Assembly: GCA_900317425.1 (NCBI GenBank)
Contig: ONGR01000008.1
Location: 1 to 64,000 of the forward strand
Reading direction: 5' to 3'
DNA from: an uncultured Eubacteriales bacterium
Lineage (GTDB): Bacteria > Bacillota > Clostridia > Oscillospirales > Oscillospiraceae
DNA: 64,000 nt
The translations under genes were made by a program, and so were the position numbers. Below are positions 1 through 64,000 of this stretch, one piece after another; position 1 is the stretch's first letter; the number at the start of each line of letters is the position of its first letter. The notes under the pieces were generated by a model. It saw only the letters and a program-made list of their open reading frames with translations, was not told the origin of the DNA and ran no database searches.

Positions 1-687
1 CATTTCAGCACGGCAAAAAGCCTGGGACGCAATCAGGAGCACTTCCGCTGTGCCAACTACAAATCCGGCCGCGGAAACTGCAAGATCCACTATATCCGGG
101 ATGTGGTGCTGGAAAAAATTGTGTTGGCAGCAATCAGTGAATTGGCGGATTTTGTCCGATGCTACGAATCCGTTTTCCTGTTCCTCCTGGCAAAGAAGAA
201 TGATTCGCTGCGGCAGAAGAGTTTGCAGGAGACGAAGTCCAAGCTGGCGAGAAGCCAAAAACGTGTGGATGAGATCGACCGGATCATTTCCCGTCTGTAC
301 GAGGACAACATCGTCGGAAAGTTGAGTGACGAACGTTTTTCAAAAATGTCGGCTAACTACGAAACAGAGCAGAAGGAACTGGTGCAAACCATCGCGCTCT
401 GTGAGCAGGAATTGCGGAAGGCGGACAAGGCGCAGGTCGATCTCCGTATGCTACTGAAGGGACTGCGGGAGTTTACCGAGGTACGGGAACTGACGCCTAC
501 CATCGTGAACACGTTGATCCGCCGTATTGAGGTCCACAACAATGACAAGTACGACGGTCACTGCCATGTAAAAGTGGATATCTATTTTACAGCAGCTGGA
601 ATGATTACGCTTCCCACAGAAAAGGAACTGGAAAAGCTGATGGACGAAATTCGCCAAGACCCTCAGCAGTATCGCATAACAGCATAA
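1..687 (+). CDS. Large serine site-specific recombinase, C-terminal part (5' end outside window)
   Basis: The frame is open from the first base, so the start lies upstream of the window. The visible 228 residues carry a recombinase zinc-ribbon remnant (C..Y.SGRGNC..H.IR), then the motif VLEKIVLAAISELADFV, a long coiled coil (about residues 55-150) and a C-terminal DUF4368-like tail. This is the usual C-terminal half of the resolvase/invertase-type large serine recombinases of Tn4451/Tn1549-like conjugative or mobilisable elements, which cut and join DNA at element ends. The catalytic serine domain is not in view. Such recombinases usually lie at one end of their element, so the element end probably falls between here and the trigger factor gene. 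Confidence 0.9.
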   Translation, partial: HFSTAKSLGRNQEHFRCANYKSGRGNCKIHYIRDVVLEKIVLAAISELADFVRCYESVFLFLLAKKNDSLRQKSLQETKSKLARSQKRVDEIDRIISRLYEDNIVGKLSDERFSKMSANYETEQKELVQTIALCEQELRKADKAQVDLRMLLKGLREFTEVRELTPTIVNTLIRRIEVHNNDKYDGHCHVKVDIYFTAAGMITLPTEKELEKLMDEIRQDPQQYRITA

Positions 688-692
688 AAACA

Positions 693-726
693 GGAATGGT
701 GCAGTCCCGAAAGACTACACCATTCC
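693..726 (+). terminator. Long hairpin just after the recombinase stop
   Basis: GGAATGGTG at 693-701 pairs with CACCATTCC at 718-726, and AGTC/GACT extends the stem around a CCGAAA loop. No T-run follows, so it may be a weak terminator or part of the element end. Confidence 0.45.
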
Positions 727-752
727 ATACATGTGAAAATACTTCCTTATCC

Positions 753-786
753 CCCCGGAGCAAAATCCCTCCGGGGTTTCGATTTT
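753..786 (+). terminator. Rho-independent terminator-like hairpin
   Basis: CCCCGGAG (753-760) pairs with CTCCGGGG (769-776) and is followed by TTTCGATTTT. The T-run orientation fits plus-strand transcription from the recombinase; it lies between that gene and the convergent trigger factor gene. Confidence 0.55.
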
Positions 787-809
787 GATAATTTTGATGA
801 TAGAACAGG

Positions 810-2057
810 TCAGATGCGAACGGCGCTGTCCACCACCACAGCGCGGGCCCGGAGCAGCCGGGTCTCGTGGATGAGCCGCATGACGGGCATCAGCTTTTTG
901 ATCTGTTGGATGGGTACACCGTGCTGCTGGGACAGACGCTCGTACTCCGGCTCCACGTCCGCCTCGGTGACGGTGATGTTCTCCCGGCGGATGATCTCCA
1001 TCATGGCCAGCTCGTAGCGGGCGGCGTATTCGGCCTGGGTGCGGGCCCGGGCGCGGAGATCGTCCATGGTCATGCCGGCCATCTCCAGGTACTGATCCAG
1101 CTCCATGCCCTGGGACTGGATGTGGGCGGCCAGCTGGCCGATGAGGCCGGTGAGCTGATCCTCCACCATGGCGTCGGGGAGGTCCACCTCCATGTTGGCG
1201 ATGACCTGCTCCATCAGCTTGTCGGCGAAGGCGCCCCGGGCCTCGGACTCCTTGCGCTCCAACGCCTGGGCCATGATGGACCGGCGCAGGGCGGCGGCGT
1301 CGGCATAGCCCTGGGCTTTGGCAAATTCGTCATCCAGCGCGGGAACGGTATAGCGGACGATGGCGTGGGCCCTGATGTGGAAGGTGGCGTCCTTTCCGGC
1401 CAGCTCCGGGGCATATTGGGTGGGGAAGGTGACGCGGATATCCCGCTCCTCGCCCGCGCGGATGCCGGCCACCTGCTCCTCAAAGCCGGGGATGAAGGCG
1501 CCGCTGCCCAGCACCAGGGGATACTGCTCCGCCTTGCCGCCCTCAAAGGGCACGCCGTCCACGAAGCCCTCAAAATCCATGGTGACCTGGTCGCCCATGG
1601 CGGCCCGGTCCACGTTCTGACTGACGGTGTGGGCGCGGCAGTACTCCTCCATGGCGGCTGTGGTGTCGTCGTCGCTGAGCTCCACGGAGGGATAGACGGC
1701 CTTGAGACCCTTGTACTGGCCCAGCTTCACCTCGGGGTAGAGGGTGATGAGGGCGGTGAACAGGTAACCGCCGGGGCCGATGTCGGTGATATTCAGGGTG
1801 GGGGCGCCCACCACCATGAGACCCTGGCTGTTGACAGCCTCCGTCAGTGCGGCGGGGAAGGTGGCGTTCACCGCGTCCTGGTACAGGACGTCGGCACCGT
1901 GCTTGGCCTCCAGCTGGGATCGGGTCTGGCAGTCCTCAAAGAGTTTTTTGGCATTTTCAAAGGCGGCGTCCAGCGCCTGCTGCCAGACGTCCTGCTCAAC
2001 GCGGATGGTCAGCAGTACCTGGCGGTTTTCCTTGTCCTCCCGACGGATCATGGTCAT
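810..2057 (-). CDS. tig: Trigger factor-like peptidyl-prolyl isomerase, divergent paralogue
   Basis: 415 residues with the trigger factor layout: an N-terminal domain (about 1-110), an FKBP-type PPIase domain (about 150-235; GDQVTMDFEGFVDG, then FIPGFEEQVAG) and a helical C-terminal chaperone domain. Trigger factor normally docks on ribosomal protein L23 through a GFRxGKxP loop near residue 45 and shields nascent chains. Here the stretch between FENAKK and LEAKHGADVLYQDAVN reads LFEDCQTRSQ and the GFRxGKxP signature is absent. PPIase and chaperone parts look complete, so this is probably a ribosome-independent paralogue rather than the main tig; a second, canonical copy would be expected elsewhere. 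A GGGAGG ribosome binding site precedes the ATG. It is divergent from the PAP2 gene. Confidence 0.85.
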   Translation of the reverse strand: MTMIRREDKENRQVLLTIRVEQDVWQQALDAAFENAKKLFEDCQTRSQLEAKHGADVLYQDAVNATFPAALTEAVNSQGLMVVGAPTLNITDIGPGGYLFTALITLYPEVKLGQYKGLKAVYPSVELSDDDTTAAMEEYCRAHTVSQNVDRAAMGDQVTMDFEGFVDGVPFEGGKAEQYPLVLGSGAFIPGFEEQVAGIRAGEERDIRVTFPTQYAPELAGKDATFHIRAHAIVRYTVPALDDEFAKAQGYADAAALRRSIMAQALERKESEARGAFADKLMEQVIANMEVDLPDAMVEDQLTGLIGQLAAHIQSQGMELDQYLEMAGMTMDDLRARARTQAEYAARYELAMMEIIRRENITVTEADVEPEYERLSQQHGVPIQQIKKLMPVMRLIHETRLLRARAVVVDSAVRI

Positions 2058-2181
2058 GGGTGGTTCCTCCCTTTTTCTTGTTTGACAGATGGATACAGTA
2101 TACCCAAAGGCGGAGAAATTGGCAACTGTTTTGTGGAAAAGAGGAGATTGCTAACGAATTGTAAATTCTCACCGCGACCAT

Positions 2182-2209
2182 TTGCATTTTGGGAAAGATG
2201 TGGTAAAAT
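2182..2209 (+). promoter_or_regulatory. Promoter for the PAP2 gene
   Basis: -35 TTGCAT at 2182-2187 and -10 TAAAAT at 2204-2209 with a 16-base spacer, about 35 bases before the ATG. Confidence 0.55.
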
Positions 2210-2245
2210 AAGCGCTAATCGACCACATATCTCCGGAGGAGAAGC

Positions 2246-2920
2246 ATGAAGACCATCATCCAGTATTTCAGGACCCACCGCTACGTGTGGTGGGGACTTT
2301 TTGTGCCGTGTTATCTGGCGGCGTTTTTTACCATCGAGCATTTTATCACCGACAACTATTGGGCGACCCAGACCCCCATCGACGACTGCATCCCCTTCTG
2401 CAAGTACTTTATCATCGTCTACGACGCCTGGGCGCCGCTGCTGGTGGTGCTGGGCCTGTATTTGATCGTCAAGGATCCGGAGGGCTACCGGCGCTACATG
2501 TGGTCGCTGATCTTCACCTACACGGTGTCCACCCTGTTTTGCGTCCTGGTGCCCAATGGCCAGGACCTGCGTCCGGCGGTGGTGGAGGGCGGCGACCTCT
2601 TCGCCTGGATCGTGCGGCTGACCTACGCCGCGGACACCAACACCAACGTGTTTCCCAGTGTCCACGTGGTGGGCGTGCTGTCGGCCCTGTTCGCGGTCTA
2701 TCACACGCCGGGCCTGAGGAAGTGGACCTGGCGCGTGGGTGCCACGGCGCTGGGCGTGGTCATCATCGCCGCCACGCTGCTGGTCAAACAGCACGCCTTC
2801 ATCGACATCCTGGCCGGACTGGTGGTGGGCGCCATCGGCTACGTGGTGGTGTACGTCATCATCGGCAGGCGGCGGGACAAGCGCATTTCAGAGGAGAAAG
2901 CGAGGAACGATCCGGATTGA
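2246..2920 (+). CDS. PAP2-superfamily membrane phosphatase
   Basis: 224 residues with about six hydrophobic segments. The PAP2 signature is visible as FPSVHVVG (about residue 138; the PSxxxH-type motif) and KQHAFIDILAG near residue 178 (catalytic His and the Asp partner), preceded by a LRP. These enzymes dephosphorylate lipid phosphates, such as phosphatidate or polyprenyl diphosphate, at the membrane; the substrate cannot be told from sequence. A GGAGGAG ribosome binding site precedes the ATG. It is transcribed alone: its own promoter lies upstream and a terminator overlaps its last codons. The basic C-terminal tail (RRRDKR) is probably cytoplasmic. Confidence 0.8.
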   Translation: MKTIIQYFRTHRYVWWGLFVPCYLAAFFTIEHFITDNYWATQTPIDDCIPFCKYFIIVYDAWAPLLVVLGLYLIVKDPEGYRRYMWSLIFTYTVSTLFCVLVPNGQDLRPAVVEGGDLFAWIVRLTYAADTNTNVFPSVHVVGVLSALFAVYHTPGLRKWTWRVGATALGVVIIAATLLVKQHAFIDILAGLVVGAIGYVVVYVIIGRRRDKRISEEKARNDPD

Positions 2921-2935
2921 TCGTTCCTTCTTTTT
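2903..2935 (+). terminator. Terminator overlapping the end of the PAP2 gene
   Basis: AGGAACGATC (2903-2912) pairs with GATCGTTCCT (2919-2928), followed by TCTTTTT. The stem starts inside the coding region. Confidence 0.8.
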
Positions 2936-3007
2936 ATGCTATGAAAAAATGCAGCAAAAATCCGCTCAAAGATGAGAAAAAACCATACGGCGGCCGGCAA
3001 CACAGAA

Positions 3008-3036
3008 TTGACGGACGCAGTGGGGCGTGTTACAAT
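3008..3036 (+). promoter_or_regulatory. Promoter for nfnAB
   Basis: -35 TTGACG at 3008-3013, 17-base spacer, -10 TACAAT at 3031-3036; 77 bases upstream of the nfnA start. Confidence 0.7.
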
Positions 3037-3112
3037 AAAAAATGGTGGGCGAACGGGCCTGCCTGCGGTCAGACCGCATTTGGTAATGAAGAAAGGAAAG
3101 AGGGATCCAGAC

Positions 3113-3955
3113 ATGTATCGAATCGTAAAGAAAGAAGCGCTGAAGCCCACCGTGATCCTCTATGAGATCGAGGCCCCTATGGTCGCCAGAAAGGCCGAGC
3201 CGGGCCAGTTCATCATTCTGCGCGTGGACGAGCTGGGCGAGCGCATCCCCATTACGATCCACGATTTTGACCGCCAGAAGGGTACGGTCACCATCATCGT
3301 GCAGACCGTGGGTGCCACCACGGAGAAGCTGAGCCACAAGCAGGAGGGCGACTGCCTCCAGGACTTTGTCGGTCCCCTGGGCAAGCCCACCGAGACCGAG
3401 GGCAAGAAGAAGGTCTGTGTGGTCGGCGGCGGCGTGGGCTGCGCCATCGCCTATCCCGTGCTGAAGAAGTTCCACGATAACGGAGCCGAGGTCCACGCAG
3501 TGGTGGGCTTCAAGAACAAGGATCTGGTCATCCTGGAGGATAAGTTCCGCGAGGCCAGCTCTGTGCTGAAGATCTGCACCGACGACGGCTCCTACGGCCA
3601 GAAGGGTCTGGTCACCCAGGCGCTGAAGGAGCTGCTGGACGAGGGCAACCAGTACGACGAGATCTTCGCCATCGGGCCAATGATCATGATGAAGTTCGTC
3701 TGCAAGACCACCGAGCCCTACGGCGTGCCCACCACCGTGTCCATGAGCCCCATCATGATCGATGGTACCGGTATGTGCGGCGGCTGCCGTCTGACCGTGG
3801 GCGGGGAGACCAAGTTCGCCTGCGTGGACGGCCCCGACTTCGACGGTCACCAGGTGGACTGGGATCTGGCTGTCAAGCGCAACCAGATGTACCGGGAGTT
3901 CGAGATGCACAAGCACGAGGAAACCTGCAACTTGTTCAAGAAGGAGGCCAAATAA
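3113..3955 (+). CDS. nfnA: NADH-dependent reduced ferredoxin:NADP+ oxidoreductase, alpha subunit (NfnA/SudB-like)
   Basis: 280 residues from the ATG at 3113, which has a GAAAGGAAAGAGG ribosome binding site; an upstream in-frame ATG at 2972 lies before the promoter and is not used. The protein has a ferredoxin-NADP reductase fold: FAD domain with RIPITIHDF, NAD-binding domain with VCVVGGGVGCAIAYPV, and a C-terminal [2Fe-2S] loop (GMCGGCRLT, then FACVDGP). NfnA pairs with NfnB to bifurcate electrons between NADPH, NAD+ and ferredoxin in the cytoplasm. The gene ends one base before nfnB, so the two are translated together. Related alpha subunits act in sulfide dehydrogenase, but the NfnAB pairing is the usual reading. 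Confidence 0.92.
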   Translation: MYRIVKKEALKPTVILYEIEAPMVARKAEPGQFIILRVDELGERIPITIHDFDRQKGTVTIIVQTVGATTEKLSHKQEGDCLQDFVGPLGKPTETEGKKKVCVVGGGVGCAIAYPVLKKFHDNGAEVHAVVGFKNKDLVILEDKFREASSVLKICTDDGSYGQKGLVTQALKELLDEGNQYDEIFAIGPMIMMKFVCKTTEPYGVPTTVSMSPIMIDGTGMCGGCRLTVGGETKFACVDGPDFDGHQVDWDLAVKRNQMYREFEMHKHEETCNLFKKEAK

Positions 3956-3956
3956 G

Positions 3957-5348
3957 ATGCCGAATATGAGTCTGAAGAAGAACGAGATGCCCTCCCAGGA
4001 TCCCAACGTTCGCAATAAAAACTTCCTGGAGGTGGCTCTGGGCTATACCGAGGAGCAGGCCCTGGACGAGGCTGCTCGCTGCCTCAACTGCAAGAACCAT
4101 CCCTGCGTGGGCGGCTGCCCCGTCAACGTGAAGATCCCCGAGTTCATCAAGAAGATCACCGAGCATGATTTCGAGGGCGCCTACCAGGTGATCCACGAGA
4201 CCAGCTCCCTGCCCGCCGTGTGCGGCCGTGTCTGCCCCCAGGAGAGCCAGTGCGAGAAGTACTGCATCCGCGGCATCAAGGGTGAGCCCGTGGGTATCGG
4301 CCGTCTGGAGCGCTTCGTGGCCGACTGGCATAACGCCCACGTCAACGAGGCTCCTGCCAAGCCCGAGTCCAACGGCCATAAGGTGGCCATCATCGGCTCC
4401 GGCCCTGCCGGCCTGACCTGCGCCGGCGACCTGGCCAAGAAGGGCTACGACGTCACCGTGTTTGAGGCTCTGCACCTGGCCGGCGGCGTGCTGGTGTACG
4501 GCATCCCCGAGTTCCGTCTGCCCAAGGCCATTGTCCAGAAGGAAGTGGACGGCCTGAAGGCCATGGGTGTGAAGGTGGAGACCAACATGGTCATCGGCCG
4601 CGTCTGCTCCATCGACGAGCTGATGGAGGAGTATGGCTTCGAGGCCGTGTTCATCGGCTCCGGCGCCGGCCTGCCCATGTTCATGCACATCCCCGGCGAG
4701 AACCTGAAGGGCGTGTATTCCGCCAACGAGTTCCTGACTCGCATCAACCTGATGAAGGCCTACCGCGAGGACAGCGATACCCCCATCATGGATCTGAAGG
4801 GCAAGACCGTGGCGGTGGTCGGCGGTGGCAACGTGGCCATGGACGCCGCCCGCTGCTCCAAGCGCCTGGGCGCTGACGTGTACGTGGTGTATCGCCGCGG
4901 CATGGAGGAGCTGCCCGCCCGTAAGGAAGAGGTGGAACACGCCATCGAGGAGGGCATTATCTTCAAGACCCTCAATAACCCCGTTCAGATCAACGGCGAT
5001 TCCGAGGACTGCGTGTCCTCCATGACCTGCATCGAGATGGAGCTGGGTGAGCCGGATGCCTCCGGCCGCCGCCGCCCTGTGGAGAAGGCCGGCAGCGAAT
5101 TCGAGCTGAAGGTGGACGCCGTTATCATGTCCCTGGGCACCAGCCCCAACCCGCTGATCAAGAGCACCACCAAGGGCCTCGAGGTCAACAAGAAGGGCGG
5201 CATCATCGTCAATGAGGACGGCCTCACCAGCCGCGAGGGCGTGTATGCCGGCGGCGATGCCGTTACCGGTGCCGCTACCGTCATCTTGGCCATGGGCGCC
5301 GGCAAGCTGGGCGCCAAGTCCATCGACGAGTACCTGAGCAACAAGTAA
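3957..5348 (+). CDS. nfnB: NfnAB beta subunit / glutamate synthase small chain-like flavoprotein
   Basis: 463 residues. The N-terminal part binds two [4Fe-4S] clusters (CLNCKNHPCVGGCPV, then CGRVCPQ..QCEKYC), followed by an FAD domain (IIGSGPAGLTCAGDLAKKGYDV at about 143) and an NADPH domain (VAVVGGGNVAMDAARC near 284). The C-terminus has the GD.VTGAATVILAMGAGK flavin-binding signature. This is the subunit that carries the bifurcating FAD and reduces or oxidises NADP(H). It is often annotated gltA, but the partner gene nfnA directly upstream and the lack of a glutamate synthase large subunit favour NfnB. A strong terminator follows. Confidence 0.93.
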   Translation: MPNMSLKKNEMPSQDPNVRNKNFLEVALGYTEEQALDEAARCLNCKNHPCVGGCPVNVKIPEFIKKITEHDFEGAYQVIHETSSLPAVCGRVCPQESQCEKYCIRGIKGEPVGIGRLERFVADWHNAHVNEAPAKPESNGHKVAIIGSGPAGLTCAGDLAKKGYDVTVFEALHLAGGVLVYGIPEFRLPKAIVQKEVDGLKAMGVKVETNMVIGRVCSIDELMEEYGFEAVFIGSGAGLPMFMHIPGENLKGVYSANEFLTRINLMKAYREDSDTPIMDLKGKTVAVVGGGNVAMDAARCSKRLGADVYVVYRRGMEELPARKEEVEHAIEEGIIFKTLNNPVQINGDSEDCVSSMTCIEMELGEPDASGRRRPVEKAGSEFELKVDAVIMSLGTSPNPLIKSTTKGLEVNKKGGIIVNEDGLTSREGVYAGGDAVTGAATVILAMGAGKLGAKSIDEYLSNK

Positions 5349-5371
5349 ACGGACAAATACATAACCGTTAC

Positions 5372-5405
5372 GGGGCCTCACCAACAGGTGAGGCCCCTTT
5401 TTGCG
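5372..5405 (+). terminator. Rho-independent terminator of nfnAB
   Basis: GGGGCCTCACC and GGTGAGGCCCC form an 11-bp stem around AACA and are followed by five T. Confidence 0.95.
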
Positions 5406-5417
5406 CAGGATTCCGTC

Positions 5418-5446
5418 TTGTTTTCAACGGGGCGGTATGGTATAAT
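5418..5446 (+). promoter_or_regulatory. Promoter of the ABC exporter gene
   Basis: -35 TTGTTT (5418-5423), 17-base spacer, consensus -10 TATAAT (5441-5446), 38 bases before the chosen ATG. Confidence 0.75.
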
Positions 5447-5483
5447 TTCTAAATTGGAAACGAATGCAAGTGAGGATATCGCT

Positions 5484-7238
5484 ATGAACGAAAAGACCGG
5501 CCGGACCCGATCTCTCCTGGGCCGCTTCCTGTCCTATTTCAAAAACCACAGGAAGCTGTTCTTCCTGGATATCAGCTGCGCCTTTATGATCGCCCTGATC
5601 GACCTGGCTTTTCCGTTGATCTCCCGCACCGCCATGTACCACTGGCTGCCGGAGCGCAAGTTCACCGTGTTCTTCGGGGCGATGGCCGCCGTGGTGGTGG
5701 CGTACATGATCCGCTCCGGACTCAGCTTTGTGGTCAGCTATTGGGGCCACACCTTCGGCATCCGGGTGGAGGCGGATATCCGCCGGGATCTCTTTGCCCA
5801 CATGCAGGAGCTGGGCTTCGACTTCTATGACCGCAACCGCACCGGCCAGCTGATGAGCCGCCTGACCACCGATCTCTTCGAGGTGACAGAGCTGGCACAC
5901 CACGGTCCGGAGGATCTGTTCATCTCCGCCGTGACCATCATCGGCGCGGTGATCGTCATGTTTTCCATCCGCTGGGAGCTTGCTCTGGTGGTGATGATCA
6001 TCGTGCCCAGCCTGCTGGTGCTGGTCATGCGCCGGAGAAAGTGCATGGGCGCGGCGTCCCGGGAGGCCAAGCAGAAGACCGGCACCATCAATGCCGAGAT
6101 CGAGTCCAGCCTCAGCGGCGTCCGTACCACCAAGGCCTTCGCCAACGAGCAGGAGCAGCAGGAGCGCTTCGACGGCGCCAACGAGGTGTTCAAGACCGCC
6201 AAGCGGAATTTCCACAAGGAGATGGGTCTGTTCAACGCCAGCATGGAGTTTCTGGTCACCATCCTGCCTGTGGCGGTGATCTCCGTGGGCGGCTGGCTCA
6301 TCATGCGGGAGCGGATGAACTACATCGACCTCATCACCTTCAGTCTGTACGTGACCACCTTTGTCACGCCCATCCGCAAGCTGGCCAACTTCGCCGAGAT
6401 GTTCTCCAACGGCTTTGCCGGCCTCAAACGCTTTGCCGAGCTGATGGACACCCGGCCTACCATCCAGGATGCCCCGGACGCAGTGGATCTGGAGAACGTG
6501 AGGGGACAGGTGACGGTGGACCACGTGTCCTTTACCTACGATACCGTCACCGAGGTGCTCCACAACGTGTCGCTGAACGTGGAGGCGGGGGAGACCATCG
6601 CCATCGTGGGTCCCAGCGGCGGCGGCAAGAGCACCCTGTGCCAGCTGCTGCCCCGGTTCTATGACGTGACGGCCGGCTCCATTTCCGTGGACGGCCAGGA
6701 CGTGCGCCATCTGACCCAGCGGTCCCTGCGGCGGAGCATCGGCATCGTGCAGCAGGACGTGTTCCTCTTTGCCGATACCGTGCGGGAGAATATCCGCTAC
6801 GGCCGGCCCGGCGCCACCGACGAGGAGGTGGCTGAGGCCGCGAAGCGGGCGGAGATCTACGACGACATCATGGCTATGCCAGACGGTTTTGACACCTACG
6901 TGGGTGAGCGGGGCACCCTGCTCTCCGGCGGACAGAAGCAACGGGTGGCCATTGCCCGCATCTTCCTGAAGAATCCACCCATCCTGATCCTGGACGAGGC
7001 GACCTCCGCGCTGGACAGCGTCACCGAGAGTCGGATCCAGCACTCCTTCGACGAGCTGGCTGCCGGCCGCACCACCCTCATCATCGCCCACCGACTCAGC
7101 ACCATCCGCAAGGCCCACCGCATCCTGGTGGTCCAGGACGGCGTCATCGCCGAGCAGGGCACCCACGAGGAGCTGTTGGCCCAAAACGGCGCATACGCCA
7201 AGCTCTACCACACCCAGAACCTGGGGGAGATCGCATGA
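5484..7238 (+). CDS. ABC exporter, fused membrane and ATPase domains
   Basis: 584 residues from the ATG at 5484 (AGTGAGG upstream, start lies downstream of the TATAAT box). Residues about 20-300 form the six-helix membrane domain of type IV ABC exporters; the ATPase domain has Walker A GPSGGGKST, signature LSGGQKQR, Walker B ILILDEATSALD and the switch AHRLST. One such half-transporter usually works as a homodimer to export drugs, lipids or peptides; the substrate cannot be inferred. Its stop codon overlaps the start of the S4-domain gene by four bases, so the two are co-transcribed, although a functional link is not obvious. Confidence 0.9.
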   Translation: MNEKTGRTRSLLGRFLSYFKNHRKLFFLDISCAFMIALIDLAFPLISRTAMYHWLPERKFTVFFGAMAAVVVAYMIRSGLSFVVSYWGHTFGIRVEADIRRDLFAHMQELGFDFYDRNRTGQLMSRLTTDLFEVTELAHHGPEDLFISAVTIIGAVIVMFSIRWELALVVMIIVPSLLVLVMRRRKCMGAASREAKQKTGTINAEIESSLSGVRTTKAFANEQEQQERFDGANEVFKTAKRNFHKEMGLFNASMEFLVTILPVAVISVGGWLIMRERMNYIDLITFSLYVTTFVTPIRKLANFAEMFSNGFAGLKRFAELMDTRPTIQDAPDAVDLENVRGQVTVDHVSFTYDTVTEVLHNVSLNVEAGETIAIVGPSGGGKSTLCQLLPRFYDVTAGSISVDGQDVRHLTQRSLRRSIGIVQQDVFLFADTVRENIRYGRPGATDEEVAEAAKRAEIYDDIMAMPDGFDTYVGERGTLLSGGQKQRVAIARIFLKNPPILILDEATSALDSVTESRIQHSFDELAAGRTTLIIAHRLSTIRKAHRILVVQDGVIAEQGTHEELLAQNGAYAKLYHTQNLGEIA

Positions 7239-8026
7239 GCATGGACAAACGGGAACTGTTGGACCGGGCGGCCCGGGACGGCGAGGAGCGATTGCTGCTG
7301 GGCCGGATCTGGGACAAGTACGATCAGTGCCGGAACCGGAATATTCCATCTCATTCCGATTTTTTATCGCCCCAGGAGCAGGCGGCGGCGGAGCGGCTGC
7401 TGCACATGCTGGGGGCCGCCGACGGCTTCATCTGGTGGGGCGGCTATGAGAGCGCGGAGCGGCGCCAGCTCCATTTTCTGCCGGACTGGCAGGAGACGCC
7501 GGACTACGACGCCATCCGCTGCCTGCGGTGCAGCTTTTATGAGCCGGGGAAGCTGACCCACCGGGACTTCCTGGGCAGTCTCATGGGTCTGGGATTGACC
7601 CGGGAGAAGATCGGCGATATACTGGTGTCGGAACATGAGGCGGACGTCCTGGTGTCGGACAGCGTGGCGGATTTCCTGCTGCGGGACTGGACCGCCGCCG
7701 GACGGACGGCACTGAAGGTGCAGGAGATCGGCCCGGAGGAACTGACCGTGCCGGTGCAGCAGGTGAAGGAGCTGCGGGACACGGTGTCCTCTCTGCGGCT
7801 GGACAGCGTGCTGGCGGTGGGCTTTTCCACCAGCCGGGGCAAGGCGGCCGAGGCCGTTGAGACGGGGCGGGTCCAGGTGAACTGGACCGTGTGTCAGAAG
7901 CCGGACAAGCAGGTGGCCGAGGGCGACGTGATCAGCGTGCGCGGCGCCGGAAAATGCCGGCTGACGACGGTGGGAAATATGACGAAAAAGGGCCGTATTT
8001 TTATTACGGTGGAGCGATATTTGTAA
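7235..8026 (+). CDS. YlmH-family S4-domain RNA-binding protein
   Basis: 263 residues; an ATG overlaps the ABC transporter stop and a second ATG lies two codons on. The central region (YESAERRQLHFLPDW.., then LGSLMGLGLTREKIGDILV) is typical of the YlmH family and the C-terminal about 70 residues form an S4 RNA-binding fold (LRLDSVLAVGFSTSRGKAAEAVETGRVQVNW, GDVISVRGAGK). YlmH in other Firmicutes is linked to rescue of stalled ribosomal complexes and to division gene clusters; here it is not next to sepF or divIVA. GGGGGAG serves as ribosome binding site. Confidence 0.85.
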   Translation: MSMDKRELLDRAARDGEERLLLGRIWDKYDQCRNRNIPSHSDFLSPQEQAAAERLLHMLGAADGFIWWGGYESAERRQLHFLPDWQETPDYDAIRCLRCSFYEPGKLTHRDFLGSLMGLGLTREKIGDILVSEHEADVLVSDSVADFLLRDWTAAGRTALKVQEIGPEELTVPVQQVKELRDTVSSLRLDSVLAVGFSTSRGKAAEAVETGRVQVNWTVCQKPDKQVAEGDVISVRGAGKCRLTTVGNMTKKGRIFITVERYL

Positions 8027-8041
8027 GTGTTAGGAGATTCT

Positions 8042-8260
8042 ATGGACCAGAAAAAGATTGACCGTATCAATGAGCTGGCCCACAAGGCCAAGACGGCGGC
8101 AGGGCTGACGGCCGAGGAGATCCGGGAGCGGGACGTCCTGCGCCGGGAATACATCGACTCGGTGGTGGGCAACCTGCGCCGGGAACTGGAACACACCTAC
8201 GTGGTGGATGCGTACGGCAACAAGTGGAAGCTGAAGGGGAAGGGAGGCTTGAAGTCCTGA
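8042..8260 (+). CDS. DUF896 family small protein
   Basis: 72 residues. A GTG at 8027 is in frame, but TAGGAG lies just before the ATG at 8042, so that start is preferred. The sequence (IDRINELAHKAKTAAGLTAEEIRERDVLRREYI) matches the helical hairpin of DUF896/YnzC proteins, and the tail (DAYGNKWKLK) fits the family. Function is unknown beyond reported connections of the Bacillus protein with the SOS region. The stop overlaps the next start. Confidence 0.85.
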   Translation: MDQKKIDRINELAHKAKTAAGLTAEEIRERDVLRREYIDSVVGNLRRELEHTYVVDAYGNKWKLKGKGGLKS

Positions 8261-9477
8261 TGGAATATCATTACGGCGGCGGAAATTACACCAATGATAA
8301 CAACAAGAAGCCGGGGGGCAGCGGGGATTTCCTGTCCTGGGCCCTGATCGCCGTCTTCTTCCTCACGGGCCTCTGGCCCCTGGGCCTGTTTCTGCTGATC
8401 TCCAAGCTGTCCGACGGCAGCGGGAAGAAGAAACGCAGCTACGGCCGGACCACGACGGGCAGACCGGCTGTCGCCAACTCCACCCAGCAGAATACTGCCT
8501 CCGAGGCGGATAAGACCAGGAGCAAGGCCGCCAGCGCCATGGCCAATATGACCAAGACGCCCCAGTACGGCGAAAAGGGCAGCCGGATCATGACCATCAT
8601 CGGCGCTATCCTGTCTGCCATCGGCGCCCTGGCGCTGATCGACGGGATCAGCGATGCCGCCATGTACGGCAGCTTCTGGTACGTCATGGAAGACATCTTT
8701 TTCTCCACCGGCATGCTGGCCGGCGGCCTCGGACTGCTGCTGGGCGGCTGGGGCATGAAGCGCCGTGCCCGGCGCTTCGCCAAATATCTGGCCGCCGCCG
8801 GCAAGAAGGACGCCATTGACATCAACCGTATGGCGGAGGTGGCGGAGGTCAGCGAGCGCAAGGCGGAGAAGGACCTGGAGATCATGGTGGAGAAGGGCCT
8901 GTGGGGCCCGGAGGCCTACGTGGACAACAGCAACGATATGCTCTTCCGGACCCAGGCTGCCGCGGCGGAGTATTTCCAGAGAAAGGAGAAACCCGGCACC
9001 TTTACCGCCCCCATGCAGGCGGAGGAGGGGTTCTCCGGCATGCTGCGGAATATCCGGCGGGCCAACGACCGTATCGCCGATCCGGTGCTTTCCGCCAAGA
9101 TCGACCGTCTGGAGGAGATCACCGGGCGGATCTTCAAGGCCATCGAGGACGATCCCAGCCGCCGGGAGAAAGCGGGTACCTTCCTCAACTACTATCTGCC
9201 CACCACCCAGAAGCTGCTGGACAGCTACGCCGACTTTGAGGAGGCGGGCGTCAGCGGCGCCAATCTGAGCCAGGCCAAGGCCCGGATCGAGAAGACCATG
9301 GACAACATCGTGGCCGGCTTCGAGCACCAGTTGGATCAGCTCTACCAGGCCGACGCCATGGACGTGGACAGCGATATCCGGGTCATGGAGACCATGCTCC
9401 GCCGGGACGGCGCCAGCGTGGAGGACGACTTCGGCCTGAACGGCGGCACCGCCGTCCAGGAGTGGGAGCAGGAATAA
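8260..9477 (+). CDS. XpaC-like membrane protein (5-bromo-4-chloroindolyl phosphate hydrolysis family)
   Basis: 405 residues; the ATG overlaps the preceding TGA by one base. Residues about 25-50 and two segments around 110-160 are hydrophobic, followed by a helix-rich cytoplasmic region. The C-terminal part with LNYYLPTTQKLLDSYADFEEA and DNIVAGFEHQLDQLYQADAMDVDSDIRVME is the conserved core of the XpaC family. XpaC proteins often accompany TelA-like proteins in stress operons; no telA is seen here. The family name refers to an old phenotype and does not establish an enzymatic activity. Confidence 0.75.
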   Translation: MEYHYGGGNYTNDNNKKPGGSGDFLSWALIAVFFLTGLWPLGLFLLISKLSDGSGKKKRSYGRTTTGRPAVANSTQQNTASEADKTRSKAASAMANMTKTPQYGEKGSRIMTIIGAILSAIGALALIDGISDAAMYGSFWYVMEDIFFSTGMLAGGLGLLLGGWGMKRRARRFAKYLAAAGKKDAIDINRMAEVAEVSERKAEKDLEIMVEKGLWGPEAYVDNSNDMLFRTQAAAAEYFQRKEKPGTFTAPMQAEEGFSGMLRNIRRANDRIADPVLSAKIDRLEEITGRIFKAIEDDPSRREKAGTFLNYYLPTTQKLLDSYADFEEAGVSGANLSQAKARIEKTMDNIVAGFEHQLDQLYQADAMDVDSDIRVMETMLRRDGASVEDDFGLNGGTAVQEWEQE

Positions 9478-9493
9478 TCACATCGAATGGACG

Positions 9494-9540
9494 ACAGGCT
9501 GTATCGGGAGGGAAACTCCCTCCGATACGGCCTGTTATAC
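9494..9540 (+). terminator. Hairpin terminator after the XpaC-like gene
   Basis: A long stem (ACAGGCTGTATCGGGAGGG against the complement ending GGCCTGT, GU pairs included) with an AAA loop, followed by an AT-rich TATACTTATTAT stretch. Confidence 0.7.
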
Positions 9541-9558
9541 TTATTATAAAAGAAAGTC

Positions 9559-9587
9559 TTGCAAAACCACAGGAAATAGTTTACAAT
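9559..9587 (+). promoter_or_regulatory. Promoter of the SpoU-dprA-topA-trmFO-plsX run
   Basis: -35 TTGCAA (9559-9564), 17-base spacer, -10 TACAAT (9582-9587). Confidence 0.65.
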
Positions 9588-9621
9588 GCAGAGCATATCA
9601 AGGGGAGAGGGGGAATCGGAA

Positions 9622-10380
9622 ATGGCGGAGAGAATCGTCAGCCGGAGCAATCCATTGATGAAGCACGTCCGCATGCTGGCTGCCTCGGGCACCTATCGCC
9701 GTCAGCAGAGCCAGTTCCTGTGCGACAGCCCCAAGCTGCTGGAGGAGGCCCTGCGGTGGAACGCCAACCTGGAGACGGTGGTCTGCACCGAGCCGGACAG
9801 TCTGCCCCCCTTGCCGGAGGACGTGCGCTGCGTGGAGGTGCCGCGGGACGTGATGGAGGCCATCTCCCCCGTGAAAACGCCCCAGGGCGTCTTGTTCGTC
9901 TGCACCATGCCCCGGCAGGACTTGCCGGAGAAGCTGGACGGGCGGCGCTACGTGGTACTGGACGGCGTCCAGGATCCCGGCAACGTGGGCACCGTGCTGC
10001 GCACGGCAGACGCCTTTGACGCCGACGGCCTCCTGCTGCTGCCCGGCTGCGCCGACCCCTACAGTCCCAAGACCATTCGGGCATCCATGGGAGCGATTTT
10101 CCGCCGTCCGGTGTGGCAGGGCACGGCCGGTGAGATGAGTGCCCTTCTCCGCCGCAGCGGCTTGAGGCTCTACGGCGCCGCCCTGCGGCAGGATACGGTG
10201 GACGCCCGCACCGTCAGCTATGACGGCGCGGCGATTGCCATCGGCTCCGAGGGGCGGGGGCTCAGCGAAGAGGTACTGGCCCTTTGCGACGCCACGGTGA
10301 AGATCCCCATGAGCCAGCGGTGCGAATCGCTGAACGCGGCCATGGCGGCGACGATCCTGTTGTGGGAGGCGTATCGGTGA
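9622..10380 (+). CDS. TrmH/SpoU-family RNA 2'-O-methyltransferase
   Basis: 252 residues from the ATG preceded by AGGGGAGAGGGGG. An N-terminal substrate-binding domain (QSQFLCDSPKLLEEAL) is followed by the SPOUT knot with the three family motifs: DPGNVGTVLRTADAF, IGSEGRGLS and IPMSQRCESLNAAMAA. These enzymes methylate ribose 2'-OH groups in rRNA or tRNA with SAM; the target site cannot be assigned. It starts a tightly packed run: its stop overlaps the dprA start. Confidence 0.88.
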   Translation: MAERIVSRSNPLMKHVRMLAASGTYRRQQSQFLCDSPKLLEEALRWNANLETVVCTEPDSLPPLPEDVRCVEVPRDVMEAISPVKTPQGVLFVCTMPRQDLPEKLDGRRYVVLDGVQDPGNVGTVLRTADAFDADGLLLLPGCADPYSPKTIRASMGAIFRRPVWQGTAGEMSALLRRSGLRLYGAALRQDTVDARTVSYDGAAIAIGSEGRGLSEEVLALCDATVKIPMSQRCESLNAAMAATILLWEAYR

Positions 10381-11576
10381 TGGCGGCTTTGAAGTACTGG
10401 ATCTGGCTTTCATCTCTTCCGGGATTGAGCAATCGGAGCAAATTGCAGCTTTTGGAGCATTTTTCCTCACCGGAGGAGGTATACTACGCTGATGCGGAGG
10501 CTGCCATGACGGCGGGATTGAGCCGGGATCAGGCGGAGCGCATCGCGGACAAATCCATGGAACGGACGGAGCGGATCCTGGTCAGCTGCGGCAGGCAGGA
10601 ACTGTTCGTGGTGACCATGGAGGACGCGGCCTATCCCAACCGGCTGCGGAACATCTACGACCCGCCGGTGCTGCTGTACGGACGGGGCGCCATGCCCCTC
10701 TTTGACGAGGAGGCCGCCATCGCCGTGGTGGGCACCCGAAAGGCCACACCCTACGGTACCCATGCCGCCGAGGAACTGAGCTACCAGATGGCCCGGGAGG
10801 GCGCGCTGGTGGTATCCGGCATGGCAAAGGGCATCGACGCCGCGGCCCACCGGGGCACGCTCCGAGCCGGCGGATTTACGGCGGCCGTATTGGGCGGCGG
10901 CGTGGACGTGGTGTATCCCGAGTCCAACCGGCGGCTCTATGAGGACATCGCCGCCACCGGTGTGCTGCTGTCGGAGTACGCGCCGGGCAGCGAGCCGGAG
11001 GCCTGGCATTTCCCGGCCCGGAACCGGATCATCAGCGGGCTGTCTATCGCCACATTGGTGGTGGAGGCACCGGAGCGCAGCGGCGCGCTGATCACCGCCA
11101 ACACCGCACTGGAGCAGGGGCGGGACGTGTTCGCCGTGCCCGGTCCCATTGACGCCGAGGAGAGCCGCGGCTGCAACCAGCTGATCCGCAGCGGAGCGGG
11201 ACTGGTGGGCTGTGCCTGGGACATCCTGGGCGAGTACGAGAGCCGGTTTCCCCACAAGCTGCGCCGCCGGGGCGGCAAGCTGCCGGATCTGCCCGAGGGC
11301 GCGGTGGAGGAGGTGGTGCCGGAGACGGCACAGACCGACGCACTGCCGACGATGACGAAGGAGCAGCAGGACGGCCTGACCGACGATCAACTGCGGGTGA
11401 TGCAGGTGCTGCGCACCGACCAACCCCTGTTGACGGACGAGGTGGCGGAGCAGACGGAACTGCCCGTGCGGCGGGTGCTCTCGGCACTGACAGTTTTGGA
11501 AATTGACGGCTTTGCCCGCCAGAGCGGCGCCCGCTGCTTTGTGCGCACGGTGGAGCTTTATCAGGAGGAACAGTAA
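10380..11576 (+). CDS. dprA: DNA-processing protein DprA (Smf)
   Basis: 398 residues. An N-terminal SAM/HhH-like region (LSSLPGLSNRSKLQLLEHF) is followed by the Rossmann-like core with VVGTRKATPYG, VSGMAKGIDAAAHRGTL, AVLGGGVDVVYPESN and ARNRIISGLS, then a C-terminal winged-helix domain (about 335-395). DprA binds incoming single-stranded DNA and loads RecA during transformation, and is widespread even in bacteria not known to be competent. The ATG overlaps the previous stop (TGATG). The next gene, topA, follows after two bases, the same order as in many Firmicutes. Confidence 0.93.
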   Translation: MAALKYWIWLSSLPGLSNRSKLQLLEHFSSPEEVYYADAEAAMTAGLSRDQAERIADKSMERTERILVSCGRQELFVVTMEDAAYPNRLRNIYDPPVLLYGRGAMPLFDEEAAIAVVGTRKATPYGTHAAEELSYQMAREGALVVSGMAKGIDAAAHRGTLRAGGFTAAVLGGGVDVVYPESNRRLYEDIAATGVLLSEYAPGSEPEAWHFPARNRIISGLSIATLVVEAPERSGALITANTALEQGRDVFAVPGPIDAEESRGCNQLIRSGAGLVGCAWDILGEYESRFPHKLRRRGGKLPDLPEGAVEEVVPETAQTDALPTMTKEQQDGLTDDQLRVMQVLRTDQPLLTDEVAEQTELPVRRVLSALTVLEIDGFARQSGARCFVRTVELYQEEQ

Positions 11577-11578
11577 CT

Positions 11579-13858
11579 ATGGCAAAAAAGGCTGACAAGA
11601 ATCTCGTGATCGTGGAGTCCCCGGCCAAGGCCAAGACCATCGGCAAATACCTGGGGCCGGATTACGAGGTAAAGGCCTGCATGGGCCACCTGCGCGATCT
11701 GCCCAAGAGCACCATCGGCGTGGACGTGGACAACGATTTTGAACCCAACTACCGGCCCATCAAGGGTAAGGAGAATATCATCCGGGATCTGAAGAGAGCG
11801 GCTGACGCCAGCGCTACCGTCTATCTGGCAACCGACCCGGACCGGGAGGGCGAGGCCATCTCCTGGCACCTGCAGCATCTGCTGGAACTGGATGAGAAGA
11901 AGGCCCGCCGGGTCACCTTCAACGAGATCACCCGCAAGGTGGTCACCGACAGCATTGCCCGGCCCCGGTCCATCGACCAGGATCTGGTGGACGCACAGCA
12001 GGCACGCCGCCTGCTGGACCGCATCGTGGGCTATCAGATCTCCCCGCTGATGTGGAAGAAGATCCGCCGCGGCCTCAGCGCCGGAAGGGTCCAGAGCGTG
12101 GCGGCCCGGATGGTGGACGACCGGGATCGGGAGATCGAGGAGTTCCAGCCCAAGGAGTACTGGACTCTGGACGCCCACCTGCAAAACCAGGCCGGCGCCG
12201 CCTTCACCGTCCGCTATCACGGCAAGAACGGCAAGAGGTACGAACCCGCCTCCCGGGAGGAGGTGGAGGCCCTGGAGCAGGAGCTGCGGCAGCTGCCCTT
12301 TACCGTGGGCAGCGTGAAGCGCTCTGACAAGCAGCGCTCCCCGGCACCTCCCTTTACCACCTCCACCATGCAGCAGGAGGCATCCCGCAAGCTGAACATG
12401 ACGCCCCGGCGCACCATGGCCATCGCCCAGCAGCTCTATGAGGGCGTGGATATCACCGGCGAGGGCACCGTGGGCCTCATCACCTATATGCGTACCGACT
12501 CCCTCCGCATTTCGACGGAGGCCCAGCGGGACGCCCGGGCCTTTATCGACGGCCGCTACGGCCCGTCCTACCGCCCCAACACCTACCGCCAGTTCAAGGC
12601 CAAGGCCGGGGCCCAGGATGCCCACGAGGCCATCCGGCCCAGCAACGTGGCCCTGACGCCGGAGCAGGTCAAGGACGATCTGACCGGCGAGCAGTACCGG
12701 CTGTATCGACTGATCTGGAGCCGCTTCCTGGCAAGCCAGATGGCCAACGCCGTCTACGACAGCGTCAACGTGGAGGTAAATGCCGGCAAGCACGATCTTC
12801 GGGCCAGCGCCAGCACGCTGAAATTTGCCGGCTATACCGCCGTGTACGAGGAGAGCCGGGACGAGGAGAAGGAGGAGAAGGAGCTGTCCCTGCCGGAGCT
12901 TCATGAGGGCGAAGCCGTTGCCCTCCGGGGCTTTGAGCCCGGCCAGCACTTCACCCAGCCCCCGGCGCACTACACCGAGGCTACCCTCATCCGCGCGCTG
13001 GAGGAGCAGGGTATCGGCCGGCCCTCCACCTATGCCCCCACCGTGTCCACCATTCTGGACCGGGGCTACGTGAAGAAGGAGGGCAAGTACCTGTGCATCA
13101 CCAATCTGGGCCGGGCTGTGACGGGCTGGATGGAGAAGTATTTCTCCGACATCGCCGACACCAAGTTCACCGCCCACATGGAGCAGATGCTGGACAGCGT
13201 GGAGGAGGGTCAGACCCCCTGGAAAGAGGTCCTGCGGAGCTTCTACGGTGACTTTACCGACGATTTGGCCAAGGCCGGCGAGAGCGAGTACGTGAAGATC
13301 CCCGCCACCGTCAGCGACGAGATTTGCCCCGTCTGCGGCCGCAATCTGGTGGAGAAGGACGGCAAGTTCGGGCCCTTCCTGGCCTGCCCCGGCTTCCCGG
13401 AGTGCAGCTTCACCATGCCGCTGGTGGTCCAGATGCCGGGCCGCTGTCCCAAGTGCGGCGGACGGCTGATGAAGCGCACCGGCGTCAGCAAAAAGAGCGG
13501 CAAGCAGTACACCTACTACTGCTGCGAGTTCACCAACAACCGGGGCGGCAACGCCACCTGCGACTTCATGACCTGGGACGTGCCGGTGAAGGATGACTGC
13601 CCCGCCTGCGGCAAGACCATGTTCAAGCGGGCCGGCCGCGGCTACAAGCGGCCCTTCTGCATCAATCCCGACTGCAGCAACTTCCTGCCCGAGGATAAGC
13701 GGGGCTACTACAAGAAGCCCGACGAGACGGCGGAGACCGCCGAGAAGAAACCGGCGAAGAAAACGACCGCCAAAAAGACCGCCGCAAAGAAGACGGCAAC
13801 GAAGAAGACCACAACGAAGAAGAACACCACCAAAAGGAACAAGAAGGACGAAGCATGA
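11579..13858 (+). CDS. topA: DNA topoisomerase I
   Basis: 759 residues. The Toprim domain starts with VIVESPAKAKTIGKYL and has DPDREGEAISWHL; the active-site tyrosine is in ITYMRTDS, residue 303. Three C-terminal zinc ribbons are visible (CPVCGRN..CPGFPEC, CPKCGGR..TC, CPACGK..CINPDC). The protein ends in a lysine/threonine-rich tail of about 30 residues (KKPAKKTTAKKT-type repeats), like a histone H1 tail and probably DNA-binding. It relaxes negative supercoils behind polymerases. An AGGAGG site inside the dprA end serves translation. Confidence 0.96.
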   Translation: MAKKADKNLVIVESPAKAKTIGKYLGPDYEVKACMGHLRDLPKSTIGVDVDNDFEPNYRPIKGKENIIRDLKRAADASATVYLATDPDREGEAISWHLQHLLELDEKKARRVTFNEITRKVVTDSIARPRSIDQDLVDAQQARRLLDRIVGYQISPLMWKKIRRGLSAGRVQSVAARMVDDRDREIEEFQPKEYWTLDAHLQNQAGAAFTVRYHGKNGKRYEPASREEVEALEQELRQLPFTVGSVKRSDKQRSPAPPFTTSTMQQEASRKLNMTPRRTMAIAQQLYEGVDITGEGTVGLITYMRTDSLRISTEAQRDARAFIDGRYGPSYRPNTYRQFKAKAGAQDAHEAIRPSNVALTPEQVKDDLTGEQYRLYRLIWSRFLASQMANAVYDSVNVEVNAGKHDLRASASTLKFAGYTAVYEESRDEEKEEKELSLPELHEGEAVALRGFEPGQHFTQPPAHYTEATLIRALEEQGIGRPSTYAPTVSTILDRGYVKKEGKYLCITNLGRAVTGWMEKYFSDIADTKFTAHMEQMLDSVEEGQTPWKEVLRSFYGDFTDDLAKAGESEYVKIPATVSDEICPVCGRNLVEKDGKFGPFLACPGFPECSFTMPLVVQMPGRCPKCGGRLMKRTGVSKKSGKQYTYYCCEFTNNRGGNATCDFMTWDVPVKDDCPACGKTMFKRAGRGYKRPFCINPDCSNFLPEDKRGYYKKPDETAETAEKKPAKKTTAKKTAAKKTATKKTTTKKNTTKRNKKDEA

Positions 13859-15168
13859 GCCACGTAACAGTGATCGGCGCGGGCCTTGCCGGCAGCGAAT
13901 GCGCCTGGCAGCTGGCCCAGCGGGGCGTACAGGTGACCCTGCGGGAGATGAAGCCCGTCAAGACCACCCCCGCCCACACAACGGAATATTTCGCGGAGCT
14001 TTGCTGCTCCAACTCCCTGCGCTCGGATCAGTTGGAGAACGCCGTGGGCCTTCTGAAAGAAGAACTGCGGCGGCTGGACAGCCTCATCATCCGCTGCGCC
14101 GATGCCACCCGCGTTCCCGCCGGCGGTGCGCTGGCCGTGGATCGCCACGGCTTTGCCCGGATGGTGACGGAGGAGATCCGTAACCATCCCAACATCACCG
14201 TGGTGCCCGGCGAGGTCACCGAGATCCCGGAGGGCGACGTGGTCATCGCCTCCGGCCCCCTGACCTCAGACGCCCTGGCGGCGCGGCTCCAGGAGTTGTT
14301 CGGCGAGGGCAACACCCTGAATTTCTTTGACGCGGCGGCGCCTCTCGTCGCCTTTGACAGCGTGGATATGGACAGCGCCTATTTTGCCAGCCGCTACGAC
14401 AAGGGCACCCCGGACTACATCAACTGCCCCATGAACGAAGAGGAGTACAAGGCATTCTGGAAGGAACTGTGCTCGGCCCAGGAGGCGGAGGTCCACGGCT
14501 TCGACGACGGCGGTGTCTTTGAGGGCTGCATGCCGGTGGAGGTCATGGCCCGCCGGGGCGAGGATACCCTGCGCTTCGGCCCCCTGAAGCCCAAGGGCCT
14601 GCCCGACCCCAAGACGGGCCGGGACCCCTACGCGGTGGTGCAGCTGCGCAAGGACAACGCCGACGGCACCATCTACAATCTGGTGGGCTTCCAGACCCAC
14701 CTGAAGTGGCCGGAGCAGAAGCGGGTGTTCTCCATGATCCCCGCCCTGCGCAACGCCAGATACCTGCGCTACGGCGTCATGCACCGGAACACCTACCTGG
14801 ATTCCCCCCGGCTGCTGGATCGGTACTACCGGCTGAAGAAGGAACCCCGCATCGCCTTTGCCGGCCAGATGACCGGCGTGGAGGGCTACGTGGAGTCCTG
14901 CGCCAGCGGCTTCCTGGTGGGCGTGGAGACGGCCCGGCGTCTGGCCGGGAAAGAGCCCGTCAACTTCCCGCAGGAGACCGCTATCGGCGCGCTGGGCCTC
15001 TACGTCAGCAACGAGAGCGTGGGGGATTTCCAGCCCATGAACATCAATTTCGGCATCATTCCCCAACTGGGTTACCGGGTGAAGGGGAAGCGCAACAAAA
15101 ATGCGGAGCTCTCCAGGCGGTCGCTGGAGATCATTGAGAATTTGAAAGCGGAGGTCATGGACCGATGA
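13855..15168 (+). CDS. trmFO: Methylenetetrahydrofolate-tRNA (uracil-54-C5)-methyltransferase
   Basis: 437 residues of normal length. FAD-binding motif VIGAGLAGSECAWQLAQRG at the N-terminus, conserved TTEYFAELCCSNSLRSD, the catalytic-region Cys in INCPMNEEEY, and the C-terminal QMTGVEGYVESCASGFLVG. It makes ribothymidine at tRNA position 54 with folate as methyl donor, which is typical of Firmicutes. The ATG overlaps the topA stop (ATGA). Confidence 0.96.
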   Translation: MSHVTVIGAGLAGSECAWQLAQRGVQVTLREMKPVKTTPAHTTEYFAELCCSNSLRSDQLENAVGLLKEELRRLDSLIIRCADATRVPAGGALAVDRHGFARMVTEEIRNHPNITVVPGEVTEIPEGDVVIASGPLTSDALAARLQELFGEGNTLNFFDAAAPLVAFDSVDMDSAYFASRYDKGTPDYINCPMNEEEYKAFWKELCSAQEAEVHGFDDGGVFEGCMPVEVMARRGEDTLRFGPLKPKGLPDPKTGRDPYAVVQLRKDNADGTIYNLVGFQTHLKWPEQKRVFSMIPALRNARYLRYGVMHRNTYLDSPRLLDRYYRLKKEPRIAFAGQMTGVEGYVESCASGFLVGVETARRLAGKEPVNFPQETAIGALGLYVSNESVGDFQPMNINFGIIPQLGYRVKGKRNKNAELSRRSLEIIENLKAEVMDR

Positions 15169-16199
15169 AAATTATTGTTGACGCCATGGGCGGCGACAAC
15201 GCCCCTCTGGAGATCGTAAAGGGCGCGCTGGCGGGCCAGAAGCGCTGGGGCGTGGACGTCACGCTGACCGGTGACACGGTGGCCATCCTCAAGGCCCTGG
15301 AGGAGTGCGGACAGAAGGAACTGCCCCACGGCATGGAGATCGCCCACACCACCGAGACGGTGGAGATGTGCGACGATCCGGCTACGGTGTTCCGCCGCAA
15401 GAAGGACAGCTCCATGGGCGTGGCCCTGCAGATGCTGCGGGACGGCAAGGGCGACGCGGTGGTATCCGCCGGCTCCACCGGCGCGCTGCTCACCGGCGCC
15501 ACCCTGATCACCAAGCGGGTGCGGGGCATCCGCCGGGCGGCCATGGCGCCGGTCATCCCCACCACCACCGGCAAGGCGGTGCTTATCGACTGCGGCGCCA
15601 ACGCCGAGTGCACCCCGGAATATCTGGTGCAGTTTGCGTACTTAGGCAGCTTCTATGCCAAGCGGGTCCTGGGACTGGACAATCCCCGGGTAGGCCTTTT
15701 GAACATCGGCGCCGAGGACAGCAAGGGCACCGATCTCCAGAAGGAGACGCTCCAATGGCTGCGTCAGGCCGGCGAGGCGGGCCACCTGAACTTCATCGGC
15801 AATATCGAGGCCAAGGAGGCCATCAAGGGCGGCTGCGACGTCATCGTGGCGGACGGCTTCTCCGGCAATATCATGCTCAAGAGCCTGGAGGGCACCGGCT
15901 CTCTGGCCGGCAGCGCCATCAAATCCATCTTCAAGAAGAACCTGCTGACCAAGCTGGCGGCGCTGCTGGTGATGCCGGGCCTCAACGAGTTCCGCGCCAT
16001 GATGGACCCCAACAAGGTGGGCGGCACGGCCTTTATCGGCATCTCCAAGCCGGTGATCAAAGCCCACGGCTCCTCTAACGCCGAGGCCATTGAAAACGCT
16101 ATCGGTCAGGCGAAGCAATTTGCCGAGAGCGGGCTCATTGCCGACATCGAGGCCAACGTGGAGCTCATGAAGGTGGAAAAAGAAGAAATCGGAAAATAG
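15165..16199 (+). CDS. plsX: Phosphate acyltransferase PlsX
   Basis: 344 residues. Typical start KIIVDAMGGDNAPLEIVKGA, central VSAGSTGALLTGA and VIVADGFSGNIMLKSLEGTG, C-terminal GISKPVIKAHGSSNAEAIENAI. PlsX converts acyl-ACP to acyl-phosphate at the membrane surface for phospholipid synthesis by PlsY. It overlaps trmFO by four bases and is followed by acpP, whose product is its substrate carrier. Confidence 0.96.
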   Translation: MKIIVDAMGGDNAPLEIVKGALAGQKRWGVDVTLTGDTVAILKALEECGQKELPHGMEIAHTTETVEMCDDPATVFRRKKDSSMGVALQMLRDGKGDAVVSAGSTGALLTGATLITKRVRGIRRAAMAPVIPTTTGKAVLIDCGANAECTPEYLVQFAYLGSFYAKRVLGLDNPRVGLLNIGAEDSKGTDLQKETLQWLRQAGEAGHLNFIGNIEAKEAIKGGCDVIVADGFSGNIMLKSLEGTGSLAGSAIKSIFKKNLLTKLAALLVMPGLNEFRAMMDPNKVGGTAFIGISKPVIKAHGSSNAEAIENAIGQAKQFAESGLIADIEANVELMKVEKEEIGK

Positions 16200-16202
16200 C
16201 TA

Positions 16203-16231
16203 TTGACACGGCTTGCCAATTGCCGTATTAT
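16203..16231 (+). promoter_or_regulatory. Near-consensus promoter for acpP
   Basis: -35 TTGACA (16203-16208), 17-base spacer, -10 TATTAT (16226-16231). It begins three bases after the plsX stop and gives acpP its own strong transcription. No FapR-type palindrome is seen. Confidence 0.85.
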
Positions 16232-16267
16232 TTTCCAAGATAAAACGGCGAAAGGAGGGATACCCTC

Positions 16268-16516
16268 ATGACGATGGAGGAAATCTTCAAGAAGATGCAG
16301 GGTCTTATTGCCGAGCAGTTCGCTATGGAGCCCGAGGAGATCACCACGGACAGCTCTTTTATGGACGATCTGGGCGCCGACAGCGTGGATCTGGTGGAGC
16401 TGGTGATGGCCATGGAAGAGGAGTTCGACATTGGCGAGATCGCAGAGGAGGACCTGATGGAGCTCAAGACCGTGGGCGACTGCGTCCGCTATCTGAACGG
16501 CAAGCTCAACGACTGA
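16268..16516 (+). CDS. acpP: Acyl carrier protein
   Basis: 82 residues, strongly acidic, with the DSVDL motif; Ser39 is the 4'-phosphopantetheine attachment site. It carries growing fatty acyl chains and supplies PlsX. An AAAGGAGGG ribosome binding site precedes ATG 16268. Its own promoter and terminator make it a separate transcription unit, consistent with high expression. Confidence 0.95.
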
Positions 16517-16552
16517 TCAGAAAAACGATAACGATCAACATTTGAAAAAAGC

Positions 16553-16583
16553 GACCCCGCTGAAAGGCGGGGTTTCCTTTTTC
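16553..16583 (+). terminator. Terminator after acpP
   Basis: CCCCGC-TGAAA-GGCGGGG stem-loop followed by TTTCCTTTTT. The rnc start lies 23 bases on, so partial read-through is likely. Confidence 0.8.
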
Positions 16584-16605
16584 AGCTGTGGAGAAAGGAC
16601 AGACT

Positions 16606-17292
16606 ATGGAAACATTGGAGGAACGGCTGGGTTACACGTTCCGGAATAAGGCCCTGCTCCGGGGGGCCATGTATCACAGCTCCTACGCCAACGAGCACCG
16701 GGGCAGCGACATCCAGAGCAACGAGCGGCTGGAATTCCTGGGCGACGCGGTGCTGGGCCTGGTGGTAGGCGAGCATTTGTTCCGCACCCATCCCGACGCG
16801 CCGGAGGGCGATCTGACCCGGATGCGGGCAGCCCTGGTGTGCGAGGAGAGCCTGCACGAGGTGGCCCAGAGCCTGGGCCTGGGCCAGTATCTGAAGCTGG
16901 GCCGGGGCGAGGAGAGCGGCGGAGGACGCCGGCGGCCCTCCATCCTGGCCGACGCCACGGAGTCCGTGTTCGCCGCGGTGTATCTGGACGGAGGCATGGA
17001 GGCCGCCAGGAGCCTGATCCACCGGGTACTGCTGGATGAGAACCGGGAGGAGGCTGTGGAACGCCGGCGGAAGGACTACAAGACCGCGCTGCAGGAAGTG
17101 GTGCAGCGCAAGTCCAACCAGGTGCTGCGCTATGAGCTGGTGGGCTCCGCCGGACCCGATCACGCCAAGGTGTTCACCGCCTGCGTGACGCTGAACGGAC
17201 AGCCCATTGGACTGGGTACCGGACACAGCAAGAAGGAGGCCGAGCAGGACGCCGCCAGGACAGCCCTGGAGCAGATGAACAGAGAGGAATAA
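16606..17292 (+). CDS. rnc: Ribonuclease III
   Basis: 228 residues from the ATG at 16606 with AAAGGA upstream. The nuclease domain has NERLEFLGDAVLGLVVGEHL and a C-terminal double-stranded RNA binding domain ends with LGTGHSKKEAEQDAARTALEQM. It processes rRNA precursors and other double-stranded RNA. It follows acpP, as in many Firmicutes, but smc and ftsY are not adjacent. Confidence 0.95.
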   Translation: METLEERLGYTFRNKALLRGAMYHSSYANEHRGSDIQSNERLEFLGDAVLGLVVGEHLFRTHPDAPEGDLTRMRAALVCEESLHEVAQSLGLGQYLKLGRGEESGGGRRRPSILADATESVFAAVYLDGGMEAARSLIHRVLLDENREEAVERRRKDYKTALQEVVQRKSNQVLRYELVGSAGPDHAKVFTACVTLNGQPIGLGTGHSKKEAEQDAARTALEQMNREE

Positions 17293-17299
17293 TTGCTGC

Positions 17300-17345
17300 G
17301 GCTCTCCGCTCCCACCGGGGCGGGGAGCCGTTTGCCGCTTTTGCG
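17300..17345 (+). terminator. Terminator after rnc
   Basis: GGCTCTCCGCTCCC pairs, with GU pairs, with GGGGCGGGGAGCC, followed by TTTGCCGCTTTT. Confidence 0.7.
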
Positions 17346-17379
17346 GGAAATAAAGGTGGCATTTTTCGGTAAGCCGTGG

Positions 17380-17398
17380 TATAATTATTTGATATAAT
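17380..17398 (+). promoter_or_regulatory. Two candidate -10 boxes upstream of uppP
   Basis: TATAAT occurs at 17380-17385 and again at 17393-17398, but no good -35 sits 16-18 bases upstream of either. The assignment is tentative. Confidence 0.35.
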
Positions 17399-17469
17399 AG
17401 AGAAGTATCGGCAAAGGGAACTACTTGCCCGCTGCCGGTGGGAATTTGGCAAGACAGGAGAAGATCGAT

Positions 17470-18300
17470 ATGTCAGTTTTTACATCCATTCTGCTGGGAC
17501 TGATCCAGGGTATCGCGGAGTTTCTGCCCATTTCCAGCTCCGGCCATTTGGCCATCGCCCAGAATCTGCTGGGCCTGAACGCGGAGATCCCGGAGTTTTT
17601 TGACGTGCTGCTCCATCTGGGCACGCTTCTGGCGGTATTCGTGGCCTATTGGCAGGATATCAAGGACATGGTGCGGGAGTTCTTCAGCGGCGTGAGCGAC
17701 ATTGCTCACCACAGAACGCCCACCCCGGTACCCCCGGCCCGCCGGCTGATCCTGCTGATCATCATCGGCACACTGCCCCTGTTTGCGGTGCTGCCCATCC
17801 ACAAGAAGGTCCAGGGACTGTCCAACAGCATGGGCTTCATCGGCGGAGCGCTGATCGTCACCGGCTTTTTGCTGTTCGCCTGCGATTTGATCCGCAAGGG
17901 CCGCAAGGACGAGCGCACCGCCACCTGGCTGGACGCCGTGATCGTGGGTGTGGGCCAGGCCATTGCCACCATGCCCGGCATCTCCCGCTCCGGCATGACC
18001 ATCACCGCCGGCTGCTTCACCGGCTTTGAGCGCCGTTTCGCCGTGCGCTTTGCCTTCCTGCTGTCCATCCCCGCGGTGCTGGGCGCCAATATCCTGAGCC
18101 TGAAGGACGCTCTGGAGGTCGGCATCGACTGGAGCCAGGTGCCGGTGTATCTGGTGGGCGTGATCGTGGCAGCGGTGACGGGCTACCTGTGCATCCGCCT
18201 GCTGAAGATGATCGCCGATAAGGGCCGCTTCGGATCCTTCGCCTATTACTGCTGGGCCGTGGGCGTGGTGACCCTGGTGATCGGCACCATCAACCGTTAG
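17470..18300 (+). CDS. uppP: Undecaprenyl-diphosphatase (BacA/UppP)
   Basis: 276 residues from the ATG with AGGAG upstream. Conserved GLIQGIAEFLPISSSGHL at the N-terminus and the second motif MPGISRSGMTI; about eight membrane segments. It recycles undecaprenyl diphosphate to the lipid carrier for peptidoglycan synthesis and confers basal bacitracin resistance. The next gene begins 12 bases later. Confidence 0.95.
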   Translation: MSVFTSILLGLIQGIAEFLPISSSGHLAIAQNLLGLNAEIPEFFDVLLHLGTLLAVFVAYWQDIKDMVREFFSGVSDIAHHRTPTPVPPARRLILLIIIGTLPLFAVLPIHKKVQGLSNSMGFIGGALIVTGFLLFACDLIRKGRKDERTATWLDAVIVGVGQAIATMPGISRSGMTITAGCFTGFERRFAVRFAFLLSIPAVLGANILSLKDALEVGIDWSQVPVYLVGVIVAAVTGYLCIRLLKMIADKGRFGSFAYYCWAVGVVTLVIGTINR

Positions 18301-18312
18301 GTGAGGAAACGT

Positions 18313-20856
18313 ATGGCAACGAAACAGAAGAAAAGCAATACAAGCAAAAAGGGCAAACCGGCGCCCCGAAAGAGGAGTGCGCCGCCTCCCAAGCCGGCCT
18401 ATAACGCCGCCGCACGGCTGGTGGGCGGGCTGATCTGCCTGCTGCTGGCCCTGTGTGTGCTGGTCAGCTACTTCCGGGCGGACGCCCTGTTCCTGGCCTT
18501 CTTTGCCAAGCTGCTCAAGGGCCTTTTCGGCTACGGCTACTACCTGGCCATGGTGGTGCTGGCGGCTGTGGGCATCATCCAGATCGGCCACGGCGGCCGC
18601 CCGGTGGCCCTGCGGACTACCTGCGCGCTGCTGCTGGTGCCCCTGCTGGGCAGCCTGCTGCACCTGCTGCTCAGCCATGCCGGCTATACCCCCGGCGTGG
18701 ACATGGTCAAGTCCCTGTGGGCCGATGGCCAGGCGGTGATCGGCGGCGGCCTGGTGTCCGGCGCCATCGCCGTGGGACTGAAGGCGGTGTTCGGCAAGGT
18801 CATCTCCGCCATCATCCTGATCGTGCTGCTGCTGGCTGCCCTGATGGGCGCGGCCCACCTGACGCTGGCGGATGTGCAGTCCGCCATCCGGGAGCGGGAG
18901 CAATATGACGAGGACGAGGATGAGGACGAGATCCCCGATCAGATCCCCGTATCCCCCCGCCAGAGGGCCATTGAGTCCGGGCCGCGGCGTCCCCGCCGCC
19001 CGGTGATCGACTTCCCGCTGGATGATGAGACTCAGCCTCTGCCGGAGAAGAAACCGGCCGAGCCTGTGGTCACGGAGCTGGATCCTCCCGAGAAGAAGAG
19101 CTTCTTTACCCGCAAGAGCGCGGAGGTCCGCACCCCCGCCGAGGTGCTGGATCCCACCCAGGCACAGCAGGAGGACAAGCCCCCCGTGGAGGAGAAGAAG
19201 CCCCGCCGCCGGAAGGAGAAGGAGATCTCTCCGGAGGATGTGGCCGCCGCCACCGAACAGGTGACCAAGGAGATCGAGGAGAAGCAGAACACCGAGGAGG
19301 AGACGTATCAGTATCCCCCCATCACGCTTCTGGATGAGAACAACACCAACAACGTCACCGAGGTGGGTGCCGAGCTGCGCAACAACTCCCGCCGTCTGGC
19401 GGAGACCCTGCGCTCCTTCGGCGTGGACGCCACCGCCGGCGAGGTGGTCCACGGGCCCAGCGTGACCCGGTACGAGTTCACCCTGGACCAGGGCGTAAAG
19501 CTCAGCAAGATCACCAATCTGTCCGACGATATCGCCCTGGCCCTGGGCGCCAGCGGCGTCCGCATCGCCCCCATCCCCAACAAGATCTCCGTGGTGGGCA
19601 TCGAGGTGCCCAACAAGGCCGTGACAGCCGTCCGCATCCGGGACGTCATCGAATCCCGGACCTTCACGGAGCATAAGTCCCGGGTGGCCTTCTCCGTAGG
19701 CAAGGATATCGGCGGCAACAACATCGTGGGCGACATCTCCCGTCTGCCCCACGTGCTGATCGCCGGCACCACCGGCTCCGGTAAGTCCGTCTGCACCAAC
19801 TCGCTGATCATCAGCCTGCTGTATAAGTCCACGCCCGACGAGGTGCGGTTCATCATGGTGGACCCCAAGATGGTGGAGCTGGCCCCCTACAACGGCATCC
19901 CCCATCTGCTGATCCCGGTGGTCACCGATCCCAAGAAGGCCGCCGGCGCCTTGCAGTGGGCGGTGTTCGAGATGATGAAGCGCTACAAGATCTTCTCCGA
20001 GAAGGGCGTGAAGGATCTGGCGGGCTTCAATGCCCTGGCCGAGACCGACCCGGAGCTGAAGAAGCTGCCCACCGTGGTGGTGGTCATCGACGAGCTGGCC
20101 GACCTGATGCTGGTGGCGGCCAAGGAGGTGGAGGAATCCATCTGCCGCGTGGCCCAGATGGGCCGTGCCGCCGGCATGCACCTGGTGATCGCCACCCAGC
20201 GACCCTCCGCCGACGTGATCACCGGATTGATGAAGGCCAATATCCCCAGCCGCATCGCCTTCGCGGTGGCCTCCTCTCTGGAGAGCCGCATCATTCTGGA
20301 CACCACCGGCGCCGAGAAGCTGGTGGGCAAGGGCGACATGCTGTACTTCCCCCTGGGTATGCAGAAGCCCCTGCGGGTGCAGGGCTGCTTCATCACCCCG
20401 GAGGAGATTGAGCGTGTGGTGGCCTTCGTGAAGCAGAGCGGCGAGGCCAACTACGACCAGGGCGTCATCGACCAGATCGACGCCGCCATCAAGAAGGACG
20501 AGAAGGGCAAGGGCAGCAGTGCCGCCGCCGAGGAGGACGCCGCCGACGGTGACGGCGACGAGCTGCTGCCCGCCGCCGTGGACGTGGTGCTGGAGGTGGG
20601 ACAGGCCTCTGTCTCCATGCTGCAGCGCCGGCTGAAGCTGGGCTATTCCCGCGCCGCCCGTCTGGTGGACCAGATGGAGGAGCGGGGCATCGTAGGCCCC
20701 TTCGAGGGCTCCAAGCCCCGCCAGCTGCTGATCACCAAGGCACAGTGGCAGGAGATGCAGATGAAGAACAGCGGCGTGCAGGAGGAGCCGGAGCCGGAGA
20801 TCGACCGCTACGGCACCATCCGCGACGTGTTCGAGAGCCACGACGCGCTGGATTGA
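18313..20856 (+). CDS. ftsK: FtsK/SpoIIIE-family DNA translocase
   Basis: 847 residues. A GTG at 18301 is in frame, but GGTGAGG sits correctly for the ATG at 18313. After a basic start, four membrane segments (about 35-175) are followed by an acidic and charged linker (about 200-330), the motor domain (Walker A GTTGSGKS at about 484-491, Walker B VVVIDELADLM) and a C-terminal winged-helix gamma domain (AVDVVLEVGQASVSMLQRRLKLGYSRAARLVDQME) that reads oriented KOPS/SRS sequences. It pumps chromosomal DNA across the closing septum in division or sporulation. Whether it is the FtsK or SpoIIIE role cannot be decided. Confidence 0.95.
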   Translation: MATKQKKSNTSKKGKPAPRKRSAPPPKPAYNAAARLVGGLICLLLALCVLVSYFRADALFLAFFAKLLKGLFGYGYYLAMVVLAAVGIIQIGHGGRPVALRTTCALLLVPLLGSLLHLLLSHAGYTPGVDMVKSLWADGQAVIGGGLVSGAIAVGLKAVFGKVISAIILIVLLLAALMGAAHLTLADVQSAIREREQYDEDEDEDEIPDQIPVSPRQRAIESGPRRPRRPVIDFPLDDETQPLPEKKPAEPVVTELDPPEKKSFFTRKSAEVRTPAEVLDPTQAQQEDKPPVEEKKPRRRKEKEISPEDVAAATEQVTKEIEEKQNTEEETYQYPPITLLDENNTNNVTEVGAELRNNSRRLAETLRSFGVDATAGEVVHGPSVTRYEFTLDQGVKLSKITNLSDDIALALGASGVRIAPIPNKISVVGIEVPNKAVTAVRIRDVIESRTFTEHKSRVAFSVGKDIGGNNIVGDISRLPHVLIAGTTGSGKSVCTNSLIISLLYKSTPDEVRFIMVDPKMVELAPYNGIPHLLIPVVTDPKKAAGALQWAVFEMMKRYKIFSEKGVKDLAGFNALAETDPELKKLPTVVVVIDELADLMLVAAKEVEESICRVAQMGRAAGMHLVIATQRPSADVITGLMKANIPSRIAFAVASSLESRIILDTTGAEKLVGKGDMLYFPLGMQKPLRVQGCFITPEEIERVVAFVKQSGEANYDQGVIDQIDAAIKKDEKGKGSSAAAEEDAADGDGDELLPAAVDVVLEVGQASVSMLQRRLKLGYSRAARLVDQMEERGIVGPFEGSKPRQLLITKAQWQEMQMKNSGVQEEPEPEIDRYGTIRDVFESHDALD

Positions 20857-20877
20857 GAAAAAGACACAATAGACGCG

Positions 20878-20915
20878 CAAGAGCCGCGGTACCAACGGTA
20901 CCGCGGCTCTTTTTA
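20878..20915 (+). terminator. Strong terminator after ftsK
   Basis: AGAGCCGCGGTACC and its complement form a 14-bp stem around AAC, followed by a T-run. It separates ftsK from the convergent M56 peptidase gene. Confidence 0.9.
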
Positions 20916-20921
20916 TATGGG

Positions 20922-23006
20922 TCAATCCTTTGGTTTGAAACCGCCCCAGGAGGCAAGATCCTGCCCCTTTTCCGAGAGGAAGATAGCGTCATCCCGGAGA
21001 GAGATGTCAAAGAAGTGTTCCTCGCCGTCCTGGGTCACGCCCTTGACCACCAGCTTGCCGTTCCGATGGACAAAGGAGAGATTGTACCAGTCGGTGTGAA
21101 AAATGTTGGCGTACTCCAGTTGGCTGTCCGCCTGAGCGGCCATGGTGAAGGTGAAGAGACCAGAGGTTGGGCCCATGCCTAGGGTGCAGTACTCCTCGAT
21201 GCCGTCGCCGTCAATGTCGTATCGCTCGGCGCCGTAGAAGTCGTCGAAGCGGAAGCCGTTGGAGACAGGGTAGAGTGTGGACAGTGTCAGGGTATGATCC
21301 TCCAATTCGAACTGCAGCGGTGCGGTGTTGTTGATCACCGCCAGGCAATAGTCCACCGCCGTGACCTTGCCGTCCTCGGTCACCGGGAGGGCCGATACGT
21401 TCACCTCGGTGCTCCGGGGGTTGGCGATATTGGGGGCGTGCCAGGCCAGATGGAAGGAGTCGGACCGGGGGCTGCCGTCCGTATCCAGGTCCTGGGGCGT
21501 CCAGACCGCCGTCTGGCCCGGCGAGAGCCGGACGGTGCCGGCGATGGTGCTGCCGCCGTTGCCGCTTGACATGATGTATTCGGGCAGGGTGCCAACGTCG
21601 AAGGCGCCGGAGGTGTAGCTGAGATCCAGGTCGTCGTAGAAGAACGCCGCATGGATGGTCAGCGCGGCCTGGGGCTTGCCGTCCTCATAGGGGCAGCGCC
21701 ACACCAGGGGCGTGTCGGGCAGCACCTGCCGCAGGAACGCCTCCAGCTCGGGGGAGTGGATCCAGGTCTGCTGATGCCGAAATGTCAGCAGTACGTACCC
21801 GGAACGGGACAGGGAGGCTGTCCCCAGGGACAGGGAAGCCCACCCCTTGGGGAAGTAGAGGCTCCAGCCGTTGGGATTTCCCACCTGTGCGCCGCCGTCG
21901 GTCAGTTGATTTTCCGACAGGCCGTTCAGCAGGGACGCCAGCTCCTTGCGCTGGCCATCGGACAAGGGGGTATTGTAGGAGGTGATGCCGGATTGATTGT
22001 AGCTGACCATGATCTCGCTGCCGATGAGATTGCCGGAGCGGCGGGTGCGGAGCCACTGTTCCCCGGTTTTCACCGGTGGATCGGTGAGGAAGCATACAGC
22101 GGTGACGATCAGAGCAATGGCGGCGATCACGGCTACCCAGAAGGCGGGCTTTCGGTAGCGGAGGACGTTCCTGATGCGCCCGCCCACGCCGGTCTCACCA
22201 AAGGCCACCGGGCAGGGTGCCACGGACCGGCGGGGCGAAGCACAGCGGAGCAGGGCGCTGGAATAGCGTTTGCGGCCCTCAGTATCCAGCTGGCGGATGA
22301 CCCGCTCGTCGCAGGCGTATTCCAGATCCCGGCAGAAGAGGAAGTAGGCCACCCACAGCAGGGGGTGGAACCAGTGGACGGCCAGCAGCAAGAACGCCAG
22401 CACCTTCCACACATGGTCGCCCCGGGCGATATGGGCCCGCTCGTGGGCCTCTACCTGCTGGAGCGTCTCCTCATCCAGGCGGAAGGGGAGATAGATCCGG
22501 GGACGGAACAAGCCCAGCACAAAGGGGGAGTCCACCCACTCGCTCTGCCACAGATTGTCCCGCAGCCGCACGGCGGTGCGAAGGTGGGAGCGCATGTGGA
22601 GATACGTGCCCAGACAGTAGAGCAGCAGGACAGCCATACCCGTCAGCCAGATCACAGACAGCACGTCCGTGACCTGAATGGCCGTGCCGGCGGGGGCGGT
22701 GACGCCCTCAAAGTAGTGACTCTGCATATAGTCGGAGACCTGGCTGTTCACCGCCGGGATCCCGGTCTGGACCACCGGATGACCGGCTTGGACGGTCTCC
22801 GGGACCACCGCCTGGGTGGTGGGCAACAGGCTGGCCGGACTCTCAATGGAGAAGGGCAGCAAAAGCCGCACCGCCACGGCGGCCCACAGCAGACAGTGGA
22901 CGGACCGGGGTGCCCGGCGCAGCAGCTGCCGCAGGATGATGACCGCCAGCACCAGCCACCCGGCGGTGACGGCCCGATTCACAAAGCCGAGAAAGATCGT
23001 GTTCAT
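20922..23006 (-). CDS. BlaR1/MecR1-like M56 membrane metallopeptidase with a long extracellular C-terminus
   Basis: 694 residues from the ATG at 23006, which has a well spaced GAGGAGGGG; a GTG two codons earlier is too close to that site. Four membrane segments lie within the first about 320 residues. The zinc motif HERAH is at about 185-189 in an EAHERAHIARGDH context, with a downstream DLEYACDERVIRQL typical of M56. BlaR1 proteins sense a ligand outside and cleave the BlaI repressor inside. The 370-residue C-terminal region lacks a recognisable penicillin-binding SxxK-type sensor domain and contains a DxDxDG-like stretch (YDIDGDGIEEY). The repressor gene lies immediately upstream and shares the promoter. 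No beta-lactamase gene is nearby. Confidence 0.85.
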   Translation of the reverse strand: MNTIFLGFVNRAVTAGWLVLAVIILRQLLRRAPRSVHCLLWAAVAVRLLLPFSIESPASLLPTTQAVVPETVQAGHPVVQTGIPAVNSQVSDYMQSHYFEGVTAPAGTAIQVTDVLSVIWLTGMAVLLLYCLGTYLHMRSHLRTAVRLRDNLWQSEWVDSPFVLGLFRPRIYLPFRLDEETLQQVEAHERAHIARGDHVWKVLAFLLLAVHWFHPLLWVAYFLFCRDLEYACDERVIRQLDTEGRKRYSSALLRCASPRRSVAPCPVAFGETGVGGRIRNVLRYRKPAFWVAVIAAIALIVTAVCFLTDPPVKTGEQWLRTRRSGNLIGSEIMVSYNQSGITSYNTPLSDGQRKELASLLNGLSENQLTDGGAQVGNPNGWSLYFPKGWASLSLGTASLSRSGYVLLTFRHQQTWIHSPELEAFLRQVLPDTPLVWRCPYEDGKPQAALTIHAAFFYDDLDLSYTSGAFDVGTLPEYIMSSGNGGSTIAGTVRLSPGQTAVWTPQDLDTDGSPRSDSFHLAWHAPNIANPRSTEVNVSALPVTEDGKVTAVDYCLAVINNTAPLQFELEDHTLTLSTLYPVSNGFRFDDFYGAERYDIDGDGIEEYCTLGMGPTSGLFTFTMAAQADSQLEYANIFHTDWYNLSFVHRNGKLVVKGVTQDGEEHFFDISLRDDAIFLSEKGQDLASWGGFKPKD

Positions 23007-23008
23007 GT

Positions 23009-23371
23009 TCACCCCTCCTCGTAGGCGTCGATCATCCGCCGCAGGGCGGCGATATCCTCCTCGCTGAGCTTTTCCCGGCGGGTAAAGGCCGCCACGAAGG
23101 CGGGCAGGGAACCCTCAAAGGTCTTCTCCACCAGCTCGTCGATCTCGGCGGATTGGACCTCCTCCTTACTGACCAGAGACGTCACCACGGCATGCTCGTT
23201 TTTCAACACACCCCTCTCCGCCAGACGGCGGATCACCGTGTAGGTGGTGGCCTTGGACCAGCCCAGCTTCTCCTTGCACAGGCGGACCAGCTCCGTGCTG
23301 TTCACCGGCTCATGCTCCCACAGGATGAGGCAGAACCGGTATTCGCTCTCAAAGATCTTCGGTGCAGCCAT
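23009..23371 (-). CDS. BlaI/MecI/CopY-family repressor
   Basis: 120 residues from the ATG at 23371 (GGAAAGGAG upstream; an in-frame TTG two codons earlier is less well placed). A winged helix covers residues 1-70 (SEYRFCLILWEHEPVNSTELVRLCKEKLGWSKATTYTVIRRL) and the C-terminal helices dimerise. BlaI proteins bind short dyads and are removed by proteolysis by their M56 partner, encoded next to it: this gene's stop lies three bases before the peptidase ATG. Two dyads lie in its promoter, so autoregulation is likely. The closest known relatives control beta-lactamase, PBP2a or copper export; the target here may be only this operon, or also the neighbouring lysis genes. Confidence 0.9.
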   Translation of the reverse strand: MAAPKIFESEYRFCLILWEHEPVNSTELVRLCKEKLGWSKATTYTVIRRLAERGVLKNEHAVVTSLVSKEEVQSAEIDELVEKTFEGSLPAFVAAFTRREKLSEEDIAALRRMIDAYEEG

Positions 23372-23394
23372 AGGCAACTCCTTTCCTCAAAAAG

Positions 23395-23453
23395 GTTGAA
23401 ACCATTAAACCTCTTGCTGCGTTGAGTTTAACAGATTAAACCTCTCCTGTCAA
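23395..23453 (-). promoter_or_regulatory. Promoter with two BlaI-type operators
   Basis: On the minus strand a consensus -35 TTGACA (23448-23453) is followed after 17 bases by -10 TAAACT (23425-23430). A perfect 16-base dyad of the form GTTTAAnnnnTTAAAC (23426-23441) covers the spacer and -10. A second, slightly imperfect 16-base dyad (23395-23410) lies 31 bases downstream, between the likely transcription start and the ATG. Spacing of about three helical turns would place two dimers on the same DNA face. Confidence 0.85.
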
Positions 23454-23556
23454 CAGGGAAAGAGAAAATTTTTCGCTGTTGCCGGAAACGGGGCAACGGC
23501 GGATCAACAAATCCCCCTTTTCACGCTATTTACAGAGGGGAAAGGAGGTGAGAGCA

Positions 23557-23862
23557 ATGGACAAGCTGATGATCCTGTCGCAGATCTGCTCCTGTGTCAC
23601 CGGCATTGCGGCGGCGGTGCTGCTGCTGGTGAGGCCGGTGCGGGACTGGGTCACCGGGGCCAACCGGCTGCGGGAGGGACAGAAGAGCCTGCTGCGCAGC
23701 AGCATGCTGCGGACCTATTACCGCAACCGGGAGAGCAAGACTATCCGGCAGTATGAATTTGAGAATTTCCACCTGGAGTATCGGGCCTACAAGGCGCTGA
23801 AGGGCAACTCCTTTATCGACAGGATCTGGGAGGAGGTGCGCCGGTGGTCGGTGGTCTCGTAA
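23557..23862 (+). CDS. Small membrane-anchored protein in a lysis-like cassette
   Basis: 101 residues from the ATG at 23557, which follows an almost perfect AAAGGAGGTGA. One N-terminal hydrophobic segment (LMILSQICSCVTGIAAAVLLLV) is followed by a basic, helix-forming cytoplasmic part rich in Arg and aromatic residues. It is not recognised as a named family. Its position directly before a holin and a lysozyme suggests a phage-derived accessory lysis or anchoring protein. Confidence 0.7.
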   Translation: MDKLMILSQICSCVTGIAAAVLLLVRPVRDWVTGANRLREGQKSLLRSSMLRTYYRNRESKTIRQYEFENFHLEYRAYKALKGNSFIDRIWEEVRRWSVVS

Positions 23863-23954
23863 CAGGCACCGGGGAGGCGGCCGGGGCATATGGTGAGAAT
23901 GGGGCGGTACACAAAAGAAAACCCGCCGCAGGGCGGGGGAGAGGAAGGAAGCAT

Positions 23955-24203
23955 ATGAGCAAGAAGTGGTTTCGCGCGGCGGCTATCCGCGCTGTCAGGA
24001 CCGTGGCCCAGGCGGCGGTATCTCTGATCGGTGTGGGCGCCGTGATGAGTGACGTGGATTGGCTGACGGTGGCCAGCGCATCGCTGCTGGCGGGGATTCT
24101 GTCCCTGTTGACCAGCGTGGCGGGCCTGCCGGAGGTGGACGAAGGAGATACGGGGACAGAAGACAGAGGAGGTGTGTTCCCCGGTGAAAACGTTTGGCAT
24201 TGA
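23955..24203 (+). CDS. Phage r1t-type holin
   Basis: 82 residues from the ATG with AGGAAGG upstream. The sequence RAAAIRAVRTVAQAAVSLIGVGAV..VDWLTVASASLLAGILSLLTSVAGLP has the two hydrophobic segments and the layout of the r1t/Hol family. Holins make membrane holes that let an endolysin reach the peptidoglycan. It overlaps the lysozyme start by 20 bases. No structural phage genes are around it. Confidence 0.8.
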   Translation: MSKKWFRAAAIRAVRTVAQAAVSLIGVGAVMSDVDWLTVASASLLAGILSLLTSVAGLPEVDEGDTGTEDRGGVFPGENVWH

Positions 24204-25080
24204 TATCTCCCGCTGGCAGGGGGATTTCAATTTGAAAAAGGCCGTGTCCGAGGGGGTGAAGTTCGTCATCCTCAAGGGCGGCGGCGGAGACGACGGGCTG
24301 TACGTGGACGGCAGATTTGCCGACAACTACCGCAAGGCCAAGGCCCTGGGCCTGCCGGTGGGCTGCTACTGGTTCAGCAGGGCACTGACAGAGGAGGAGG
24401 CCGAAAAAGAGGCGGCCTATTTCTATGACAACGTCTGCAAGGGCCGGCAGTTTGAGCTGCCGGTCTATATGGACGTGGAGAACCGGACGCAGCTGGCGGT
24501 GGGCAAACGGAAACTGACGGATATCGTAAAAACATGGTGCCGGGAGCTGGAAAAGCACGGAATGATGCCGGGAATTTACAGCTCTCTGTCGTATTTTTCC
24601 ACCTATTTTTACGACAGCGAGCTGACGGCTTACCCCCACTGGGTGGCGTCCTGGAGCAGATCGTGCTCTTACCGGCCGGAGAGCTGCTTCGGCATGTGGC
24701 AGTTCGGCGGGGAGACCAATCTCATCCGCAGCAACAAGGTGGCCGGTGTGGTCTGTGATCAGGACTATATGCTCATCGACTACCCTGCCCTCATCAAAAA
24801 AGCGGGAAAGAACGGCTTTGCGCCGGCAGGTGATCAGCATACGCCCGCCCCGGCAAAGGAGGTGTGTCAGGTGAGCGTACCCATTCTGCGCCAGGGCAGC
24901 CGCAGCGGCTACGTGAGGACGCTGCAGATCCTGCTCAACGCCTATAACGGCGCCAGGCTGGAGACGGACGGCATCTTCGGCCCCGCCACCGACAGGGCGG
25001 TGCGGGCCTACCAGAGCAGCCGCGGTCTGGCGGTGGACGGCATCGTAGGCGCCGCCACCTGGGCCAGATTGCTGAAATAG
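24184..25080 (+). CDS. GH25 lysozyme with C-terminal peptidoglycan-binding domain
   Basis: 298 residues from a GTG at 24184 (GAGGAGGT about ten bases upstream; an earlier in-frame GTG at 24172 overlaps that site). The GH25 domain (about 1-195) has FGIDISRWQGDF and the catalytic YMDVEN, and a PG_binding_1 domain occupies about 225-298 (LRQGSRSGYVRTLQILLN..DGIFGPATDRAVRAYQ). No signal peptide is present, so export depends on the holin encoded before it. It cleaves the MurNAc-GlcNAc bond. Either a prophage remnant or a domesticated lysis or secretion device. Confidence 0.88.
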   Translation: MKTFGIDISRWQGDFNLKKAVSEGVKFVILKGGGGDDGLYVDGRFADNYRKAKALGLPVGCYWFSRALTEEEAEKEAAYFYDNVCKGRQFELPVYMDVENRTQLAVGKRKLTDIVKTWCRELEKHGMMPGIYSSLSYFSTYFYDSELTAYPHWVASWSRSCSYRPESCFGMWQFGGETNLIRSNKVAGVVCDQDYMLIDYPALIKKAGKNGFAPAGDQHTPAPAKEVCQVSVPILRQGSRSGYVRTLQILLNAYNGARLETDGIFGPATDRAVRAYQSSRGLAVDGIVGAATWARLLK

Positions 25081-25093
25081 GGCAAGAAAGGCC

Positions 25094-25130
25094 GATCCCC
25101 CGGAGAGAACTCTCTCCGGGGGATTTTTCG
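25094..25130 (+). terminator. Terminator after the lysozyme gene
   Basis: GATCCCCCGGAGAG pairs with CTCTCCGGGGGAT and is followed by TTTTT. Confidence 0.9.
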
Positions 25131-25159
25131 TGCCTGACAAGATTTGGACGAGTTTTTCG

Positions 25160-25212
25160 TATAATTAGACGAGGAAAAAACCGTTCCTAATTTGTCGAAT
25201 CTGCTGTATAAT
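25160..25212 (+). promoter_or_regulatory. Candidate promoter region for hypB operon
   Basis: Two consensus -10 TATAAT boxes are seen at 25160-25165 and 25207-25212. Neither has a convincing -35, so the true start is uncertain. Confidence 0.4.
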
Positions 25213-25273
25213 AAATTAGAATATGGGCCAATAGGGCCGTTGGCAGGAATATGCCGCATGAGGAGGAACGCCT

Positions 25274-25951
25274 ATGGAAAAAGTACGCGTCATTGAGATC
25301 AAGGAGAGCATCTTTGCCGACAACGACCGGGAGGCCGATCGTGTCCGCGCGGAGCTGAAGGGGGAGAGGACCTTCCTCATGAACCTGATGAGCTCCCCCG
25401 GCGCCGGTAAGACCACCACCTTGATGAGCACCATCGCCCGGCTGAAGGATCGCCTGCGGATCGGCGTCATGGAGGCGGATATCGATTCCGCGGTGGATGC
25501 GGAGACCATTGCCACCACCGGCGTCAAGAGCATCCAGCTCCATACCGGCGGCATGTGCCATCTGGACGCCGGCATGACGGAGCAGGGCCTGAAGGAGATC
25601 GGCACCGAGGATCTGGATCTGGTGGTGCTGGAGAACGTGGGCAACCTGGTGTGCCCGGCGGAGTTCGACACCGGCGCCGTGAAGAACGTGATGATCCTCT
25701 CCGTGCCGGAGGGCCACGACAAGCCCCTGAAGTACCCCCTGATCTTCACCGTGTGTGACGTACTGCTGATCAACAAGATCGACGTGCTGCCCTACTTCGA
25801 CTTTGATCTGGAGAAGGTGGAGGAGTACGCCCACATGCGCAACCCCAATCTCAAAATCTTCCCCATCTGCGCCAAGACCGGCGAGGGGATGGACGCCTGG
25901 TGCGACTGGCTGGAGCAGCAGGTGCGTGACTGGAACAAGGAGGACAAGTAA
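25274..25951 (+). CDS. hypB: Hydrogenase nickel incorporation GTPase HypB
   Basis: 225 residues. Walker A SPGAGKTT at 41-48, the metal-site region HTGGMCHLDAGM, LENVGNLVCPAEFDTG and the G4 motif NKID are all visible. HypB is a GTPase that delivers nickel to metalloenzymes, classically [NiFe] hydrogenase, with HypA. There is no N-terminal His-rich metal store. GAGGAGGAACGCCT precedes the ATG. It forms an operon with the next two genes (zero-base spacing to the following one). No hypC-F or [NiFe] hydrogenase genes are in the window. Confidence 0.95.
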   Translation: MEKVRVIEIKESIFADNDREADRVRAELKGERTFLMNLMSSPGAGKTTTLMSTIARLKDRLRIGVMEADIDSAVDAETIATTGVKSIQLHTGGMCHLDAGMTEQGLKEIGTEDLDLVVLENVGNLVCPAEFDTGAVKNVMILSVPEGHDKPLKYPLIFTVCDVLLINKIDVLPYFDFDLEKVEEYAHMRNPNLKIFPICAKTGEGMDAWCDWLEQQVRDWNKEDK

Positions 25952-28639
25952 ATGGCAAAGCAACTGAGAGAAAAGATCGTCAAGCTCTGTAAGGTGGTGG
26001 GCGGCCTCACCGGCATGATCAATAAGATCGACGAGAACGCCCCCGAATACTATTCCCTGGCCTCCATCCTCACCGATGACGAGGCCGACGTGGCCATTGC
26101 CTGCGGCCTGCGCAAGGAGCGCACCGCCGAGTATTTGGCCAAGAAGGTGGGCAAGCCGGTGGAGGAGGTCCAGAAGATCGCCGAGCATCTGGCCTGGATC
26201 GGCGTGTTCCGCATCACCACCGACAAGACCGACGGCAAGGATCGCTTCTACATGCAGATCTTTGCCCCCGGCATCATGGAGATGCTGGTGAACAACCAGA
26301 CATTGCTGAAGGAGCACCCGGAGGTGGGCCGGGCCTTCGAGGAGTATACCCGCATCCGCATGGCCAACATGGCCCCCATGCTGCCCAACGGCTACGGCCT
26401 CATGCGCGTGGTGCCCATCGAGAGCTCCATCAAGGATATCCCCGGCGTCAGCGATTACGACAAGCTGTCCTACTATCTGAACAAGTACGATACCTTCTCC
26501 GTGTCCCCCTGCTCCTGCCGTGCTGCCCGCCGCAGCATCGGTGACGGCTGCGGCCATCTGGAGGAGGACATGTGCATCCAGATGGGCAAGGGTGCCGAGC
26601 ACTACATCCGCACCGGCCGCGCCCGTCAAGTGAGCCGGGAGGAGGTCCTGGAGATCCTGAAGCGGGCCGAGGACAACGGCCTCATGCACGATATGCCCAA
26701 CATCGAGGAGGCCGGCGAGAGCTCCGCCATCTGCAACTGCTGCTCCTGCGCCTGCTTCGGCCTGCGCGTGGGCCTGATGTTCGGCGCCCGGGACGTGATC
26801 CGTTCCAACTTTGCCGCCGAGATCGACGAGACCAAGTGCGTAGCCTGCGGCCAGTGCGTGGAGAACTGCCCCGCCAACGCCCTGAAGCTGGGCCAGAAGC
26901 TGTGCACCAAGGAGCCCCTGCCCAAGGAGCACTACAAGAAGATGTCCGACTCCCTGTGGAGCAGCAAGGACTGGAACGTGGATTACCGCGAGAATCGGGA
27001 GGACACCGTGGCCACCGGCACGGCCCCCTGCAAGACCGCCTGCCCGGCCCACATCGCCGTCCAGGGCTACCTGCGTCTGGCCGCCCAGGGCAAATACACC
27101 GAGGCACTGCAGCTCATCAAGAAGGAGAATCCCTTCCCCGCCGTCTGCGGCCGGATCTGCAACCACGTCTGCGAGACCGAGTGCACCCGCGGCACGTTGG
27201 ATCAGGCCGTGGCCATCGACGAGGTCAAGCGCTTCATCGCCGACCACGATCTGCACGCTGAGACCCGCTACATCCCGCCCATGATCAACCAGACCGGCAA
27301 GCCCTATCCCGAGAAGATCGCCATCATCGGCGCCGGCCCCGCCGGTATGACCTGCGCCTACTTCCTGGCCGAGAAGGGCTACAGCCCCGTGGTGTTCGAC
27401 AAGGCGTCCCGCCCCGGCGGCATGCTGATGAACGGCATCCCCGCCTTCCGCCTGGAGAAGGACGTGGTGGAGGCCGAGATCAACATCCTCCGTGAGATGG
27501 GCGTGGAGTTCCGCTGCGGCGTGGAGGTGGGCAAGGACGTGACCATCCAGCAGCTCCGTGACCAGGGCTTCAAGGGCTTCTTCGTGGCTGTTGGCCTCCA
27601 GTCCGGCGGCAAGCTGAACGTGCCCGGCGACGACGCCGAGGGCGTCATCCCCGGTATCGAGTTCATCAAGAAGGTCAACATCGAGGGTCCCCAGGAGCTG
27701 AAGGGCAACGTGGTGGTCATCGGCGGCGGCAGCATCGGCGCCGACGTGGCCCGTACCGCCGTCCGCTGCGGCGCTGATAAGGTGGACCTGTACTGCCTGG
27801 AGAGCTACGACGAGATGCCCATGGGCGAGGAGGACCGCTCCGCCTGCGAGAAGGACGGCATCGTCCTCCATCCCGGCTGGGGCCAGACCGAGGTTGTGGC
27901 TCAGGACGGCAAGTGCGCCGGTATCAAGTTCCGCAAGTGCCTGAGCGTGAAGAATGCCGAAGGCCGGTTTGCCCCCGTGTTCGACGACGCCGTCACCGAG
28001 ACCGCGGAGTGCACCACCGTGCTCTACTGCATCGGCCAGAAGGTGGAATGGAAGGAACTGCTCTCCGGCACCAAGGTGGAGTTCAACCCCAACGGCACCG
28101 CCAAGGCCGATCCTCTGACTCTGCAGACCGCCGAGCCCGACATCTTTGTGGGCGGCGACGCCTACACCGGCCAGAAGTTCGCCATCAACGCCATCGCCGC
28201 CGGTAAGGAGGGCGCCATCTCCCTGCACCGCTGGGTCCACGAGGGCGTCACCCTGACCATGGGCCGCGACCGCCGCGTCTATCGCGCCCTGGATAAGGAC
28301 AACATCCTCATCGATCCCAACACCATTGACAGCGGCGTGCGCCAGATGCCCGGCTACAACGAGACCCGGGAGCGCACCTTTGGTGACACCCGTGTCACCT
28401 TCACCGAGGAGCAGATCAAGAAGGAGACCGCCCGCTGCCTCAGCTGCGGCGCCACCAAGGTGGACCAGTACATGTGCATCGGCTGCGGCCTGTGCACCAC
28501 CAAGTGCGCCTTCGACGCCATCCACATGGTGAAGATGCGCGACTGGGAGGCCGGCAAGTTTGAGACCATGCCCATCAAGGTGGCCGAGCAGGTGGTGAAG
28601 AAGGCCGGCAAGATCATTGCCAAGCCCTTCAAGAAGTAA
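25952..28639 (+). CDS. Multidomain iron-sulfur flavoprotein of the NfnB/glutamate synthase small chain type
   Basis: 895 residues. Residues about 1-135 resemble a winged-helix region (YLAKKVGKPVEEVQKIAEHLAWIGVFR); about 185-280 contain cysteine groups (SVSPCSCRAARR, CGHLEEDMC, ICNCCSCACFG); a ferredoxin-type cluster follows (CVACGQCVENCPANAL); then the NfnB-like core with CKTACPAH, CGRICNHVCETEC, FAD motif IIGAGPAGMTCAYFLAEKG and NAD(P) motif VVIGGGSIGADVARTAV; the C-terminus has another partial cluster (CLSCGA..CIGCGLCTTKC). It probably moves electrons between NAD(P)H, flavin and ferredoxin in the cytoplasm. Its position between hypB and hypA is unusual. The exact reaction is unknown. Confidence 0.8.
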   Translation: MAKQLREKIVKLCKVVGGLTGMINKIDENAPEYYSLASILTDDEADVAIACGLRKERTAEYLAKKVGKPVEEVQKIAEHLAWIGVFRITTDKTDGKDRFYMQIFAPGIMEMLVNNQTLLKEHPEVGRAFEEYTRIRMANMAPMLPNGYGLMRVVPIESSIKDIPGVSDYDKLSYYLNKYDTFSVSPCSCRAARRSIGDGCGHLEEDMCIQMGKGAEHYIRTGRARQVSREEVLEILKRAEDNGLMHDMPNIEEAGESSAICNCCSCACFGLRVGLMFGARDVIRSNFAAEIDETKCVACGQCVENCPANALKLGQKLCTKEPLPKEHYKKMSDSLWSSKDWNVDYRENREDTVATGTAPCKTACPAHIAVQGYLRLAAQGKYTEALQLIKKENPFPAVCGRICNHVCETECTRGTLDQAVAIDEVKRFIADHDLHAETRYIPPMINQTGKPYPEKIAIIGAGPAGMTCAYFLAEKGYSPVVFDKASRPGGMLMNGIPAFRLEKDVVEAEINILREMGVEFRCGVEVGKDVTIQQLRDQGFKGFFVAVGLQSGGKLNVPGDDAEGVIPGIEFIKKVNIEGPQELKGNVVVIGGGSIGADVARTAVRCGADKVDLYCLESYDEMPMGEEDRSACEKDGIVLHPGWGQTEVVAQDGKCAGIKFRKCLSVKNAEGRFAPVFDDAVTETAECTTVLYCIGQKVEWKELLSGTKVEFNPNGTAKADPLTLQTAEPDIFVGGDAYTGQKFAINAIAAGKEGAISLHRWVHEGVTLTMGRDRRVYRALDKDNILIDPNTIDSGVRQMPGYNETRERTFGDTRVTFTEEQIKKETARCLSCGATKVDQYMCIGCGLCTTKCAFDAIHMVKMRDWEAGKFETMPIKVAEQVVKKAGKIIAKPFKK

Positions 28640-28644
28640 GGCCT

Positions 28645-29001
28645 ATGCACGAGATGGGTCTGGCGGACGCCATGATGAAAACGGTGGACCGCATTTTGAA
28701 GGACGAGGGCGACGTGGTGGTGCGCAGCATCACCGTGGAGCTGGGTGATCTCAGCGGCGTGGTGCCCCGCTTCCTCTCCGAGTGCTGGGAGGCGGTGACG
28801 GACGGAACGCCCTTTGCCGAGACCGAGCTGATCCTCCACAGCGTGCCTGCCACGGCCCGCTGCCTGGACTGCGGCGAGACCTTTGTGATCCATACCGATG
28901 ACCTGCGCTGTCCCAGGTGCCGCAGCGACAAGCTGAAGCCCCTGAGCGGACAGGACATGACCATCGCGGAGATCGAAGTCCTGGAGCGGGAGGACGGTTA
29001 G
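28645..29001 (+). CDS. hypA: Hydrogenase maturation factor HypA
   Basis: 118 residues beginning MHEMGLA, with the nickel-binding His2 and Glu3 that are essential in HypA, and the zinc site as two CxxC pairs (CLDCGETF, CPRCRSDK). It partners HypB in nickel insertion. It starts five bases after the preceding stop, so it belongs to the same operon. The His-Glu motif and both zinc pairs are intact, so it is likely functional. Confidence 0.93.
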   Translation: MHEMGLADAMMKTVDRILKDEGDVVVRSITVELGDLSGVVPRFLSECWEAVTDGTPFAETELILHSVPATARCLDCGETFVIHTDDLRCPRCRSDKLKPLSGQDMTIAEIEVLEREDG

Positions 29002-29014
29002 CACAATAAAAGCG

Positions 29015-29045
29015 TGCCTGATGGTCGGGAAACGACCATCAGGCA
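29015..29045 (+). terminator. Perfect hairpin after hypA
   Basis: TGCCTGATGGTCG pairs with CGACCATCAGGCA around GGAAA. Only TGTTTGG follows, so termination may be incomplete. Confidence 0.6.
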
Positions 29046-29220
29046 TGTTTGGCATTAGGCTGCCCCGTCGGAGACCCTCCTCTCGCCGCACGAGAAGTCA
29101 ATACCCCCGTCAGGGATTCTCTTCTCATTGCGCCGACATGCCGCCAGCATGTCGGCTGCCGAAGCCGTCTTCGCTGTCGCTTGCCGCCTTCGGAATTCGT
29201 TTCGAATCCCCTATGACCAG
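29046..29220 (+). other. Non-coding spacer with degenerate tRNA-like fragment
   Basis: No credible gene is seen. TGCCCCGTCGG at 29061-29071 repeats the 3' end of the nearby tRNA-Lys, and a 10-bp stem (GCCGACATGC at 29132-29141 with its complement at 29147-29156) is present. It may be a decayed tRNA copy. Confidence 0.35.
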
Positions 29221-29253
29221 AAAGAAAGACCACCCAAAGGGTGGTCTTTCTTT
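29221..29253 (-). terminator. Terminator of the tRNA operon
   Basis: On the minus strand AAAGAAAGACCACCC pairs with GGTGGTCTTTCTTT immediately after the CCA end of tRNA-Lys. Confidence 0.9.
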
Positions 29254-29254
29254 C

Positions 29255-29330
29255 TGGTGCCCCGTCGGGGATTCGAACCCCGGACACCCTGCTTAAAAGG
29301 CAGGTGCTCTACCGACTGAGCTAACGGAGC
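29255..29330 (-). tRNA. tRNA-Lys(TTT)
   Basis: Cloverleaf with acceptor GCTCCGT/ACGGGGC, anticodon stem CCTGC/GCAGG with loop CTTTTAA (anticodon TTT), T-arm GGTTCGAATCC, discriminator A and an encoded CCA. Last gene of a five-tRNA run on the minus strand. Confidence 0.97.
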
Positions 29331-29363
29331 ATATATATGAAAAGGGCATAGCCCCAAATCGTC

Positions 29364-29438
29364 TGGCAGGGATGGCTGGACTCGAACCAGCGGATGAGGG
29401 AGTCAAAGTCCCTTGCCTTACCACTTGGCTACACCCCT
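29364..29438 (-). tRNA. tRNA-Gln(TTG)
   Basis: Acceptor AGGGGTG/CATCCCT, anticodon stem AGGGA/TCCCT with loop CTTTGAC (anticodon TTG), T-arm GCTGG/CCAGC, discriminator G and encoded CCA. Confidence 0.97.
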
Positions 29439-29450
29439 GTGTGGAAAAAT

Positions 29451-29487
29451 GAATCAGGGATTGGGATCGCTCCCAATCCCTGATTTC
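29451..29487 (-). terminator. Hairpin between tRNA-His and tRNA-Gln
   Basis: AATCAGGGATTGGGA pairs perfectly with TCCCAATCCCTGATT around four bases. On the minus strand it is followed by CATTTTTCC, so it may end part of the transcripts after tRNA-His or act as a processing site. Confidence 0.65.
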
Positions 29488-29492
29488 TACTG

Positions 29493-29570
<78 letters not shown>

Positions 29571-29620
29571 ACATATACGTCCGCACGGGAAGCTGATCGT
29601 CTGACGACACCAAAGGGAAA

Positions 29621-29697
<77 letters not shown>

Positions 29698-29709
29698 ATA
29701 GATAACAGT

Positions 29710-29784
29710 TGGAGCGGGTGACGGGAATCGAACCCGCATCCCCAGCTTGGAAGGCTGGTGCCCTGGCCATTGTGCTACACCCGC
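29710..29784 (-). tRNA. tRNA-Gly(TCC)
   Basis: Acceptor GCGGGTG/CACCCGC, anticodon stem CCAGC/GCTGG with loop CTTCCAA (anticodon TCC), discriminator T and encoded CCA. First gene of the tRNA run. Confidence 0.97.
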
Positions 29785-29816
29785 ACATACCATCCGCAGA
29801 AACCGTCAGCTAAATT

Positions 29817-29845
29817 AGAATAGCATGAAACGCCGTCTCTGTCAA
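29817..29845 (-). promoter_or_regulatory. Promoter of the five-tRNA operon
   Basis: Minus-strand -35 TTGACA (29840-29845), 17-base spacer, -10 TATTCT (29817-29822), about 33 bases before tRNA-Gly. Confidence 0.85.
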
Positions 29846-29892
29846 GGCCTAAGTTTCAATTTGCCGGGAGTTTTTGCGCGATTACGTCGCTA

Positions 29893-30240
29893 TCACTGGA
29901 AAAAGACGAAGGTGACGCCGCGATTCTCCCGGTCTAAGTCCCGATCCTGCCGCAGCAGGGGATAGGCGTTCAAATAATGCCTGGTGGTCTCGTCGAAGAT
30001 GGAGAAGGCTTCGCCGCTGATCACGGCGGCTACAGCGCCGGCGGCCTGTGCCTGCTGCAGATGCTTGCGGCAGGCCGTGCGGATGCGCCCGCCCTTGCCG
30101 GAGGAGCCGTAGCCGTGGATGATCTTCATCAGTGGCGTGTGCATGGCCCGGCAGGCGTCCAGCTCTGCCGACAGCCGCCGCAGCGCTTCGTCGATGGTGG
30201 GGCAGCCCAGCTCCAGATTCAGTTCTCGGATGTGGCGCAT
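29893..30240 (-). CDS. Smr-domain protein
   Basis: 115 residues from the ATG at 30240, inside the end of the preceding gene. It consists almost only of an Smr domain: the start (RELNLELGCPTIDEALRRL) and the MKIIHGYGSSGKGGRIR motif, the HGxGxG-type loop. Smr domains nick DNA or RNA, and stand-alone forms are common in Clostridia without an assigned role. It overlaps the amidotransferase gene by about 22 bases, so it is coupled to it. Confidence 0.75.
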   Translation of the reverse strand: MRHIRELNLELGCPTIDEALRRLSAELDACRAMHTPLMKIIHGYGSSGKGGRIRTACRKHLQQAQAAGAVAAVISGEAFSIFDETTRHYLNAYPLLRQDRDLDRENRGVTFVFFQ

Positions 30241-30830
30241 AGCTGTGACCTCGCTTGTCGGATGAAATGGTAAAAGATAGGGGCGGCGTCTGTGGCGTCG
30301 GCGCGGCGCAGAGCAAAGCTCTGGCGCTCCGGGTGCCATTGCAGAGCGAGAATGGGCAGGGAAGCGTGGCAGATGGCCTCCACCACGCCGTCAGCTGCGT
30401 GCTGACAGACCACCAGACCACGGCCCAGCCGTTCCACCGCCTGATGGTGGTTGGTATTGACCACAGGGGCGGGGCCCAGCAGTTTTGCCACCAAGCCGGC
30501 GGCGGTGGTGGGGTGTACCGGGTAGGTGTCCGGCACCTGGTGGCCGGGGATGAAGTCATAGAGCGTGCCGCCGAAGTAGACGTTCAGCGCCTGCATTCCC
30601 CGGCAGATACCCAGGATGGGACGGGCATTTTCCACAAAGGATCGGATCAGGACGCGCTCCTCCGGCGGGAGTTGACCGTGGATATCGCCGCCGCCCGGCA
30701 GCAGAAGGCCGTGGCAGGTTGAAAACGGTACACTGTCAGAAGCGATGATCGGCACGGCGCCGGCGGCGGTCAGAGCGGCACGATAGGTGTCAAAGGTGCC
30801 TTCGCCGTGGATGTAGATCAAGGGTTTCAT
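30219..30830 (-). CDS. Gamma-glutamyl-gamma-aminobutyrate hydrolase-like class I glutamine amidotransferase (peptidase C26)
   Basis: 203 residues from the second of two adjacent ATGs, chosen for its spacing from AAGGAGGG. The nucleophile elbow ILGICRGMQALNVYFGG has the catalytic Cys, and LQWHPERQ carries the His/Glu partners. LLLPGGGDI is also typical. Such proteins hydrolyse gamma-glutamyl bonds, for example in polyamine breakdown (PuuD). No other polyamine gene is near, so the substrate is open. The sequence is a little shorter than PuuD (about 254). Confidence 0.8.
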   Translation of the reverse strand: MKPLIYIHGEGTFDTYRAALTAAGAVPIIASDSVPFSTCHGLLLPGGGDIHGQLPPEERVLIRSFVENARPILGICRGMQALNVYFGGTLYDFIPGHQVPDTYPVHPTTAAGLVAKLLGPAPVVNTNHHQAVERLGRGLVVCQHAADGVVEAICHASLPILALQWHPERQSFALRRADATDAAPIFYHFIRQARSQLCATSEN

Positions 30831-30957
30831 CATATCCCTCCTTGCGCATATTCTACCACAAGTTCATGCGCTGTGGGGGAGAAATATGCGGTTGCAAGGG
30901 GAGAGTTTTTGTGGTATGATGATGCGGCGACCCGGAGAGGGGATCGCAAAACAGAAT

Positions 30958-31046
30958 GTGCAGCGGTATCGAAGTGGTCATAACGGGGCTGACTCGAAAG
31001 ATTCGAACTCAAAGGTCAGTACGTCCGCGAACTTTTCCGACTGCAC
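30958..31046 (+). pseudogene. Degenerate tRNA-Ser copy
   Basis: Bases 30967-30992 are identical over 26 bases to 31147-31172 of the intact tRNA-Ser, covering the D-arm and the 5' side of the anticodon arm. The anticodon stem CTGAC/GTCAG is kept, but its loop is expanded to about 21 bases, and no normal variable arm or T-arm follows. GTGCAG at 30958-30963 can pair with CTGCAC at 31041-31046. This is probably a pseudo-tRNA left by recombination. Confidence 0.6.
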
Positions 31047-31139
31047 AAGAGATCCCCCGGGATCGAATTTTCACAACTTCATATTGTTCTTGCGTGTTGT
31101 CTTGCTTTTTTCCAAAACAGGATATACACTGAGATACAC

Positions 31140-31228
31140 GGAGGGTTATCGAAGTGGTCATAACGGGGCTGATTCGAAATCAGTTTGGGTGAAAGCCCAC
31201 GTGGGTTCGAATCCCACACCCTCCGCCA
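31140..31228 (+). tRNA. tRNA-Ser(CGA)
   Basis: Acceptor GGAGGGT/ACCCTCC, anticodon stem GCTGA/TCAGT with loop TTCGAAA (anticodon CGA), a long variable arm (TGGGTGAAAGCCCA) as in class II tRNAs, T-arm GTGGGTTCGAATCCCAC, discriminator G and encoded CCA. Confidence 0.97.
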
Positions 31229-31229
31229 G

Positions 31230-31275
31230 AACCCAGTCATATCAAGGCTTTCAGCGGATATGACTGGGTTTATTC
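31230..31275 (+). terminator. Terminator after tRNA-Ser
   Basis: AACCCAGTCATATC pairs with GATATGACTGGGTT, followed by TATTCTATTG. Confidence 0.75.
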
Positions 31276-31522
31276 TATTGTCCCAAACAGACATTGACGC
31301 ACACGACTTCCGGCAAGAAGACATATAATCCAGCCTGTCCAGGTGGTGCCATACGGGATCGGAACGGTCAACTTGTCCTGGCGTGTCAAACGACTCAAAT
31401 TTGACAAAACCAGCACGATCATCGGCGAGTGGAGAGGCCGTCAGTCAAGCGGCTGACAGGCCCCAAAAACCGGCCTTTCTTTGGGCAATCTGCCATTCGT
31501 AGACATCATTTTCGGCAAGTAA
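31276..31522. other. Spacer between tRNA-Ser and integrase
   Basis: No clear gene. A plus-strand frame at 31340-31456 reads QVVPYGIGTVNLSWRVKR and could be the tail of a lost gene, but it has no start or homology I recognise. An element attachment site would be expected here; I see no direct repeat that proves it. Confidence 0.3.
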
Positions 31523-32716
31523 TTACGTCCTCCATCCGGGCTGTGCGGAGTCCGGCAGGCTGAGGATGTTGTCCATCACGCTGGCTGACGTGAGCTTGGA
31601 TTTGTAGTCCAGATGGCTGTAGATATTCGCCGTGGTGCTGATGTCGCTGTGGCCCAGCCACTCCTGGATCTGCTTCATGGGCACGTCGTTGGCCAGCAAG
31701 AGCGATGCGCAGCTATGCCGAAGATCGTGAAAGCGGATATGCCGCAGACCGGCCTTTTCGAGCAGCCTGCTGAAAACGGCGGACAAGGTCTTGGGGTTGA
31801 AAAGATTTCCCATGGCGTCCACAAAGACGTAGCCCTCATACTCCTTGCCGTAGCAGTCTCCGCAGATCCGTTTGTCCTCCTTCTGCTGCTCCTTCATGGC
31901 CAGCAGCTTCTCCCGGATATCCGGCACCAAGGGGAGAGAGCGCAGGCTGGAGGTGTTTTTCGCCCGGTCTGCGCGGATGACCTCATACTTGCCGTCTATC
32001 TTGGCAGTTGTTACAATGTGCCTGATGGTGATGGTGTTGCGCTCGAAGTCGATGGCGTCCCACCGCAGGCCCAGGGCCTCGCTGCGTCGCAGCCCGTAGA
32101 AGGCGGTCATCTGGATCAGCAGAGAAAAGGGATGGTCCTTCGTCGCCTCAAAAAGCTGCTCCAGCTCCTCCAGGCGGTAGTAATCTGCGATAAACTTCTG
32201 TTTCTTCGGACGCTCCACCTTGTCGGCGGGATTGTACGGAATGAGGTCCATCTTGACGGCATATTTCAGAGCCTTGTGAATATTGGCGTGCTCCTTGATC
32301 ACCGTGTTGGCACAAACGGTTTTCAACTCATGCAGATAAAAGCTCTGAATATGCCGGGCCTGAAGTCCGCCCAGGGAGACACCGGTCTCGCGGAAATACG
32401 GCACGATTTTTCCCTTCACCATCTGCGTGTAAGAGGAAAAAGTGGTTTTCTCTACGGAGCCGCGAATGATTTCCAGCCACAGCTCCATATATTCGGCGAA
32501 AAGCATATTGGTGGAGAACTCACCGTTTCCCTTGCTGGCTGCCGGAGGGACGTAGCTCTGCCGCAGCTCCATCAGCATCTTCTCGGCACGTTTTTTGTTT
32601 CCCTTTGCGGGAAGTCCCGTCGCGACCCACGGCTGTCTCCGCTTGCCGTTGACGTCCGTGTAGTTCAGGACCATAAAATAGTAGTCGTTTTTGATTTGCA
32701 GGTGTCCCGCTATCAT
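31523..32716 (-). CDS. Tyrosine-type site-specific integrase
   Basis: 397 residues. A small N-terminal DNA-binding domain, an SAM-like core-binding domain (FAEYMELWLEIIRGSVEKTTFSSY) and the catalytic domain with Arg in FYGLRRSEALGLRW, HxxR as HDLRHSCASLL, and the nucleophile Tyr in GHSDISTTANIYSHLD. AAGGAGGT precedes the start. It would integrate or excise a mobile element together with the small excisionase upstream. It looks intact while neighbouring element genes are broken. Confidence 0.92.
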   Translation of the reverse strand: MIAGHLQIKNDYYFMVLNYTDVNGKRRQPWVATGLPAKGNKKRAEKMLMELRQSYVPPAASKGNGEFSTNMLFAEYMELWLEIIRGSVEKTTFSSYTQMVKGKIVPYFRETGVSLGGLQARHIQSFYLHELKTVCANTVIKEHANIHKALKYAVKMDLIPYNPADKVERPKKQKFIADYYRLEELEQLFEATKDHPFSLLIQMTAFYGLRRSEALGLRWDAIDFERNTITIRHIVTTAKIDGKYEVIRADRAKNTSSLRSLPLVPDIREKLLAMKEQQKEDKRICGDCYGKEYEGYVFVDAMGNLFNPKTLSAVFSRLLEKAGLRHIRFHDLRHSCASLLLANDVPMKQIQEWLGHSDISTTANIYSHLDYKSKLTSASVMDNILSLPDSAQPGWRT

Positions 32717-32836
32717 TCATTCATACCTCCTTTTCTGACAGCGTATGAACGGGCACCCTTTCGGACCGTGTTCATTATAGGGCCTACTCAGGTGCCCGTC
32801 CAATGTGTCGTTTCAGTTCAAATCCGTGTCACGGTA

Positions 32837-33067
32837 TTACGCTGCCGGCTGGGGATTTCCCGCCGAGAGCGCGTAGCGGATCACGTTGATCTTCGGAATG
32901 CGGTAGGCGTTTCCGATCTTCATGCCGGGGATATACCCGTCGCCAATCAGCTCGTAGGCCAGATGGCGGCTGATCTTCAGCATGGATTGGACCTGGGCGA
33001 CGTTCACGATATCGGGGTAGTCCGTGAACATCACTTCATACATGGCCTGCAGCTCAGTCTTCGTCAC
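32837..33067 (-). CDS. Excisionase-like helix-turn-helix protein
   Basis: 76 residues from a GTG that follows GGAGGAGGT inside the preceding gene; an earlier in-frame TTG at 33091 has no such site. DIVNVAQVQSMLKISRHLAYELIGDGYIPGMKIGNAYRIPKINVIRYAL is the MerR-like excisionase fold. It partners the tyrosine integrase downstream and directs excision. Confidence 0.75.
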   Translation of the reverse strand: MTKTELQAMYEVMFTDYPDIVNVAQVQSMLKISRHLAYELIGDGYIPGMKIGNAYRIPKINVIRYALSAGNPQPAA

Positions 33068-33371
33068 CGAAACCACCTCCTCCATCGTCAACAGTCATGC
33101 TGTCAAGCTTTTTGGTGATTGTCTTGACCACATACTGGGTCTCCTTCTTGGAGAGCATAAAGGTGAGCTCGTTCCCAAGCTCGTCGTAGAAGGTGACCGC
33201 AAGCTTGGCGTAGCTTCGCTCAAAGTCGCAGGAATCGTAGTCGGCCAAATAATCCTGGAACAGATCCTCAACAAGGAGGCATCCGTCATCCGAAAACTTT
33301 TCGATCATCTGGTCAAGCTCCTGCCTTCTTTTCAATGCCGCCAGATATTTCTTGTCATATACGATTTTCAT
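33054..33371 (-). CDS. Hypothetical protein of the integrated element
   Basis: 105 residues from an ATG with GGAG upstream. Mostly charged helices (LAALKRRQELDQMIEKF), then a beta-rich part (AVTFYDELGNELTFMLSKKETQYVV) and a Gly/Asp-rich tail. I recognise no family. It overlaps the excisionase gene, so they are co-transcribed; such small genes are common between parB-like and excisionase genes in clostridial elements. Confidence 0.6.
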   Translation of the reverse strand: MKIVYDKKYLAALKRRQELDQMIEKFSDDGCLLVEDLFQDYLADYDSCDFERSYAKLAVTFYDELGNELTFMLSKKETQYVVKTITKKLDSMTVDDGGGGFGDED

Positions 33372-33385
33372 TGTAAATTCTCCTT

Positions 33386-33730
33386 TCAGCGGGCGTCACG
33401 GTCTCGGCGCTGACGCTCCAAATGTTTGTTGTAAAAGTCCATAGCCTTGACAAGCGTCTCGGTCATCTGTTTCATAGAGGTGTCCGGGCGGAAATAGCTG
33501 CGGAGCTTGTCCACCGGCACCTTGACATATTCCACCTGATTGCCCTTGACTTCGGACATCCGCAGTCCATCACGGAGAAGAGCGCTTCCTGCTCGGACGG
33601 CTGCAGATAGGACAGCTCCACCGCCGGAGTCAGGGCAATCTTTCCGTCGTCCACCATCTGGAGGATTTCGGGGATCAGGTTCGTGAGGCGGATATAGCGC
33701 TGGATCTGGTTGCGGCTAGACAGAATATTC
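33386..33730 (-). pseudogene. Broken ParB-like partition protein fragment
   Basis: One frame reads SRNQIQRYIRLTNLIPEIL..DDGKIALTPAVELSYL, the ParB helix-turn-helix region. It ends near 33565 and a second frame takes over with MSEVKGNQVEYVKVPVDKLRSYF..MDFYNKHLERQRRD to a stop at 33386. Comparison with the ParB layout suggests that about 20-25 residues are missing at the junction, out of frame. The N-terminal nuclease-like domain is absent. A relic of a conjugative element. Confidence 0.7.
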
Positions 33731-33807
33731 ACGCTGCCAGATGAGACGACGATCTGTTCCGGGCATTCGGAGCAAACTACTGTGGGTGCAGAAAAAAGAA
33801 GATATAT

Positions 33808-34022
33808 TTGATCAACAACGCCTCCGAACGGATGTGGTTCAGAGGCGCTGTTCCATGCAATAAGGAATATGAGCGGTGCCAGCAGCACCAGGCGGACGAG
33901 CTGCATGGCCGAATCCTGACGTATGCACCATCTGCGCAGGATTGGATAACAACCCGGAGAAAATCGCCATCCAAATGCTGGAGACGCTGACCAAGTTCAG
34001 AAATGAAGGAATCGTGGAATAA
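33808..34022 (+). pseudogene. Frameshifted remnant of an element gene
   Basis: One plus frame gives CNKEYERCQQHQADELHGRI and, after a likely single-base loss near 33918, another gives CTICAGLDNNPEKIAIQMLETL..EGIVE to a stop at 34022. The two read as one protein. Family not identified; a CxxC pair is present. On the opposite strand, 34077-34170 reads FGKIKPKDNAKQMRKELDW, a second unidentified fragment. Confidence 0.45.
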
Positions 34023-34025
34023 AAG

Positions 34026-34060
34026 ACTCCCGGTCGTCGGTGAAGCCGATGCCCGGGAGT
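34026..34060 (+). terminator. Hairpin in the remnant zone
   Basis: ACTCCCGG and CCGGGAGT flank an inner GTCGG/CCGA-type stem. No T-run follows, so its function is uncertain. Confidence 0.4.
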
Positions 34061-34195
34061 ATGTGCAATCGCTTCTTAGGGCCTGAATATGTCGCCAATC
34101 CAGTTCTTTGCGCATCTGCTTGGCGTTGTCTTTAGGCTTGATCTTACCAAAGGAGAATTGGGACAACACGACCGGGAGCGGACGAGCCGGAGACC

Positions 34196-34426
34196 GTGGA
34201 GATCGAGGCGGAGAGAGACAGCAATTACGGCCGGGTATCCTTTGCAACGGACTACCTGTGTTGGTCCGGGCGGGATCTGGAGACCTTCCAGGGGGCCCTC
34301 TCCCTGGCAACGGAGCTGGTGATCTGTGGCCTGGAGGACGATGCCTTCATGGTGGAGCTGTCGTTTCCGGGGGTGTTCAGCAGCTATGAGATACGCTGCG
34401 GGGCCGAGTGGGAAACCGGAAGATGA
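34196..34426 (+). CDS. Short hypothetical protein or fragment
   Basis: 76 residues from a GTG with weak GGAG upstream. It reads RDSNYGRVSFATDYLCWSGRDLETFQGALSLATELVICGLEDDAF. The frame is open upstream without a clear start, so this may be the tail of a longer, lost gene. From 34427 to 34636 I see no gene. Confidence 0.35.
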   Translation: MEIEAERDSNYGRVSFATDYLCWSGRDLETFQGALSLATELVICGLEDDAFMVELSFPGVFSSYEIRCGAEWETGR

Positions 34427-34636
34427 TCGATAGGAAGGGGGCGTAAGATGTGGGCGACAGAGGCAGAAGTGACCGCAGCGTATACGGCTCCTGCGATTGT
34501 CCTGGGTGTGGACACTCCACCGCTTTCGTGATAAAATGTGAAAAAAGAACAGTATTTGGACGGCTGAAGAATCAGACCCATGATGCGGCCCGTCCGTGGA
34601 TCGTGGCGTGACTTGGCACATGAGGGGGGATGAGGC

Positions 34637-35461
34637 GTGAAAAAAGGAATAGCGCTTACCGTGCTGCTGATCGTGGCGCTCGCCGGATTGATGGTGGTCG
34701 TGCTGCTGCCGGACGCCAATCGGGCGGAGGAGGAGCAGCGGGAGCTGACCCGGATGGAGGAGACCTACCGACAGGCGGAAGAGCTTTACAGGCAGGGAGA
34801 ATACGGGGATGCCAGGGAGCTGTTCCGCTCCATCGACTACCACTATTCCCATGTGAACGAGTACATCGTGCTCTGTGACGCCCACCTCTTCTATGCCAAG
34901 GGAGATCTCTACCGGGCGAAGTATGCCCTGGACCGGGATATCTACGCCTTCCTGGAGGGAGAGGACAAAAAGGCGTTCGAGGCGTTTAAGGAGACGGTAG
35001 ACAGCGAATACGCGGCATATGAGGCCCAGCAGGACGAGAAGTGGTGGGAGCAGTGGAGGCAGCAGCTGGCGAACCAGCAGCAACAAGGGGCCGGGGCCCA
35101 TGCGGCAGCGCCGTACATCGGGATGTCCGAATCGCGGATCAACGACACGGAACTGGGGAGCTACTCCGAGGTGAAGACCACCCAAAACGGGCGGGATCTG
35201 GAGACCTGGGAGGTCCACGTCTACTACTGGTACAAGGACGGGAAGGCCCTGTACTTTGCCACCTGCGCAAAGGGATCGGTGGTCAACGTGGGAGACTACC
35301 GGGATCACCCCAAGTCCCGGACCGGCAACAGGGTGGACGTCACGCCCTATCCGGACGTGAGCGACTTTTCCAACCCGGAGGATTTTTACGATTTCTACTC
35401 GGAGGATTTTGACGGCTACTGGGACGCCGAGGACTTCTACTATGAGCACGGCGGAAGATAG
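34637..35461 (+). CDS. Membrane-anchored hypothetical protein with acidic aromatic tail
   Basis: 274 residues from a GTG preceded by AGGGGGGATGAGG. An N-terminal anchor (IALTVLLIVALAGLMVVVLL) is followed by a tetratricopeptide-like helical region (ETYRQAEELYRQGEYGDARELFRSI, residues about 40-110), a Gln-rich linker, and a C-terminal domain (SESRINDTELG.., HVYYWYKDGKALYFATCAKG) like small secreted lipoproteins of Firmicutes. The last about 35 residues are Asp/Glu/Phe/Tyr-rich. The bulk is predicted outside the membrane. Function unknown. Confidence 0.7.
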   Translation: MKKGIALTVLLIVALAGLMVVVLLPDANRAEEEQRELTRMEETYRQAEELYRQGEYGDARELFRSIDYHYSHVNEYIVLCDAHLFYAKGDLYRAKYALDRDIYAFLEGEDKKAFEAFKETVDSEYAAYEAQQDEKWWEQWRQQLANQQQQGAGAHAAAPYIGMSESRINDTELGSYSEVKTTQNGRDLETWEVHVYYWYKDGKALYFATCAKGSVVNVGDYRDHPKSRTGNRVDVTPYPDVSDFSNPEDFYDFYSEDFDGYWDAEDFYYEHGGR

Positions 35462-35514
35462 GAAAGTATTCCCCCAATGAGCCGGAAAACATGACGAGCG
35501 GTTATCACATAGCC

Positions 35515-35556
35515 AAAGCGAGAGCTGTCCCGTATGGGGACAGCTCTCGCTTTTTG
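35515..35556 (+). terminator. Strong terminator
   Basis: AAAGCGAGAGCTGTCCC pairs with GGGACAGCTCTCGCTTT, followed by a T-run. The rest of 35462-35704 shows no supported gene. Confidence 0.9.
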
Positions 35557-35704
35557 ATGAGGAATAGAACGACGCAGATGGCAGAAGTGAACGTCATCTG
35601 ATGTGCGGTTGCACAGCGAAAGGGGAATATCTATGAAGCGGGCCGCCGCCAATGCCCCCTGCACAAATGACGCGCCGGATCGCGTTCGGGGAACGGTAAC
35701 CCCT

Positions 35705-36592
35705 TTACAGCGGGAACGCCACCGCATCGCGGTACAGATCCTGCAGGACACGGAGAAAAGCCTTAAGTGACGGGCGGTTGTCATCCTTGTGGGTACACAG
35801 GACGCACGAAAAGCTCTCCTTGCAGTCAAATGGGATCCACGCGAACTGACCGCTGTGGTCGTTCAGAAAGCCCGGCGCCAGACAGACGCCGCGGCCGGCG
35901 GCCACATTGGTCAGTGTGGTATCGTGGTCGGGGCTGTTGTAATAGTCAATCTTCCCGGTGGAGATCAGCCGGTGCTGGACCGCTTTCAATGCGGCGGGGG
36001 AGCCGCCGCCCACCATCAGGGTCCTGCCGTAGAGATCGCTCTCAGTGATCCGGTTCTTTTGGGCGAGGGGATCATCTCTCCGGGCGATGAGATAGATGTG
36101 GCTCGTAAAGAGATCGTGAACGACGATGCCGGGGATCTGCCGGGTTCGCTCCTTGAGGGAAAAGAGAATATCCGTCTCGTCCTTCAGAAAACCATCCATG
36201 CCGCTGTCATATTGAAACTTCGGCGCGATCTGCACGTCCGGCCAGGACTCGGCAAACAGACCCATGGCCTCCGGCAGGAAACAGACCGCCTGCCGCACCA
36301 TCAGACTGATGGAAATGCTGTCCCTGTATTTGGCGCCGAAATTCTGCCCCTGCTCAATGGCGCGCTTCAAGTCCTCCCGCATGCCGGAGAGGAACGTCAC
36401 GAACTGACCGCCCGCCGGCGTCAGAGAGGCGCCCTTGCCGCTGCGCTCAAAGATGGCAAAGCCCACCTCCTCCTCCAGCAGCTTGATCTGATAGGAAAAG
36501 GTCGGCTGGCTCACGAACATGTTGTCGGCAGCCCGGCTGAAGTTCAGCGTCCGGGCAAGCTCAATGCAGTAATCGACCTGCTTTGTTGTCAT
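35705..36592 (-). CDS. LysR-family transcriptional regulator
   Basis: 295 residues from the ATG at 36592 with GGAGGT upstream; a GTG two codons earlier overlaps that site. N-terminal winged helix (FSRAADNMFVSQPTFSYQIKLLEEEVGFAIFERSGKGASLTPAG) and a C-terminal effector-binding domain (about 95-295). It is divergent from the flavodoxin-NTF2-aldo/keto reductase operon and the shared intergenic region carries a 15-base palindrome, so it probably controls that operon and itself. The effector is unknown; redox or aldehyde stress would fit the targets. Confidence 0.9.
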   Translation of the reverse strand: MTTKQVDYCIELARTLNFSRAADNMFVSQPTFSYQIKLLEEEVGFAIFERSGKGASLTPAGGQFVTFLSGMREDLKRAIEQGQNFGAKYRDSISISLMVRQAVCFLPEAMGLFAESWPDVQIAPKFQYDSGMDGFLKDETDILFSLKERTRQIPGIVVHDLFTSHIYLIARRDDPLAQKNRITESDLYGRTLMVGGGSPAALKAVQHRLISTGKIDYYNSPDHDTTLTNVAAGRGVCLAPGFLNDHSGQFAWIPFDCKESFSCVLCTHKDDNRPSLKAFLRVLQDLYRDAVAFPL

Positions 36593-36607
36593 ATCCACCT
36601 CCGTGCT

Positions 36608-36671
36608 ATTTAATAATTAAATTGATTATACACTATTTCCATTGGACATTGCAATAGTACGGCGATATAAT
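36608..36671. promoter_or_regulatory. Divergent promoters and LysR-type palindrome
   Basis: A perfect ATTTAAT-A-ATTAAAT palindrome at 36608-36622 (a T-N11-A-type site). The plus promoter has -35 TTGGAC (36642-36647), 18-base spacer, -10 TATAAT (36666-36671). The minus promoter has -35 TTGCAA (36649-36654), 18-base spacer, -10 TATAAT (36625-36630). The two overlap, and the palindrome lies just downstream of the minus -10. Confidence 0.7.
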
Positions 36672-36704
36672 GAGGGCAACAAAAATGATTTGGAGGACAA
36701 CACC

Positions 36705-37226
36705 ATGGCTAAGACTTTGATCGCATTCTTCTCCCGGGCGGATGAAAACTATTTCGGCGGCGCCATGCGCTACGTGAAGGTGGGCAACACGGAGATCGTC
36801 TGCAACATCATGAAGGATCTGATCGACGCGGATACCTTCAAGATCGAGATGAAGACCCCCTATTCTCCCGTCTATATGACCTGCATCGACGAGGCCAAAC
36901 GGGATCTCCGCTCAAAGGCCAGACCCGAGCTGGTCGCCATGCCGGAGTCCCTCGACGGGTATGACACCATCGTTCTGGCATATCCCAACTACTGGGGCAC
37001 GATGCCCATGGCGGTTTTCACCTTCCTGGAGGCCTTTGATTTTACCGGCAAGACGATCCTGCCCCTGTGCACCAACGAGGGCAGCGGCATGGGCGGCAGC
37101 GAGCGGGACATCAAGCGCACCTGCCCCGGCGCAGCGGTGAAGGCCGGACTCTCCATCACCGGCAGCAGCGCGGCCAATTCCGAAGGAAGCGTCAGGCGCT
37201 GGCTCTCCGCCAACGGTCTGCTGTAA
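36705..37226 (+). CDS. Flavodoxin family protein
   Basis: 173 residues from the ATG with GGAGG upstream. A long-chain flavodoxin-like fold: LIAFFSRADENYFGG at the N-terminus (FMN phosphate loop), YDTIVLAYPNYWGTMPMAVFTFLEAFDFTGKTILPLCTNEGSG around the flavin. Such proteins carry electrons or reduce quinones. First gene of a three-gene operon divergent from the LysR regulator. Confidence 0.85.
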   Translation: MAKTLIAFFSRADENYFGGAMRYVKVGNTEIVCNIMKDLIDADTFKIEMKTPYSPVYMTCIDEAKRDLRSKARPELVAMPESLDGYDTIVLAYPNYWGTMPMAVFTFLEAFDFTGKTILPLCTNEGSGMGGSERDIKRTCPGAAVKAGLSITGSSAANSEGSVRRWLSANGLL

Positions 37227-37238
37227 GTGGAATCCCTT

Positions 37239-37607
37239 ATGGACGAGAGAAAAACGATCCGGGAGATGTACCGGCAGTACTGGCGCTGCATGATCGCAAA
37301 GGATGCGGAGGGACTGCGCAGCCTCATGGCGGAGGATTACGTTCTCCTGCACATGACCGGCGTCCGGCAGTCCGGAGAAGAGTTCCTGCGGAGACTGCGG
37401 GACGGAACGTTCAACTATTACTCCGCCGAGCATGACAGCATCGAGGTCACGATCAGCGGCGACACCGCAGTCATGGTCGGGAAAAGCCGCGTCCTGGCGG
37501 CTGTCTACGGCGGCAGAAAAAACAGCTGGCGGCTGCGGGGCGACTTTACCCTGAGAAAAGAAAAGGTCGGCTGGCGCTTCACCGGCTCCCGTGCGTCTAC
37601 GTATTAA
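37239..37607 (+). CDS. NTF2-like / SnoaL-fold protein
   Basis: 122 residues. An in-frame GTG at 37227 directly follows the flavodoxin stop; the ATG at 37239 is taken, with only a weak ribosome site. The sequence (YWRCMIAKDAEGLRSLMAEDYVLLHMTG..QSGEEFLRRLRDGTFNYY and WRLRGDFTLRKEKVGWRF) is the cone-like NTF2 fold of DUF4440 type. Catalytic function not predictable. It lies between two oxidoreductases in one operon. Confidence 0.75.
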   Translation: MDERKTIREMYRQYWRCMIAKDAEGLRSLMAEDYVLLHMTGVRQSGEEFLRRLRDGTFNYYSAEHDSIEVTISGDTAVMVGKSRVLAAVYGGRKNSWRLRGDFTLRKEKVGWRFTGSRASTY

Positions 37608-37617
37608 GGAGGAAAAC

Positions 37618-38460
37618 ATGGAATATATCACGTTGAACAACGGCATCAATTGCCCGGTGGTGGGCATCGGCACCTTTATGCTCAGCCCCGCGGATGCGGA
37701 GAACAGTGTGAGAGAAGCGCTGAAGATGGGATGCTCTCTGGTGGACACGGCCAACGCCTACGTCAATGAGCGGGCTGTGGGCCGCGGGATCCGGGAGAGC
37801 GGCCTTTCCCGCGGGCAGGTGTTCCTGTCCACCAAGCTCTGGCCCAGCGAGTACGAGAATCCCAACGCCGTGGACGAGACGCTGGAGCGCCTGGGCGTGG
37901 ACTATGTGGATCTGCTCTATATCCACCAGCCCGCAGGAAACTGGCTGGCCGGCTATCGTCAGCTGGAAAAGGCCTACAGGGAGGGCAAGGCTAAATCCAT
38001 CGGCATCTCCAACTTCGAGGGTAAATATATAGCTGAGCTGGAGAGCAAATGGGAGATCGCGCCGCAGTTCATTCAGGTGGAGGCGCACCCCTATTTCACC
38101 CAGACCGGGCTGCGCAGAACGCTGGATCAATACGGCATCCGGCTGATGAGCTGGTATCCGCTGGGCCACGGCGACAAGTCCCTCATGAGCGAGCCTTTGT
38201 TCGCCGAGCTCGGCAGGAAGTATGGGAAGTCCCCGGCGCAGGTGATCCTCCGCTGGCACACCCAGATGGGCTTTGTCGTGATTCCCGGCAGCAGGAACGT
38301 AGACCATATCCGGGACAACCTGGATATCCTGGATTTCACGCTCACCGGGGAGGAGATGGCGCGGATCGCGGCCCTTGATAAAGGGGAACGCTATTATCAC
38401 CGCACGGATGAGCAGCTGGTGCAGTTTGCGCTGTGGAAGCCCGAATTTGAGAAGAGATAA
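37618..38460 (+). CDS. Aldo/keto reductase
   Basis: 280 residues from the ATG with TAAGGAGG upstream. Substrate and cofactor features of the family: LVDTANAYVNERAVGRGI (Asp and Tyr of the catalytic tetrad), STKLWP (Lys), LLYIHQP (His), GISNF, and the NADPH-binding IPGSRNVDHIRDNL. It reduces aldehydes or ketones with NADPH. Last gene of the LysR-linked operon. Confidence 0.9.
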   Translation: MEYITLNNGINCPVVGIGTFMLSPADAENSVREALKMGCSLVDTANAYVNERAVGRGIRESGLSRGQVFLSTKLWPSEYENPNAVDETLERLGVDYVDLLYIHQPAGNWLAGYRQLEKAYREGKAKSIGISNFEGKYIAELESKWEIAPQFIQVEAHPYFTQTGLRRTLDQYGIRLMSWYPLGHGDKSLMSEPLFAELGRKYGKSPAQVILRWHTQMGFVVIPGSRNVDHIRDNLDILDFTLTGEEMARIAALDKGERYYHRTDEQLVQFALWKPEFEKR

Positions 38461-38464
38461 AGCA

Positions 38465-38506
38465 AAACCTCCTTTGCACGTTCGTCGTGCAAAGGAGGTT
38501 TCGTTT
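38465..38506. terminator. Bidirectional terminator
   Basis: AAACCTCCTTTGCACG and its complement form a 16-bp stem around five bases, with T-rich flanks on both strands, between two convergent genes. Confidence 0.85.
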
Positions 38507-38523
38507 CGCCCAATATGCAAAGC

Positions 38524-39159
38524 TTACCGCACCAATGCCATTCCCTGGTCGTAAACCCTTTTGCATTCCTGTGGAAAGACCGTTTCGCGGCGCTTTTTCT
38601 TTTCCTCCGGATCGAACATCGACCAGGGCCAGTCGGTTTTGCTGTAATCCTTGAGCTGGAGGGTGTTGCCGCTGACAAAGATCTCGGTGGGGCCCACAAA
38701 GCGGGACAGCGTCTGCTGATAGTTTCGCAGCAGCCCCAGATATTCCGTGTCCGGCGCGTTGCTGGTCATGATCAGCAGGACCGGGACGGGGCGCTCGTTG
38801 CAGCAGGGCCTCTCCAGATTGTAGGTGAGATTCTGGAAGATGAGCCGCTCGTAGAGGGCCCGGAAGGAGGCGGTCAACTCTCCGAGGTAATTCGGCGAGC
38901 CGATGATCAGACCGTCCGACTCCCGAATGGCGTCCAGCACGGGGGTCAGTCCGTCACGGCAGATACAATGGCCCTTGAACGCCTCCTTTTTGCACCCAAA
39001 GCAGGAGATGCAGCCGGTATACTTCTCCAGCCGAAACAGATTGAACCGCTCCACGACGGCGCCTGCGGCCTCCGCGCCTTTGGATGCTCCGGTGATCAGC
39101 GTCTCTGTGTTCCAGCCCACTCTGGGACCTGCGTTGACGGCGATGATTCTCTTGCTCAT
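38524..39159 (-). CDS. Flavodoxin family / NADPH-dependent FMN reductase with Cys-rich motif
   Basis: 211 residues, AAGGAGAGG before the ATG. The N-terminus IIAVNAGPRVGWNTETLI binds FMN. CISCFGCKKEAFKGHC (about residues 50-65) resembles the cysteine motif of iron-sulfur flavoproteins, which bind a [4Fe-4S] cluster next to FMN. LIIGSPNYLGELTASFRALYERL is typical of the family. Convergent with the aldo/keto reductase gene. Substrate unknown. Confidence 0.85.
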   Translation of the reverse strand: MSKRIIAVNAGPRVGWNTETLITGASKGAEAAGAVVERFNLFRLEKYTGCISCFGCKKEAFKGHCICRDGLTPVLDAIRESDGLIIGSPNYLGELTASFRALYERLIFQNLTYNLERPCCNERPVPVLLIMTSNAPDTEYLGLLRNYQQTLSRFVGPTEIFVSGNTLQLKDYSKTDWPWSMFDPEEKKKRRETVFPQECKRVYDQGMALVR

Positions 39160-39185
39160 GTTCCTCTCCTTCGCGATCCTGTCGC

Positions 39186-39311
39186 TTACGCCCGGTTGAA
39201 TTTCTCCTTGGGCTGCCGGCAGCGGGGGCAGATTTGACTGCTTTGATGATTATGTTCGGTATCCTCCACTTTCAATTTCAGTCTAAGTTTTTCTTCATTT
39301 GCAGCCGTCAT
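39186..39311 (-). CDS. 41-residue CxxC micro-protein coupled to the radical SAM gene
   Basis: The ATG (39309-39311) overlaps the radical SAM stop in an ATGA arrangement. The peptide starts MTAANEEKLRLKLKVE and ends ICPRCRQPKEKFNRA, with a single CPRC zinc-knuckle-like pair and a highly charged N-terminal part. The overlap with the upstream stop is the main support. It may be a small metal-binding protein, a substrate for the radical SAM enzyme, or a chance frame. Confidence 0.45.
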   Translation of the reverse strand: MTAANEEKLRLKLKVEDTEHNHQSSQICPRCRQPKEKFNRA

Positions 39312-40408
39312 TTTTGCGAGCCGGCAAGGAGCTTTTCCACCAACTCGCGTTTTTCATAGAGAACGCATCCCCCGTCGTGATCGTCGATCAGGATATTCCC
39401 GCTCCGAAGCGCGGTGAAGAGGGGGGAGTGCATGGCCTCCCGGAGAGACGTGTTACGCACGTTCACGTCAGAATAGGGAGAGAAGGGGCAGGGCTCGGCT
39501 CCGCCGTGAGAATTGATGTGGAAGAATCCTCTTCCCGCCGCCACGCAGCCGCCGGAGCTCTTTTCATCCCCGGGGAAGGAGATATATACCATCTCCGGGT
39601 GTTCGTTTCGAAGCCTTGCGATCTCGCCCCGCAGATATTCGCGCTCCTCGTCTCCCGGAGCAAGCTCCCGGCTCTCCTCCGTCACCGGGACGAATTCGAC
39701 GAAGATCACCGCCTTGCAGCCACGCGCCGAAAGCTTCTGCAGAAAAGCGTTCGACGAAACCTCGCGTATGTTTTCCGTCGTCACCGTGACGGACGCGCCG
39801 AAAATCAGCCCTCTGCGGTGCAGCTCATCCATATTGGCGATCAGCCTGTCGTAGATACCGTCGCCCCGGCGGGCGTCGGTGATCGCCTTTTCCCCCTCGA
39901 TGCTCATGATGGGCAGGAGATTCCGGCTTTTGTCAAACAACTCGAAATACCGCCCGTCCATATAGGTGCCGTTTGTGAAGATGGGGAAAAGGATATTCGG
40001 CTTCTTTGCCGCCGCCTCGATGATGTCCCGGCGGAGCATCGGCTCGCCGCCAGCCAGCAGGATGAAGCTGATGCCAAGCTCGTCCGCCTCCTCAAAGATG
40101 CGGAGCCACTCCTCGCTTGTGAGCTGGGCCACCGGCTCGGCATCCACTGTCGCGTGGTTGCAGCGGGAATAACAGCCTGCGCAATGGAGGTTGCATTTGC
40201 TGGTGATGCTGGCGATCAGAAAGGGCGGGATGTGCTCGCCGGCTTCCTCCGCTTTTTTTCTCTTTTTTGACGCCGCTTTGCTGGCTGCGGCGAATTTCAG
40301 CATAAAGGCGCTCTCTCTGGGATCTTTCAGCGTTGCTTTCAGCGCCTCCGATACCACGCGCTCCACGCCCTGAGTCATGTATTCCTGGATATCGAACGAC
40401 TCACTCAT
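39308..40408 (-). CDS. Radical SAM enzyme
   Basis: 366 residues from the ATG at 40408, with GAGGAAAA upstream (a TTG precedes it). The cluster motif is CNLHCAGC near residue 76, followed by LAGGEPML (SAM binding) and a C-terminal region with two more cysteine-containing stretches (SGGCVAAGRGFFHINSHGGAEPCPF), reminiscent of an auxiliary SPASM-like cluster. These enzymes use 5'-deoxyadenosyl radicals for difficult chemistry, often on peptides. It is followed by a 41-residue CxxC frame with a 4-base overlap. HxlR-family regulator lies upstream. Substrate not known. Confidence 0.85.
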   Translation of the reverse strand: MSESFDIQEYMTQGVERVVSEALKATLKDPRESAFMLKFAAASKAASKKRKKAEEAGEHIPPFLIASITSKCNLHCAGCYSRCNHATVDAEPVAQLTSEEWLRIFEEADELGISFILLAGGEPMLRRDIIEAAAKKPNILFPIFTNGTYMDGRYFELFDKSRNLLPIMSIEGEKAITDARRGDGIYDRLIANMDELHRRGLIFGASVTVTTENIREVSSNAFLQKLSARGCKAVIFVEFVPVTEESRELAPGDEEREYLRGEIARLRNEHPEMVYISFPGDEKSSGGCVAAGRGFFHINSHGGAEPCPFSPYSDVNVRNTSLREAMHSPLFTALRSGNILIDDHDGGCVLYEKRELVEKLLAGSQK

Positions 40409-40563
40409 CAATTTTTTTCCTCAGCTTTCTGACATTTGAAGCATTTCCTGTGCCCTTCCGGCATAAGCTCCTTTGCCGTTTTGCCATGATCTGCACCTGC
40501 CCTTTGTTTCGCGACCTGCCTGTCATGGTTTTACCCGCGGATCCGTCAACCCTGTCACGCGGA

Positions 40564-40896
40564 CTATTCTTTGTTCTTCTCGCCCCAGACACAAAGCTGG
40601 TCCAAGACGACCATGAGGGATTTCCCGCGTTCGCTCAAGCTGTATTCCACCTTGGGCGGGATCTGGGGATACTCCTTCCGCACGATCAGCCGGTCAGCTT
40701 CCAGCTCCTTCAGGTTGGCACTGAGCGTCTTGTCGGAAATGTTCTTCAGATACCTCCTGAGCTCATTGAACCGGACGGTTTCATACTCCATCAGACAGTA
40801 CAGAATCACCATTTTGTATTTGCCGGATATGAGCGACAGGGTATAGCTGAAGCCGGTATCCTGGAAATTTGCCTCTTCGATATAATGCTTAATCAT
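40564..40896 (-). CDS. HxlR-family transcriptional regulator
   Basis: 110 residues with a winged helix: TLSLISGKYKMVILYCLMEYETVRFNELRRYLKNISDKTLSANLKELEADRLIVRKEYPQIPPKVEYSLSERGKSL, the HxlR signature. GGAGAAAG precedes the ATG. Divergent from a flavin reductase gene, with two direct repeats in the shared region. HxlR members often sense electrophiles through a cysteine; one Cys occurs at CLMEYE near residue 34 and another near the C-terminus. Confidence 0.9.
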   Translation of the reverse strand: MIKHYIEEANFQDTGFSYTLSLISGKYKMVILYCLMEYETVRFNELRRYLKNISDKTLSANLKELEADRLIVRKEYPQIPPKVEYSLSERGKSLMVVLDQLCVWGEKNKE

Positions 40897-40923
40897 ATTA
40901 CGCTTTCTCCGATGATAGTATCT

Positions 40924-40968
40924 TACTTGAATATCGGTACTTGAATTTTTTCACCCGTTGGCTATAAT
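40924..40968. promoter_or_regulatory. Promoter of the flavin reductase gene with direct repeats
   Basis: TACTTGAAT occurs at 40924-40932 and 40938-40946, 14 bases apart. The second copy contains the -35 TTGAAT (40941-40946); -10 TATAAT follows after 16 bases (40963-40968). A likely HxlR binding site, inferred from position. Confidence 0.6.
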
Positions 40969-41022
40969 TATATACAGGACAGATGTTCCTGTCAATCCAA
41001 TTGCAGAAAAGAGGAAGCAGCT

Positions 41023-41589
41023 ATGAGAGAAAAGCTCAAAATCACAGAGGGCATTTTCCCGATGCCGGTACTGATGATCGCAACGTACAATGAAGACGGC
41101 AGCGTCAACGTGATGAACGCCGCATGGGGCACGATGCAGGAGCGGGGCACGGTGGCTCTGAATCTGACCGAATCCCATAAGACGGTAAAGAATATCAAGG
41201 CCAGAGGAGCCTTCACCGTGAGCATCGCCGATGCGGCCCATTTGGTGGAGGCGGACTACTTCGGCGTGGAATCCGGAAACAACGTCCCGGACAAATTTGC
41301 CCGCAGCGGCCTCACCGCCAGCAGAGCCGAAACGGTAGACGCACCGGTCATCAATGAATTCCCGCTGTGCCTGGAGTGCAGATTCGTGGAGTACCAGAAC
41401 AACGAGTATGGCTGCGGCGTGATCGGCAAGGTGGTCAACGTCACTGCGGATGAGCGCGTCATGGTGGACGGCAAGGTCGATATGTCCCTGGTCAACGCCA
41501 TTGCCTTCGATCCGTACACCCACGGGTACTACAGAGTGGCGGAGCGTGTCGGCGATGCGTTCAAAGACGGCCTGAAGCTGAAAAAGTAA
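41023..41589 (+). CDS. Flavin reductase-like FMN-binding protein
   Basis: 188 residues, AAGAGGAAG before the ATG. FPMPVLMIATYNEDGSVNVMNAAWGTM..ALNLTESHKTVKNIKARGAFTVSIADAAH is the split-barrel flavin reductase fold. It binds FMN and reduces it or acts on quinones/nitro compounds. Divergent from the HxlR regulator, an arrangement often seen for electrophile-inducible reductases. Confidence 0.88.
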   Translation: MREKLKITEGIFPMPVLMIATYNEDGSVNVMNAAWGTMQERGTVALNLTESHKTVKNIKARGAFTVSIADAAHLVEADYFGVESGNNVPDKFARSGLTASRAETVDAPVINEFPLCLECRFVEYQNNEYGCGVIGKVVNVTADERVMVDGKVDMSLVNAIAFDPYTHGYYRVAERVGDAFKDGLKLKK

Positions 41590-41609
41590 CAAACCGTGCA
41601 TGGCGGATT

Positions 41610-41647
41610 CTCCTCATCCGGGATAGCCCGGATGAGGAGTTTTTTTC
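41610..41647 (+). terminator. Terminator after the flavin reductase gene
   Basis: CTCCTCATCCGGG pairs with CCCGGATGAGGAG, followed by seven T. Confidence 0.95.
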
Positions 41648-41684
41648 GGAACCGCCTTGTCTCATGCCCGATTACCCTGCTCAC

Positions 41685-41721
41685 AAAAAACAGCCATCGT
41701 CTAACGATGGCTGCTTTTTTG
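41685..41721. terminator. Second terminator, bidirectional
   Basis: CAGCCATCG pairs with CGATGGCTG, flanked by A- and T-runs, so it can stop the esterase gene on the minus strand and read-through on the plus strand. Confidence 0.85.
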
Positions 41722-41724
41722 TGC

Positions 41725-42387
41725 TTATTGTGCCCCGCATATCCAGGCCATGCCCCTTGCCATCCGGCGGTCGCTGTCGGCAAAGTGATTGCCAGGGTTC
41801 CAGTCCAGCTGACTGTGGATGCCTGCCTCCGCCAGCATCCGGTACTGCGCGCGAATGGCATGGCCCACAGAGGCCATGACGGGATTTCTGGCTTTTTCCT
41901 CCCGGTCGCCGAGACTCAGATAGACCCGCGGCGTTCGAATGTCATGCCCTCCGGCGTAGGTGAGCCAGTCCCGGTACCAGACGGAGGGGGAGGCGGCGAC
42001 GATGCCCGCGAACCGGTCCGTCTGATACGCCGCCCACAGGGCAAACAGCCCCGCCAGGGAATACCCGCAGAGGATGTACTGCCGGTCCGGCACCGGATGC
42101 TCCCGCTCAATGGCCGGGATGACGCGGCGGATCAATCTGTCCAGCGTCTGTGCCGCGCCGTCGCCGAAGCCCTGCTTTCCGAACACCGGCTCGGCCTCCC
42201 ACGGCGTCAGATCCCGATTCCAATCGTCCACAGGCACCGCGGCGATGCACCAGTCCGTATGGCCGACAAGTTTCTGCAGCGCGGCGGCCTCGCTGTTCAT
42301 CAGCTCCATGTCGTGTTCATCCACCGGCTGGATGAACAGACGCTTTGAGCCTCTGCCCCCAAAAAGGACGAAGTTTTCTTTTTCCAT
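41725..42387 (-). CDS. Putative esterase, alpha/beta-hydrolase fold
   Basis: 220 residues from the ATG at 42387 (AGGAT upstream). Nucleophile elbow CGYSLAGLFALWAA, followed by AASPSVWYRDWL and the catalytic His near the end (NPGNHF), as in the Fes/esterase D-like PF00756 family. The reading frame is open upstream to 42603 and would add two hydrophobic segments; a promoter whose start falls inside that upstream ATG argues against the long form, but a start at 42519 cannot be excluded. Confidence 0.75.
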   Translation of the reverse strand: MEKENFVLFGGRGSKRLFIQPVDEHDMELMNSEAAALQKLVGHTDWCIAAVPVDDWNRDLTPWEAEPVFGKQGFGDGAAQTLDRLIRRVIPAIEREHPVPDRQYILCGYSLAGLFALWAAYQTDRFAGIVAASPSVWYRDWLTYAGGHDIRTPRVYLSLGDREEKARNPVMASVGHAIRAQYRMLAEAGIHSQLDWNPGNHFADSDRRMARGMAWICGAQ

Positions 42388-42601
42388 AGATATCCTGCCT
42401 TTACAGAGACCCGGCGGTCTGCCGGATAAATTGTTATACAGAAAAACGGTAAGAGCCGTCAGCGAGGACAGGCTCGATGCGCCCAGCACGATTCGCTTTG
42501 TTTTGTCATGAAATGACATGACGTAGAGGATGATCTGGAACAGGATAAACAACAGCGCCACAAGCTGAAGGGGGTTCCAATAATAGGGAGCTGCCGGATC
42601 C

Positions 42602-42630
42602 ATTATACAGAGAAACCGCAACGATTGCAA
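42602..42630 (-). promoter_or_regulatory. Promoter of the esterase gene
   Basis: Minus-strand -35 TTGCAA (42625-42630), 17-base spacer, -10 TATAAT (42602-42607). Confidence 0.7.
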
Positions 42631-42654
42631 TTGCCAATGGAGCAAACCTGCCTT

Positions 42655-42696
42655 TGCAAAAAAAGAACCGGACACTCCGAAAAGAGAGTGTCCGGA
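42655..42696 (-). terminator. Terminator of queT
   Basis: CCGGACACTC (42668-42677) pairs with GAGTGTCCGG (42686-42695); a T-run follows on the minus strand. Confidence 0.85.
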
Positions 42697-42704
42697 TTCT
42701 CATT

Positions 42705-43205
42705 TTATGCGTCGGATCTGGCACCGCCGAAGATCTGCTTGCGCTTGAGCAGGACCGTTGCCAGAAGCTCGCCCAGAACGTAGCAGCCGATGATCTCACC
42801 GATGGCGACGTACAGGACCATCAGCAGGATGGGCATGTCCACGCCGTATCCGTATCGGAGGACCAGAGGCACGATGACCGAATTGGCTACCACGGCGGGG
42901 ATGGGAACCAGCCAGCGGTTGAAGCGCAGGACGTATCCCAGCGCGGCCCCGATGAGGGTGGCGATACTGCCGAAAATGACGTCCCAGATGATGGCGCCGC
43001 CCAGAATGTTGGCCAGCAGGCAGCCGATAAACAGTCCGGGAATGGCGGCCGGTGTAAACAGCGGCAGGATGGTCAGCATCTCGGCGATACGGACCTGCAT
43101 GGCGCCGAAGGAGATGGGCGCGAACACGAACGTCAGCACGACGTAGATTGCGGCGATCACGGCACCCTGCGCCAGACGGCGGGTGAGTAAGCTTCTGTTG
43201 TTCAT
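42705..43205 (-). CDS. queT: QueT-family queuosine precursor transporter
   Basis: 166 residues from the ATG with AAGGAG upstream. Five to six hydrophobic segments; the signature AMQVRIAEMLTILPLFTPAAIPGLFIGCLLANILGG is characteristic of QueT, the S-component of an ECF transporter that imports preQ0/preQ1-type queuosine precursors. The energising ECF module is not in the window and is probably shared. The leader contains a possible preQ1 riboswitch, which fits. Confidence 0.88.
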   Translation of the reverse strand: MNNRSLLTRRLAQGAVIAAIYVVLTFVFAPISFGAMQVRIAEMLTILPLFTPAAIPGLFIGCLLANILGGAIIWDVIFGSIATLIGAALGYVLRFNRWLVPIPAVVANSVIVPLVLRYGYGVDMPILLMVLYVAIGEIIGCYVLGELLATVLLKRKQIFGGARSDA

Positions 43206-43211
43206 AATCAT

Positions 43212-43290
43212 TCTCCTTGGTTTTGATTTATATCGCGGAGGATTTAGAGGCCGAACTCCGCTATTTGGAGGAACTCCGACGGACATTATA
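43212..43290 (-). promoter_or_regulatory. queT promoter and candidate preQ1 riboswitch leader
   Basis: Minus-strand -10 TATAAT (43285-43290) with a weak -35 TTGCTT (43307-43312). The leader has a GCGGAG/CTCCGC stem (43256-43261 with 43235-43240) with a TTCGGCCTC-type loop, then an A-rich tail (ATATAAATCAAAACC) running into the ribosome site AAGGAG. The layout (stem, A-rich tail, buried ribosome site) fits a preQ1 riboswitch upstream of queT. The class is not assigned and pairing of the tail is inferred. Confidence 0.5.
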
Positions 43291-43332
43291 ACACAGCTTT
43301 CGGGAAAAGCAAGGACAATGTCGACCGGCTGC

Positions 43333-44142
43333 TTATTTTCGCCGCAAGAGCCGGAAGTGGTTTTCTCCGTCCCGGGAGAACCCGATGTTGCAGCTCAACG
43401 AGATTTTTTTGCCCGGGTTTTGCCCCAGCAGGATGCCGAGGATGGTGTTGCAAAACGCGGAGCCGTCGGCCTTGCCCTTTCGGAGCTCGAGGCAGAGCGC
43501 GTACTCTCCGCCGTCCTTCAGGTCGGCAAACTCCTGCAGGAAATCTTTCATATGGACCCAACCGTGTTTTTCATAGATGACTTCATATTCCGGGCTGTGC
43601 AGTACGTCCAAAAACCGCGTCTCTTCCGCCGGATCTGCGTCACTCTCAACATAGTCGGTGAAGTCGATATCCATGCCGTCGGGACGCCATCCGGTAAAGG
43701 CCTGGTTTACGTTGTCCACGATCCTGGCGTACTCCTCCTGGCCGATCCCGAATTCCTCCGTGGGGTCGTAGGCCAGCATAGCCCGGGTGACCAGTTCCTG
43801 CACTTCATTGATCCTTTTTTCCATGTTGCTCATTTCACTCTGATATGACTGCTGGATCCGTTTGATGGTGTTCAGTTTGTCCTCCTGCCGGGCGATCTTT
43901 TCGTTGAACGCCTCGTAGATGACGGATTGATCCGCATCAAGCAGCGCCCGGATTTCGTCAATGGTGAAGTCTGCGCTCTGCAGATTTTTGATCTTCACGA
44001 AGACCAGCGCCTGCTCCTCCTCATAATAGCGATACCCGGACCAGGGGTCCACCTTCGCCGGTTTCAGCAGATCCACCCGGTCATAGTAGCGCAGAGTCTG
44101 GGGGTTGCAGCCGCACAGACGGGCAAAATTCTTGATGGTCAT
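43333..44142 (-). CDS. MerR-family transcriptional regulator with effector-binding domain
   Basis: 269 residues, AAAGGAGG before the ATG. N-terminal MerR helix-turn-helix (CGCNPQTLRYYDRVDLLKPAKVDPWSGYRYY), a dimerisation coiled coil (about 80-125) and a C-terminal domain (from about 130) that may bind a ligand. MerR proteins with such tails respond to drugs or aromatic compounds. It is adjacent to queT, but promoters differ. Targets unknown; the divergent SGNH hydrolase is a candidate. Confidence 0.85.
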   Translation of the reverse strand: MTIKNFARLCGCNPQTLRYYDRVDLLKPAKVDPWSGYRYYEEEQALVFVKIKNLQSADFTIDEIRALLDADQSVIYEAFNEKIARQEDKLNTIKRIQQSYQSEMSNMEKRINEVQELVTRAMLAYDPTEEFGIGQEEYARIVDNVNQAFTGWRPDGMDIDFTDYVESDADPAEETRFLDVLHSPEYEVIYEKHGWVHMKDFLQEFADLKDGGEYALCLELRKGKADGSAFCNTILGILLGQNPGKKISLSCNIGFSRDGENHFRLLRRK

Positions 44143-44311
44143 ATCGTCTGCCTCCTTTCTGCAATCGTTATATCATTGCAGCTTGCTGTAAGGTCAATAC
44201 CCGATTTTCAATAAATATTATAGGGACAAATAGGCTGAAAAAGCAACCTCGCCCTTGATTCTTCCGCCCATATCACATACCATGGAGACAGCTTATACAA
44301 GGAGGTCGGTC

Positions 44312-44881
44312 ATGAAACGGATACTCTGCCTGGGGGACTCCAATACCTTCGGCTATGATCCCCGTTCCTATTTCGGCTCCCGCTATCCCGCCCACGTGCG
44401 GTGGACGGGTCGGCTGGAGAGCGCCGGCTGGGAGGTCATCAACCGGGGGGAGAACGGGCTGTCCATCCCGGGAAAAGAGGATTTCCCGGAGTTGGCGGAG
44501 CGGCTCCGCAGCCAGCTTCCGCTGGATGCCATCGCAGTGATGCTGGGGAGCAACGACCTGCTGGAAGGGGCGTCTCCGGCGGAAACCGGGGCACGCATGG
44601 AGGCGCTGCTGCGCTGCATCATGGAGTGTGCGGGTGATGCGCGGATCATTTTGATTGCGCCGCCGCCTATGGAGCGAGGGGAGTGGGTGCCGGATCAGAC
44701 CCTGATCGATCGCTCGGCGGAGCTGGGCATGGCGTACCGGCGTCTGGCGGACAAGCTGGGCGTCACCTTCACCGACGCAGGGGCGTGGAACGTGTCCCTG
44801 GCCTATGACGGCGTCCATTTCCTGCCGGAGGGCCACGCCGCCTTCGCGGGAGGGTTACTGGCGCTGCTGGAGGGCGAATGA
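44312..44881 (+). CDS. SGNH/GDSL-family hydrolase
   Basis: 189 residues from the ATG with AAGGAGG upstream; an earlier in-frame ATG at 44255 lacks a ribosome site. Block I ILCLGDSNTFGYD, block III VMLGSNDLLEG and block V DGVHFLPEGH give the Ser, Asn and Asp/His residues of the family. Esterase or arylesterase-like; substrate unknown. The stop overlaps the region before an XRE regulator. Confidence 0.88.
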   Translation: MKRILCLGDSNTFGYDPRSYFGSRYPAHVRWTGRLESAGWEVINRGENGLSIPGKEDFPELAERLRSQLPLDAIAVMLGSNDLLEGASPAETGARMEALLRCIMECAGDARIILIAPPPMERGEWVPDQTLIDRSAELGMAYRRLADKLGVTFTDAGAWNVSLAYDGVHFLPEGHAAFAGGLLALLEGE

Positions 44882-45018
44882 TCCGTCTGCATAGACAGAG
44901 CGGTTATCTGCAACCAGCGGTTGAGAAATCTCCAACGGATTGCGTATGGACGCCGGGGGCACGGGGCCGTATACTAAGGACGAACCGGTTCCCAGAACGC
45001 AAAAAAGGAGAAATGAAC

Positions 45019-45786
45019 ATGAATATCGGTGACAAGATCCGCGCTCTGCGGAGGGCGAAGAAGCTGACCCAGGAGCAGCTGGCGGAGTATCTGAACATCT
45101 CCGCCCAAGCTGTCAGCAAATGGGAGACGGGCCTGTCCGGCCCGGATATCGATATGCTGCCCCGGCTGGCGGTGTTTTTCGGCGTCACGGTGGATGAACT
45201 GCTGGACTTTGACCGCCATCGGATCGACCGGGAGGTGGACGCCCTGGTGGCGGAGTCCGTGCCGCTGCGGCAGGACCCGGAGCGAGCGGAGGCGTTTTAC
45301 CGCAAGGCCCTGGAGAAATACCCCAACAACGAGGTGCTGCTCAACTGCCTGCTGATGGTCATCCCCGACAACAGGGCGGAGGAGAAGATCCGGATCGGCG
45401 AGCGGCTGCTGGACTGCACCGTGGATGACGAGATCCGACACGACGTGTGCCGTCTGCTGGCCCAGACCTGCCATGCCATCGGGGAGAACGCCATGGCGGA
45501 GCACTACCTGACGAAGCTGCCGGAGATTTACTTCCTGAAAACGGAGGTGGCGGCATCCATCCGGACGGGAGAGCCGCAGCTGGCGGAGATCCGGAAAACA
45601 GAGAACGTCTGCTTCCGCATCCTCGCGGAGATGCTGGCTCTGCGGATGCGCAGGGAGGGAAGGGAACAGTATCAATCCCTTGCCCGCGACCTGCTGACGC
45701 TGTACGGGACGATTGACGGGGACCATGCAGACCACGCCGAAAAGCTGGCGGCGATGCTGGAGGACGGGTCCATCCTGGATTTTTGA
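45019..45786 (+). CDS. XRE-family regulator with C-terminal helical repeat domain
   Basis: 255 residues. Two ATGs six bases apart; the second is better spaced from AAAGGAG. Residues 3-60 form the HTH (IRALRRAKKLTQEQLAEYLNISAQAVSKWETGLSGPDIDMLPRLAVFFGVTVDELL). The rest is a TPR-like helical array (AEAFYRKALEKYPNNEVLLNCLL..). This layout is common in Clostridia as local regulators. Target unknown. Confidence 0.85.
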   Translation: MNIGDKIRALRRAKKLTQEQLAEYLNISAQAVSKWETGLSGPDIDMLPRLAVFFGVTVDELLDFDRHRIDREVDALVAESVPLRQDPERAEAFYRKALEKYPNNEVLLNCLLMVIPDNRAEEKIRIGERLLDCTVDDEIRHDVCRLLAQTCHAIGENAMAEHYLTKLPEIYFLKTEVAASIRTGEPQLAEIRKTENVCFRILAEMLALRMRREGREQYQSLARDLLTLYGTIDGDHADHAEKLAAMLEDGSILDF

Positions 45787-45799
45787 TCAGACGCATAAA

Positions 45800-45836
45800 A
45801 AGCCGGGCGCAGAACATCTGCGCCCGGCTTTTTTGC
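45800..45836 (+). terminator. Terminator after the XRE regulator
   Basis: AGCCGGGCGCAGA pairs with TCTGCGCCCGGCT, followed by six T. Confidence 0.9.
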
Positions 45837-45854
45837 TGTTGACTCGGTACCATG

Positions 45855-46433
45855 TCAAGCCTTCATCCAATAGGGCATCTCCGGCACCTCGTCCGGTCCC
45901 AGCGGCACCCTCACGTCGGTGCGCTCCGGGCCGTAGAGGGCCTTGTGCCACGCCATGATATTTGTCAGTTCCAGACCGTCCGCGTTGGCCAGCAGGGCCT
46001 GCCAGCGCATGCCGCAGGTGGCCATCTCATAGGCGGGCGTGAAGCCGTTTCGCCGGTAAAAGCCGATGCGGCGGAGACGGATGCGATTCTCGGCGTCGCT
46101 GTCACCGGGTACCGGCAGCTCCGACTCCATGACGATGGGGAAGCCCTGTTCCCTCAGCCGGGCGAGGATGTCCGCGCCCAAGCCGCCGTTTCGCAGGGCG
46201 GCGCTGACGCCCAGATAGTCCAGCAGGACCAGAGGGATGCCATCCCGCCGCCAGAGGGTGGCGTAGCCCAGCATGCGCTCGCCGTCAAAAAGGCCCCACA
46301 GCTGATAGCGACCCTGGACCGCCAGATCCAGGATGTCCGCCAGCGGCTTGCGCTCGTTCTCCGCAAAGGCCTGGGAAAACTCCACCGCGTACCAGTATTC
46401 GATCTCTTTCGGAGTCATCTGCCGGAATTCCAT
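45855..46433 (-). CDS. GNAT-family N-acetyltransferase
   Basis: 192 residues. DYLGVSAALRNGGLGADILARLREQG is the acetyl-CoA binding motif (motif A, R/QxxGxG/A type), preceded by the beta-strand LGYATLWRRDGIPLVLLDYL. IGFYRRNGF follows, as in typical GNAT proteins. Substrate unknown; convergent with the XRE gene. Confidence 0.85.
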   Translation of the reverse strand: MEFRQMTPKEIEYWYAVEFSQAFAENERKPLADILDLAVQGRYQLWGLFDGERMLGYATLWRRDGIPLVLLDYLGVSAALRNGGLGADILARLREQGFPIVMESELPVPGDSDAENRIRLRRIGFYRRNGFTPAYEMATCGMRWQALLANADGLELTNIMAWHKALYGPERTDVRVPLGPDEVPEMPYWMKA

Positions 46434-46531
46434 CTCATCATCTCCGTCCGTCTGGTCATCATACTCTGATTACACTATACCATAGGGCGGGGAAAAGCAC
46501 AAGGGAACGGGGAGAGAAGCCCGGCCCGCGA

Positions 46532-46560
46532 TTGCATAGCCCGCCGGTGTCTGCTATAAT
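46532..46560 (+). promoter_or_regulatory. Promoter of the DMT transporter gene
   Basis: -35 TTGCAT (46532-46537), 17-base spacer, -10 TATAAT (46555-46560), 60 bases before the ATG. Confidence 0.8.
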
Positions 46561-46620
46561 GCCGATGGCGCGGCGCTTCGCCGCGGCCCATCTGAAGAGA
46601 TCCACAAGCGAGGAGATCCT

Positions 46621-47484
46621 ATGTACAGTCTGCTTCTTGCCATTTTCAGCAGCGCCTCTGTGGCCATCGTTCTCAAATGTTTCCGCAACCAGCGGGGCAA
46701 CCGTTTCGGTATCATCCTGGGCAATTACCTCACCAGCATCCTCGTCTCCCTGGTGCTGATGCCGGATCGCTCCGCCATATTCTCCGGCAGCGGCGTGACG
46801 CTGCTGTGCGGCGCTTTGGGCGGCGTTCTGTTCGTGGCGGGACTGGTGTCCATGCAGAGCAGCGTGACGGCCAACGGCGCCACGCTGACGGCGGCCTTTG
46901 CCAAGCTGGGACTGCTGGTGCCCCTGGCGCTGAGCATCCTGTGGTTCCGGGAGCGGCCGGGCCTGTGGCAGATCGGCGGCATCGTGCTGGCGCTGGCGTC
47001 CGTGGTGGTCATCAACTCCGGGAAGCGAGGCGCAGACGGCGACGCCGGGAGCGGCACGGCGCCGTCCCTCGCCCTGCTGCTCCTGACCCTTCTGGCCTGC
47101 GGCGGCAGCGACGGCATGGCCAAGGTCTTTGAGCAGGTGGGCCGGCGCAGCGAGGATACGCTGTATTTCTTCTTCGTGTTTCTCACGGCGGCGGTGCTGT
47201 CGGCGGTGCTGGCGGTCATGGAATACCGCCGGACAGGGAAGAGAATCCTGCTGCCCGAGCTGGCGGCCGGTGTGGCCGTGGGCATCCCCAACTACTTCTC
47301 GTCCTATCTTCTGCTGAAGGCGCTGGTCAGTTTGCCGGCCTTCCTGGTCTACCCCGTGTTCAGCACCGGGACCATCCTGCTGGTGATGGCGGTCAGCGCG
47401 GTGTTTTTCCGGGAGCGGCCCGGGAGACGGCAGTTGGCGGGACTGGGACTCATCCTGGCGGCGCTGGTGCTGCTGAATATCTGA
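46621..47484 (+). CDS. EamA/DMT-superfamily transporter
   Basis: 287 residues, AGGAGATCCT before the ATG, about nine to ten hydrophobic segments. Two homologous halves; each ends with the EamA-like motif LWFRERPGLWQIGGIVLALASVVVI and VFFRERPGRRQLAGLGLILAALVLL. Such proteins export amino acids or metabolites. Substrate unknown. Confidence 0.85.
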   Translation: MYSLLLAIFSSASVAIVLKCFRNQRGNRFGIILGNYLTSILVSLVLMPDRSAIFSGSGVTLLCGALGGVLFVAGLVSMQSSVTANGATLTAAFAKLGLLVPLALSILWFRERPGLWQIGGIVLALASVVVINSGKRGADGDAGSGTAPSLALLLLTLLACGGSDGMAKVFEQVGRRSEDTLYFFFVFLTAAVLSAVLAVMEYRRTGKRILLPELAAGVAVGIPNYFSSYLLLKALVSLPAFLVYPVFSTGTILLVMAVSAVFFRERPGRRQLAGLGLILAALVLLNI

Positions 47485-47492
47485 AAAACAGA

Positions 47493-47533
47493 ACGGCCCC
47501 GCAGCGTTAAGAAGCTGCGGGGCCGTTTTTTTG
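47493..47533 (+). terminator. Terminator after the DMT gene
   Basis: ACGGCCCCGCAGC pairs with GCTGCGGGGCCGT, followed by a run of seven T. Confidence 0.95.
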
Positions 47534-47544
47534 TGAAAAGGGGA

Positions 47545-48982
47545 TTATTCCGGATAGATACACCGGATGCGATCCACGCCGGAACCGCCGCCGGTGATCA
47601 GCGGCACGTGCTCCAGGATGAGGCTGGAGGTGTCCAGACCGTACCAGCGGACCTTGGAGCCGGCCACCCGGCGGATGGCGTATTTGGTGTGGAGGATCAG
47701 TTCGTCCAGGTTGGACAGCTCCGTCTTGGTGGTGACGGACTTGCGGATGATGCAGAACTTGAAGGTGCCCACGGTGGACGGGCCGTAGATGGAGTACTTC
47801 TTGTCCTGGGGAGGCAGCTCGCCGGCGGCCTGGAGGTCCTGGACGATCTGCCGCAGGTACACGTTGACCCGGGGGCTGCATTTGAAGCCCAGATTCAGGG
47901 TGATGCGGTAGATGAAATCGGTGCCGTAGGTCTCCACCTCGTAGGTCATGGTGTCCGGCTCATTGAGCACGTTGACGCTGACGAACCAATAGGCCTCGGC
48001 CCGCTTGGCGTCCTTGTCCAGAATGGAGTAGAGGATATCGCGGTCCATGAAGTCGGAGTTTCGCTTGCCCTCCAGATACACCAGGTTGTGGGTCAGCAGG
48101 GGGATGGACTCGTCCCGGTGCAGGCGGTCCAGGTTGGAGATGTGGTCCTGAATATTCAGGCGGATGCTGTACTTGCGCTCCAGCTGGGTGCCCCGGTACC
48201 AGACTACCATCAAAAGCAGCAGTACCAGCGTGAGGATCACGGTGACGTAGCCGCCGTGGGCAAACTTGCCCAGGCTGGAGAGGAAGAACACCGCCTCGAT
48301 CATGCCGAACACCACCAGCACCAGGCCGGACAGCACCGGCTTCTTCCGGAGCTTGGCCAGGTATACGGTGATCAGAAGGGTAGTCATCAGCATGGTCACG
48401 GTGATGGCCAGACCGTAGGCCGACTCCATCCGGGCGCCGGAGCGGAAGTAAAGTACCACCAGGCTGCAGCCGATCCACAGGATGTGGTTGACCTTGGCGA
48501 TGTAGAGCTGACCCTTGGTGTCGGCGGGATAGCGGATCTCCAGATGGGGCAGCAGATCCAGCAGGATGGCCTCCCACGGCGGTGGTGACGGTGACGGCAG
48601 GGGTCAGCACGCCGTCGACCAGCAGGGCGGCGCCGCCCAGCATGGCCGGAAAGATCAGCCACTTGCCGCAGTTTTTCACCAGAGAGTAGAGGGAGAAGAT
48701 GCCGCCCTCACCGTGGTTGTCGGCCTTCATGGCGATGAGCACGTACTTGATGGTGGTCAGCAGCGTGATGGTCCAGATCACCAGAGACAGCGAGCCGATG
48801 ATGAAGGCCTCGTCGGTCTGACCGATGCCGCCGTTCCCCTCCAGGATGGATTTCATCACGTACATGGGGGAGGTGCCGATGTCGCCGTAGACGATACCGA
48901 TGGTCACCAGGATCATGCCCAGCCGGAACTTCTGCCGGGCCTGTCCCTTTCCCGTACCCGACGTATGCAGAACGTTGTTCAT
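47545..48982 (-). pseudogene. kup: Kup-family potassium transporter with internal deletion
   Basis: The first part (ATG at 48982, AAAGGA upstream) encodes [57 protein letters not shown] and [17 protein letters not shown], the N-terminal third of Kup. Near 48573 the frame shifts and the text continues with [30 protein letters not shown].., the region that in intact Kup lies about 180 residues further on. The second part runs to the normal C-terminus (RCIYPE). The middle, including most of the membrane core, is missing out of frame, so the gene cannot make a working transporter. Intact Kup is about 665 residues; 479 codons remain. Confidence 0.85.
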
Positions 48983-49258
48983 GGTGGATTCCTTTCGTAT
49001 GTGAGAGGGATCAGAGATCGCCTCTGCAATCGGTAATCTGATTGTCAATATATCATTTTACCACCTTTTGCCATGCTTTGGCAAGAGAGAGGTTTCTCCG
49101 ATATAAGGATAATGGCGGAATGATGCGAAAAAGAGAAATAATAGTGATATGTCGCACAATACCGAGGAAAACTTTAGCAAATCAAATCGTTGTATTGTAA
49201 GGAGTTCCCAAATTCTTTGTATATTTTTGTAACAATATTATACGGCGGCAAAGTAGTG

Positions 49259-49287
49259 TTGACTAAAGTGGTGGGATGCGTTACACT
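49259..49287 (+). promoter_or_regulatory. Promoter of the hydrogenase operon
   Basis: -35 TTGACT (49259-49264), 17-base spacer, -10 TACACT (49282-49287), giving a leader of about 110 bases. The whole 48983-49405 gap holds no other gene that I can support; its left part is AT-rich. No clear Rex operator is seen. Confidence 0.65.
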
Positions 49288-49405
49288 GCATCATGGTGAT
49301 ACGCCGCGAAAAAGGGCGGAAAGCTGTCCGCCGGCGCGGGCGTGTCGCCCCATAGTTTGTTTGTTCCGGGGAGTTTTAACTGAACAAAAGATGAGGAGGA
49401 ACGAA

Positions 49406-49885
49406 ATGAAAACTGACCTCTCCCGTGCGGAGGAGATCATCGAGCGCTACGACTGCGCCGAGCACAACCTGATCGCGATCATGCAGGAGATCCAGGCGGA
49501 GTACAAGTATCTCAGCCAGGCCGCCCTGCTGCTGATCGCGGAAAAGCTGGACATCAGCGCCGCCAGAGTCTACAGTGTGGCCACCTTCTATGAGAACTTT
49601 TCTCTGGAGGCTAAGGGCAAGCACATCATCAAGATCTGCGACGGCACCGCCTGCCACGTCCGCAAGTCCCAGCCTATCTATGACGCCATCCGCGACTATC
49701 TGGAGCTGAGCGGCAAAAAGAAGACCTCCGACGACGGCATGTTCACGCTGGAGACGGTGGCCTGCCTGGGTGCCTGCGGCCTGGCCCCGGTCATGACGCT
49801 GGACGGCGAGGTCCACGCCAAGATGAACCCTGAGGATGCCCTGGCCCTTCTGGAGAAGGTGCGCGGAGAGGAGGCTGCCCAGTGA
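49406..49885 (+). CDS. hydC: [FeFe] hydrogenase NuoE-like subunit (HydC)
   Basis: 159 residues from the ATG at 49406 with GAGGAGG upstream. A thioredoxin-like [2Fe-2S] subunit: the cluster Cys are in CDGTACHV and CLGACGLAP, with the N-terminal helical bundle (EIQAEYKYLSQAALLLIAEKLDISAARVYSVATFYENF). It passes electrons in the cytoplasmic bifurcating hydrogenase. Its stop overlaps the hydB GTG. Confidence 0.93.
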   Translation: MKTDLSRAEEIIERYDCAEHNLIAIMQEIQAEYKYLSQAALLLIAEKLDISAARVYSVATFYENFSLEAKGKHIIKICDGTACHVRKSQPIYDAIRDYLELSGKKKTSDDGMFTLETVACLGACGLAPVMTLDGEVHAKMNPEDALALLEKVRGEEAAQ

Positions 49886-51771
49886 AACGAGCCAAGCTGA
49901 CGCGGGAGAGCTTCCACGTGATGCAGTCCAACGCCAAGAACGCCCTGCGTCTGTCCCAGAGCCGTACCTCCGTGCTGATCTGCGCCGGCACCGGCTGCAT
50001 CGCCGGCGGCGCCATGAAGATCTATGAGAACATGAAGGCCGAGTGCGAGAAGCGGGATATCCAGGTCCACGTGGGTCTGACCTACGACAGCCCCGAGGAG
50101 CAGGAGCTCCACATCAAGATGAGCGGCTGCCACGGCTTCTGCGAGATGGGCCCCCTGGTCCACATCGAGCCCATGGGCATCATGTACATCCACGTCAAGC
50201 CCGAGGATTGCCGCGAGATCCTGGAGAAGACCGTCCTGAACGGCGAGATCATCGACCGCCTGGTGTACCACCTGGACGGCGTGGCCTATCCCCGCCAGCA
50301 GGACATCCCGTTCTATAAGAAGCAGAAGCGTGTGGCGCTGGAGAACTGCGGCCAGTGCGACGCCGAGGATCTGCGGGAGTACATCGCCAAGGGCGGCTAT
50401 GCCGCCTTTGAGAAGGCCCTGTTCGAGATGACGGACCGGGATATCTGCAACACCATCATCGACTCCGGTCTCCGGGGCCGCGGCGGCGGCGGTTTCCCCG
50501 CCGGCCGCAAATGGGAGAGCGTACGCAAGAATAAGGCCGAGGTGAAGTACGTGGTCTGCAACGGCGACGAGGGTGACCCCGGCGCGTTCATGGACCGCTC
50601 CATCATGGAGGGCGCCCCCCACTGCGTGCTGGAGGGCATGCTGATCGCCAGTCTGGCCGCCGGCTGCACCGAGGGCTATATCTACGTCCGCGCCGAGTAT
50701 CCTCTGGCGGTGGACCGTCTGCGCACCGCCATCGCCAAGGCCGAGGAGATCGGTCTGCTGGGCGACAACATTATGGGCAGCGGCTTTGATTTCCATATCC
50801 ACATCAACCGCGGCGCCGGTGCTTTCGTCTGCGGCGAGGGCAGCGCCCTGACCGCCTCCATCGAGGGCAAGCGGGGTATGCCCCGCGTCAAGCCGCCCCG
50901 CACGGTGGATCACGGCCTGTGGGGTATGCCCACGGTGCTCAACAACGTGGAGACCTTTGCCAACGTGCCCCAGATCATCCTCAAGGGCGCCAGCTGGTAC
51001 CGCAGCATCGGCACCGGCAACAGCCCCGGCACCAAGACCTTTGCCCTCACCGGCAACGTGGTGAACACCGGCCTGGTGGAGGTGCCCATGGGTACCACCC
51101 TCCGGGAGATCATCTTCGATATCGGCGGCGGCATCAAGGGCGGCAAGAAGTTCAAGGCCGTCCAGATCGGCGGCCCCAGCGGCGGCTGCCTCACCGAGGA
51201 GCACCTGGACGTGCCCCTGGATTTCGACAGTCTGAAGAAGCTGGGCGCCATCATCGGCTCCGGCGGCCTGGTGGTCATGGACGAGGACACCTGCATGGTG
51301 GAGGTGGCCCGGTTCTTCATGCACTTTACCCAGAACGAGTCCTGCGGCAAGTGTGTGCCCTGCCGCGAGGGCACCAAGCGGATGCTGGAGATCCTGGAGC
51401 GCATCATCCACAACGAGGGCACCGAGGCGGATCTGGATCTGCTGGAGGAGCTGGCCGATACCATCTCCTCCACCGCCCTGTGCGGCCTGGGCCAGAGCGC
51501 CTGCAAGCCGGTGATGAGCACCCTGAAGTATTTCCGCGACGAGTATCTCTACCACGTGCGGGATCACCACTGCCCCATCTGCGACGGCGAGAAGCCCCAT
51601 CCCGTCATCGACCCCGCCAAGTGCAAGGGCTGCGGCAAGTGCCGGAAGAACTGCCCCATGGAGGCCATCGAGGGCGCTGTGAAGCAGCCCCATACCATCG
51701 ACGCGTCCAAGTGCATCAACTGCGGCGCCTGCGTGAAGAACTGCCCCTTCGGGGCCATTGAGGAGGGTTAA
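49882..51771 (+). CDS. hydB: [FeFe] hydrogenase NuoF-like flavoprotein subunit (HydB)
   Basis: 629 residues from a GTG overlapping the hydC stop, with GAGGAGG upstream. N-terminal [2Fe-2S] thioredoxin-like domain (CAGTGCIAGG, GCHGFCEMGPL), then the NuoF core with NADH/FMN site (GLRGRGGGGFPAGRKWE, CNGDEGDPGAFMDRSIMEG), a [4Fe-4S] site (SCGKCVPCREGTKRM), and C-terminal 2x[4Fe-4S] ferredoxin domain (CKGCGKCRKNCP, CINCGACVKNCP). It oxidises NADH and hosts the bifurcating flavin. Confidence 0.95.
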   Translation: MKRAKLTRESFHVMQSNAKNALRLSQSRTSVLICAGTGCIAGGAMKIYENMKAECEKRDIQVHVGLTYDSPEEQELHIKMSGCHGFCEMGPLVHIEPMGIMYIHVKPEDCREILEKTVLNGEIIDRLVYHLDGVAYPRQQDIPFYKKQKRVALENCGQCDAEDLREYIAKGGYAAFEKALFEMTDRDICNTIIDSGLRGRGGGGFPAGRKWESVRKNKAEVKYVVCNGDEGDPGAFMDRSIMEGAPHCVLEGMLIASLAAGCTEGYIYVRAEYPLAVDRLRTAIAKAEEIGLLGDNIMGSGFDFHIHINRGAGAFVCGEGSALTASIEGKRGMPRVKPPRTVDHGLWGMPTVLNNVETFANVPQIILKGASWYRSIGTGNSPGTKTFALTGNVVNTGLVEVPMGTTLREIIFDIGGGIKGGKKFKAVQIGGPSGGCLTEEHLDVPLDFDSLKKLGAIIGSGGLVVMDEDTCMVEVARFFMHFTQNESCGKCVPCREGTKRMLEILERIIHNEGTEADLDLLEELADTISSTALCGLGQSACKPVMSTLKYFRDEYLYHVRDHHCPICDGEKPHPVIDPAKCKGCGKCRKNCPMEAIEGAVKQPHTIDASKCINCGACVKNCPFGAIEEG

Positions 51772-51774
51772 GCC

Positions 51775-53481
51775 ATGGCAAAGGGAATTATGTATATCGA
51801 CGGCCTGCGTGTGCCCTTCGACGGAGAGCAGAACGTCCTGGCTGTCATCCGCAAGGCGGGTATCGACATGCCCACCTTCTGCTACTACTCCGATCTGTCT
51901 GTCTACGGCGCCTGCCGTATGTGCGTGGTGGAGGATGAAAACGGCAAGATCGACGCCAGCTGCTCCATGGAGCCCCGGGACGGCATGCGGATCCGCACCA
52001 ATACCGCCCGCCTGCTGAAGCACCGCCGGATGAACCTGGAGCTGATGCTGGCCAGCCACTGCCGCGACTGCACCACCTGCGAGAAGAACGGCGCCTGCAC
52101 GCTGCAGCGCCTGTCCCTCCAGTTCGGCGTCCGCCGCGTCCGTTTCGCCGATACCCGCCCTCACTACGAGCTGGACGACACCTCTCCCGCCGTGGTGCGC
52201 GACCCCAACAAGTGCATCCTCTGCGGCGACTGCGTCCGCGTGTGCGAGGAAGTGCAGGGCATGGGCGTGCTGAACTTCGCCTATCGCGGCTCCAACCTGC
52301 AGGTGACGCCCGCCTTCGACCGCCAGCTGAAGGACACCCACTGCATCAGCTGCGGCCAGTGCGCCGCCGTCTGCGGCACCGGCGCCATCACCATCTACAA
52401 CTCCATCGGTAAGGCCTGGCGCGCCTTCCACAACCCCAAGAAGCGGGTGGTGGTGCAGATCGCTCCCGCCGTCCGCGTGGCGGTGGGCGAGGCCTTCGGC
52501 CTGCCCGACGGCACCAACGTCATCGACAAGATCGTCACCGCCCTGAAGATCATGGGAGCCGAGGAGGTGTATGACACCACCTTCGGCGCGGACCTGACCG
52601 TCATTGAGGAGTCCCAGGAGTTCCTGGAGCGCGTCAAGCGTGGCGGCCCGTTCCCCATGTTCACCAGCTGCTGCCCGGCCTGGGTCAAGTATCTGGAGTT
52701 TGAGAACCCCAAGTACCTCAAGCACATCTCCACCTGCAAGTCCCCCATGCAGATGTTTGCCGCCGTGCTCCGCGACCGCTATGCCAAGAAGGACGCCGAG
52801 GACGGCCGGGAGACCTATCACATTGCCATTATGCCCTGCACCGCCAAAAAGATGGAGGCGGCCCGGGAGGAGTTCACCCACGACGGCAAGCGGGACGTGG
52901 ATCTGGTGCTGACCACCCAGGAGCTGATCAACATGATCAACGAGGCCGGCGTGCAGTTCACCCAGATCGAGGGCGAATCCCCCGACCTGCCCTTTGGCAT
53001 CGGCACCGGCGCCGGCACCATCTTCGGTACCACCGGCGGCGTGGCGGAAGCCGTGGTGCGCTGCTGCGTGCCCGACAAGTCCCGCAACGCCCTGCAGGAG
53101 ATCCAGTACAGCGGCCTGCGCGGCAGCGACGAGATCCGCACCGCCAGCTTCCAGGTGGGTGAGAACAACATCCGTATCGCCGTGGTCCACGGCCTCATCA
53201 ACGCCCAGAAGCTGATCAAGGAGATCGAGGCAGGCGAGGCCTACTATGACCTGGTGGAGGTCATGACCTGCCGGGGCGGCTGCGTCGGCGGCGCCGGACA
53301 GCCCCACGGCCTCAAGGCACGGAAGGAGAAGCGCGCCGCCGGCCTGTACGAGGCGGACCGCTCCGCTCTGGTCAAGCGCTCCGAGCGCAACCCCATCGTC
53401 AAGGAGCTCTACGCCGACGTGCTGGACGGCCGTACCCACGAGCTGCTCCACGTCCACTACGGCAAGAACAAGAAGAAATAA
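51775..53481 (+). CDS. hydA: [FeFe] hydrogenase catalytic subunit (HydA)
   Basis: 568 residues. N-terminal [2Fe-2S] domain (CYYSDLSVYGACRMC), the His-Cys3 cluster (HCRDCTTCEKNGAC), two [4Fe-4S] clusters (CILCGDCVRVC, CISCGQCAAVCGTGA) and the H-cluster motifs TSCCPAW (about 297), MPCTAKK (about 353) and MTCRGGCVGGAGQP (about 497). This is the H2-forming or H2-oxidising part of a trimeric electron-bifurcating hydrogenase using ferredoxin and NADH together. The H-cluster maturases HydEFG are not in the window. Confidence 0.97.
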   Translation: MAKGIMYIDGLRVPFDGEQNVLAVIRKAGIDMPTFCYYSDLSVYGACRMCVVEDENGKIDASCSMEPRDGMRIRTNTARLLKHRRMNLELMLASHCRDCTTCEKNGACTLQRLSLQFGVRRVRFADTRPHYELDDTSPAVVRDPNKCILCGDCVRVCEEVQGMGVLNFAYRGSNLQVTPAFDRQLKDTHCISCGQCAAVCGTGAITIYNSIGKAWRAFHNPKKRVVVQIAPAVRVAVGEAFGLPDGTNVIDKIVTALKIMGAEEVYDTTFGADLTVIEESQEFLERVKRGGPFPMFTSCCPAWVKYLEFENPKYLKHISTCKSPMQMFAAVLRDRYAKKDAEDGRETYHIAIMPCTAKKMEAAREEFTHDGKRDVDLVLTTQELINMINEAGVQFTQIEGESPDLPFGIGTGAGTIFGTTGGVAEAVVRCCVPDKSRNALQEIQYSGLRGSDEIRTASFQVGENNIRIAVVHGLINAQKLIKEIEAGEAYYDLVEVMTCRGGCVGGAGQPHGLKARKEKRAAGLYEADRSALVKRSERNPIVKELYADVLDGRTHELLHVHYGKNKKK

Positions 53482-53493
53482 CCGACATCCCTT

Positions 53494-53530
53494 CCCGCCC
53501 CGGAGCCGCTCCGGGGCGGGAGACTTTTTC
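53494..53530 (+). terminator. Terminator of hydCBA
   Basis: CCCGCCCCGGAG pairs with CTCCGGGGCGGG around CCG, then AGACTTTTT. Confidence 0.9.
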
Positions 53531-53561
53531 CGCCGCACCGGCGGCAAAAGCGGTCCCGACC

Positions 53562-53590
53562 TTGTAAAGCCGGGCAGTCTGTGGTATAAT
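53562..53590 (+). promoter_or_regulatory. Promoter of the ThrE/YjjB genes
   Basis: -35 TTGTAA (53562-53567), 17-base spacer, -10 TATAAT (53585-53590). Confidence 0.8.
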
Positions 53591-53634
53591 CCCTCTTCCG
53601 AAGAGGGAATTGTATGTATAACGGGGGAGACGAT

Positions 53635-54408
53635 ATGACCTTATCAAAAGATGAACAGAGCCGGCTGCTGGCCTGCATGCTGGATATGGGTGATCTGCTG
53701 CTGGACGCCGGCGCGGAGATCAGCCGGGTGGAGGACACCCTGGAGCGCATGGGCCGGGCCTACGGCGCGGCGCGGATGGACGTGCTGGTGATCACGGCTA
53801 TCATCAGCATCACCATGGAATTCCCCGACGATGAGTCCACCACCGAGACCCGGCGCATCCGGTCCACGGGCCAGACGGACTTTTACCGGCTGGAGAAGCT
53901 GAACGCCCTGAGCCGCCGGTGCTGCGCGGAGCCGCTGCCGCTGGACGAACTGCGGGAGAAGATCGACGCCGTGGCGGCAGGGGAGAAGCCCACATCCATG
54001 CGCCTGTGGGGCAGCGTGCTGGTGGGCGGCAGCTTTGCCGTGTTTTTCGGCGGCAGCCTGTGGGACGGCCTGGTGGGGGCGGCGTTTGCCGTGGTGATCT
54101 TCCTGCTCCAGGACCGTCTGGGCCGCACCAAGCTGAACACGGTGGCCTTCAACCTGCTGGTCTCCCTGATCGTGGGCCTGGGCGTGGGGCTGGTGACGGC
54201 GGCGATCCCGATTCTGCACATGGACATGATCCTCATCGGCGATATCATGCTGCTGATCCCGGGCCTGGCCATCACCAACGCCGTCCGCAACCTGCTGGTG
54301 GGTGATACCATCTCCGGCGCGGTGCGTCTGGCGGAGAGCTTGATCTGGGCCGGAGCGCTGGCCGGCGGTTTTATGGTGGCGTTGACAATTGTCAACGCCC
54401 TGCATTGA
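53635..54408 (+). CDS. Threonine/serine exporter family protein, ThrE N-terminal half
   Basis: 257 residues from the ATG at 53635 with GGGGGAG upstream. An N-terminal soluble part (LACMLDMGDLLLDAGAEISRVEDTLERMGRAYGA, the DUF1212 signature) precedes five hydrophobic segments (about 120-255). With the next gene it makes the split ThrE exporter, which moves threonine, serine or related acids out. The two halves are separate here, as in many Firmicutes. Confidence 0.88.
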   Translation: MTLSKDEQSRLLACMLDMGDLLLDAGAEISRVEDTLERMGRAYGAARMDVLVITAIISITMEFPDDESTTETRRIRSTGQTDFYRLEKLNALSRRCCAEPLPLDELREKIDAVAAGEKPTSMRLWGSVLVGGSFAVFFGGSLWDGLVGAAFAVVIFLLQDRLGRTKLNTVAFNLLVSLIVGLGVGLVTAAIPILHMDMILIGDIMLLIPGLAITNAVRNLLVGDTISGAVRLAESLIWAGALAGGFMVALTIVNALH

Positions 54409-54420
54409 GGGGGTGCTGTG

Positions 54421-54861
54421 ATGACGGAGACGACACGTATCATCGTTCAGCTGGCCACGGCCTTCCTGGGCTCCGGCGGCTTCAGTCTGTTGTTCGGCCT
54501 GCGGCGCCGGTATCTGGTGCTGGCCTCCCTGGGAGGCATGCTGGGCTGGGTCATCTACCTGCTGGTGGACGCCTGGCTCCACATCGGCTTTCTGTCCTAC
54601 CTGCTGGCGGCGGCCTTCGGCGTGGTGTATGCGGAGGTGCTGGCCCGGCGGCTGAAGACCCCCGCCACGCTGTTCGTGATCCCGGCCATCGTGCCGCTGG
54701 TACCCGGCAGCTCCCTCTACGCGGCCATGAGCTGCGCCGTGCGGGGCGATATGAACGCCGCCCGGGAATTTGGCTCCCAGACGCTGGAATACGCCCTGGC
54801 CATCGCCGCCGGCATCAGCTTCGTGGTGGCCATCCGGGAACTGCAGACAAAGAAACGATAA
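54421..54861 (+). CDS. Threonine/serine exporter family protein, C-terminal half (YjjB/DUF3815)
   Basis: 146 residues from the ATG at 54421 (GAGGGGG upstream). Four hydrophobic segments and the signature FGVVYAEVLARRLKTPATLFVIPAIVPLVPGSSLYAAM. It follows the N-terminal half after 12 bases, so both are made together. Confidence 0.88.
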   Translation: MTETTRIIVQLATAFLGSGGFSLLFGLRRRYLVLASLGGMLGWVIYLLVDAWLHIGFLSYLLAAAFGVVYAEVLARRLKTPATLFVIPAIVPLVPGSSLYAAMSCAVRGDMNAAREFGSQTLEYALAIAAGISFVVAIRELQTKKR

Positions 54862-54865
54862 AAAG

Positions 54866-54905
54866 CGCCCGCTGCGGGAAATGACCAGGGCGGGCCGTTT
54901 TTTTG
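54866..54905 (+). terminator. Terminator after the exporter pair
   Basis: GCCCGC (54869 onward) pairs with GCGGGC and is followed by CGTTTTTTT. Confidence 0.75.
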
Positions 54906-54921
54906 CGCCGGAAACGCCGCC

Positions 54922-54950
54922 TTGCAAGCGGAAGGATCCCGGGGTATAAT
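54922..54950 (+). promoter_or_regulatory. Promoter of the rhodanese-to-deformylase run
   Basis: -35 TTGCAA (54922-54927), 17-base spacer, -10 TATAAT (54945-54950). Confidence 0.8.
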
Positions 54951-54988
54951 AAGCGTAACGAACCAACAAAAACAGGGAGGACCTCAAC

Positions 54989-55381
54989 ATGAAAAAGAGA
55001 TGGATGCTGCTTTTGTGCCTGCTGACGGGCGCGATCTGCGCCGGCTGCGGTGCCGGCGGCGCCGACAAGGCGACCTACCACCGCGTCTCTCCCGAAGAGG
55101 CCATGGAGTTGATGGGGCAGGAGGGCTGCCTCATCGTGGACGTGCGGCGGCAGGACGAGTATGACGCCGGCCACATTCCCGGCGCCGTGTGCGTGCCCAA
55201 CGAGGAGATCCAGCTGGAGCACATAGCAGAGCTGCCGGACAAGGGGCAGTTGCTGCTGGTGTACTGCCGCAGCGGACGGCGCAGCAGGGAGGCAGCCGGA
55301 AAGCTGGCGGAGCTGGGCTATACCAACATCTATGAGTTCGGCGGGATCCTGGACTGGCCCGGCGACGTGGTAACGGACTGA
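54989..55381 (+). CDS. Rhodanese-domain lipoprotein
   Basis: 130 residues. Signal sequence with a lipobox-like end (ICAGC, Cys20 the likely lipidated residue), then a rhodanese domain (CLIVDVRRQDEYDAGHIPGAVCVPNEEI) with catalytic Cys93 in LVYCRSGRRS. It would act on the outer face of the membrane, transferring sulfane sulfur. GGGAGG precedes the ATG. First gene of a run of small genes. Confidence 0.88.
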   Translation: MKKRWMLLLCLLTGAICAGCGAGGADKATYHRVSPEEAMELMGQEGCLIVDVRRQDEYDAGHIPGAVCVPNEEIQLEHIAELPDKGQLLLVYCRSGRRSREAAGKLAELGYTNIYEFGGILDWPGDVVTD

Positions 55382-55398
55382 AAAGGAGGAGATCGGAC

Positions 55399-55701
55399 AT
55401 GACGCAGCCAGAGCGTATCGCCCACTACGAGGCCCTTCTGGACCAGATCAACGCCGCGGTGGCCGACCTGGACCGCGCACTGGAGGCCTTTGCCGCGGTG
55501 CAGCCCCTGGTCCGTGAGTTGGACGGCTACTACGGCAGCGACGACTGGCGCCGGGATTACGCCGACGACGAGGCGGGCAGGCTGCCCGCCGACCTGAAGC
55601 GGGGCGTCCTCAGCGAGGACGGGGCCTATGACGCCCTTACCGACAACCGGGAGCTGCTGGCCCGGATGCTGGAGACGGTGGCCCAGGCTATGAGGGGATA
55701 A
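55399..55701 (+). CDS. DUF4298 protein
   Basis: 100 residues, AAAAGGAGGAG before the ATG. The helical coil ERIAHYEALLDQINAAVADLDRALEAF..VRELDGYYGSDDWRRDYADDEAG and LKRGVLSEDGAYDALTDN are the DUF4298 signature. Function unknown. It lies 17 bases after the rhodanese gene. Confidence 0.85.
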   Translation: MTQPERIAHYEALLDQINAAVADLDRALEAFAAVQPLVRELDGYYGSDDWRRDYADDEAGRLPADLKRGVLSEDGAYDALTDNRELLARMLETVAQAMRG

Positions 55702-55703
55702 GG

Positions 55704-55976
55704 ATGCGGCACGAATTCGACGCCGTTTTGCTGCGCAGCGGGGATATGGACGCCGCCTACGTGGTGGTGCCGGTGGACATCCGGGCGGTGTACGGCAAGG
55801 GCCGCCTGGCGGTCCGCGCCACCTTTGACGGTCAGCCCTACGACGGTCAGGTGGTGCGGATGGGCACGCCGGACTACATCATCGGCGTGCGGAAGGACGT
55901 CCGCCGGAGGATCGGCAAGACCTTCGGCGACACGGTGGCCGTGACCATTCAGCCCAGAGAGGAGTGCCATGAATAA
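55704..55976 (+). CDS. DUF1905 domain protein
   Basis: 90 residues beginning two bases after the previous stop. FDAVLLRSGDMDAAYVVVPVDIRAVYGKGRLAVRATFDGQPYDGQVVRMG..YIIGVRKDVRRRIGKTFGDTV is the small beta-barrel of DUF1905. Its end overlaps the YjbR gene by eight bases; this pair occurs together in many Firmicutes. Confidence 0.88.
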   Translation: MRHEFDAVLLRSGDMDAAYVVVPVDIRAVYGKGRLAVRATFDGQPYDGQVVRMGTPDYIIGVRKDVRRRIGKTFGDTVAVTIQPREECHE

Positions 55977-56331
55977 GGAGGAACTGCTGCAATACACCCT
56001 GGACACCTACGGCGCGGAGCCGGAATACCTGTGGCAAAAATACCCCGACAGCTTCGTCCTGCGCCACGCCAATAACCGCAAGTGGTTTGCCGTGGTTCTG
56101 GACGTGGATCGCCGCAGGCTGGGTCTGGCCGGCGAGGGTGCGGTCTACGTGCTGGACGTGAAGTGCGGCCCCATCCTGGGGGGCTCCTTTCTGGGTGCGC
56201 CCGGCGTGGTACCCGCCTGGCACATGAACAAGAGCCAGTGGCTGGGCGTGCTGCTGGACGGCTCGGCGGAGGATGACCTGGTCCGACAGCTGTTGGACAT
56301 CAGCTACGACATGACGAAAGGGAGGATCTGA
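55969..56331 (+). CDS. MmcQ/YjbR-family protein
   Basis: 120 residues. DTYGAEPEYLWQKYPDSFVLRHANNRKWFAVVLDV and PAWHMNKSQWLGVLLDGS are the core of the MmcQ/YjbR (CyaY-like fold) family, thought to bind DNA. The GAGGAGTGCC upstream lies within the DUF1905 gene. Role unknown. Confidence 0.88.
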   Translation: MNKEELLQYTLDTYGAEPEYLWQKYPDSFVLRHANNRKWFAVVLDVDRRRLGLAGEGAVYVLDVKCGPILGGSFLGAPGVVPAWHMNKSQWLGVLLDGSAEDDLVRQLLDISYDMTKGRI

Positions 56332-56333
56332 CC

Positions 56334-56744
56334 ATGGTGCGACCAATCGTAAAAGACCCCATCTTTCTGGCACAAAAATCGTCCCCTGCCACGGCGGACG
56401 ACCTGGACGTGGGCCGGGATCTGCTGGACACACTGGAAGCCCACCGGGACGGCTGCGTGGGCATGGCCGCCAATATGATCGGCGTGGCCAAACGGATCAT
56501 CGTCTTTGACGAGGAAGGCGCCGCCCGGCTGATGTTCAACCCGGAGATCATCCGGCGAGAGGGGCCCTATTCCACGGAGGAGGGCTGCCTGTCCCTGCCC
56601 GGAACGCGGCCCGCTAAGCGGTATCGCTCCATCAAGGTGCGGTATCAAAACGAACAATTTCAGGTAAGGTTGAAAGCCTTTACGGGCTTTACCGCCCAGA
56701 TCATCCAGCATGAGGTGGACCACTGCGACGGTATCGTGATCTGA
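56334..56744 (+). CDS. Peptide deformylase-like protein
   Basis: 136 residues, GGGAGG before the ATG. Motif II EGCLSLPG (Cys metal ligand) and motif III QHEVDHCDG (the HExDH metal site) are intact. Motif I reads GMAANMIG where deformylases have GxAAxQIG, so the catalytic-loop Gln is Met. It would remove formyl from new proteins if active. Because the major deformylase gene is usually near fmt or priA, this is probably a second copy. Confidence 0.85.
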   Translation: MVRPIVKDPIFLAQKSSPATADDLDVGRDLLDTLEAHRDGCVGMAANMIGVAKRIIVFDEEGAARLMFNPEIIRREGPYSTEEGCLSLPGTRPAKRYRSIKVRYQNEQFQVRLKAFTGFTAQIIQHEVDHCDGIVI

Positions 56745-56759
56745 ACGGACGGAAAGAGA

Positions 56760-56799
56760 ACGGGCCGCTCCCGAGGGGGAGCGGCCCGTTTGTGGTTTG
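56760..56799. terminator. Terminator between convergent genes
   Basis: ACGGGCCGCTCCC pairs with GGGAGCGGCCCGT, then TTGTGGTTTGG. Confidence 0.8.
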
Positions 56800-56803
56800 G
56801 TCG

Positions 56804-57631
56804 TTATCGGTTTCCCAGCTGCCAGAAGGCCACGGCGCTGGCGGCGGCCACGTTGAGGGAGTCCACCCCGTGGGACATGGGAATGCGGACGGTGTAGTCG
56901 CAGTGGGCGATGGTGTCGGTGCTGAGGCCGTCCCCCTCGCTGCCCAGTACGATGGCCAGCTTTTCCTCCGCCATGAGCCGGGGATCGTCAATGGACACCG
57001 AGTCCTCCCGCAGGGCCATGGCGGCGGTGCGAAAGCCCATGGCAGCCAGCTGTTCCATGCCGGGATGGGGCCAGTCGTGGGTTCCGCTGCCCAGGAAGGT
57101 CCAGGGCACCTGGAAGATGGTGCCCATGCTGACCCGCACGGACCGGCGGTACAGGGGATCGCAGCAGGAGGGGGTCAGCAGCACCGCATCCATGTTCAGC
57201 GCGGCGGCGGAGCGAAAAATAGCCCCCACGTTGGTGGGATTCATCACGTTTTCCAGCACGGCGACGCGCCGGGCACCAGCGCAGACTTCTTCGGCCGCGG
57301 GCAGCGGGCGGCGCCGCATGGCACACAGGACGCCCCTGGTCAGGGGAAAGCCGGTAAGCTGGGTGAGCACGGGAAGATCGGCGGTGTAAAGGGGAATATC
57401 CTCACACCGGCGCACCACATCCCGGGCGGCACCGTCGATGTGCTTGCCCTCCATCAGCAGGGACACGGGCTCATATCCGGCATCCAGAGCACGGAGGATG
57501 ACGTTGGGGCTTTCGGCGATGAAGAGGGGCTGGGCCTTCTCATCCCTGCCCTGGAGCTGACGCTCCGTCAGGCGGGCATAGACGTCCAGCTCCGGGGCGG
57601 AAAAATCGGTGATCTCAATGATGCGGGCCAT
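56804..57631 (-). CDS. TrmH/SpoU-family RNA methyltransferase
   Basis: 275 residues, AGGAGG before the ATG. NPTNVGAIFRSAAALNMDAVLLTPSCCDPLYRRSVRVSMG, VLGSEGDGLSTDT and IPMSHGVDSLNVAAASAVAF give the three SPOUT motifs with the knot. The N-terminal region (LTERQLQGRDEKAQPLFIAES) binds substrate RNA. It is the second SpoU-type enzyme in the window and is not closely similar to the first at 9622. Target nucleotide unknown. Confidence 0.9.
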   Translation of the reverse strand: MARIIEITDFSAPELDVYARLTERQLQGRDEKAQPLFIAESPNVILRALDAGYEPVSLLMEGKHIDGAARDVVRRCEDIPLYTADLPVLTQLTGFPLTRGVLCAMRRRPLPAAEEVCAGARRVAVLENVMNPTNVGAIFRSAAALNMDAVLLTPSCCDPLYRRSVRVSMGTIFQVPWTFLGSGTHDWPHPGMEQLAAMGFRTAAMALREDSVSIDDPRLMAEEKLAIVLGSEGDGLSTDTIAHCDYTVRIPMSHGVDSLNVAAASAVAFWQLGNR

Positions 57632-57776
57632 AATGGGCCTCCTTCCGACGGGGATGGTTCTATTCTACACGCCCGCCGCCACCTCTGACAAGGGGAAAGA
57701 AGAGTTTTTTGCCGTCGGGGATGGAAAAACGGCGCTCCATGGCGTATAATAAGACCACTGCGAGAGGAGAACGCCC

Positions 57777-58625
57777 ATGAAACTGACCACCGAAAAGCGC
57801 ATGATCCCGGGCCCGGCCGGAGAGATGAAGCTCATCATCCTGCGCCCCCCGGAGATAACGGAAAAGGTGCCGGGGATCCTGTGGATCCACGGCGGCGGAT
57901 ACGCCATGGGCATGGCGGATATGGTCCACGTTTCCCGGGGAGCCGACGCCGCCCGCCACTATGGGGCGGTGGTGGTCTCGCCAGAGTATCGGCTGTCCGG
58001 CCAGGCCCCCTATCCGGCGGCGCTGGAGGACTGTTACGCGGCCCTGGTCTGGCTGAAGGAGCACGCCGGAGAACTGGGCGTCCGGGACGACCAGCTCATG
58101 GTGGGTGGTGAGAGCGCCGGCGGCGGACTGACCGCTGCGGTATGCATGGCCGCCCGGGACCGGGGCGAGGTAAGCGTGGCCTTTCAGATGCCTCTCTATC
58201 CCATGCTGGACTGCCGGGACACGGAATCCTCCCGGGACAACCACGGGAAAATCTGGAACACGGCCCGGAACCACGAGGGCTGGCGGCGGTATCTGGGCAG
58301 CTTGTACGGCCAGCGGAACGTACCTCCCTACGCCTCCCCGGCCCGGCAGACCGATTATCGCCGCCTGCCGCCGGCCTATACCTACGTGTGTCAGGGGGAA
58401 CCCTTTTACACCGAGACGCTGGACTATATCCGCCATCTCAATGAGGCGGGGGTGGAGGCAAGTGTGGACGTGTATCCCGGCGATGTGCACGCCTTTGACG
58501 AATATCTGGCCTGGACGTCGTGGGGCCGGCAGGCCCGGGCGGTGTTCCGGGAGAAATACAAGTACGCGGCGGAGCACTACTTCGCGCCGCAGAAGCCCAA
58601 GGAGGACAAGAACGATGCGCATTGA
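57777..58625 (+). CDS. Alpha/beta hydrolase of the HSL type
   Basis: 282 residues, GAGAGGAG before the ATG. Oxyanion motif WIHGGGYAMG, nucleophile VGGESAGGGL, and the catalytic His in YPGDVHAFDEYLAW. This is the hormone-sensitive lipase-like esterase family. A -10 TATAAT lies at 57745-57750 without a clear -35. Its end overlaps the YbaK-type gene by 11 bases. Confidence 0.88.
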   Translation: MKLTTEKRMIPGPAGEMKLIILRPPEITEKVPGILWIHGGGYAMGMADMVHVSRGADAARHYGAVVVSPEYRLSGQAPYPAALEDCYAALVWLKEHAGELGVRDDQLMVGGESAGGGLTAAVCMAARDRGEVSVAFQMPLYPMLDCRDTESSRDNHGKIWNTARNHEGWRRYLGSLYGQRNVPPYASPARQTDYRRLPPAYTYVCQGEPFYTETLDYIRHLNEAGVEASVDVYPGDVHAFDEYLAWTSWGRQARAVFREKYKYAAEHYFAPQKPKEDKNDAH

Positions 58626-59163
58626 TCCCACACGCTATACAGGCCGCCCGGCGGAGAAGCGGTCGCCCCAGGAGGAGGCTATCTACGACAAGCTGGAGCA
58701 GCTGCATATTCCCTTTGACCGGGTGGACCACGACTACGCCGACACCATGGAGGATTGCCTGCTGATCGAGTCCACCCTGGGCGGAAAGATCTGCAAAAAC
58801 CTCTTTCTCTGCAACCGGCAGCAGACGGCGTTCTATCTGCTGATGATGCCGGGCGGCAAGCCCTTTAAGACCAAGTTCCTGTCGGCCCAGCTGGGCTGCG
58901 CCCGGCTCTCCTTTGCCGACGCCAGCCACATGGCTCAGTATCTCCAGACCATCCCCGGGTCCGTTTCTGCCCTGGAGCTGCTGTTTGACACCGATAACGC
59001 CGTGCAGTTGGTCATCGACCGGGACCTGCTGGCGGAGGACACCTTCAGCGGCCACCCCGGCCGCTCCACCTCCACACTGCGCATGGCCCGGGAGGATCTG
59101 CTGCGGTACGCGGCGGCGGTGGGCCATGAGCCCGTTTACATCGACCTGCCGGCGGAGGCATAA
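58615..59163 (+). CDS. YbaK/EbsC-type aminoacyl-tRNA deacylase (ProXp-like)
   Basis: 182 residues, AAGGAGG ahead of the ATG inside the esterase gene. IESTLGGKICKNLFLCNRQQTAFYLLMMPGGKPFKTKFLSAQLGCARLSFADASHM is typical of the YbaK/ProX deacylases with the conserved Lys in the catalytic pocket (KNLFL). They clear mischarged Ala- or Cys-tRNA-Pro. Coupled to the esterase gene, without obvious functional relation. Confidence 0.85.
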   Translation: MRIDPTRYTGRPAEKRSPQEEAIYDKLEQLHIPFDRVDHDYADTMEDCLLIESTLGGKICKNLFLCNRQQTAFYLLMMPGGKPFKTKFLSAQLGCARLSFADASHMAQYLQTIPGSVSALELLFDTDNAVQLVIDRDLLAEDTFSGHPGRSTSTLRMAREDLLRYAAAVGHEPVYIDLPAEA

Positions 59164-59206
59164 CGGAGCGCGCCGGCAGCAAAGAAATAACAGGAGGGTG
59201 CCAAAT

Positions 59207-60448
59207 ATGAGCAAGATCATCGATTTGAGCCGTTCGGTCTGTGACTTGGTGACGGAATACCCGGAGCTGACGGGCATCATGACGGAGCTGGGCTTCCGCG
59301 AGGTACGAAAACCTGCCGGAGGCCAACGCGGGGAACAAGTGCAGACTATTCCCCAAAAGGCCAAAAGGGAAGGCATCCCCATGGAGGACGTGGTGCTGGC
59401 CCTGGTGAAAAACGGCTTTCGCATCTCCGGGGAGATGCCTGTCGCGACCCAGCCTGCTATGACGGGAGAAGAGACGATGGCCTCCGTCCGGCGGGCCAAG
59501 GAACTGGCGGCGGGGAAGGACTACGCCCACAAGCACGAACTGGCGGCGGCGCTGGCGGCCATCCCCGGCCATCCGCTGCACACCCTGACCCGAGAGAATG
59601 AGGTGCTGTCCGGCTGGATCACCCGGGCCAAGGAGAAGCTGGCTGCCCACGAGGACGTGGGGGAGCTTCTGGCAAAGATCCGGGAGCTCTCCGTCCACTA
59701 TGCCAAGAAAGGCGATCTGCTCTATCCTCTGCTGAAGGTCAACTACCAGGTCTCCGGTCCCTCCGACGTCATGTGGACGGAGGACGATGAGATCCGGGAC
59801 GAGCTGGCTCTGTTCGCCACGGCGGAGAAGCGCGACAACCACTGGGAAGATCGTGTCCAGACCGTCCTGCGGCGGGCGGAGGAGATGATCTACAAAGAGA
59901 ACAGCATTATCTTTCCCATCTGCGCGGTGAATTTCACCGAGTCGGAGTGGCAGGGCATCTACCGGGATGCCAGGGACTATGCCGACTGCCTGGGCGTGAT
60001 CGGCGAGACGTGGGCCGAGGGCGAAAACCGATCCGCCCCTGCCGGGCCTGCCCACGACGGCGAGGTGGTCCTGCCCGGCGGCCACATGACGGTAGACCAG
60101 CTGGCGGCCCTGCTGAATACCATCCCGCTGGAGATCACCTTCGTGGACGCGGACAACGTCAACCGCTTCTTCAACGAGGGGCCCAAGGTGTTCAAACGGC
60201 CCGGCATGGCCATCGACCGGGAGGTTTTCTCCTGCCATCCGCCCAAGATCGAGCCCATGGTCCGCTCCATCATTGAGGATTTCCGCCATAACCGCCGGGA
60301 TCGTGTGCCCGTCTGGATGGAGAAGGGCGGCCACACCATGCTGGTCACCTATATGGCTGTGCGCGACAAGACCGGCCGGTATCTGGGCACCGTGGAGCTG
60401 GTGCAGGATATGGAGTTTGCCAAGGAGCACTTCGGCATCAACGGATAA
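59207..60448 (+). CDS. DUF438 protein with PAS domain
   Basis: 413 residues, CAGGAGGG before the ATG. The N-terminus (DLSRSVCDLVTEYPELTGIMTELGF) is DUF1858, followed by a DUF438 and hemerythrin-like helical region (HPLHTLTRENEVL, HYAKKGDLLYPLL, EEMIYKENSIIFP), and a C-terminal PAS domain (about 300-410, NTIPLEITFVDADNVNRFFNEG). Proteins of this type may bind iron or haem and sense oxygen or nitric oxide. Partner unknown. The terminator downstream closes the unit. Confidence 0.88.
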   Translation: MSKIIDLSRSVCDLVTEYPELTGIMTELGFREVRKPAGGQRGEQVQTIPQKAKREGIPMEDVVLALVKNGFRISGEMPVATQPAMTGEETMASVRRAKELAAGKDYAHKHELAAALAAIPGHPLHTLTRENEVLSGWITRAKEKLAAHEDVGELLAKIRELSVHYAKKGDLLYPLLKVNYQVSGPSDVMWTEDDEIRDELALFATAEKRDNHWEDRVQTVLRRAEEMIYKENSIIFPICAVNFTESEWQGIYRDARDYADCLGVIGETWAEGENRSAPAGPAHDGEVVLPGGHMTVDQLAALLNTIPLEITFVDADNVNRFFNEGPKVFKRPGMAIDREVFSCHPPKIEPMVRSIIEDFRHNRRDRVPVWMEKGGHTMLVTYMAVRDKTGRYLGTVELVQDMEFAKEHFGING

Positions 60449-60450
60449 GA

Positions 60451-60488
60451 ACAGGACTGCCCGGTCTCCGGCCGGGCAGTCCTGTTTT
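60451..60488 (+). terminator. Terminator of the DUF438 gene
   Basis: ACAGGACTGCCCGG pairs with CCGGGCAGTCCTGT, followed by TTTGTCTG. Confidence 0.9.
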
Positions 60489-60545
60489 GTCTGTTTTCCA
60501 TGCCGCTGGGTTTCTTCAAAGATTGTATCGCACCATCAGAGGAAC

Positions 60546-60573
60546 AAAAAGCCACCCAAATGGGTGGCTTTTA
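60546..60573. terminator. Hairpin next to the tRNA-Arg remnant
   Basis: AAAAGCCACCCA pairs with TGGGTGGCTTTT. It is placed where a tRNA-Arg transcript on the minus strand would end. Confidence 0.7.
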
Positions 60574-60577
60574 TCAT

Positions 60578-60622
60578 TGGCACCCCCGGGAGGGTTCGAA
60601 CCTCTGGCCTGCCGCTTAGGAG
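60578..60622 (-). other. 3' half of tRNA-Arg(CCT), probable attachment site
   Basis: The minus strand reads from the anticodon loop (CTCCTAA, anticodon CCT) and stem GCGGC through a T-arm (GGTTCGAACC) and acceptor CGGGGGT to an encoded G-CCA, but the 5' half of the tRNA is absent: the sequence beyond 60622 is unrelated. A tRNA 3' half alone is the normal product of tyrosine integrase insertion into a tRNA gene (attL or attR). The rest of the island follows. Confidence 0.75.
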
Positions 60623-60860
60623 TTTGGTGTGCTCGATGAGTACGGTCCGGAACCGTTCATATGATACTTTCCCATCCGCTCAATGGCCTGCAGTACTCGA
60701 TTTTCATGGTGCAAATTGCACAAACTGCCGTATCCTGATGGGCCTTTCCGGGGCTCAAATTAGCAGGAAATTAGCAGGAAGCACCTTGGAAAACGCTGAT
60801 GGCAGCAGGAATTGAGCCGGCTTTTGTTACATTTGACGATGCAAAAATAGGGAGGTATTT
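60623..60860. other. Non-coding start of the island
   Basis: No gene is supported here. TTAGCAGGAA occurs twice in tandem near 60760-60780, separated by one base or so; its role is unknown. Confidence 0.35.
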
Positions 60861-61058
60861 ATGGATAATAAAGAGAATCGAACGCTGCCGGAGTCGCGTA
60901 CATATACAGTTGAACAGATCTCCGCTATGCTCGGCATCTCGCGTGGATCTGGATATGCCCTCGTCAAGGAGGGGCATTTCAAAATTGTCCGGATTGGGAA
61001 CATTATTCGGATTTCAAAGAAATCCTTCCACGAGTGGATGCAAAAGTATGATTTGTAA
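60861..61058 (+). CDS. Excisionase-family helix-turn-helix protein
   Basis: 65 residues, GGGAGGT before the ATG. SRTYTVEQISAMLGISRGSGYALVKEGHFKIVRIGNIIRISKKSFHEWMQ is the excisionase fold seen in clostridial elements. It would bend attachment-site DNA for excision. The partner integrase is not visible in the window and could lie at the far end of the island. Confidence 0.85.
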   Translation: MDNKENRTLPESRTYTVEQISAMLGISRGSGYALVKEGHFKIVRIGNIIRISKKSFHEWMQKYDL

Positions 61059-61070
61059 ATGATAGAGCAA

Positions 61071-61101
61071 GACGCCACGGGCAAAACCCGTGGCGTTCTT
61101 A
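61071..61101 (+). terminator. Terminator after the excisionase gene
   Basis: GACGCCACGGG pairs with CCCGTGGCGTT, followed by CTTACATT. From 61102 to 61310 I see no gene; the sequence is AT-rich. Confidence 0.8.
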
Positions 61102-61310
61102 CATTAGAATATCAATATGCAGATGAGATTCACAAGATTATGTTGCGGAAAACTATTATTTGCCATGAATTCCCGCGTCTAACCAGTAAAAAGGAGAACG
61201 CCACAAGGAAAGCCGTGACGTTAACGGCCTGAGCATAATAAATAACCTAGAGGCGACAGAATAAGAAATGAAATGTGCGTGATTATACATTTGCTGATAA
61301 GATTTTGCCC

Positions 61311-62027
61311 CTATTCTTTACTAATTACAATGCCCATAGGATTAAAATGTGCACTTTCTGCAACTTCATGTGGAGGATAATCTTTATTCAATGAAATAAG
61401 AAGGGGGGTTTTCCCAGTTGTAATTACTTTCTTGCAGAATACTTCGCCATCTACCTCCACAATTCCAATCTGTGCATTTTCAAGTGTTTTTTGCGCTTTA
61501 ACTAGCACAATATCCCCGGAAGAATATTGAGGCTCCATACTATCACCAGAAATTTTTACAGCAAAATCAGCAATTTGGTTTGTAGTTGTATAGGGTTCTG
61601 ATGATTCGTAAGTATCCATTGGGTTTCCGAAGCCTGCAGATACACTTAGGTTATATAAAGGAATAGTTCGCTCTGTTATAGTTGGCACCTCTGGGTGTTC
61701 CTCCTCAAATCCCGGGTCAACCTGCCTTACTAATGTTTCATAATGAACGTGATCGTGCGCTTTAATAAAATCAAGCAGTTTTTCAAATATTTCTGGTAGC
61801 TGCCGAATATCAAGAATGTTTTCAACGCCTTCGTGAGCGCCAACTAATCGTAAGTGGGATTGATTTTGTACTAGCCGTGTAATTGCCCTCACTCTTGTTG
61901 TATTATCACCGTCCAGAGCAATAGCTTTAGATAATATATCTTTGGTTCCAGGCATTTTAAAAGATGTAAAGCCTTCAATTAGTCGTCTTCCCATATTAGG
62001 GTAGCTTGCATCGTTGTCATGTTGCAT
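61311..62027 (-). CDS. S24-family (LexA/CI-like) peptidase, regulator
   Basis: 238 residues. The C-terminal half has the S24 fold with catalytic Ser in KISGDSMEPQYSSGDIVLV and Lys in EVFCKKVI, preceded by a possible self-cleavage region (SVSAGFGNPM). The N-terminal 130 residues do not show a clear helix-turn-helix, so DNA binding is unproven. Such proteins usually repress element genes until DNA damage. The codon use is AT-rich, unlike the neighbouring housekeeping genes, which supports transfer. No good ribosome site is seen before the ATG. Confidence 0.75.
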   Translation of the reverse strand: MQHDNDASYPNMGRRLIEGFTSFKMPGTKDILSKAIALDGDNTTRVRAITRLVQNQSHLRLVGAHEGVENILDIRQLPEIFEKLLDFIKAHDHVHYETLVRQVDPGFEEEHPEVPTITERTIPLYNLSVSAGFGNPMDTYESSEPYTTTNQIADFAVKISGDSMEPQYSSGDIVLVKAQKTLENAQIGIVEVDGEVFCKKVITTGKTPLLISLNKDYPPHEVAESAHFNPMGIVISKE

Positions 62028-62062
62028 ATTGACCCGTTGCGGGCTACAGATTATTTCAGGAA

Positions 62063-63199
62063 TTATTCATACGGCGCCAGTCTTTGCTCGGCGATCTTTG
62101 CATTCTGCCTGATACCACGAGCAAGCTTTATTTTGCGGATCATTTGCGCGTATTCTTCTGCCGGAATGGAACTCTCAAAGGAGATTGCACCTCCCAGTAA
62201 GCAGGCAGGCCACAAAAGCGTGGCTGTGTTGCCGTTTTCGAACTCCAGGGAAAGCCTCCCCGTTTTTTCGTCAAAAGAGGAGATCAGACCATAGCCCTTC
62301 GTCTTATGCAGCAGTCGGTTTCCCGCCGCCAGCTGACTTGTGAAGAAGGCCATTGCCCGATCCAGCTCCGCTGCCTCTGTCAGCGCGGTGGCAAATTCGG
62401 AGGCAAGTTGCTCAGCAACGCGCTTGTTCTCAGTGTATTGCTTTCGCTCGGCGGCATTTTTGACGGTATAGTGAATGCCGTCAAAGAGATGATAAACTGT
62501 GCTGCAGTAGATAACGTCAAATGCAAGCAGATGCAGATTCCCATCGGGATGCATTGGCTTGTTGGAGAGGGAATAACGGGTTTTGTTCAGGGCAATCAGC
62601 CGCTCGTTCTGCCGGATCCTGTCTACCAAAGCATCGCATAAGCGGTAGTAGTTGATCAAATGAAAGGACGTGCCGGATCCCAATTCGTCATAGAATTCCA
62701 CACATTCGGCATAGTCCTTCACCTGCTGTGCTTTGAAAAGATAGTACTGATCCGGATCATAGTATCCGGTGAGCATCATCGGAAGTCGAATACTCGGACG
62801 ATAGCGCCAGCTATCAGGCATATATTTCTCCAAAAGAGACTGACACTGATTAACAAAAGTTACAAATCGGCTCATGCGCGCTGACAAATCGCCATTGTCG
62901 TCTGTCAACAGAAGCTCTTTCAGCATGGATCTGACCGTATTCGGCTCGTGCCTGGCATAATCAGCCAGGGCATGGAAAGAGAGCTCATATCTGTTGTCGA
63001 TCGTCTGAGAGGTAAGGAGAACCACAGAGGCAAGTTTGGCGGGGAGCAGTTGGTCATCGGATGCCAGGGTCTCATCCATTTTGGAGCGAAACTGTGCAGC
63101 AATTTCCCACTTATAATACTCTTGGTTCACGTCATTATTCAGTTCCTCAAAGCGATCGGTATAGTGCTGAAGAATCTGATCTAGATTGCTATAATTCAT
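62063..63199 (-). CDS. Hypothetical island protein with Tudor-like C-terminal domain
   Basis: 378 residues from the ATG at 63199 (GGAGGG upstream; an ATG four codons earlier overlaps the ribosome site). The first part (ILQHYTDRFEELNNDVNQEYYKWEIAAQFRSKMDE, then LTSQTIDNRYELSFHALADYARHEPNTVRSMLKELLL) resembles the helical N-terminal domain of McrB/MrcB-type restriction proteins. The last about 80 residues (HKTKGYGLISSFDEKTGRLSLEFENGNTATLLWPACLLGGAISF) look like a Tudor/SH3-like barrel. No ATPase or nuclease motif is seen. It has its own promoter and lies beside a GIY-YIG protein and an S24 regulator. Function unknown; a role in defence is inferred only. Confidence 0.65.
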   Translation of the reverse strand: MNYSNLDQILQHYTDRFEELNNDVNQEYYKWEIAAQFRSKMDETLASDDQLLPAKLASVVLLTSQTIDNRYELSFHALADYARHEPNTVRSMLKELLLTDDNGDLSARMSRFVTFVNQCQSLLEKYMPDSWRYRPSIRLPMMLTGYYDPDQYYLFKAQQVKDYAECVEFYDELGSGTSFHLINYYRLCDALVDRIRQNERLIALNKTRYSLSNKPMHPDGNLHLLAFDVIYCSTVYHLFDGIHYTVKNAAERKQYTENKRVAEQLASEFATALTEAAELDRAMAFFTSQLAAGNRLLHKTKGYGLISSFDEKTGRLSLEFENGNTATLLWPACLLGGAISFESSIPAEEYAQMIRKIKLARGIRQNAKIAEQRLAPYE

Positions 63200-63265
63200 A
63201 GTTCCCTCCATTCAATTGTGTGACGATATGAAAAGGCAATCTGAGTTACCAATTATCTGTTAACA

Positions 63266-63293
63266 ATTATAATGTTTTTCAGATAAGCGTCAA
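63266..63293 (-). promoter_or_regulatory. Promoter of the 378-residue protein
   Basis: Minus-strand -35 TTGACG (63288-63293), 16-base spacer, -10 TATAAT (63266-63271). A TGTTAACA palindrome at 63258-63265 lies just downstream of the -10 and could be an operator. Confidence 0.75.
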
Positions 63294-63328
63294 GCCAGTA
63301 TCGTTACTGATGGCGATAGATAACTGCC

Positions 63329-64000
63329 TCATATGCGCCAGTTTGCCACTGGGAAGCAATTGTTCTTTTTCTTAAAAGCCTCAATCATCTGCCGCTCTTT
63401 TCCCGAGGCGTTATCACATGTTTCGTACGTCAGAAGAAGCATGCCTGCATCTTCTACCTGCCAGATCGCGCGGCCGCCACGATGGTTCTTTCCGTTGCCC
63501 CAGCCGTATTTCATATATTGGCGCAACCGTTGACGCAAGCCGTTTCGGCCCGCTGCTTTGCCGATATAGAGAATCTCCTTATCAGTGCATTGTGCGTACT
63601 TATCCGCCAGCTTTTCAGCTGTATAAAGCGGCGCAAAATGGTTGTATTGCTGCTCTGTAAAGTGAATAGACATGCCAGCTGGAACCAGAATCTGATATAC
63701 GCCGGAATCATTTGGAATGCTTTGACAATCTTCACAATACAGCGTTTGCAGCGTCGTGGCAACGGATGGCCAGATACAGAGCTCATTTAACCGACAGAAG
63801 AGCCGCAAGAGTGCGCCACTTGCGATACTTTCACTGATCAACGCACCGTTTTGAAAATGATCCCTTCGGAAGTGCCATGCGATACTGGCCAGAACGCAAA
63901 TATATGGCTGTACAGATAACCATTCTGGACTGACGGATGCAATGTCTTGATCATGCAGTTCCCACTTCTCAATGACCTGCCTGTAATTCACGATAACCAG
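63329..64000 (-). CDS. GIY-YIG nuclease-like protein (may extend past the window)
   Basis: At least 220 residues from a GTG at 63991; the frame is still open at the window end, so it may be longer. A helical N-terminal half (ICVLASIAWHFRRDHFQNGALISESIASGALLRLF) precedes a GIY-YIG fold: SGVYQILVP, then EILYIGKAAGRNGLRQRLRQYMKYG, and a conserved Glu in KERQMIEAFKKKNNCFPVANW. The GIY and YIG elements read GVY and YIG. Two CxxC-type cysteines lie just before (LYCEDCQS). GIY-YIG enzymes cut DNA in repair, homing or restriction. It is next to the McrB-like protein. Confidence 0.75.
   Translation of the reverse strand: MVIVNYRQVIEKWELHDQDIASVSPEWLSVQPYICVLASIAWHFRRDHFQNGALISESIASGALLRLFCRLNELCIWPSVATTLQTLYCEDCQSIPNDSGVYQILVPAGMSIHFTEQQYNHFAPLYTAEKLADKYAQCTDKEILYIGKAAGRNGLRQRLRQYMKYGWGNGKNHRGGRAIWQVEDAGMLLLTYETCDNASGKERQMIEAFKKKNNCFPVANWRI

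Follow-up and report, generated by a model that had tools for sequence, protein, structure and literature searches.

The window ends inside a tRNA-Arg-integrated island

The window, i.e., the whole 64,000-nucleotide stretch of contig ONGR01000008.1 that we analyzed, comes from an uncultured Eubacteriales bacterium and ends within a mosaic tRNA-Arg-integrated island that extends past it (Table 1). The left attachment repeat of this island is a 46-bp stretch of tRNA-Arg(CCT) 3' sequence; an intact copy of the tRNA, with 98% identity over the repeat, was located by ARAGORN outside the window at contig positions 81942-82018. The island therefore spans ∼21.4 kb between repeat and intact tRNA, with an excisionase-type gene at its near end and an integrase-family gene at its far end, and the GC content falls from 0.60-0.68 (windows from 50000 to ∼60500) to 0.38-0.51 from 60750 on. 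These features confirmed the first-pass annotation, which had proposed an island at tRNA-Arg in DNA richer in AT than the surrounding chromosome and had expected the rest of it past position 64000. The excisionase recognized at that stage was also confirmed, with TIGR01764 scoring above its cut-off (E 2.1e-10; 40.8 bits against 28.8) and PF12728 matching at E 1.7e-11.

Table 1. Features at the left end of the island (window coordinates)
Feature	Position	Strand	Remarks
tRNA-Arg(CCT), 3' part	60577..60622	-	Left attachment repeat of island; repeat match, ARAGORN
Excisionase-family HTH_17 protein, 65 aa	60861..61058	+	TIGR01764, PF12728
S24 peptidase domain protein, N terminus like AAA_13 tail	61311..62027	-	PF00717, PF13166, PDC-S06
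Orphan reader-like protein, 378 aa	62063..63199	-	McrB-type N-terminal domain, long helix, Tudor, C-terminal helices
Promoter-like TTGACG-N16-TATAAT with imperfect palindrome, 5' of reader gene	63253..63293	-	Consensus match only
DUF6508-like + GIY-YIG-like protein	63329..64000 in window	-	Full gene contig 63329-64171, 280 aa

The tRNA 3' repeat, the intact tRNA, the integrase-family gene and the excisionase-type gene are shared with tRNA-integrated islands that carry a tyrosine integrase, from which the present island differs by an integrase ORF that looks short (278 aa) and by extra 5'-part remnants at the tRNA site. A clean empty site was not obtained: in G009 and G025, the tRNA lies beside the same right flank and the island is missing, but the left flanks differ. 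Fic and type III R-M-type genes are also present in the island setting. Next to the S24 gene, the two other minus-strand genes encode a 378-residue protein, hereafter called the reader, and a GIY-YIG-like protein.

UmuD is the best solved match of the S24 protein

The first-pass annotation had identified an S24 peptidase and placed the two other minus-strand genes under its control. The S24 domain itself was clear (PF00717, E 6.9e-22). The best solved match was UmuD (E 1.1e-6), and our own reading of the alignment found the Ser and Lys positions and a cleavage-like Ala-Gly site, so that the domain, the catalytic pattern and the cleavage-like site are all common to the LexA/CI/UmuD family. In contrast to LexA/CI repressors, the protein has, in place of an HTH, an N-terminal part resembling the C-terminal tail of AAA_13 ATPases (PF13166 tail, E 2.4e-5; PADLOC PDC-S06 tail, E 3.8e-12), and the same N-terminal stretch closes a 792-aa ORF of Cupriavidus. 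No HTH family was matched at E values up to 1 in four libraries, and S24-like genes were found in only 2 of the 32 other reader loci (∼2.6 kb from the reader in L092 and ∼6.4 kb in L093). Thus, a role of the S24 protein as repressor of an operon formed by the two genes was not supported.

We consider the chances about even that the protein is instead a UmuD-like or signaling autoprotease, or a relic fusion. Besides the UmuD-like residues and the AAA_13-type N terminus, the island contains a 511-aa ORF that we read as a putative Y-family polymerase (our own reading rather than a family scan) and a YolD-like protein scoring below cut-off, both of which fit with such a function. On the other hand, a remote HTH might escape detection, and phage and satellite-phage repressors do align to the protein, over residues 72-238 at most.

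The GIY-YIG-like gene is probably a cassette that moves on its own

The window edge cuts the GIY-YIG-like gene. Its first-pass assignment held, although the PF01541 scores (15.0 and 14.5 bits) are below the Pfam gathering value of 22.6. The motif residues, on whose conservation the earlier proposal had been made to depend, are mostly kept: in an alignment of seven rows, two of which are short and among which L062 lacks the GIY strand, LYIG and the final Asn are found in 7/7 rows, and Arg and Glu, by our own reading, in 6/7, both being lost in L060. The C-terminal half thus has the GVY, LYIG, Arg, Glu, Asn pattern of GIY-YIG endonucleases, from which the protein differs by its subthreshold score, by a GIY-to-YIG motif spacing of ∼40 residues and by a DUF6508-like N-terminal half. 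In the structure model, strands and helices follow each other plausibly in the GIY-like half (pLDDT ∼82-92), for which Foldseek gave no match, and the N-terminal half was poorly modeled. Subscription papers and bioRxiv preprints aside, we found no literature on DUF6508. Papers that name GIY-YIG alongside anti-phage, restriction and defense island do exist, so we do not call such GIY proteins undescribed.

A 955-bp block (63338-64291), which consists of the GIY gene with its own upstream region and ends at the stop codon, is homologous in G026 (dN 0.035, dS 0.177). The gene is also present in G017 and absent at the same place in the sibling G013, with flanks 94% identical. In G018, it lies between two genes that we read as parE and parC, and the putative parE-parC gap without the gene measures ∼120, 23 and 11 bp in G008, G010 and G005, respectively. 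We read the GIY-YIG-like gene as a probable single-gene cassette, mobile by itself, which lies by chance beside the reader.

The lone block and the presence or absence of the gene at conserved sites argue for a free-standing gene for a homing-type nuclease, moving from one intergenic site to another, with the reader as an unrelated bystander, and free-standing GIY-YIG homing endonucleases are reported in phage T4 (PMC2988022). We regard this reading as possible but as having less than an even chance, for G013 carries, at the corresponding place, ∼230 bp of different DNA flanked by terminator-like repeats instead of a clean empty site, the G017 and G018 inserts also contain repeated intergenic DNA, and the alignment of G018 with G008 is poor, so that the G018 case rests on gene coordinates. 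Moreover, no recognition site was identified, and an ordinary single-gene defense or repair gene could spread likewise.

The reader joins an McrB-type domain to a Tudor domain

The 378-residue protein announced in the first-pass annotation is present, with its start codon at 63199; an alternative longer reading from 63211 has 382 aa. The alignments and the structure model, which cover residues 2-378, gave a confident fold (pLDDT 95) with an McrB-type domain to residue ∼236-240, a long helix, a Tudor domain at ∼289-341 and C-terminal helices. The McrB-like N terminus suspected earlier is borne out by homology to real McrB N-terminal domains and not by any Pfam McrB-N model, none of which matched the window reader or 8 McrB N-terminal domains. 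In hhalign, residues to ∼236 matched the Clostridial McrB N-terminal domain at a probability of 99.95 (E 3.6e-38, 221 columns). Furthermore, an 882-aa protein of G150 that contains AAA_5 (E 6.1e-24) and is encoded beside McrC (PF10117, E 1.9e-39) begins with the reader's N-terminal domain, and this part of it, used as query, retrieved the window reader at E 7.1e-12; a large ORF containing Walker A is present in 8 of the 12 loci retrieved with it (L105-L116). As judged from sequence comparison, the N-terminal domain of the reader is homologous to the N-terminal, specificity-position domain of Clostridial McrB. Its fold had no usable match in PDB or BFVD.

The McrB-type domain, common to the reader and the AAA+ McrB homologues of McrBC type IV restriction, sits here on a Tudor protein. 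Unlike these homologues, the reader is without AAA+ GTPase or Walker A, as no AAA domain was found in it or among the 25 families listed for 26 members, and McrC (PF10117), which adjoins the G150 McrB, is absent from the 14 island ORFs scanned. The earlier suggestion of an undescribed McrB-related, reader-like protein devoid of GTPase therefore stands.

Its Tudor-like C terminus, also noticed at first pass, could be specified. PF21196, the PcrA/UvrD-type Tudor model, was matched by 14 of the 26 family members (best E 8.9e-6), although not by the window reader itself, and the family profile aligned the Tudor part with UvrD/PcrA Tudor chains (E values of 0.006-0.02). The comparison by fold gave an rmsd of 1.5 over 41 columns; in Foldseek, the UvrD C-terminal domain had an E of 0.26, all PDB matches were above 0.1, hence none at 0.001 or better, and eukaryotic PHF1 Tudor domains ranked above UvrD. 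Among 295 genomes of the order, the family profile matched 77 through the Tudor part only, and 70 of the 93 Tudor-only rows fall in ORFs about as long as PcrA/UvrD helicases (688-1,026 aa; own count). Family profile and fold thus identify the C terminus as a PcrA/UvrD-type Tudor domain, a barrel shared with these helicases, whose motor is missing from the 378-aa reader.

PADLOC gave nothing for the window reader and, for the 26 members, single-member matches only (best E 0.014), leaving a defense label from this source unsupported. Outside subscription papers and bioRxiv preprints, we found no literature on standalone McrB N-terminal domains in Clostridia defense islands, nor any joining DUF262, PcrA, Tudor and restriction. 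McrB, Tudor and phage defense come together in one paper (PMC2614495), and the words MrcB, Tudor, standalone and GIY-YIG are absent from the main text of the CoCoNuT census (PMC11090510).

The reader family is patchy and has varied neighbors

The stand-alone family comprises 31 loci, is mainly Clostridial and has an ORF of 365-398 aa in 23 of them. As a stand-alone protein, it was found by our own reading in 4 of the 295 genomes of the order, one of these copies being interrupted. None of 50,697 phage records contained it (E 1e-5), 56 stretches of viral_contigs fit a pattern without any being confirmed, and the plasmid collection held one record, S. variabile OY725878.

Neighbor genes in 33 loci, with near-identical loci counted apart and family labels taken from one or two scanned members each, formed clusters of WYL type (7), of unnamed ∼220-aa (5) and ∼320-aa (4) families, and of GmrSD, Fic and DUF6508 types (3 each). 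Some neighbors are of defense type; no single one occurs in most of the 33 loci. Pfam scans of two members of the ∼320-aa family did not back a guess that it is a PD-(D/E)XK nuclease. Some loci have GmrSD, KilA-N and WYL genes nearby, and other copies, e.g., in L079, sit among genes that we read as housekeeping.

It seems unlikely that the reader serves the host as a housekeeping-type factor, for instance in transcription-repair coupling, rather than as a defense protein. The PcrA Tudor domain is reported to take part in binding RNA polymerase and UvrB (PMC8318588), which would suit such a factor, as would the copies in housekeeping surroundings; the patchy distribution, the N-terminal domain in common with McrB and the GmrSD, KilA-N and WYL genes beside some copies point away from it.

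The GIY-YIG-like gene and the reader do not form a conserved pair in the genomes searched

The first-pass annotation had read the two genes, which are adjacent and co-oriented, as a nuclease plus reader pair that should co-occur in other genomes. Among 199 relatives, the two genes were found in 6 and 8 genomes, of which only the own genome and G017 are common, and they lie on separate contigs in G017. Among the 295 genomes of the order, 3 have the GIY family, and only the own genome has the stand-alone reader as well. The GIY half had no match at E ≤ 0.001 in the 32 other reader loci, 18 of which have 5 kb on both sides; the best one (L066, E 0.006, 29.5% over 88 residues) lies within a 990-aa ORF that we take for an antisense frame. 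Similarly, a search of 9 loci that contain other GIY copies did not turn up the reader. A promoter-like site between the two genes (63293-63266), the best of 15 in the region with 11/12 consensus bases, is overlapped by an imperfect palindrome (63253-63286, 76% complementary) and would give the reader gene a putative promoter apart from the GIY gene. In L077 and L082, the reader has a DUF6508 gene nearby, whose product shares homology with the GIY protein's N-terminal half; this may leave room for a weaker link between the reader and that half.

We reject the pairing because of this distribution among the genomes and loci searched and because of the lone mobile 955-bp block shared with G026. 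Adjacency, the retained motif residues and the two DUF6508 neighbors speak for a single defense unit of GIY-YIG protein and reader, with the S24 protein as its repressor. Such a unit is largely contradicted, and we hold it to be highly improbable given also the promoter-like site and the S24 protein without HTH match. Adjacency at one locus did not mirror a conserved pair, which calls for caution.

Discussion

The left end of the island is made up of independent genes rather than one module. The four alternatives weighed above concern different genes and are not mutually exclusive. On balance, we lean slightly toward a mosaic island of independent genes in which the reader is an adaptor and the GIY gene a bystander cassette.

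From its architecture, we infer that the protein likely acts as a reader/adaptor that is not coupled to the McrB GTPase. By analogy with E. coli McrB, whose N-terminal domain is reported to bind methylcytosine (PMC11090510), the helical N-terminal domain would recognize either a partner or some feature of foreign nucleic acid. The Tudor end may dock on RNA polymerase, UvrB or another host protein, and the docked reader would bring in an effector encoded nearby (GmrSD, Fic, DUF6508 or other genes, depending on the genome), which would give the family a role in defense. A bolder version, which we rate as quite improbable, is that the family is a transcription-coupled immune adaptor, in which the Tudor domain would keep the McrB-type domain on RNA polymerase (or UvrB) to check foreign DNA during its transcription and to call in a locally encoded effector; if true, type IV recognition would be uncoupled from the McrB GTPase.

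What is new is an unnamed, mainly Clostridial family in which a PcrA/UvrD-type Tudor domain takes the place of the GTPase behind an McrB-type N-terminal domain. Even without a function, this well-modeled family, which occurs in many Clostridia and for which Pfam, NCBIfam and PADLOC offer no model of the entire protein and Pfam none of the N-terminal domain, is a testable candidate. If our reading of its function is right, a type IV specificity end without its motor, linked to the transcription/repair machinery, would represent a new coupling between immune sensing and effector.

The island and its boundaries

The genome under study (G000; 1.87 Mb in 39 contigs) carries this region on contig C21, of 107,223 bases, the first 64,000 of which are the window. 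The first-pass annotation had placed an island at tRNA-Arg, an observation that was confirmed and extended past the window: an intact tRNA-Arg(CCT) and a repeat of its 3' part (46 bases, 98%) enclose about 21.4 kb with a GC content below that of the flanks. Upstream of the intact tRNA, outside the window, lie two decayed 5' parts of tRNA-Arg(CCT), the outer one preceded by a promoter-like region common to the compared genome G025. These remnants suggest that one tRNA site was hit by repeated integration events and that the present working tRNA-Arg is a later copy.

Fourteen ORFs of the island were scanned against protein families, and further ORFs were read by eye only (table). The scan gave no match for a 277-aa ORF, and the 281-aa N6_N4_Mtase ORF aligns with type III methylase models (465-983 positions) over their initial portion only. 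The type III genes of the island look broken or short, and possibly the integrase gene does too. The Ku, ligase, polymerase-like and YolD-like ORFs stand side by side.

Features of the island and of compared loci. Positions refer to contig C21 unless a locus (L number, fetched from another genome) is named.
Feature	Position	Basis
tRNA-Arg(CCT), 3' repeat	60577-60622
Excisionase-type HTH	island	family scan
S24	61311-62027 (-)	family scan
Reader, 378 aa	62063-63199 (-)
GIY-YIG-like protein	63329-64171	family scan
Fic with HTH_17	island	family scan
ResIII, 765 aa	island	family scan
RE_endonuc, separate ORF of 192 aa	island	family scan, below cut-off
N6_N4_Mtase, 281 aa	island	family scan
GntR	island	family scan
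ATP-dependent DNA ligase	island, within 74019-77911	family scan
Ku	island, within 74019-77911	family scan
YolD-like protein	island, within 74019-77911	family scan, below cut-off
Y-family-polymerase-like ORF, 511 aa	island, within 74019-77911	read by eye
ABC-type genes, GNAT-like ORFs, methyltransferase-like ORF	island	read by eye
Phage-integrase-family ORF, 278 aa	adjoining intact tRNA	family scan
tRNA-Arg(CCT), intact	81942-82018
Decayed tRNA 5' part, inner	~82111-82066 (within 81942-82280)
Decayed tRNA 5' part, outer	~82251-82231 (within 81942-82280)
Lone intergenic GIY genes	L059:9971-10480; L057:9775-10617; L056:8004-8846
Interspersed repeats (examples)	L057:9423-9722; L057:10703-10756
NADAR-DUF6508-like fusion	L082:2186-3415
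~220-aa family	L064:5227-5910; L065:3943-4617; L093:7292-7957; L066:9213-9833; L085

The GIY gene and the reader gene are distributed largely separately

The first-pass annotation had joined the GIY-YIG-like (GIY) gene and the adjoining gene, which encodes a McrB-like protein here called the reader, into a pair under S24 control. Among 199 relatives, the reader query matched 6 genomes, one of them (G150) through a McrB, and the GIY query matched 8; the two occurred together in just G000 and G017, and in the latter the copies lie on separate contigs (C4 and C17). Across 295 genomes of the order, the reader family profile matched 90, split by eye into 4 stand-alone readers (that of G201 interrupted), 8 McrB-size ORFs, 1 broken fragment (G229) and 77 matches via the Tudor part only. 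GIY was found in 3 of these 295 genomes, and G000 alone held both as stand-alone genes. The GIY half gave one match in the 32 other reader loci (L066, E 0.006), which is likely due to chance, and the reader had no match at E 0.1 in 9 loci with other GIY copies. The proposed pairing is not supported by this distribution.

The GIY gene, through which the window end cuts, encodes 280 aa. Motif residues lie in its C-terminal half (GVY from 157, LYIG at 201-204, the Arg of LRQRL from 212, the Glu of KERQ from 258 and the Asn of VANW from 275), and its GIY-YIG score is below the Pfam cut-off. LYIG and the last Asn are present in all seven aligned rows, two of them short (L059 and L062), and Arg and Glu, as read by eye, in six, the exception being the degenerate L060. 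The N-terminal half is DUF6508-like, weakly so in the window protein (E 0.092), whereas the L058 protein passes the cut-off (E 5.3e-6). Only the C-terminal half is modelled well, and a PDB search with the predicted structure returned no match.

Comparison with other genomes indicates that the GIY gene probably travels alone. A block of 955 bp from ~120 bp before the start codon to the stop codon is common to G026 at 93.6% identity; there the gene adjoins a UDG-like gene (below cut-off) and genes read as type I R-M. Between these copies dN is 0.035 and dS 0.177, which suggests that selection acts on the protein. G017 carries the gene, and its sibling G013, with flanks 94% identical, lacks it and has at that site ~230 bp of other DNA between terminator-like repeats. 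In G018 the gene lies between two genes interpreted as parE and parC. The gap between the matches to these two measures ~120 bp for G008, 23 bp for G010 and 11 bp for G005, and the same points are ~950 to 1,130 bp apart in G018, as read from search coordinates, our own G018-G008 alignment being poor. At the three loci in the table the family occurs as a lone intergenic gene, one of the settings being parE-/parC-like, with siblings that lack the gene there. Short interspersed repeats, each matched at several places, are found in many genomes of the genus and adjoin the insertions of G017 and G018.

S24 control of the two genes was not upheld either. The N-terminal 100 residues of the S24 protein match the ends of AAA_13 models (PF13166 positions 633-692 of 713; PDC-S06 positions 648-736 of 740), and a matching stretch closes a 792-aa Cupriavidus ORF that bears a P-loop-like NGTGKT close to its beginning. 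The S24 ORF thus resembles an autoprotease domain attached to the tail of an AAA_13 protein. With no HTH found in it, the protein is a poor candidate for a repressor. Its N-terminus was found in G000 and in none of the 198 other genomes searched. The best of 15 promoter-like sites in a scan (shuffles give 7.7) lies before the reader gene and is overlapped by a palindrome (63253-63286), which could serve some other protein as its operator.

The reader is a stand-alone McrB domain with a Tudor-like end

The reader aligned with 4 relatives at 29-49% and with 25 at 21-49%. A scan of 84,980 species, one genome each, yielded 31 loci, a lower bound with a possibly biased taxonomic range, as the scan relies on short conserved peptides; three (L069, L074 and L080) are, by their equal lengths, the same contigs as L052-L054 from the genome search. 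The ORF measures 365-398 aa in 23 of the 31, the others being extended, fused or cut by contig ends. The records are titled as Clostridia groups or just Bacillota/Firmicutes.

With the N-terminal domain of the G150 McrB (an AAA_5 ORF followed by McrC) as query, 13 of 295 genomes matched, the window protein included (E 7.1e-12). A large ORF bearing Walker A is present in 8 of the 12 loci L105-L116, with MNTAD in the fetched part of 7 of those 8. A profile of 26 readers matched a profile of 8 McrB N-terminal domains over 221 columns (probability 99.95, E 3.6e-38). Pfam gave no meaningful model for this domain, and PDB and BFVD fold searches gave no match that usably covers the helical N-terminal part. 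The McrB domain is a known one; of the stand-alone architecture in which the reader carries it, the literature searched gave no description. According to PMC11090510, the N-terminal domain of E. coli McrB binds methylcytosine; by analogy, that of the reader may also read something.

At the other end, PcrA_UvrD_tudor matched 14 of 26 members (best 8.9e-6), the window reader on its own giving no match to it, and the family profile found UvrD/PcrA Tudor chains in the PDB at E 0.006-0.02. The model of the window reader has a mean pLDDT of 95.2 and a pTM of 0.80. Foldseek matched the C-terminal barrel of this model to PHF1 Tudor at E 0.13 and to UvrD C-terminal domains at E 0.26-0.41, the latter with an rmsd of 1.5-1.8 over 41 columns; no match reached E 0.001. 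PMC8318588 describes PcrA as binding RNA polymerase and UvrB, by means of its C-terminal domain, at a motif that contains TGE, and the Tudor of the reader might bind these likewise.

Neighbors of the reader vary

All ORFs of at least 90 aa within 5 kb were clustered for 33 loci (the 31 scan loci, the window and G007). The counts are upper counts, with L086 and L087 near-identical, other close pairs in L063-L093, no random-locus control and 5 kb on both sides in just 18 of 32 loci; each cluster is named after the one or two of its proteins that were scanned. WYL-type neighbors occurred in 7 loci, a family of about 220 aa in 5, a family of about 320 aa (no useful Pfam match in two members) in 4, and large ORFs of about 1,000 aa, GmrSD-type, Fic-type and DUF6508-type genes (the last in the window, L077 and L082) were found in 3 each. 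These counts leave aside the reader family itself and antisense ORFs. One neighbor in G017 is a KilA-N protein, and the ORFs beside a Subdoligranulum copy look, by eye, like a C5-methylase and a Vsr-type nuclease. Near the reader gene of L082, a NADAR domain is fused to a DUF6508-like domain. In L064, L065 and L093 a gene of the ~220-aa family immediately precedes that of the reader, and two scanned members of the family matched PADLOC REase_II (E 0.0023) and PDC-M02A (E 0.009) weakly.

That the reader is a transcription-coupled adaptor seems to us improbable. We lean slightly toward the broader reading, in which the reader works independently of the GIY gene and as an adaptor: its N-terminal domain would recognize a foreign feature and its Tudor end would dock on a host protein, bringing in a local effector.
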